This document shows, one piece after another, positions 1 to 22,872 of a DNA stretch of 22,872 bases. The stretch spans positions 1-22,872 of IMG/VR virus record IMGVR_UViG_3300043427_002277; one strand, written 5' to 3'. Every line of letters begins with the position of its first letter. The stretch's first letter is position 1. Position numbers and translations under genes: made by a program. The DNA is from a virus. Below the pieces are notes generated by a model that had not been told where the DNA came from, did not search any database, and was given only the letters and a program-made list of their open reading frames with translations.

Positions 1-118
1 GTCAGATGTGATGGAGGTGTTCAACTCCAGAGTTCGCGCCCGCAATCCAGACGGCACCTATCGCGCCGACGACCCCAGCACACCCGAGATCAATGAAGCC
101 TGGGTGCCTGCGCCCTAG
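1..118 (+). CDS. C-terminal end of an upstream phage protein (partial)
   Basis: The frame is open from base 2 to a TAG stop at 116-118 and encodes the last 38 residues of a protein that starts outside the window. The visible tail contains RVRARNPDGTYRADDPSTP and ends NEAWVPAP. Short tails of the form 'ARN-DG-Y--DDPSTP--NEAW' are ones I recall from small phage proteins encoded near terminase genes, but their function is unknown to me. The hydrophilic, Pro/Asp-rich end suggests an exposed C terminus. It is followed after 18 nt by the next gene on the same strand. The fragment is convincing as coding sequence by its composition and its position abutting the next start; the product cannot be named. 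Confidence 0.6.
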   Translation, partial: SDVMEVFNSRVRARNPDGTYRADDPSTPEINEAWVPAP

Positions 119-136
119 TGTCCCCGACTTGACGCC

Positions 137-382
137 ATGCCCCGCCAGCTCGAAATCACCGCTGCCGCCGTCGCCCTGCTGGTGACGCTAGTGGGCACGA
201 CAATAGCAATTGAAAACCGCTACGCCAAAGCGCAAGATGTGCGTGAACAGCTAAATGCACTGTACGCCAAACAGTTAAAGACTAGAATTCTGGAGCTACA
301 GCTCAAGCCACCACCGCTGTCAGCCGCTGATCGAGCGATGCTGCTACACCTTGAGCAGGAATTGAAAGAAGCGACAAAGTAG
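137..382 (+). CDS. Small single-pass membrane protein
   Basis: This 81-residue protein has a hydrophobic segment at about residues 7-25 (ITAAAVALLVTLVGTTIAI), then a charged helical region rich in Glu, Gln, Lys and Leu that looks able to form a coiled coil. A PPPL break divides the helix near residue 57. The layout, a membrane anchor followed by a helical tail, is compatible with a spanin-like or holin-like lysis accessory protein, or with a plain membrane anchor. No lysis partner is visible in the window, so no role is assigned. It starts with ATG 18 nt after the previous stop and ends 34 nt before the terminase start. The promoter driving terminase overlaps its 3' end. Confidence 0.6.
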   Translation: MPRQLEITAAAVALLVTLVGTTIAIENRYAKAQDVREQLNALYAKQLKTRILELQLKPPPLSAADRAMLLHLEQELKEATK

Positions 383-391
383 GGCTACAGT
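362..391 (+). promoter_or_regulatory. Promoter upstream of terminase
   Basis: TTGAAA at 362-367 matches the sigma-70 -35 consensus at five of six bases. TACAGT at 386-391 is a good -10, and the spacer is 18 bp. The -10 sits in the box GCTACAGTT that recurs through the window, 31 nt upstream of the terminase GTG start. This is the only copy with a convincing -35. Confidence 0.6.
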
Positions 392-416
392 TTAGGCATT
401 CTAGCGGGAAGCTTAG

Positions 417-2285
417 GTGCCAGCCAGGACGAAGGGTAATCGCTACGCGGACTCGGCCTCCGTCCGATCGCTCGGCCTCCTCCATAACAGTGAGATTCTC
501 ACAAAGTTAAGAAAGCGCTCAAATTCAAGCTTTGATGTTCACGGCACCGAGATCAAGATTCTTGAGGATCTACTGCCATATCAGAGAGACTTTGTCCAAG
601 ACTTTGAAAATAAGTACGTCGGCTTTTGTGGAGGGTATGGTTGCGTTGCTGGTGAAACGCTGATAAATGGCGTGCCAATTAAGGAGCTAACTAGCACGCC
701 TATCAAGGTTCGGACGCTTTGCGGTGAAGCAGTTGCTACGCCTGCGTACAAGAAAGGAGTTGCTCCACTTTATCGGGTTCTGACTTCATTAGGGCAAGAA
801 GTTCTGGTAACGAAAGATCATAAGTTTCTTGGAGTATCTGGTTGGCGGAAGCTTGAGCATCTTGACATTGGCGATTACATTGCAGTGCGAGATGGTCGTA
901 ATTACAGAAATTACAAGTCTCCATTGCGAACGTTTTTAGCCGGCCTAAGTGGCGCGATGGGCGGGGAATGCAACGTCGTCACCTCCCTAAATCAGCATGG
1001 CTGGGCAGCAATTGAAGCGATTGAATACATCAGAACCGATGACTTTTATGATTTGCATGTTCCCGTCTGGAATCATTACGAGGCTCATGGAATCCTGCAC
1101 CATAACTCGGGCAAGACCCACAGCCTTGTTGCAAAGCAGCTGCTTCTATGTTTCCGCTCTCAGGGCTTTACGCATCTGTTCCTTGAGCCAACCATTCCGC
1201 TAATTGATGACGTTGCACTGCCTAAGTGGAATGAGATGCTTGAGCGATACAGCATCCCGCATACCTTTAAGGCGTCTCCCAGGCCAAGCTTTAAGCTTTT
1301 GCTTCCCGGTGGTGAAACACCAGTTCTTTTGCGCTCAATGGAAAACTATGAGCGACTAATTGGTGTAAACGCTGCAAGTATTGCGACTGACGAAACTGAC
1401 ACGACTAGGCCAGAAACTGCAGAAAAGGCGATGATCAAGCTTCAGGGTCGTGTTCGCGTAGGAAATTGCCCACAAATTGCAGCTGCATCTACGCCAGAAG
1501 GCTACGGCTGGATGTACACATTTTTTGAAGAGCAAAAAGCAGATAACAAAAGACTTTATCGTGGAAAGTCAGAAGACAACCCGTATCTTGATCCAGGTTT
1601 TGTTGAAGACCTTAAAACAAAATATCATCCACAGCTTATCAAGGCCTATCTTAATGGCGAGTTTGTCAACCTTGAGTCAGCCACTGTCTTCTACGAGTTC
1701 AACAGACAGCTGCATACTACTGGTGTTTTTGTGCCGGAACGCAATGAGCGAATTGTGTTTGGCGCTGACTTTAACGTAGGCCAGTGTCACGCAGTTTACG
1801 GAGTTGTAAGGCCGGGTCAAGCCGGTCAGCAGCTTCACTGCTTTGCTGAATCAAAAGTTTCAGACACCTTTGCCTTGGTGGCTCATCTTCGTGAGAAATA
1901 CCCCCACCACCTCTCCAGTGGATTGATCACCTGCTATCCAGATGCAAGCGGCAAGCATGACTCGACATCCTCTACGCAAAGTGATCACGAAATTCTTGCT
2001 TCAGCCGGTGTTCAGGTTGTTGCAGAACGTCGCAACCCACCAATTGCGGAAACCCTGGCGCACGCCAATGTTCACATGCACCGTGGCCTGATTCTACTGA
2101 ATCCAACCACCTGCCACAATGCAATCAGCTCTGCTGAGCGCTGGTCTTATGACAGCAAGACGCTAAAGCCAAGCAAAGGTGGTGCAACAGATTATTCACA
2201 CGCTGGCGACGCATTGCGCTATCTGATCTGGCAGGTATTCCAGCGTGCAGGCATGAGGGCTGGTCATGGACCTCGCTGGAGATGA
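417..2285 (+). CDS. terL: Large terminase subunit, interrupted by an intein
   Basis: This is the ATPase/nuclease motor that packages DNA into the prohead through the portal. The 622-residue precursor contains a 155-residue intein at residues 76-230, so the spliced protein is 467 residues, normal for TerL. After splicing, the halves restore the Walker A loop GGYG-SGKT. The Walker B/catalytic pair is D325-E326 in IATDETD (precursor numbering). RNase H-like nuclease acidic residues are visible as D451 (FGADFNVG), D509 (CYPDASG) and D598 (HAGDALRY). The start is GTG at 417, directly after an in-frame TAG at 414-416 and 6 nt behind GGGAA, so no longer version is possible. A promoter lies 31 nt upstream. 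No small terminase subunit is recognised; it may lie upstream of the window. Confidence 0.95.
   Translation: MPARTKGNRYADSASVRSLGLLHNSEILTKLRKRSNSSFDVHGTEIKILEDLLPYQRDFVQDFENKYVGFCGGYGCVAGETLINGVPIKELTSTPIKVRTLCGEAVATPAYKKGVAPLYRVLTSLGQEVLVTKDHKFLGVSGWRKLEHLDIGDYIAVRDGRNYRNYKSPLRTFLAGLSGAMGGECNVVTSLNQHGWAAIEAIEYIRTDDFYDLHVPVWNHYEAHGILHHNSGKTHSLVAKQLLLCFRSQGFTHLFLEPTIPLIDDVALPKWNEMLERYSIPHTFKASPRPSFKLLLPGGETPVLLRSMENYERLIGVNAASIATDETDTTRPETAEKAMIKLQGRVRVGNCPQIAAASTPEGYGWMYTFFEEQKADNKRLYRGKSEDNPYLDPGFVEDLKTKYHPQLIKAYLNGEFVNLESATVFYEFNRQLHTTGVFVPERNERIVFGADFNVGQCHAVYGVVRPGQAGQQLHCFAESKVSDTFALVAHLREKYPHHLSSGLITCYPDASGKHDSTSSTQSDHEILASAGVQVVAERRNPPIAETLAHANVHMHRGLILLNPTTCHNAISSAERWSYDSKTLKPSKGGATDYSHAGDALRYLIWQVFQRAGMRAGHGPRWR
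642..1106 (+). other. Mini-intein in the TerL Walker A loop
   Basis: The element is 155 residues, in frame with terL. It begins with Cys (CVAGETLING, block A), has a block B with TKDHKF, and ends in a C-terminal Hint motif (DFYDLHVPVWNHY) and HGILHHN followed by Ser as the +1 extein residue. The junction is G-Y-G/C at the N side and N/S-G-K-T at the C side, so the insertion splits the P-loop exactly. The linker between the splicing halves is only a few dozen residues and contains no LAGLIDADG or HNH motif, so this is an endonuclease-free mini-intein. Packaging ATPase activity should depend on splicing. Confidence 0.92.
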
Positions 2286-2299
2286 GCCCAGGCGAAGAT

Positions 2300-2332
2300 C
2301 GCTGCTAGGCTCGGCCTGCACCAATAGCAGCG
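2300..2332. repeat. Inverted repeat after terL
   Basis: CGCTGCTA at 2300-2307 and TAGCAGCG at 2325-2332 are perfect 8-bp inverted arms around a 17-nt loop. No T tract follows, so it is not a clear terminator. It lies in the 155-nt gap between terL and the portal gene, upstream of a second hairpin. Confidence 0.5.
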
Positions 2333-2375
2333 TCTCGGCGGGGGCTACGACACGCTATTGCAACTTCGTTGGGAG

Positions 2376-2399
2376 CCCCGGACTCATAATCTGGGGTTT
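2376..2399 (+). terminator. Probable terminator between terL and portal
   Basis: CCCCGGA (2376-2382) pairs with TCTGGGG (2390-2396) through 7 bp with one G-T pair around the loop CTCATAA, followed by TTT. The T run is short, so this is a weak or Rho-assisted terminator. It is enclosed by GGGAGC (2371-2376) and GCTCCC (2425-2430), which could pair in a larger fold. Confidence 0.45.
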
Positions 2400-2411
2400 C
2401 GTGCCTTCAAA

Positions 2412-2418
2412 CTAGAAT
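2412..2418 (+). promoter_or_regulatory. -10-like box upstream of portal
   Basis: CTAGAAT contains TAGAAT, close to TATAAT, and begins 28 nt before the portal ATG. It matches the spacing of the other GCTANRRT boxes although the leading G is replaced by A. No good -35 is visible. Confidence 0.4.
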
Positions 2419-2440
2419 GTGACAGCTCCCGCCAAGCACC

Positions 2441-4144
2441 ATGGCTATCGACGTACCGAATTCAATCATCCTTAGTTCGGACGATCTGCCGATTCCCTTT
2501 GAGCGGCGCGAGCCCGAAACAGAAAAGGTATATTCCGAGGTTACGGATGTAGACAGCTACTCGATTGACCAAGCGGAGCAGGTTGCAAGGATCGTGCCGA
2601 TCAAGTTCTGCACACTGCCTGAGTTCTATCTTGATGAAGCGATTAGCGATTACATTCCTCAGGACTTCCAGGAGCACCCCGACAGCTACAACGTTCGCAA
2701 AACGCGGGCAATGTCATGCTTCGAGCCTTTTTACTCTCACCTTGTTGACATCATCGTTGGCACTGCCCTGAGAAAGGGTGTCATCCTACCTCAGGAAATG
2801 CCATCTGAGTGGGAAGAATTCTTCAAGAATGCAAATCTTGAGGGAAAGTCAATTACTTCGTTTGCGAAAACGCTGTTTACTGAGGCGCTCAATGGTGGTA
2901 TTGCTGGCTTGATGGCTGAATACCCCAAGGTTGACGAGGCTGTTTCCAAGGTTCAGGCTCGTAGACGTGGATACCGCCCGTATTTTTCCATCATCAAGGT
3001 TGACGACATCCTGGACTGCAGGCACGACAACGGCCCTGTAACGATCAACGGCGAGACGTATTATCAGGCCCGTGTCACTTATCTTCGCATCAAATCCGAG
3101 ATCAGACGTGCAAGTGCTGTCAATGAGCACTATGAAGAAGTTGTGCCAACTGTCGTTGTTTACGACATCCCGGAGCAAGAGGATCCCGATCGACCTCGTC
3201 GTGTTCGCGTCAGAATCTACGAGAAAAACTTGACCGCAGGCAACAACTCCTACATCCTTTCGGAAGATAACATCTCGTATCTGTCCATTGACTATATTCC
3301 CTTCGTTCCCTGCTATGGCGGCAAGGAGGAGGCCTTCTGTCGCGCAAGACCACTGCTCTTTGACATTGCAAGACTGAATTTGCATCACTGGGCAACTTGT
3401 GCCGATCTTTCAGAAACGATTCACCTCAACTCCTCTCCGTTGCTGACTGGCACCGGTATCAGGCCTGACGAAGAAATTTATAGTGGCTCTGGTCGTAGCC
3501 TGTTTAGCCAAAACGAGCAAGCAAGATTTGGCATGATCTCCCCCGGCATGGATGGAGCCGAGACGACGCTGAAAGAGCTTGCAAGGATTGAAGCTTCGAT
3601 GGATCGCCTGGCCGCTATTGCAATGGCGCCTGGTAAAAGCCAGGTTGAATCTGGTTTCGCGAAGCTTCTTGATCGCTCGCAGTCTGATTCGCAACTTGCG
3701 GTGCTGGTTGGCTCACTGCAAGATTGCATCAACCGTGCCCTGTGGTATGCGTCTGGCTATGAGGCCAACAGCTACCCAAAGATTGAAATCAGCATTAGCA
3801 AGAACTTTATTCCTGCGAAGCTGCACAGCCAGCAGGTTATGTCGATCAACTCCCTTTACAAGGATGCTGAGGTTATCCCCATCGGTACCACGCTTGAAAT
3901 GCTGGAAGCCGGTGAAATGTTTGAGGGTGTCCATGGCTTCAATGTCAAGGCGCTGCTGGACAAGATCGGCCTGACCGGGAGCGAGATGCGCTCACAGGTG
4001 GCCGCACGGTTTGGCGGCGCCCCCCAGCCGAGTCGCGACCTGACGCCGGGAACGAATAACGTCCAGAGCGGGATCGAGCCATCCGCATCGGCCCCGATCC
4101 AGCGTGAGGCTGCCGAGGCCTCTTTTCAGGTAAGGGAAGCTTGA
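2441..4144 (+). CDS. Portal protein
   Basis: The portal forms the dodecameric ring at the capsid vertex through which TerL pumps DNA. This 567-residue protein lies directly after terL and before the scaffold, the standard position. Its size and general character fit a siphophage portal of the type grouped as DUF4055-like: an N-terminal region with YLDEAISDYIP and YNVRKTRAMSCFEPF, a central mixed alpha/beta region, a helical part with LARIEASMDRLAAIA, and a disordered Pro/Ser-rich C terminus (PSRDLTPGTNN). Family membership is recalled from pattern and not computed. It starts at ATG 2441 with a -10-like box 28 nt upstream. The scaffold promoter overlaps its last codons. Confidence 0.85.
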   Translation: MAIDVPNSIILSSDDLPIPFERREPETEKVYSEVTDVDSYSIDQAEQVARIVPIKFCTLPEFYLDEAISDYIPQDFQEHPDSYNVRKTRAMSCFEPFYSHLVDIIVGTALRKGVILPQEMPSEWEEFFKNANLEGKSITSFAKTLFTEALNGGIAGLMAEYPKVDEAVSKVQARRRGYRPYFSIIKVDDILDCRHDNGPVTINGETYYQARVTYLRIKSEIRRASAVNEHYEEVVPTVVVYDIPEQEDPDRPRRVRVRIYEKNLTAGNNSYILSEDNISYLSIDYIPFVPCYGGKEEAFCRARPLLFDIARLNLHHWATCADLSETIHLNSSPLLTGTGIRPDEEIYSGSGRSLFSQNEQARFGMISPGMDGAETTLKELARIEASMDRLAAIAMAPGKSQVESGFAKLLDRSQSDSQLAVLVGSLQDCINRALWYASGYEANSYPKIEISISKNFIPAKLHSQQVMSINSLYKDAEVIPIGTTLEMLEAGEMFEGVHGFNVKALLDKIGLTGSEMRSQVAARFGGAPQPSRDLTPGTNNVQSGIEPSASAPIQREAAEASFQVREA

Positions 4145-4152
4145 GCTACAAT
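4123..4152 (+). promoter_or_regulatory. Promoter upstream of scaffold
   Basis: TACAAT at 4147-4152 lies in GCTACAATT, 29 nt before the scaffold GTG. TTTTCA at 4123-4128 is a weak -35 (four of six matches) at an 18-bp spacing. The -35 lies inside the end of the portal gene and the -10 begins 3 nt after its stop. Confidence 0.5.
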
Positions 4153-4175
4153 TTCATCAGTCACAAGAAGACTCT

Positions 4176-5024
4176 GTGCCCCCAGAACCGAACGCCGCAG
4201 AACTGACGATTGAGGAGCTTCAGCAGAAGCTTCAAGAAAGAGACAGCCAGCTTGCCGCCCTTGAGCGTGCAAAGATTGGCTTGCAGGCTGACCTTGTAAA
4301 GCGCAAGAACGTTGAGCGCCTTGCAAAAGCGGCTGGCATTGACCTGACAGCCGAGGACGCCGATGACCGGATTGCCGAACTGCTGAGCAGCGCCAAGAGC
4401 GAAAAGCAGCTCGCCAGTCAACCCCCTGCGCCACAGCAGCAGCCGCCGGCCCAGCCCCAGGCCCAAGGACAGCCGGATGGCGGTGGAACGCCCTCCAGTG
4501 CCGTGGAGGAGGCGATGAAGGTCCAGCTCTCGTCCCTGCAGAGTCAGATCGTCAAGATGGAAGAGCAGCTCAAGCAAGAGCGCAAGGAGAAGGAGGCAGA
4601 AAGACGCGCTCGTCAAGAAGAGTACAAAAAGTCTGTCGTCATTCAAGAATTGGATAAGGCAAAGTGCAATCGCTCTTCCCATGTCTATGCGCTACGTGGA
4701 AAGGAGTTTCGGCTTCTTGAGGATGGCGTTACTGTTGTCTTTGGGCCTGAAGAAAATCCGATCAATGTCGCTGATGGCATTGCTCAGATTGAGCAGGACG
4801 ACGACTACAGTATCTATTTCCCTGGCAATGTGCCAAGTGGGAGCGGGCTTCCCTCTTACCGCTCGTCCATGCCGACGACTGATAACCCATTTGCAAAATC
4901 AACTGCAAACGCTACGCGAGCGGCTGAGATCATCGGCCGAGATCGTTCGCTTGCAAAGCGGCTTGTGCAGCAGGCTCGCGCTCGTGGCGATCTTGACCCG
5001 ATTCTTGCTCGTGCAGTCAGTTGA
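4176..5024 (+). CDS. Capsid assembly scaffold protein
   Basis: Scaffold proteins direct prohead assembly and leave before or during packaging. This 282-residue protein has the expected make-up: an N-terminal coiled coil from about residue 11 (LTIEELQQKLQERDSQLAAL), a Gln/Pro-rich flexible linker near residues 84-105, a second charged coiled coil (about 110-150, MEEQLKQERKEKEAERRARQ), then a small C-terminal domain of the kind that contacts the coat protein. The C-terminal VVIQELDKAKCNRSSHVYALRG resembles the ends of other phage scaffolds. The start is GTG 4176, five nt after AAGAAG. The gene sits between portal and capsid-region genes. No serine-protease motif is seen, so it is not a fused maturation protease. 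Confidence 0.8.
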   Translation: MPPEPNAAELTIEELQQKLQERDSQLAALERAKIGLQADLVKRKNVERLAKAAGIDLTAEDADDRIAELLSSAKSEKQLASQPPAPQQQPPAQPQAQGQPDGGGTPSSAVEEAMKVQLSSLQSQIVKMEEQLKQERKEKEAERRARQEEYKKSVVIQELDKAKCNRSSHVYALRGKEFRLLEDGVTVVFGPEENPINVADGIAQIEQDDDYSIYFPGNVPSGSGLPSYRSSMPTTDNPFAKSTANATRAAEIIGRDRSLAKRLVQQARARGDLDPILARAVS

Positions 5025-5066
5025 AACGCGGCTAAGCTGCTGACGTGATGATTGCGTGGGATGATG

Positions 5067-5092
5067 AGCGTCCGCTTCGGCGGGCGCTTTTT
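5067..5092 (+). terminator. Strong Rho-independent terminator after scaffold
   Basis: AGCGTCCGC (5067-5075) pairs with GCGGGCGCT (5080-5088) across a TTCG tetraloop, giving 9 bp with one G-T pair, followed by five T's. It ends the portal/scaffold transcripts. Confidence 0.85.
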
Positions 5093-5096
5093 CATG

Positions 5097-5104
5097 CCTA
5101 TAGT
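5097..5104 (+). promoter_or_regulatory. -10-like box after the scaffold terminator
   Basis: CCTATAGT contains TATAGT and starts (at the T of the hexamer) 32 nt before the TTG start at 5131. That spacing supports TTG 5131 over GTG 5143 as start. The -35 position falls inside the terminator stem and does not resemble TTGACA. Confidence 0.45.
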
Positions 5105-5130
5105 TCGGGTGGGCTCAAGCCTTTGCCGTA

Positions 5131-6063
5131 TTGCATGAAACGGTGAAAAAGAACGTTCCCACTGATAAAGCGCTGTACGCTCGCGTCAAGGCGGAGGCAA
5201 AAAGAAAGTTTGCCGTGTATCCATGTGTGCCGCTTGACTCTTTTGCCATCACAAAGATGGGGTTAGCCAGTCATGAAGATATATTCCCAGGCGAAGAAAT
5301 ATTGGCTTATGATCGGGGCACTGGCGATTTGGTGTGGAGCGAGGTTGAGCATGTAAACTTTTACGAAAAAGCCCCACTACTGAGGCTCAGGAAAGCAGCA
5401 GGCTTTTCTCTTCTGTGTACGCCCGGCCACAAATGGGTCGTTGAAAGTAGGGCGAATAAAAATGGCAGAGATTTTACAAAAATGGTAGCAGCATCAGACT
5501 TGAATAGGCACCAAAATATAATTTGGTGTGGAAATCCGCTTGCAGGTCAGAGTGAGGGCTTAACAAAATATTGGTCAAATAAATGGTCAAAAAAAGATGA
5601 GTGGATTCACAGGGTTATTGCCATGACTCCACTGGAGAGAGAAGTTTTTCTTGCTTCTGCAATTATTTATGATGGGTGTGAACAGGGTAGGTCAAAAGTC
5701 AGGGAGGGTGGCATGACTTTTGCTTTTTCTCAAAAAAATATCAATCATTTTTGGGCAACAGTTTTAGCGGCATTTTGCAATGGGTATTATGTGTCTACAC
5801 ACAAAAAAAACAAAACCATGATGGGAGCGACGATAATAAGAGGCAAGAAATTTCATAGTACGCAAAATTTAATTAAAGAAGAGGCCGGCGCCGCCGCAGT
5901 CTGGTGCCCATCAACCAAGCATGAGACTTGGGTAATGGTTCAAGGGGGTGTTATCTGCGTAACTGGTAATAGCGCTTATGCTAATTCATGGCTTGTCCGC
6001 GAATACAAAAAGCGCGGTGGTGGCTACAGAGCACGGGATGTAAAGGGTCGTGGCAAAAAGTAA
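5131..6063 (+). CDS. Tiny basic phage protein carrying a large intein
   Basis: The 310-residue precursor is mostly intein (residues 32-280). Splicing would join MHETVKKNV...KRKFAVYP to SAYANSWLVREYKKRGGGYR..., giving a 61-residue, strongly basic protein. The motif YPSAYANxWLVxEYKKRGGGY is one I recall from short uncharacterised proteins widespread in tailed phages; it is reminiscent of DUF5872-type sequences, but I cannot confirm that assignment. The function is unknown; small size and charge suggest nucleic-acid binding or a minor virion protein. The start is probably TTG 5131; an in-frame GTG at 5143 is an alternative, and neither has a good Shine-Dalgarno. Its end overlaps the next gene by 14 nt. 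Confidence 0.75.
   Translation: MHETVKKNVPTDKALYARVKAEAKRKFAVYPCVPLDSFAITKMGLASHEDIFPGEEILAYDRGTGDLVWSEVEHVNFYEKAPLLRLRKAAGFSLLCTPGHKWVVESRANKNGRDFTKMVAASDLNRHQNIIWCGNPLAGQSEGLTKYWSNKWSKKDEWIHRVIAMTPLEREVFLASAIIYDGCEQGRSKVREGGMTFAFSQKNINHFWATVLAAFCNGYYVSTHKKNKTMMGATIIRGKKFHSTQNLIKEEAGAAAVWCPSTKHETWVMVQGGVICVTGNSAYANSWLVREYKKRGGGYRARDVKGRGKK
5224..5970 (+). other. Intein with degenerate endonuclease region in the tiny basic protein
   Basis: The element is 249 residues. Block A begins CVPLDSFAITKMG with Cys1, block B is CTPGHKWVVE with the T-x-x-H motif, block F is VWCPSTKHETWVM, and the C end is GGVICVTGN followed by Ser. The penultimate residue is Gly where most inteins have His; other phage inteins with a TGN end are known to me. 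The middle contains FLASAIIYDGCEQ, which aligns with a single LAGLIDADG motif at about five of nine positions, including the catalytic Asp-Gly. The following FSQKNINHF is also typical of such domains. The insert looks richer in A/T (many AAAA runs, TTGGTCAAATAAATGG) than the flanking coding sequence. Confidence 0.88.
6023..6030 (+). promoter_or_regulatory. Possible -10-like box inside the preceding gene
   Basis: GGCTACAGA, with TACAGA at 6025-6030, starts 25 nt before the GTG at 6050. It also encodes G-Y-R of the overlapping protein, so its resemblance to the other boxes may be coincidental. Confidence 0.25.
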
Positions 6064-6313
6064 GAAGCCAAGGGGCGGCCTTGGCCGTTGGTTTGCCGAA
6101 AAGTGGGTTGATGTAAAAACCGGCAAACCTTGTGGCAGGCAAGAAGGCGAAAAGCGTCGCAGCTATCCGGCCTGCAGGCCATCTAAGCGCGTATCAGCCT
6201 CAACGCCGAAAACCTCAGGCGAACTATCAAAAAAAGAGAAGGATAAGTTTAAGCGCGAAAAGACAAGCGCTAAACGAATTGACTATCAGCATAAGCGCAA
6301 AAAGCGTCGCTAG
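6050..6313 (+). CDS. Small basic KWVD/CGR/YPACRP phage protein
   Basis: This protein of 87 residues is very rich in Lys and Arg. The conserved-looking elements, in order, are GGLGRWFAEKWVDVKTGKPC, GR, then RRSYPACRPSKRVS, then a Lys-rich tail ending RKKRR. Proteins with KWVDV...CGR...YPACRP occur widely in tailed phages, often as short genes near capsid genes; to my knowledge the function is not established. The two Cys (in PCGR and PACRP) and the basic tail could suggest a metal-assisted nucleic-acid binder, which is inference only. The GTG start at 6050 overlaps the end of the previous gene, pointing to translational coupling. Its TAG stop is part of the next box. Confidence 0.7.
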   Translation: MAKSKKPRGGLGRWFAEKWVDVKTGKPCGRQEGEKRRSYPACRPSKRVSASTPKTSGELSKKEKDKFKREKTSAKRIDYQHKRKKRR

Positions 6314-6316
6314 TAT
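6309..6316 (+). promoter_or_regulatory. -10-like box overlapping a stop codon
   Basis: GCTAGTATT: TAGTAT at 6311-6316 begins 26 nt before ATG 6337. The TAG stop of the preceding gene forms the core of the box. Confidence 0.4.
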
Positions 6317-6336
6317 TCAAAAGCCGCTGGTAAAAC

Positions 6337-6651
6337 ATGGCACCTCGTCCTGTCAAAAATAAGCGCCGTACAGCTGCCTACTATGCCGCTAATCCAGAGG
6401 CACGCAAGAAGAAGGCTGCTTATGACAAAAAGTATCATTCTACAAAAGAGCGGAAGCGCTACAGGGCTGAGCTTTGGGCCGAGCGTGAAGCTCGTGGCGT
6501 CGCAGGGAAGGGCGGCAAGGATGTAAGCCATGCCAGCGGCGGTGGCTTTAAGATGGAAGATTCGTCAAGAAATCGAGCAAGGAACGGGCACGGCAATAAC
6601 GAAAGGCTGACACCTGGCAGGGGTACAAGAAAACGCAAGCCTCGCCGCTAA
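6337..6651 (+). CDS. Small basic phage protein with YYAANPEARKKKAAYDKKYHST motifs
   Basis: This 104-residue protein is strongly basic. The N-terminal half contains YYAANPEARKKKAAYDKKYH and KERKRYRAEL, and the C-terminal half GKDVSHASGG and RNRARNGHGNN. This set of motifs (NPEA-KKK-YD-KYHST, then DVSH, then NRARNG) is one I recall from short uncharacterised proteins in many tailed phages, frequently next to the KWVD-type protein. No enzyme motif is visible. It may bind DNA or be packaged, but that is inference. The ATG start is 23 nt after the previous stop, with its own box 26 nt upstream. Confidence 0.75.
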   Translation: MAPRPVKNKRRTAAYYAANPEARKKKAAYDKKYHSTKERKRYRAELWAEREARGVAGKGGKDVSHASGGGFKMEDSSRNRARNGHGNNERLTPGRGTRKRKPRR

Positions 6652-6654
6652 ACT
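6647..6654 (+). promoter_or_regulatory. -10-like box overlapping a stop codon
   Basis: GCTAAACTT: TAAACT at 6649-6654 begins 28 nt before ATG 6677 and includes the TAA stop of the preceding gene. The box runs directly into TTATCCACA. Confidence 0.35.
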
Positions 6655-6662
6655 TATCCACA
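6654..6662 (+). promoter_or_regulatory. Perfect DnaA-box-like 9-mer
   Basis: TTATCCACA matches the E. coli DnaA box consensus at all nine bases and lies 14 nt before the start of the next gene. A second identical copy is at 8811-8819, again just before a start codon. Binding is not shown. Confidence 0.3.
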
Positions 6663-6676
6663 AACAGGCAGGGACA

Positions 6677-7012
6677 ATGGCAGCAACCCCAGAGAGAGTC
6701 AAAAACAAGATGAAAGAGCTTGGGCTTTCTGGAGTCAATAAGCCCAAGCGCACGCCTAATCACCCAACCAAGTCGCATGTGGTGATGGCAAAGGAGGGCG
6801 ATACCTATAAGGTGGTTCGCTTTGGTCAGCAAGGCGTCGAGGGAGCTGGTAGCAACCCCAGGACAAAAGCCGAAAAAGCAAGGCGGCGCAGCTATTATGC
6901 AAGGCATAACGCGCAGGGCAAACCTAAAACAAAGTTATCGGCAAAATTTTGGAGCCATACGACCAAGTGGACTGTGTTGCTTTGCTTAATTGGTAGTCAG
7001 GTATTTGCATGA
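6677..7012 (+). CDS. Small basic phage protein with KRTPNHPTKSH motif
   Basis: This 111-residue protein is the fourth member of the small-protein block. The motifs are ELGLSGVNKPKRTPNHPTKS, then YKVVRFGQQGVEGAG, then KARRRSYYARHNAQ and KLSAKFWSHTTKW. The order (GVNKPKRTP-HP-KSH, I/VRFGQQGV, ARRxSYxARH, LSAxFW--KW) is shared with short phage proteins I recall from many marine and freshwater tailed phages; the function is not known. The last dozen residues (VLLCLIGSQVFA) are hydrophobic and may be a lineage-specific extension. ATG 6677 follows AGGG by 3 nt. The 3' end overlaps the end of the convergent minus-strand gene by 16 nt. Confidence 0.75.
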   Translation: MAATPERVKNKMKELGLSGVNKPKRTPNHPTKSHVVMAKEGDTYKVVRFGQQGVEGAGSNPRTKAEKARRRSYYARHNAQGKPKTKLSAKFWSHTTKWTVLLCLIGSQVFA

Positions 7013-7212
7013 GCGTCGTCCTCGCCCTCCTGACTCTTAATCCAGTTCTTCAGTTCAACCACGTACCTCCGAAGCTCTGCGGCTTTCAGGATGTGCCACT
7101 CGTCTCCTGTTGCAAAGTAACAAGTGTTGTGCCTGTCAATGGCACGAAGTATCTGATGAATGAGTGGATTCCAGTGCTCTCTTACGGGTGTGTCCCAGGT
7201 GCGTCGCTCCAC
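6997..7212 (-). CDS. Small antisense-strand helical protein
   Basis: This 71-residue protein on the minus strand is the only credible gene in that orientation. It has soluble, helical composition: NPLIHQILRAIDRHN, then GDEWHILKAAELRRYVVELK, then an acidic tail. The pattern of a short RAIDRH helix followed by a 'W/YH--KA--LR-YV-ELK-WI' helix recalls short phage hypothetical proteins of unknown function. The start is GTG at 7212, the first start after an in-frame TGA, with AGGTGG upstream. A GCTATCTT box lies 33 nt upstream, matching the spacing of the forward genes. The overlapping plus-strand frame (7009-7218) has an unnatural hydrophobic/Cys-rich composition, which favours this strand. Confidence 0.7.
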   Translation of the reverse strand: MERRTWDTPVREHWNPLIHQILRAIDRHNTCYFATGDEWHILKAAELRRYVVELKNWIKSQEGEDDAHANT

Positions 7213-7237
7213 GCCTGATCACCGCCACCTGGCCCAC

Positions 7238-7247
7238 CTAAGATAGC
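7238..7247. promoter_or_regulatory. Possible bidirectional -10 box
   Basis: On the plus strand CTAAGATAG gives TAAGAT at 7239-7244, 32 nt before ATG 7271. On the minus strand the same bases read GCTATCTTAG, giving TATCTT with its first T at 7245, 33 nt before GTG 7212. The minus reading is the better match to the recurring GCTANRRTT box. A single near-symmetric element may serve both divergent genes. Confidence 0.4.
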
Positions 7248-7270
7248 TGCAGAACACCATTTCAGGAACC

Positions 7271-7558
7271 ATGACCGTTACCGGCGCCTATCGCTCCAGT
7301 GTCAACATGCGCGGCGTCCAGTCCGCTACCGCTGTTGACGAAGTTCTCTCCGCCATCATTGTTGGCGTTAAGGGCCTGAAGAACTTTACTTTTGTCCTTC
7401 CCGACGCTTTTACCGAGGCTCAGCTCAATGAGCTGTTTGCAGCCGCTCCTACCGTGACTGGCACCAAAGTTATTACTGCCAGTGGTTGCGCTGGCTGGGC
7501 CTCTCTTGACGCTGGCGAAAAGGCCGTGCTGACAGGTAAGGGCTATACCCTCAACTGA
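7271..7558 (+). CDS. Small structural protein upstream of capsid (decoration candidate)
   Basis: This 95-residue protein of low charge has a beta-strand-like C-terminal part (PTVTGTKVITASGCAGWASL, then KGYTLN). That part resembles the ends of some phage appendage and fibre proteins. Both Arg codons are CGC and the codon choice resembles that of the capsid and tail-tube genes rather than its upstream neighbours, which suggests high expression. Its position between scaffold-region genes and the major capsid protein, plus its own promoter and a strong downstream terminator, fits an abundant virion protein such as a capsid decoration or cement protein. That role is inference. The ATG is preceded closely by AGGAA. 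Confidence 0.65.
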   Translation: MTVTGAYRSSVNMRGVQSATAVDEVLSAIIVGVKGLKNFTFVLPDAFTEAQLNELFAAAPTVTGTKVITASGCAGWASLDAGEKAVLTGKGYTLN

Positions 7559-7655
7559 CTTGTATTCCTGGCTACCGCCTGATTTGTTGATACGAGGACA
7601 ATGCACCTCCTTTAACCATGGCGACGTAGCTTGATACCTGTCATGAGGTGAACGG

Positions 7656-7678
7656 GCCGGGGGAAACCCCGGCTTTTT
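7656..7678 (+). terminator. Strong terminator before the capsid gene
   Basis: GCCGGGG (7656-7662), loop GAAA, CCCCGGC (7667-7673), then TTTTT. The stem is a perfect 7 bp with a GNRA-type loop. It isolates the capsid transcript from the gene ending at 7558. The rest of the 229-nt gap (7559-7787) holds the next promoter and a long leader. Confidence 0.9.
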
Positions 7679-7684
7679 CCTTGG

Positions 7685-7692
7685 GCTATTAT
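7685..7692 (+). promoter_or_regulatory. -10-like box of the capsid gene with long leader
   Basis: GCTATTAT contains TATTAT (five of six to TATAAT), 7 nt after the terminator T run. It is 101 nt from the capsid ATG, unlike the 24-33 nt seen elsewhere. The leader contains a small hairpin GGACC-GCAA-GGTCT near 7722-7735 and no strong Shine-Dalgarno before ATG 7788. Confidence 0.5.
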
Positions 7693-7787
7693 TTGGAAAG
7701 AGAGGCAGTGCCTCGCAGCAGGGACCGCAAGGTCTGGCAGCAGTGCTGTGAAGCTGAACCAAATTTCCGTAAACCCGCTTCAAGACA

Positions 7788-8765
7788 ATGCTTCTCGCAG
7801 GTGTTCCCCTTATTCCCGAGCTGTTCCTTGAGTATCAGCAGGAAGAGATCCAGGACAAGAATGCTCTGGTCACTTCTGGCCTGATGGTCACGAACGCCGC
7901 TATCCAATCTGAATTCCAGAAGGGTGGCAAAACCATCGACCTCCCCTTCTTCGGCGATCTGTCCGGCGATTCCGAGATTGATTCGGATACCGAAGCCTCC
8001 ACCCCGACCGACATTGCAGGCGATCTGCAGGTCGGTGTGCGTAACATGCGCCGCAAGAGCTGGAAGTCTTCTGACCTGGCTGCTGACCTGTCTGGTTCCG
8101 ACCCGATGCAGGCCATCGCCCGCAGCACCGGTCGCTACTGGATCCGTGACATGCAGAAGACCTGCGTTTCGATCCTGCAAGGGATCTTCGCTGGCCCTCT
8201 TGCTTCCAGTCACGACGTTGGCGGCGCCTCTTCTCAGCTGTCCCAGTCCCTGATGGTGGACGGTATCGCCAAGCTTGGTGATGCTGGTGACGAGCTGACC
8301 GGCATCATGATGCGTTCGCCGGTCTATTACGCTCTGATGAAGCTGGACCTGATTATTCCCGCTTCTACCACCTCTCAGCTTGACACCCGTCTGTCGGCTG
8401 AATCGCTGGAAAAGGGCACCTACCTGGGTCGTCCGGTGTTTGTTGATGACAAGCTGCCGGTTTCGATCGGCACTGGCACTGGTGGCACCGACGTTCACGA
8501 TACCTACTTCTTCGGCCCTGGCGCCTTCGCTTATGCGACTGCTCCGGCCAAGACTCCGGTGGAAACCGATCGTGATCGCTTCCTGGGTATCGACTACCTG
8601 ATCAACCGGACGCACTACCTTGTGCATCCGAACGGTATCAGCTGGAAGGGTACCTCCGCCAAGGCCGCTCCCAGCAACGCCGAGCTGGCCAGTGCTGCCA
8701 ACTGGACCAAAGTGTTTGACGACGACCGCAACATCCGTATCACCCGGATGCGCTGCTTCGTCTGA
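7788..8765 (+). CDS. Major capsid protein
   Basis: This coat protein of 325 residues is the main shell subunit, inferred to have the HK97 fold. Motifs typical of one large capsid family are visible: FQKGGKTIDLPFFGDLSGDS near residue 45, then WKSSDLAADLSGSDPMQAIA near residue 95, followed by YWIRDMQKTCVSILQGIF. The C-terminal half has GTYLGRPVFVDDKLPV and an HYLVHPNGISWKG strand region. All of its roughly 17 Arg codons are CGN and codon choice is strongly biased, as expected for the most abundant virion protein. It has a dedicated promoter, a long leader, and terminators on both sides. No N-terminal delta domain is apparent, in line with a separate scaffold gene. Confidence 0.92.
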   Translation: MLLAGVPLIPELFLEYQQEEIQDKNALVTSGLMVTNAAIQSEFQKGGKTIDLPFFGDLSGDSEIDSDTEASTPTDIAGDLQVGVRNMRRKSWKSSDLAADLSGSDPMQAIARSTGRYWIRDMQKTCVSILQGIFAGPLASSHDVGGASSQLSQSLMVDGIAKLGDAGDELTGIMMRSPVYYALMKLDLIIPASTTSQLDTRLSAESLEKGTYLGRPVFVDDKLPVSIGTGTGGTDVHDTYFFGPGAFAYATAPAKTPVETDRDRFLGIDYLINRTHYLVHPNGISWKGTSAKAAPSNAELASAANWTKVFDDDRNIRITRMRCFV

Positions 8766-8786
8766 TCACTGGGTTGATCTGCAAAT

Positions 8787-8812
8787 GCCCCGGTTCGCCG
8801 GGGCTTCTCTTT
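8787..8812 (+). terminator. Terminator after the capsid gene
   Basis: GCCCCGG (8787-8793), loop TTCG, CCGGGGC (8798-8804), then TTCTCTTT. The stem is a perfect 7 bp but the T tract is interrupted. No promoter box follows, so downstream connector genes are probably reached by readthrough, making this an attenuator that lowers connector expression relative to capsid. Confidence 0.8.
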
Positions 8813-8819
8813 ATCCACA
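8811..8819 (+). promoter_or_regulatory. Second perfect DnaA-box-like 9-mer
   Basis: TTATCCACA again, 6 nt before ATG 8826. It is identical to 6654-6662 and overlaps the T-rich end of the capsid terminator. Its location where a ribosome binding site would be expected is odd. Confidence 0.3.
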
Positions 8820-8825
8820 AGAACA

Positions 8826-9026
8826 ATGAGTGCTGGAACTTTTCGTATGAGGCGTGAGGCCGCCATGGCCGCCAGGGAGGCAAAAGCCGCTGAAGCAGCC
8901 GAGGCCGCAGAGGCCAAGACCGCAGAGGCCCCGGAGCCGGTCGCCAAGGCCGCGCCTACCGTGACGAAGGCGAAGCCCAGGCCGACCACCACGGCTCCCG
9001 CTCCTGCCCCCGCTCCCGCTGCCTGA
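8826..9026 (+). CDS. Small Ala/Pro-rich protein after capsid
   Basis: This 66-residue low-complexity protein has an N-terminal helix MSAGTFRMRREAAMAAREAK with alternating charges, then a long Ala/Glu stretch, then a Pro/Ala/Thr tail ending PAPAPAPAA. Short Ala- and Pro-rich proteins between the capsid and connector genes are common in siphophages, but their roles are mostly unknown; a minor head or assembly factor is possible. It lies 60 nt after the capsid stop, behind the terminator, and 9 nt before the next gene, whose ribosome binding site (GAGGA) overlaps its TGA stop. The low complexity reduces confidence. Confidence 0.6.
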   Translation: MSAGTFRMRREAAMAAREAKAAEAAEAAEAKTAEAPEPVAKAAPTVTKAKPRPTTTAPAPAPAPAA

Positions 9027-9035
9027 GGATGATCC

Positions 9036-9692
9036 GTGGCCTTTGTCTCGACACTGGGGGCGCCTAACGCCAACTCCTACCTGTCGGTGGCCCAGGCCAC
9101 GGCTCTTCTTGGCGAGATACCTGCAAGCTACGGAGTACAGCAGTGGCTTGCACTTACGGATACCCAAAAAGAGCAAACACTGGTCGCTGCAACAATGGCG
9201 ATCAATCCCCTGCACTGGAAGGGCAAGCCTGCAGGGCCTGATCAGAGCCTGGCGTGGCCGAGGCTATTGATCGCAGATTACTACTACTCCGAAATTGACG
9301 AGCTTCCGCTTGACTTCAAGATGGGAGTTGCCTACATGGCAGCCTTTCTTGGCATCAGCGGTGGCTACACGGGAATCGCCAACGCAGATGGCGGCACCAC
9401 GAGACAGAAGAACAGTGAGTACGAGGAAGTTGAGCTTGGCAACGGAGATCTGAGGGTCAAGTTTGATAGAAGTGGAATGGCGCAGACCGGTGCGCTTTTC
9501 ATTCCACCGTACTCAATGGATATTTTCCAGAAGTACATGGTTCGCGGTGATTTCGTGCAGCCGAGGGTTCGCCGTGAATCGACAGCTCGTGTTGGCTACA
9601 GAGGATTTGTCACTCGCCAAAAACCAAGCGGTGTTCGGATGATTAACGGTCAGCTGTGGCCATATGGCGGCTCTTGGAATAACCGCTTCTGA
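9036..9692 (+). CDS. Head-tail connector, DnaT-like adaptor
   Basis: This protein of 218 residues begins with AFVSTLGAPNANSYLSVAQA and continues WLALTDTQKEQTLVAATMAI and QSLAWPR. This 'NSYLSVA-A---L... L..AT..I....W.G....QSLAWPR' pattern belongs to the DnaT-like phage proteins that in siphophages occupy the head-tail adaptor position (gp6/gp15-like). The helical adaptor would bind beneath the portal ring. The C-terminal ~80 residues are basic and loop-like. The start is GTG 9036, six nt after GAGGA, and the ORF ends 2 nt before the next ATG. It is the first clear member of the connector operon. Confidence 0.75.
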   Translation: MAFVSTLGAPNANSYLSVAQATALLGEIPASYGVQQWLALTDTQKEQTLVAATMAINPLHWKGKPAGPDQSLAWPRLLIADYYYSEIDELPLDFKMGVAYMAAFLGISGGYTGIANADGGTTRQKNSEYEEVELGNGDLRVKFDRSGMAQTGALFIPPYSMDIFQKYMVRGDFVQPRVRRESTARVGYRGFVTRQKPSGVRMINGQLWPYGGSWNNRF

Positions 9693-9694
9693 TT

Positions 9695-10081
9695 ATGTCA
9701 CTTGTTGATGATGTTTTTGGTTCTATTCCGGGTCCGCTGATTGATCAGTGGGGCATTGATGGCGTATATGTAAAAAAGGTGGAGAACGCGGCATATGATC
9801 CAGTGATGGGGACATTTGCAACTCCCGAGATCGCAGAAACCGAAACTCCAATCAGACTTGTTCCATTGCGAATCAGGCCAGAGGAGGTTGCCGGTGAAAT
9901 ACAGATCACCGATCTGAAGATCCTGATTTCTGGTGATTCGCTTGGTGATTACTATCCTAAGACAGCAGACTGGATCAGGTACAGTCAGGCTGGCGTTCAG
10001 CGAACCGCCAAGGTCATCCAGCCACTCACGCAAAGGGGCACTGCCCCGGTCTTCCATTCTGTAATCGCGAGGCTTGCGTAA
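9695..10081 (+). CDS. Probable head closure / stopper protein
   Basis: This 128-residue protein looks beta-rich. Its elements are WGIDGVYVKKVENAAYDPV, ETPIRLVPLRIRPEEV and a C-terminal TAKVIQPLTQRGTAPVFHSV strand region. The size, the sequence character and the position directly after the adaptor match siphophage stopper proteins (lambda FII or SPP1 gp16 type), which close the portal channel after packaging and join head to tail. I recognise it from context and general pattern rather than from a specific signature. It starts at ATG 9695, 2 nt after the previous gene, and is followed 1 nt later by the next ATG. Confidence 0.6.
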   Translation: MSLVDDVFGSIPGPLIDQWGIDGVYVKKVENAAYDPVMGTFATPEIAETETPIRLVPLRIRPEEVAGEIQITDLKILISGDSLGDYYPKTADWIRYSQAGVQRTAKVIQPLTQRGTAPVFHSVIARLA

Positions 10082-10082
10082 T

Positions 10083-10697
10083 ATGGTGCGTCGCAGCAAA
10101 CCAAAAAAAGGCAAGAACGTTCCCACCCAGAGGGGTAGGACGAAGGGCGGATGGAGCAAGGTCGCAGACAATATCAAGCAGCGATTTAACGAAGCAGCAA
10201 GAGAAGCTGCTGTTGCGATAATGAACGATCTTGCAAGAAAGGGTCCGGCTTTTAGCGGAGACTTTCGCGATAGCTGGCAGGCAATTGCCGTAACCGGTGG
10301 CACTACCAGTCCAACACCAACCGGCTATCCTTATACGCTTAGCGATGTTCCAGAGCTTAACTTGAGGTCAAAAACGCTGAACACCGTAAGAATATTTGAA
10401 ATTGTAAATACAAGTCCATACGCGCTCTACGCAATGGATATTATCCCTGGCACCTGGAGAAAGCCCAAGGGTGCGCAGCCGATTGGCGGTATTGAGTTTG
10501 GCGTTAAAACCGGCAAGAGAAAGTTTGGTGAATCTTTCCGTGGCGAAATTGATACGACAGAGGAAGGGGAAGGGGTTTCTACTGCCAAGGCGGATTGGTA
10601 CGAGAACTACATCCGTGGTGGTGAGCTGTCGAAGGAATTCAAGAGAGCGGTTGGTTTTGCATTCCGTAGTGCCGGCAATGGCAACATAAAACTCTGA
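10083..10697 (+). CDS. Neck / tail completion protein (HK97 gp10-like)
   Basis: This protein of about 204 residues has a basic N terminus (MVRRSKPKKGK), a helix AAREAAVAIMNDLARKGPAF, then SGDFRDSWQAIAV, and a later region with NTSPYALYAMDIIPGTWRKP. A helix followed by 'P--SG-F--SW' and 'N--PYA-Y-' is the usual layout of HK97-gp10-like tail completion or neck proteins that attach the tail tube to the head. The ATG at 10083 is chosen over the in-frame TTG at 10074 because GCGAGG at 10068-10073 is correctly spaced for it. The ORF ends at 10697, sharing one base with the next start. Confidence 0.7.
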   Translation: MVRRSKPKKGKNVPTQRGRTKGGWSKVADNIKQRFNEAAREAAVAIMNDLARKGPAFSGDFRDSWQAIAVTGGTTSPTPTGYPYTLSDVPELNLRSKTLNTVRIFEIVNTSPYALYAMDIIPGTWRKPKGAQPIGGIEFGVKTGKRKFGESFRGEIDTTEEGEGVSTAKADWYENYIRGGELSKEFKRAVGFAFRSAGNGNIKL

Positions 10698-11128
10698 TGA
10701 ACTACCAGGCAATTTGCGCTGCTCTTGAAGCTCCGCTGAACAACGCATTTATCGCCCTCACTCCCCCTGTCAAGGTTTTCTTCGATAACCTGATCGTGAT
10801 GCCGCCGGATCCACCCGGCGAATACGTGATGGTGAATATCACGTTTGGCTTGACGAGTGAGTCAACGATGACGGAATCACTCGATCGAGCGCGTGGGGCA
10901 ATCGTTGTCAGGATTTTTACAGAGAAGGGTCGGGGAGGTAGAAGGGCTAGGCAACTCGCCGGAGTCGCATCTCAGGTTTTCACTGTTCTTGGGAAAACGC
11001 AAAGACCGGCTACCGGGACATTTGTTCGCGTGAGAGATGTCTCTGGCCCAAGATTTTTCATGGATGAAGAGCAGCCGCATTTTATGGCTAGGCTCTCCGC
11101 GTCCTGGGACGCAACGGCCTGTGGCTAG
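10697..11128 (+). CDS. Tail terminator protein
   Basis: The 143-residue protein is an alpha/beta protein of lambda gpU-type size. Its N terminus, MNYQAICAALEAPLNNAFIA, begins with a helix, followed by PPDPPGEYVMVNITFGLTSE, an RARGAIVVRIFTEKGRGGRR core and a helix RQLAGVASQVFTVL. It ends with an HFMARLSASWDA strand. This 'helix - P-GEY--V-I - G-IVV-IFT--G-G - helix' order is typical of phage tail terminator proteins, which cap the tube when it reaches the length set by the tape measure. It overlaps the previous stop by one base (TGATGA). The stop TAG is part of the box preceding the tail tube gene. Confidence 0.75.
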   Translation: MNYQAICAALEAPLNNAFIALTPPVKVFFDNLIVMPPDPPGEYVMVNITFGLTSESTMTESLDRARGAIVVRIFTEKGRGGRRARQLAGVASQVFTVLGKTQRPATGTFVRVRDVSGPRFFMDEEQPHFMARLSASWDATACG

Positions 11129-11131
11129 GAT
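11124..11131 (+). promoter_or_regulatory. -10-like box upstream of tail tube
   Basis: GCTAGGATT: TAGGAT at 11126-11131 overlaps the tail terminator stop codon and lies 53 nt before the preferred start, ATG 11179. The extra length is taken up by a hairpin. Confidence 0.4.
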
Positions 11132-11142
11132 TGGTGTATCGG

Positions 11143-11158
11143 GCAGTGCCCGCACTGC
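11143..11158 (+). other. Hairpin in the tail tube leader
   Basis: GCAGTG (11143-11148), loop CCCG, CACTGC (11153-11158): a perfect 6-bp stem extendable by one G-T pair. Only TGTTCATTTC follows, so it is a poor terminator. It may be an attenuator or an mRNA-stabilising 5' hairpin of the tail tube message. Confidence 0.45.
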
Positions 11159-11178
11159 TGTTCATTTCTTCAAGGTCC

Positions 11179-11931
11179 ATGTCCTGTGAAACCACGGTAC
11201 TGACCGGCTCGTCGGGCGCTTTCTGGTACAAGCCGGCGAACACCCAGGTCTGCCTCGCTGCATCCTCTTTTCCTTCGACCGGCTCGAATATCACCGTTGG
11301 TGATTTCCTGGGCTTCAAGGTTGACGATCCCGTTACTCTTGCTTATCCGGCTGGCGCAACCACCACTGATGCCATCGCTGCCGATGACTACTTCGTGAAA
11401 ACCTATGATCCCAGCACCGGGATCATGACGCTTTCCGAAACCATTGGCGGTGCTGCGGTTACTGCAACCGCTGCCCCCGGCAACTTTGGCAGCCAGCTCG
11501 CCACCCTCAGCTACAAGTCGTTCATGCCGATCGCCCAGGTCCGGGACTGGACCCTGGAGATCACCCGGTCTGAGATCGACGTGACGACCATCGGTGTTCA
11601 GAGCAGCCAGTTCGCTCCGTTCCGGAAGTATCAGACCTCGTTTGCTGATGCCACCGGCACGACCACCGTGTACTTCACGGAAGCCGACTCTGCAATGTCG
11701 AACCGCCTGATCAGTGACGTGTTCCAGCGTCGTCAAACTGGTGCTGGCGTGAAGCTCTACATTGATGCCGTCTACTCCGGTGGCACCATTTCTGAGACCC
11801 TGAGCCGCTCCATCTCCTGTGATGTGGTGCTGACCTCGGCTGGTTTCGGTGTGAACCCGGACGATGCGCAAAACGTGACCATCAACTTCCGTCCCTCCGG
11901 TAACGTCACGTTTGACCTGACCCGCACCTGA
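11179..11931 (+). CDS. Major tail tube protein
   Basis: This protein of about 250 residues polymerises into the hollow tail tube around the tape measure. It is Thr/Ser/Val-rich and beta-stranded: CETTVLTGSSGAFWYKPANT at the start, an IAQVRDWTLEITRSEIDVT stretch typical of tail tube proteins ('WTLE-TR-EIDVT--G'), then TGTTTVYFTEADSA and TINFRPSGNVTFDLTRT at the end. All nine Arg codons are CGN, as in the capsid gene, a sign of high expression. The frame is open from 11131, but ATG 11179 follows AAGG and leaves the hairpin and box outside the gene, so it is preferred. A strong terminator follows. Confidence 0.88.
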   Translation: MSCETTVLTGSSGAFWYKPANTQVCLAASSFPSTGSNITVGDFLGFKVDDPVTLAYPAGATTTDAIAADDYFVKTYDPSTGIMTLSETIGGAAVTATAAPGNFGSQLATLSYKSFMPIAQVRDWTLEITRSEIDVTTIGVQSSQFAPFRKYQTSFADATGTTTVYFTEADSAMSNRLISDVFQRRQTGAGVKLYIDAVYSGGTISETLSRSISCDVVLTSAGFGVNPDDAQNVTINFRPSGNVTFDLTRT

Positions 11932-11958
11932 TGCCCCCGTTCATCTGGTTCCTGGCCT

Positions 11959-11983
11959 GCCCCCGCTTGTTCGGGGGCTTTTT
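11959..11983 (+). terminator. Strong terminator after tail tube
   Basis: GCCCCCG (11959-11965), 6-nt loop CTTGTT, CGGGGGC (11972-11978), then five T's: a perfect 7-bp GC stem and T tract. It separates the abundant tube message from the chaperone genes. Confidence 0.9.
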
Positions 11984-11987
11984 GTTT

Positions 11988-11995
11988 GCTATGGT
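11988..11995 (+). promoter_or_regulatory. -10-like box upstream of the G chaperone
   Basis: GCTATGGT: TATGGT at 11990-11995 begins 28 nt before ATG 12018 and 7 nt after the terminator T tract. TTGTTC at 11967-11972 is a weak -35 at 17 bp, but it lies in the terminator loop. Confidence 0.45.
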
Positions 11996-12017
11996 ATTTA
12001 GGCCTCCGTCCTTTAAC

Positions 12018-12431
12018 ATGGCATCCCCCTCCATGGGCTTCGGCTCAGCTCTTGAGAAGCTGAAGCAAGCCGCCAACCTTGAGCCGGTTCGCAAAATCGT
12101 TCCTTTGAGCGATGGCTTTACCGAGCTTGAGATGTACATCACTCCGCTTGTTGCAGCTGAGCGCGACCGGGCTCGTCGTAATGCTCGTGCTGCATCCAAG
12201 ACCAAGGATGATGACAGCGATTGGCTGATTCACCTGCTGGTGGCGAAAGCCAAAAACAGCGATGGCAGCGCTATGTTTGCTGCTGGCGAGATTCCCGAGC
12301 TTAAAGCCGGCATCCGCGCCGAAGATCTTGACAAGATGATTCTTGTTGTTCTTGGTGGCGAGGATGATGAGGTTGATGCCTCTACAAAAAAATCGCAGAC
12401 CAGCTCCGGCAAGACCGGTGGACCTACCTGA
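12018..12431 (+). CDS. Tail assembly chaperone, short (G-like) form
   Basis: This 137-residue protein lies between the tail tube and tape measure genes, the classic place of lambda gpG-type chaperones that coat the tape measure before tube polymerisation. It contains SALEKLKQAANLEPVRKIV, FTELEMYITPLVAAERDRAR and a C-terminal acidic stretch before STKKSQTSSGKTGGPT. The open frame extends upstream to 11931, but that part would cover the terminator and promoter, so ATG 12018 is chosen; it also follows CTTTAAC rather than overlapping the -10. Codon 124 to 125 carries the slippery heptamer A_AAA_AAA, and most ribosomes would be expected to read through to this short product. Confidence 0.85.
   Translation: MASPSMGFGSALEKLKQAANLEPVRKIVPLSDGFTELEMYITPLVAAERDRARRNARAASKTKDDDSDWLIHLLVAKAKNSDGSAMFAAGEIPELKAGIRAEDLDKMILVVLGGEDDEVDASTKKSQTSSGKTGGPT
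12386..12392 (+). promoter_or_regulatory. -1 ribosomal frameshift slippery site
   Basis: The run of seven A's is read as AC(A) AAA AAA in the zero frame, a canonical X_XXY_YYZ heptamer. After the second AAA the -1 frame continues open for 63 codons. Placement near the 3' end of the G-like gene matches programmed frameshifting in many siphophages. No obvious strong stem directly downstream was identified by eye. Confidence 0.85.
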
Positions 12432-12583
12432 AGATGGTAGTAGCGGAAGCTCTTGGCAAGAGTCTCCGCGAAGTTGACACAACGATGGCACCAGAGGAGC
12501 TAATGCTCTGGTCTGCTTACTTCTTGATCAAAAAAGAAGATCAAGATGAAGCCATCAAAAGTGCTAAGAGGGGCCGCCGTTAG
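12392..12583 (+). CDS. GT extension made by -1 frameshift (T-like domain)
   Basis: This frame has no natural start; it would be joined to the G-like protein after K125, giving a GT fusion of about 188 residues spanning 12018-12583. The 63-residue extension reads IADQLRQDRWTYLKMVVAEA and then MAPEELMLWSAYFLIKKEDQ before a basic end and TAG at 12581-12583. The motif 'P-ELMLW-AYF-I--E' is the typical T-domain signature of siphophage GT chaperones, which bind the tail tube subunit while the G part binds the tape measure. The stop codon lies in the loop of the following terminator, so the coding region and terminator overlap. Confidence 0.88.
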   Translation: MADQLRQDRWTYLKMVVAEALGKSLREVDTTMAPEELMLWSAYFLIKKEDQDEAIKSAKRGRR

Positions 12584-12594
12584 GCCCCTTTTTT
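12569..12594 (+). terminator. Terminator overlapping the GT stop codon
   Basis: AGGGGCC (12569-12575) pairs with GGCCCCT (12583-12589) around a 7-nt loop that contains most of the TAG stop, followed by TTTTT. It is a 7-bp stem with a clean T tract, immediately ahead of the tape measure promoter. Confidence 0.88.
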
Positions 12595-12597
12595 GTG

Positions 12598-12605
12598 GCT
12601 ACAGT
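12598..12605 (+). promoter_or_regulatory. -10-like box upstream of the tape measure gene
   Basis: GCTACAGTT, identical to the box before terL. TACAGT begins at 12600, 24 nt before GTG 12624 or 33 nt before GTG 12633. It lies 4 nt after the terminator T run, with no -35. Confidence 0.5.
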
Positions 12606-12632
12606 TAGCGCAAGTGACCTTGAGTGCTTGCC

Positions 12633-15600
12633 GTGGCTACCAGCAGGGAGACAATTGAAATTGTTCTTTCTGGTCTTGATAAAATCACGGAGCTTAAAAA
12701 TAGACTGGTATCTCTATCAGAAGTAGCAAGTTCGGTAGAAGCGTCTATTGAGGGTATAGGAGAGAGGGTCAAGGGGCTTGGCGTTGAAGCTAGGACGTTT
12801 GCCGGAAATACACGTACCCTAAGAAGAACCGCAAGAATCACGAGAGCAACAGCCGAAAATCCAGCAACTGGATCCGGGCTACCTCCACGCGAGGCTGGAG
12901 TAATGCGCCAGCGCCTCAATCAAATGGCAGGCGTTCTTGATGCTGAGCTTGCCTCAAGAAAGCAAGATCTTCGTGATGTTCTTTCCCGTAGGCAGCGCTA
13001 CAAGCAATTCCAGTCAACACTTGAAGCGGAGCAAGGAAGACTCAATAAAGCAACCGCAACCGCTAGGAACGAGCAAGAAAAAACAGCAAGAGCACTTCGC
13101 ACACAAAGAGAGGACATACTTGCCGGGGCGAGGGAAACCGGAGCAAGAGCACGAAGAAGGGGCACGAGTACGCTTATTGAGCGTCGTAGGGCGCAGGCTC
13201 AGAGGCTTCGTTCAGGCCCTGACCTTCTGTCAAATCTTGTACCAGTTGCCAATGAGATAGACAGAAGGCTTGAGTTTACGGAAAGCAGATTACGAGAGCT
13301 GGATAGAGCTTCAAGAGTGCTCGCAAGGACTGTTCGCGCTGCCAATCCAGAAGCTGGACCACGAGAAATCAGGGGAATTGTTGAAAGAGAAAGGCGCGTA
13401 CTTGACAGTCAGCGCCGGGCCATTGCAACTGAACAGGGAAGACTTATTGAGCAAAGAAAAGAACTTAATAGGAATGACGCTGGCCGAAGGACTCAGTTTG
13501 ATCAGCGCAGGAGGCTCAACGAAAGAATGGATGCCCTACAAAGGGCGGGCGGACTTGGACTTGCAAGTCGATCCGCAAGATTGCCAGAAAGCACAAGAGC
13601 TGATATTAGAAAAAGATTTGCCCAGGCGTCTGATTTGGCGGCAGCAGGAAACCTTGAAGGAGCGAAGGCAATATATGCGGTTATTGAAAAAACTGTGTCA
13701 GCAAAAGAGCGTCAACTAAAACTTGATAAGGAAATTACGAGGGAAAATGAGAAAGGATCAAAAGCACTTGTCTCCCTTGAGCGACAAAGACAAGCAAATC
13801 TGACGCTAGATGCAAAGAATTTGCGCAGTATTGAGCTGCAGCAAAGGAATCTCGCAGATCTTGCTGGCCAGGGCGCAGGGAATCTTCCCCTGTTTCAGCG
13901 TGCTCAATCTAATTTTCAACGACTTCCTGGTCTTCAGCAAGCTGGCCAGTACGATGAGTTCGCCAGAGTTCTCGCAGGTGTAACCAGCGACGTAAGGGAG
14001 GCGCGTAAAGATCTAAAAGCCACAGAAAAAAGCCTTGATCGCCAGCTTGATCAGCGCCTTGCTATTGAAAAGGCTCAGGAAAGACTGCAAAGCCTTGAGG
14101 AAGCCGGCGCCACTGGCCCGAGATTCAAGAAAGCCGAGTCTTTGGCCGGCAAACTTCCGACACTTGCGGCAGGGGGGAATGCGGGAGAATTCACGAGAAC
14201 CAACAAACAGCTGGGCGCCCTCCTCTCATCAGAAGAAAGGTCTATTCGTCAATCGAAAAAGTCAGAGCAGCAATCCAGAAGCCGCGCAAATGCCGAGAAG
14301 GCAGTTATTGATTCCTATGAAAAGCTTGCTTCCGCTGTTGAGGCACTTGAAACCGCAAATCAAAGAGCAGCGGACATGGCCGCAGGAATATACAACAACG
14401 ATGATATAGATAAACTCACAAAAAGCTTTGAAGAACTTGGTCGGGTTGATATTGCCAGGTCAAGCAAGAGAGAGCTTCAGGATTTCCAGAGGGAGCTTGA
14501 CAAAGCAAGAGAAAAGGCGGAAAGACTTGAAAAGTCAATTTCTCTTCAGAATCGTGGATTAAAGCTTGAGCAAGACTTGCTCGGCCTTCAGGCGCAGGGT
14601 GTTGACATTTCTGGCACACTGCTGCCACTCCAGCAAGCACTTAACAAAAACCGAGAGAATGGCGCAGATATCTCCCTGAGGGATCTGAACAATCTTGAGA
14701 ATATTGTCAAAAGATCTGGCGAGCTTGTTGGTATTGATCGAGCGAGAATTGCTACTGGCCAAAAAGTAGAGCAACAGCTTGATCGTCAAAACGATCAGAC
14801 ACTGGCAATCGAAAAGCGTCAGAAAAAGCTGGCCGACCTTCAAGCCGCTGGCGTGAAAGGCCCTGCAATTGGAAGGGCTCAAAAACTCGTAGACAAACTC
14901 CCTGAACTTGCGGCCAAGGGTCCAGCTGGTGCTAGAGAGTTTAGGAGGATTGACAAACAGGCTGCACAAGCTCTTGGCTTTGCAACTCCTGGGCGCGGAC
15001 CCGGCGCAGGCAGAGCCAAAACCCCCGAGCAAATTGCAAGAAGCTTTGCGCGAGAACTTAGCTCGGCCGAGGTCGCAGAGCAAAACCTTATTGGACTATC
15101 AAAGAAAAATGTAGACGCCTCGTCGCAACTGGTTTCAATTCAAGACGCGATCAATCAAGCAAAGAAACTTGGAACCAGTATCTCCGAGAAAGACCTTGAG
15201 ATCCTCAAGGATCAGGTTGCCACTGCTCGCAATTTCGTCAAGGTTGAGAACGCAAGACTTGCCAACGCGCAAAAAGCTTCAAGCCTGAAAGCCGTCAAGG
15301 CTGCAAGTGAGAACCGCCTCCCTTCATTGCGGCGCGACAGCCTGACATCAAACCTGATTGAACTCGGCCGTGCAAGAACGGCTGGCAACGTTTTCCGTGG
15401 CGGTCGTAGCGGCGAGCGTGCTTTCAGTGATGCGATTGCTGCGTTCAATGCAGCGACCTCCCCTGCCCCTCGCGAGCAACTGCTTTCGCCTGGCAGATCT
15501 GGTGGCTTGCAGTCCCTGACACGGCGTGGCGTACCGATTATCGCTGGAGCTGGCGCCGAAGCCGGAAATGCAGGCCAAAACGTCGTAGATACGTTTGCAA

Positions 15601-18600
15601 GCAAGCTTTCTGCTGGGGCTGGTAGGATTCTTGCAGCTGGTATTGAACTTGGAACCGCAAGCGCAAAGGGAATAAGAAAAGCCTTAAAAATGAATAGCCC
15701 GTCTATTGTGATTATCAAGATAGTCCTTGATATTATCAATAGCTGGGTTAAGACGATGGATGCTGCCATTCCTCAAGTTGAGGCGGTGTCCAAGAAGCTT
15801 GCAGATGCCTCTGCGCAGGCGATACAGGGACCCGCTTCTGCGGAATTTGGTGGCTTGCCGAAAAAAGCTGTTAACACAATTACGCCTAAAACCTCCTCTT
15901 CGTATATTGATACAGCAGCGACAACACTGTTAAACCTTGGAATTGACAGAAGCAAGCTGGGAAGTATTAGCGATACCTCTATGTTTGAAATGGCGAGGGG
16001 AATTGTCTCGCAAAAAGGCGCCTATCCGATTATTGAAAATATTCCTGGCATTGACTACACGATGCTCAGCAATGAAAGGGCAATGGGCAGGGCCGGCGAG
16101 CAAACACAAATTGCCAAGAAAGCTCTTCTCGATTTTTACGGTATCAACGAAAAAGGCTTGCCAGAAGCTCGCGCTGGAGCCACCAGCAGCACAGAAGCCG
16201 CTGCCGCAAATGTTGCAGCTGCCGAGCAGGAAGCAAGACAACTCGGACAGGCTATCTCTGAACTCGTGGCCGGTTTCAGCTCTTTGAAGGGGCTGGTTCA
16301 GGCTGCCGCCGATATGGCAAAGCCTGGCAGCGATCGGTCAAGCGGGGCGACAGGAATTCCTGGTGTTGACAGAGACTTCGACAAGATAGTTGATACAAAT
16401 CTTGGAAGAACAACAGAGGGTGGATTGCGCAGCGAGAATATCGCTCAGATACTTGGTGCGCCAGGAAAAGCTTCTGAAATTGAGGGAATTATTCGGTCCA
16501 AGGGGCAAATTCCAGATTTCGACAAATATACAGGCGACCTAAATAAAGCTTTCGATCAGTTTAACTCCGGCTCCGGCGGCAAAGATCTTGATCAGCTCAG
16601 AAAGTTGTATGCGGAATTTTACGGAATAGCATCGACCTTCTCGCCAGAACTTCAAAGAGTGATTGGCGCAATTGATTCTGCGACAGCGAAAAGTGAGCAA
16701 GTTGCACAGGGGATCAGGGATCTCGCTGCCCCACTCTCCGGCGCTCAGTCCACTCAGATTGCCGACCCGTGGAAAGATGTCGCAGCGTCTGCAGCAGAAG
16801 ACTTTGCTGCTGCCTTTAGGGGAGGCCCTGCAGCAGGCTCATCGCAAATCGCAGACCCGTGGGAGGAAGCCTTCAGCTCTGCTGCAAGCCGGATAACCGA
16901 TACAGCCGACTCTGCTTCTTTAAGTGGTGCCAGAGGCCTCAAATCTGCAGCCGATAATCTCTTTGACAGCCTTTCCGGTGCGATTGATTCTGCCGCAGGC
17001 CCGTCTGGCTCTGGCTCTGCTGGTGGCCCGCGCCCACCATCACCTCCATCCGGCGGCAATGGTCCTGGAGATCTCGGCTCTCGTGCTGAAGCTGCTCGCG
17101 GCGATGCTGACAGGCTTCTCGGCCTGGCTGACATTGCAGATTTCTCAAAAGCGACGAGCAAGGAGCTTCAGATCTTTGCAAACATTCTCTCTGAAACGAG
17201 GGATACAGTTCTTCGCACCGATAAAGCTTTTGAGGGGCTCAACAAAGCTGCGATCAGGGCCGAGGACGAGCTGGTCCGTCGCGACCCCAACTCTGACTTC
17301 CTGACCCGCAGATTCGGCCAGAGAGGCGGCCAGGCGGTCGGGGAAGGCCTGATCGGTGGTGCATTCCCCCTCCTGTTCGGCCAGGGCGGTGGAGCGGCTG
17401 CTGGCGGCGGCCTGGGCGGCTTCTTCGGTGGCCTGGCTGGCGGCACGCTGGGCTTCGGTCTGTCACTGGCTGGCACAGCGATCGGCAGCCAGGTGGATCT
17501 GCTTGCCCAGGCTGCACAGGACACTGGAAACATCCTTCGCGATCTAGTTGGCAACTTTGATCAGATCAAGGAGGCCGGCCTACTGGCAAGCAGGAGTCAA
17601 GAGAAGTTTATTGAGAGGCTGATCGAGGGTGGCAACAAGACACTGGCCTATGCAGTAATCCAAGACACTCTCAACAAAAAGCTCGGCAGCGATGGAGCCG
17701 TAAAGCTGAGAGCTGCCGCTGACGCTGGTGATCGACTCAATCGCGCAATTGCAGAGCTTGGCCTGCAGATGCAAATCTTCATCGCCGGCCCACTTACCGC
17801 ATTGCTGAATGCAATGGCAACGGTATTTGAAAGAGGAAGTCTTGAATCCGCAATTCAGCGAGAGCTTGGCCCAGACGGCAAAGCATCGCCAGAGGCGAAG
17901 GCGGCTGCAAAAGAGCGGCTGGACGCAGCTACTGCAGCCGGTGGTGGCATCGAAAATGCAGGAAAAATACTTGGTGAAGTGCTTTCAGGAAAATCAAAAG
18001 GATCTCTGTTTGCCAACGTTGGCACCGAGGAGCTGAAAAACATATTTTCGGATCTTGTCAGCTCTGTTCCGGCTGGCCCTCAAACAGAGGATCAAAGAAG
18101 GCAGCAGGTCATCAATGATGCAGAAACCAGGCGAGACCTGGCGCAAAGAAGGCTTGACGTAACGACAAAATTAAATGAGCCGACCGAAATCTTTAACGGA
18201 CTTCAGCGGCAGCTTATTTCTGCAAGACAGGAGCGCGAAGATATTGAGCGCCAAGGGTTTGAGCTGCGTCGCGACTACGAGAGGCAGATCGAAGACATTC
18301 GCATTCAGGTTGCCGATCGCGTCACGCAGATTGAAACAGAAAACCGCCAAAAAGAACTTGAGATCCTGGTCAAGCAAGGGGAAGTCAGAAAACAGCAGTT
18401 CGAGAATGCTGCAACTGCGCTGCGTGGCGCCCTTGCTGGTGATCCACTTGCGGAAAGCCTTGCAGACGCCGTAACCACCTATCTTGGTGCCCAGCTTTCA
18501 GCACAAGATCAGATTGAGCAGCGCCGCAAGCAGTTTGAAATTGAAATAAGTAATCAGCAGCTTGAGACCGAGAAGTTTAAGCTTGAGGTTGGTCGCACAC

Positions 18601-21600
18601 TGTCAAGGCTTAATACTGACACCGCCGAAAAGGTTGCAGAAATCAATCGCGGAATTGCGCGTCGAAACGAGGAAGCGGCCCTCAATAACTTCAACTTTGA
18701 AAAGAAAATAGCCGAGCTTAGGATCAGGACGATCAACCAAGACCTCCTCGTTACGAAAGCGCAGGAAGAAGGTGATATTCAGGCTGCCCGCAGTCAGATC
18801 CAGAATGGAGGCCTTTCCCCAGAAACCAATAAGTTTCTTGAAGATTCGATTGCAGCGAGACAACAGAGAATCGCCCAGATTGACAAGGGCATTGCAGCAT
18901 TCGAGGCTCAGATTGCAAAAGTAAATCAGCTGCAGCCACCGCCAAGAATAAGTAGTGTATCGGCCCCCGCCACTAGATCTGTCAGCTTTGCCGGTGTCAA
19001 TCAGGGTATCGCTCGCGCCAAGCAACTTCGCGAGCAGCTACAGGGCATTGAAGAAGACCTGCTGGACAACATTAAAACTGACAACCTTGAGGCTTTTGCG
19101 AATCGGCTTCGCGAGATTGGCTCTAAGTCCTTCTTTGAGGTTAATAATTCACTGAAAGCGGCAAGAGAGGAAGCTGCTCTTGCAAGTGGTGACATTGGTC
19201 CATCGCTTAAAGCAATTACAGACTCTTACGATCAGTTCTTTGCTCTCGCAGCAAGTAAGGGGGTTGCAATTGAGCCGCCACTGCGCGAGTACATTATTCA
19301 GATCCGAGATGCGCAGCTTGCGTTTGAAAAAATCAAGCCGAGCATGGAGTTTTATACCTCCAATCTCCAAGATCTAACCAACCAGACGAAGCAAGCTCGT
19401 GCCGCTATTGATGAATTCCTGCTGCCCACCAAGGCCTATGACAGGATTCTTGCTCAGATCAATGCTCGTGGCGGGCTTGGTATTAACCCAGAGGACGAGG
19501 AGCGACTGCTCAGACAGGCAAAAGCGCTTGATGAGCTGAACGCCAAGCTGAAAGTGCTTAATGCGCTCAAGGATGTAGCCTCCGGCTGGACAGACTCTTT
19601 CATCCAGCTGAATAAAGAGCTGCTTAAAGGTGGAGACCTTCTTGAGTCGCTCCAGAGTTTTGCCGAAGGCTTTGCTGAGCGCACTCTTGACGTTGTTCTT
19701 GAGTTTGCCCTCAGGCCAATTGAGGAAAATCTCTTCAAGAATCTGTCCGACTTCTTTGGTATAAAGGCTCCAGAGGATCCCGCGCTCCAGCCGATTCAAG
19801 AAACAGCAAAAAATACAGAAAAGATCTACAATCTTGCAAAGGAAACATTTGCTGGACAGACAGGCGTAAAAGTCGTACCGGAAACGCCTGTTTCGCAAGC
19901 GCCGGCCAATTCGATTGTGCCAGGCCCTGCAGCAACAAGGATTGGTGGTCCACTGGGCGAACTACTTGCAAGAATCAGAAGCGCAGAGGGTGGCTACACA
20001 AGCGTCAATAGAGGAATTGCTGGCGATACGCGAGGGGGAATTCCTGGCCTCGACAAGATGACGGTTGCGCAGGTCATGAGCCTGCAGAGAAACCAGGGAT
20101 ACAACGCTGTAGGCGCCTATCAATTTATACCAGGAACCCTTGAAGGCGCTGTCAATCGCAGTGGGATAGACCGCAACTCAAAGTTTGACCGAGCCACCCA
20201 AGACAACCTTGCTCTTGAGCTGATTCTTGGCGGCGTTAAGCGCCCTGCTCTGTCCAGTTATCTATCCGGTAAAAGCAATGATATTGACGCCGCCGAAAAA
20301 GATGCACTGCTTGAGTGGGCTGGGCTGAAGTCCGCCAAGGGGGGCGGCGCATATGACGGAATAGCTGGAAACAGGGGAAGTGTCACCATCAGGGACCTGC
20401 TGCCACTGGTCCGTCAGCAACTGGCCGGACAGTCTTCGACTACTGCTGCAAACTCTGGCTTCCTGGTTCCCGGCTCACCTCTTGTTGCTGAGCCGGCGCC
20501 ACCTCCCCCCGTCCGGCGCAAGCTGATTCCGGCTGATTTACTTGGTGGCAATGGGCGGCCCATTGATGTCAACGTTGTTGACGCTCCCTGGATGAATGCG
20601 GCTGATCAGGGTGGCGCGTGGGGCCTCGGTGAATCACCAGAGATGGCCAACGGTCGTTACACACCTGGCTGGATTACAGTTCCTGGCAAGGGCCGCAAAT
20701 GGAGAACAGCAGAGGGAGAGTACAAGGATAGGCGTCCTGTGTCCGATGTGATCATGGGATGGTCGCAGGGGGCAATTGATAACAGCGACTATGTTCAGGG
20801 TATGGGGGATGTTAATATCCCGAATTCCCGCAGAACGACAGTCTCGCTCAACAAGGGGAGATTTGCTGCTGCTACACCTGGATTTGTTGCGGGAGCCATA
20901 GTTGACGAGCTTGCTCAAACTGGACTCGATGCCTTCCTCGGATACATCGAATACCTGAAGCGACAGCACGGTCCCGCAGCATTTCCATCTTCCGTAAGGC
21001 AACCGGAAGCCACAAATCGCAAGGGTCCCAGCATGTTGCTTGATCCCATGCAGTCTCCGGGATCATTGATTCGCCAGCCCAGGCTGACTGACAACACCAA
21101 TCAGCCAGCCCCTGTCAGCATCGTTGATGCTCCGGCCTTGATGGCATCTGGCCTTAAGGGTCCAAGCCAGGCCTACCCAATCCCCGCGTCCCAGATGCAG
21201 CCTGGCCCGCCTGTTCCTGGTCAGACCATCAAGCTTGGCGTTGACCCCCTCGTTGAACAACAGCAGCAGTCGCCTGTTACGCCAGCCGCCAATCAAGCGG
21301 CTGAGTCACTTGGCAACCTTGACGAGATTGTAAGAAAAACAGTCGATGGCTTTACTGGTTTCGGCGAAAGCATGTCCGAATTTGCTACTAAAACCACCGA
21401 TTCCGTTACCAAGTTTCAGCAGATCGTTGGCACCGGGCTTCAGGCAATTAGCGGCATTGCAATGGGGATCGGCGGCGCTCAGATGATCCGCAAGGGTGGC
21501 GCTTACAACACCCTGATGGGTGCCGCTTCCATCTTCGGCTCTATCAGCTCAATCACGGGCATGTTCGGCACGGGTGGTCCGCTGTCTGGTCTGTTCGGCA

Positions 21601-22148
21601 GAAAGGCTCCATCTGCCACTGCCAGCAACTTCATGATGCCCCAGTTGACCGGTGTCCCAGGCGGCGCCAGAGCCCTTGGCGGCCCTGTCTACGAGGGCAT
21701 GGACTACCTCGTCGGTGAGCAGGGGCCAGAGGTCATCAGGATGGGCGCCAACGGCACTGTGGTACCTGCTGATGAGCTGTACATCCCGGGCATGGATGAC
21801 ACGGAATCTGATGCGCCTCCGATTGGTCGTTACGCCCGCCGTGCATCAAGCAGCTCCGAAAGCAGCGAAATGCAAGATGGCGAGACCATCTACACCGGCA
21901 ATTACGGGCGAGCCGTTCCGTATCAGCGCAGCGAGAGCACACGCGAAATTGACAGGCTAGAGCGGATTACGTCAAATCCGAAAGAGCTGCCTCCGATTAA
22001 GTACGAAACCACTCGTGTCAACGAATATGATTTCGTCACACCCGAGCAGCTTGAGGCGTCCAACATGCGGACCGCTAAGATGGCCAGAAACCAGACAATT
22101 CGCGAACTTGCTGATAGCATGAAGACACGCAAGCGTCTGGGGCTCTGA
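12633..22148 (+). CDS. Giant tail tape measure protein with embedded lysozyme-like domain
   Basis: The tape measure fills the tail tube, sets its length and is ejected during infection. At about 3,171 residues it is very long. The first third (to about 15300) is coiled coil with degenerate tandem repeats. A Gly/Ala-rich hydrophobic segment is at about 17335-17515, more coiled coil runs from 18100 to 19250, a lysozyme-like domain covers 19950-20420, a second hydrophobic stretch lies near 21430-21600, and the C-terminal GGPVYEGMDYLVGEQGPEVI motif (21680-21750) is a hallmark of tape measures. The start could be GTG 12624 or 12633; 12633 gives MATSRETIEIVL and better spacing from the -10 box. Arg codons are largely AGA/AGG in the first half, unlike capsid and tube genes. 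Confidence 0.93.
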   Translation: MATSRETIEIVLSGLDKITELKNRLVSLSEVASSVEASIEGIGERVKGLGVEARTFAGNTRTLRRTARITRATAENPATGSGLPPREAGVMRQRLNQMAGVLDAELASRKQDLRDVLSRRQRYKQFQSTLEAEQGRLNKATATARNEQEKTARALRTQREDILAGARETGARARRRGTSTLIERRRAQAQRLRSGPDLLSNLVPVANEIDRRLEFTESRLRELDRASRVLARTVRAANPEAGPREIRGIVERERRVLDSQRRAIATEQGRLIEQRKELNRNDAGRRTQFDQRRRLNERMDALQRAGGLGLASRSARLPESTRADIRKRFAQASDLAAAGNLEGAKAIYAVIEKTVSAKERQLKLDKEITRENEKGSKALVSLERQRQANLTLDAKNLRSIELQQRNLADLAGQGAGNLPLFQRAQSNFQRLPGLQQAGQYDEFARVLAGVTSDVREARKDLKATEKSLDRQLDQRLAIEKAQERLQSLEEAGATGPRFKKAESLAGKLPTLAAGGNAGEFTRTNKQLGALLSSEERSIRQSKKSEQQSRSRANAEKAVIDSYEKLASAVEALETANQRAADMAAGIYNNDDIDKLTKSFEELGRVDIARSSKRELQDFQRELDKAREKAERLEKSISLQNRGLKLEQDLLGLQAQGVDISGTLLPLQQALNKNRENGADISLRDLNNLENIVKRSGELVGIDRARIATGQKVEQQLDRQNDQTLAIEKRQKKLADLQAAGVKGPAIGRAQKLVDKLPELAAKGPAGAREFRRIDKQAAQALGFATPGRGPGAGRAKTPEQIARSFARELSSAEVAEQNLIGLSKKNVDASSQLVSIQDAINQAKKLGTSISEKDLEILKDQVATARNFVKVENARLANAQKASSLKAVKAASENRLPSLRRDSLTSNLIELGRARTAGNVFRGGRSGERAFSDAIAAFNAATSPAPREQLLSPGRSGGLQSLTRRGVPIIAGAGAEAGNAGQNVVDTFASKLSAGAGRILAAGIELGTASAKGIRKALKMNSPSIVIIKIVLDIINSWVKTMDAAIPQVEAVSKKLADASAQAIQGPASAEFGGLPKKAVNTITPKTSSSYIDTAATTLLNLGIDRSKLGSISDTSMFEMARGIVSQKGAYPIIENIPGIDYTMLSNERAMGRAGEQTQIAKKALLDFYGINEKGLPEARAGATSSTEAAAANVAAAEQEARQLGQAISELVAGFSSLKGLVQAAADMAKPGSDRSSGATGIPGVDRDFDKIVDTNLGRTTEGGLRSENIAQILGAPGKASEIEGIIRSKGQIPDFDKYTGDLNKAFDQFNSGSGGKDLDQLRKLYAEFYGIASTFSPELQRVIGAIDSATAKSEQVAQGIRDLAAPLSGAQSTQIADPWKDVAASAAEDFAAAFRGGPAAGSSQIADPWEEAFSSAASRITDTADSASLSGARGLKSAADNLFDSLSGAIDSAAGPSGSGSAGGPRPPSPPSGGNGPGDLGSRAEAARGDADRLLGLADIADFSKATSKELQIFANILSETRDTVLRTDKAFEGLNKAAIRAEDELVRRDPNSDFLTRRFGQRGGQAVGEGLIGGAFPLLFGQGGGAAAGGGLGGFFGGLAGGTLGFGLSLAGTAIGSQVDLLAQAAQDTGNILRDLVGNFDQIKEAGLLASRSQEKFIERLIEGGNKTLAYAVIQDTLNKKLGSDGAVKLRAAADAGDRLNRAIAELGLQMQIFIAGPLTALLNAMATVFERGSLESAIQRELGPDGKASPEAKAAAKERLDAATAAGGGIENAGKILGEVLSGKSKGSLFANVGTEELKNIFSDLVSSVPAGPQTEDQRRQQVINDAETRRDLAQRRLDVTTKLNEPTEIFNGLQRQLISARQEREDIERQGFELRRDYERQIEDIRIQVADRVTQIETENRQKELEILVKQGEVRKQQFENAATALRGALAGDPLAESLADAVTTYLGAQLSAQDQIEQRRKQFEIEISNQQLETEKFKLEVGRTLSRLNTDTAEKVAEINRGIARRNEEAALNNFNFEKKIAELRIRTINQDLLVTKAQEEGDIQAARSQIQNGGLSPETNKFLEDSIAARQQRIAQIDKGIAAFEAQIAKVNQLQPPPRISSVSAPATRSVSFAGVNQGIARAKQLREQLQGIEEDLLDNIKTDNLEAFANRLREIGSKSFFEVNNSLKAAREEAALASGDIGPSLKAITDSYDQFFALAASKGVAIEPPLREYIIQIRDAQLAFEKIKPSMEFYTSNLQDLTNQTKQARAAIDEFLLPTKAYDRILAQINARGGLGINPEDEERLLRQAKALDELNAKLKVLNALKDVASGWTDSFIQLNKELLKGGDLLESLQSFAEGFAERTLDVVLEFALRPIEENLFKNLSDFFGIKAPEDPALQPIQETAKNTEKIYNLAKETFAGQTGVKVVPETPVSQAPANSIVPGPAATRIGGPLGELLARIRSAEGGYTSVNRGIAGDTRGGIPGLDKMTVAQVMSLQRNQGYNAVGAYQFIPGTLEGAVNRSGIDRNSKFDRATQDNLALELILGGVKRPALSSYLSGKSNDIDAAEKDALLEWAGLKSAKGGGAYDGIAGNRGSVTIRDLLPLVRQQLAGQSSTTAANSGFLVPGSPLVAEPAPPPPVRRKLIPADLLGGNGRPIDVNVVDAPWMNAADQGGAWGLGESPEMANGRYTPGWITVPGKGRKWRTAEGEYKDRRPVSDVIMGWSQGAIDNSDYVQGMGDVNIPNSRRTTVSLNKGRFAAATPGFVAGAIVDELAQTGLDAFLGYIEYLKRQHGPAAFPSSVRQPEATNRKGPSMLLDPMQSPGSLIRQPRLTDNTNQPAPVSIVDAPALMASGLKGPSQAYPIPASQMQPGPPVPGQTIKLGVDPLVEQQQQSPVTPAANQAAESLGNLDEIVRKTVDGFTGFGESMSEFATKTTDSVTKFQQIVGTGLQAISGIAMGIGGAQMIRKGGAYNTLMGAASIFGSISSITGMFGTGGPLSGLFGRKAPSATASNFMMPQLTGVPGGARALGGPVYEGMDYLVGEQGPEVIRMGANGTVVPADELYIPGMDDTESDAPPIGRYARRASSSSESSEMQDGETIYTGNYGRAVPYQRSESTREIDRLERITSNPKELPPIKYETTRVNEYDFVTPEQLEASNMRTAKMARNQTIRELADSMKTRKRLGL
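13506..15285 (+). repeat. Degenerate protein repeats in the tape measure
   Basis: Two unit types are visible in translation. Type A ('IEK-Q--L--L--AG--GP--KRA--L--KLP-LAA-G---EF') occurs near 13506-13710 (weak), 13818-13994, 14052-14238 and 14796-14977. Type B ('LI-L--K-VD-S--L--IQ-A-N-----G--IS--DL--L---V--') occurs near 14544-14760 and 15069-15285. A and B alternate in the later part (A-B-A-B), with an A-to-A distance of about 744 nt and a B-to-B distance of 525 nt. DNA identity is low, so these are old duplications. Confidence 0.6.
19950..20420 (+). other. Lysozyme-like domain within the tape measure
   Basis: The translated segment contains LLARIRSAEGGYTSVNRG, with a candidate catalytic Glu encoded at 19986-19988, then VGAYQFIPGTLEGAV near 20111-20150 and DRATQDNLALELIL near 20190-20230. 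The order 'I---EG-Y----RG ... GAYQF-P-TL ... Q--LA--L' is the lysozyme/transglycosylase superfamily pattern found in phage tape measures and structural lysozymes. It would locally open peptidoglycan when the tape measure is ejected. Confidence 0.75.
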
Positions 22149-22151
22149 TCG

Positions 22152-22640
22152 GTGAAGGGTGAGTTTGCAATTGTCAGCTACATCAGGTTCAAGGAGCGTG
22201 GGGGAGGGCCATATCTTCCTTACGCATACCAGAACTACTACATCAACGAAAGGCGAACCTACGCAGAGGTTGAATACGACTTTGCGCCACTAGGGGTTGC
22301 AGGTGGCGGCGGCAAGCAAGGCGGCGAAAGAAGTCGCGGAGCAATTGTCTGTCCTGCCAACACGATCGCACAAAACATTTTCTGGCAAGCAGACTCCAAT
22401 AAGTGGCTGGTTGAAGTTACCTCTGTTGAAGTGGACACAGTGACAGATGAAGAGCTTACGCAGCTTACAAGAGTTTTATGGGCGTGCAGGGTAGAGGGCA
22501 GCGTTGAGATCGGTAAACCTGGGCAATCAGTTCTTCAGTTGTCAAGCCCTCTTGACACTGTTAATGCTACGGTTGGCGGTAGGCCATTGTCTCAGTCGCT
22601 CGTGGGAGCGCTTCCAACCACCGGCTCGATTTCCGTATGA
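22152..22640 (+). CDS. Distal minor tail protein
   Basis: This 162-residue protein follows directly after the tape measure, where siphophages encode distal tail or tail-tip proteins (lambda M/L region). It includes SYIRFKERGGGPYLPYAYQN, GAIVCPANTIAQNIFWQADS, a WLVEVTSVEVDTVTDEELTQ strand-helix, LWACRVEG and the C-terminal LQLSSPLDTVNATVGGRPLS then LVGALPTTGSISV. The 'L-SPLD-V---V--R-L---LVG-LP' ending is one I recall from minor tail proteins of cyanobacterial and related phages. Two Cys are present, but an iron-sulfur role as in lambda gpL cannot be argued from that. The GTG start is 3 nt after the tape measure stop, with GGGG upstream; the end overlaps the next ATG (ATGA). Confidence 0.7.
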   Translation: MKGEFAIVSYIRFKERGGGPYLPYAYQNYYINERRTYAEVEYDFAPLGVAGGGGKQGGERSRGAIVCPANTIAQNIFWQADSNKWLVEVTSVEVDTVTDEELTQLTRVLWACRVEGSVEIGKPGQSVLQLSSPLDTVNATVGGRPLSQSLVGALPTTGSISV

Positions 22641-22872
22641 GCTTGCATCAGTACCTTGGCCTGAAGCACGAGTTTGGTGCCAATCCAGAGAATGGAAAGG
22701 CTGCAGACTGCCTGCTCCTTTGTTTTGCACTCCTTGACGAGGGCGGTTTTTACAGGCCACCGCTTGATCCGCGCTGGATGGATATGGCCATGGCCGGCCT
22801 ATGGGAATCGCTTGAAATGGCGTGGAACAATCACACGCGACCGGTTGACGAAGTTGAGGCCGGCTGTGTTGC
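22637..22872 (+). CDS. NlpC/P60-like tail hydrolase, N-terminal part
   Basis: This gene runs off the window; the visible 78 residues begin MSLHQYLGLKHEFGANPENG, then KAADCLLLCFALLDEGG and YRPPLDPRWMDMAMAGLWES. The 'YLG----FG------ADC--L' pattern places Cys25 as the catalytic cysteine candidate of an NlpC/P60-type peptidase, the fold of lambda gpK-like tail proteins that cleave peptidoglycan cross-links at the tail tip. The His and third catalytic residue would lie beyond the window. The ATG overlaps the previous stop in ATGA, indicating translational coupling. Position after the distal tail gene supports the assignment. Confidence 0.65.
   Translation, partial: MSLHQYLGLKHEFGANPENGKAADCLLLCFALLDEGGFYRPPLDPRWMDMAMAGLWESLEMAWNNHTRPVDEVEAGCV

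Follow-up and report, generated by a model that had tools for sequence, protein, structure and literature searches.

A mobile intein with a homing-endonuclease-like domain very probably resides in a tiny stand-alone phage protein encoded by the 22,872-nucleotide stretch of viral DNA analysed here (hereafter the window). In the explanation that we favor, the whole ORF would be translated, and the intein, through its Hint domain, would fold, excise itself and join Pro27 to Ser28, giving a basic beta-alpha-alpha-beta protein of about 57 residues. The endonuclease-like domain would most likely cut the YPSAYAN site where a co-infecting phage lacks the intein, which would then be copied in by repair. 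The intein would be mainly a selfish element, kept because its target motif YPSAYAN hardly varies.

The intein-bearing ORF and its intein-free relatives

ORF 5131-6063, on the plus strand, comprises 310 open codons and was divided as follows (L001 being one of the closest intein-free relatives):

5131, plus strand: TTG, alternative start of the N-extein, adding 4 residues
5143..5223, plus strand: N-extein, 27 residues, start GTG; 93% identical to L001
5224..5970, plus strand: intein, 249 residues, Cys1 to Asn249; same-site alignment, AlphaFold model (pLDDT 87) and Hint fold
5971..6060, plus strand: C-extein, 30 residues from SAYAN, stop codon at 6061-6063; 83% identical to L001

The splicing blocks A (CVPLDSFAITKMG), B (CTPGHKW), F (VWCPSTKHETWVM) and G (CVTGN/S, where the slash marks the junction, here and below) are all present, with C1, T66, H69, N249 and Ser+1 in place; Asn249 ends at nt 5970 and is followed directly by Ser+1. 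In the predicted structure (AlphaFold, pLDDT 87), a LAGLIDADG-like domain interrupts a Hint fold, and the model matched solved inteins of classes 1 and 3 at Z 15-18, with a best score of 17.7, which excludes chance. Pfam returned Hint matches to the window intein below threshold only, and phmmer with this single intein found no match in the PDB. The same intein is present in L084, which comes from a separate assembly and, over 8,074 bp, is 99.7% identical with 24 mismatches; this excludes an assembly artefact. The G+C content of the intein (0.43) is lower than that of the exteins (0.50), itself lower than that of the window (0.53). When the flanks are joined, they match positions 1-47 of Pfam DUF5872 (PF19197) with an E value of 7e-10 and 39.9 bits against a gathering cut-off of 27.5, while the interrupted ORF reaches 18.4 bits, below this cut-off. 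A 249-residue intein had been proposed for this ORF in an earlier note made from the sequence alone; flank joining, the fold match and the second assembly now confirm that it is real. The same note described a host of about 61 residues. The small size stands, as stand-alone homologues have 50-90 codons, but the figure itself is probably too high, since orthologues begin with MKKN or VKKN, which makes GTG 5143 the likely start and gives a spliced host of about 57 residues (61 from TTG 5131).

The empty site was found in close relatives. In L001 and L002, the host gene is uninterrupted, with residues 1-27 ending at nt 2590 and the C-extein starting at 2591. The flanks are joined without loss or gain, within a conserved portal-to-capsid synteny, which bears out the suggestion that intein-free homologues would read straight across YPSAYAN. 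Compared with the window, L001 and L002 have the same gene order and are 92% identical in the portal, 89% in the ORF that follows it downstream (4176), 94% in the C-terminal half of DUF5872, 93% in ORF 6337 and 95% in the major capsid protein (identified by PHROG 247). Both host halves are also directly adjacent in L003 to L009. The closest relatives of the window host are all empty, and the nearest inteins (46-53% identical) are located in another host subtype: the window host is of the WL subtype, whereas the hosts of the inteins in L148, L149 and L155 are of the WA subtype. At the sequence level, this mismatch and the empty sites in close relatives point to a horizontal gain of the window intein.

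Recurrence of the intein and its inserted domain

A pattern scan (KFxVYP then Cys, read in frame) located inteins at this junction in other phages. The intein alignment, used as a query in its turn, yielded 126 relatives, of which 80 were kept and their junctions read. A related intein interrupts exactly YP/SAYAN in about 40 viral contigs, so the search for further inteins at this site, which the earlier note had recommended, was productive. Three of these contigs carry 138-residue mini-inteins that lack the inserted domain, start with CLP and differ in block B sequence:

L110, 8234-8647: mini-intein
L132, 1722-2135: mini-intein
L137, 1954-2367: mini-intein

In at least 17 contigs, a related tiny domain (WPSAYA/SGALVKCRK) is interrupted by a related intein, with the junction shifted downstream by four residues; at this second site, L187 (2501-3334) is more extreme still, with an intein of 278 residues and a stand-alone host of only some 44. 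The second-site domain scored 18.3 and 15.2 bits against DUF5872, below the cut-off of 27.5, and is therefore described as a resemblance only. Other members of the family were found in portal-like, phosphoesterase-like and terminase-like proteins, these host types being judged from the extein sequences. Among isolates, a family intein is annotated in the DNA polymerase I of phi92-like coliphages. One phosphoesterase-like protein (L219) seems to hold a second related intein (GHYHKFDH/CVPLTS...TGN/CYPREV) after position 3277, 3' of the first.

When 47 inteins were placed in a tree, a strongly supported branch set apart the second-site group, and another the other-host group. For the first-site group, such a branch appeared in the best tree but was weakly supported (68/29). 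The window intein grouped with those of L148, L149 and L155, also from small stand-alone hosts (100/100). No isolate in 50,697 phage records had this intein in DUF5872. Empty-site isolates exist, and cultured phages with an intein-free homologue include Synechococcus phage S-BM3 and Roseobacter phage CRP-2. In bacterial genomes, N-SAYAN-x-W had a single match, short and irrelevant; L083, one of two viral matches, was also discarded as irrelevant. Our searches of the open-access intein literature turned up no report of a YP/SAYAN insertion site. These alignments and junctions mark the YPSAYAN region as a hot spot that inteins have targeted repeatedly, at two different positions.

The domain missing from the mini-inteins was delimited approximately by this absence and by secondary structure:

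5537..5859 (approximate), plus strand: inserted endonuclease-like domain, intein residues ~105-212

Relative to the mini-inteins, the insert amounts to about 105 residues and contains one LAGLIDADG-like helix (FLASAIIYDG). This motif is degenerate, although D/E150 and G151 are present in all 47 inteins compared. Pfam LAGLIDADG models gave no match in the window intein, and the polymerase intein of phi92-like phages matched LAGLIDADG_3 below threshold (E 0.11). The intein model also aligned with endonuclease-bearing inteins, such as TliVMA over 232 residues (Z 16.7). In ten pairs of relatives from the intein family, a set outside which the window copy falls, dN/dS was 0.04-0.11 in the endonuclease-like domain, similar to the 0.04-0.13 of the splicing domain. 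These low values argue for purifying selection on an endonuclease-like domain that would be functional in the family.

The DUF5872 host gene

Three points go beyond what had been noted earlier: the host corresponds to the N-terminal half of DUF5872 alone, the gene that follows encodes the C-terminal half, and the intein family uses two insertion positions. The downstream gene is:

6050..6313, plus strand: C-terminal half of DUF5872, separate overlapping gene, 87 aa; PF19197 positions 48-113, E 3e-16, 60.3 bits

The two halves overlap by 14 nt in the window, and such a pair, overlapping or adjacent, is kept in most related loci with a short first ORF. In several related phages, the second gene has an independent start after the first stop codon, which indicates two genes split from each other and not a single product of frameshifting. 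The Pfam family DUF5872 is a single protein, yet separate N-half and C-half genes occur in many phages. Upstream, a terminator-like hairpin with a T run (window 5073-5094, plus strand) lies between ORF 4176-5024 and the intein-bearing gene.

Intein-free homologues are abundant, with at least 120 stretches in one scan. Host ORFs at the 193 sites examined mostly have 50-90 codons from stop to stop, and intein-free L-type homologues usually consist of a stand-alone ORF of this size. In many phages, larger proteins contain the same domain as a fusion (for example T4-GC_119 beside the terminase small subunit, cyanophage S-BM3). The insertion had been thought to split the most conserved motif of the protein, and V-YPSAYAN is indeed invariant in 41 diverse homologues, an invariance that partly reflects how they were chosen, as the majority came from a scan in which portions of the motif were held constant. 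The AlphaFold model of the host (pLDDT 89) is a beta-alpha-alpha-beta domain with the P/S insertion point just before the second helix. No sequence match to this domain was found in the PDB and the best Foldseek E value was 5, which is no proof of a new fold; matches among viral structures include the DUF5872 protein of a giant algal virus. Its place among head genes and its basic charge weakly suggest a virion or DNA-associated role. It is plausible, as the earlier note suggested, that this protein is essential: homing requires a DNA target that is conserved and a host that still works once spliced, and both would fit a protein that the phage needs.

Splicing route and comparison with known inteins

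Eight positions were invariant in 50 of 50 aligned inteins: C1, T66 (B:7), H69 (B:10), W71 (B:12), C228 (F:4), T247 (G:5), G248 and N249. The alignment scan that supplied members favored W71 and C228, while Cys1 and T247 were not selected. The family therefore combines traits of two splicing classes. The Cys, Ser or Thr expected at position 1 of class 1 inteins is a Cys in all 50, and the WCT triad of class 3 (B:12, F:4, G:5) is complete in every one of them as well. Known class 3 inteins (MchDnaB1, MsmDnaB1, AceL NrdHF) share this triad (MCT in AceL) and the Hint fold, but they are defined by the absence of a position-1 nucleophile (PMC7891396, PMC3196547); as Cys1 is invariant here, we did not file the family under class 3. 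Class 1 inteins with a Cys at F:4 are known (PMC3196547). Since Cys1 never varies although it was not selected by the scan, these residue patterns favor class 1 splicing, most likely beginning at Cys1, and the strictly conserved Cys228 of block F may assist or even be the true first nucleophile.

The latter route, in which the first attack on the N-terminal junction would come from Cys228, with Cys1 left as a relic or a helper, seems to us possible but doubtful. Besides the complete triad, it draws on the class 3 AceL NrdHF intein (6zgq), which is both the best structural match (Z 17.7) and the best PDB profile match, and which likewise lacks the His at G:6 (PMC7891396), where the window intein has Gly instead of the usual penultimate His. 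However, class 3 and class 1 inteins match the AlphaFold model about equally (Z 17.7 vs. 17.2), a lead within the tie margin. The existence of class 1 inteins with Cys at F:4 and the definition of class 3 also weigh against this route, and a dispensable Cys1 should drift rather than persist in all 50 sequences.

The other alternatives are weaker. The intein could regulate the host protein by conditional splicing, as known for other inteins, instead of being purely selfish. The persistence of mini-inteins without endonuclease at YP/SAYAN agrees with such a role, which is nevertheless improbable given that most close relatives do without the intein and that the family keeps the endonuclease-like domain under selection. 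It is quite unlikely that the true host is a full, and not tiny, DUF5872 protein, produced by a frameshift from the intein ORF into the ORF that overlaps its end. Both ORFs together cover DUF5872 with their 14-nt overlap and the Pfam model spans both in one protein, but in related phages the second ORF starts after the first stop or out of register with it (ATG post-stop in L031, ATGA overlap in L043), junction lengths and frames vary, and the first half is fused to other proteins in many phages. A frameshift fusion with ORF 6050 was set aside because of these independent starts and variable junctions. Least probable of all, the intein may be decaying or non-splicing, with a host that is interrupted or served by another copy. 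The pseudogene intein Arth_1007 of Arthrobacter FB24, whose exteins total only 66 residues, is a precedent for tiny exteins (PMC3196547), but it is dead, without catalytic residues and with unrecognisable exteins that have no relatives. By contrast, the window intein has all catalytic positions intact in an open ORF and belongs to a family with low dN/dS, and its host is conserved and intact, with exteins that match intein-free orthologues.

The closest named relative of the window intein is the DNA polymerase I intein of phi92-like coliphages (Justusliebigvirus/Phapecoctavirus, e.g., PaulScherrer bas60_0044), which is about 30% identical over all 249 residues and shares the length class, Cys1, the block B Trp, a WCP block F and the TGN end. 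It differs by its large replication enzyme host, a Cys at +1 and a clearer LAGLIDADG motif (FLEGFLIADG). The mycobacteriophage RDF intein (Bethlehem gp51), likened here by description and not by sequence, is also a phage class 1 intein with a penultimate Gly and splices well, in a large host protein (PMC5050341). Relatives of the window family also occur in phosphoesterase-like hosts. Inteins in the P-loop of terminase large subunits (PMC5050341) similarly interrupt an invariant motif, but of a large ATPase, whereas the window host is tiny with no recognisable enzyme domain. The window has one of these too:

642-1106, plus strand: second intein, in the TerL P-loop (GGYG/SGKT), 155 aa, class 1 type, HHN end

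The TerL homologue of L031 joins both flanks exactly (TerL residues 75 and 231 being adjacent), so that two inteins of different kinds share a single phage genome. Further downstream, 12624-22148 (plus strand) is one 3174-residue ORF, probably the tape measure protein, and a stretch near its C-terminal part resembles a lysozyme-like domain by eye.

As a rule, inteins are looked for in large enzymes, where they interrupt ATP-binding or catalytic motifs. The family described here has repeatedly entered a tiny basic domain instead, one that is very widespread among phages and that giant algal viruses have as DUF5872. Its choice as a target suggests that YPSAYAN is probably the functional core, and the domain thus merits further study. 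Within the family, natural inteins with two candidate first nucleophiles are available, which would allow a direct test of the origin of class 3 splicing, and with natural hosts of 44-57 residues, splicing could be easily followed by mass spectrometry.
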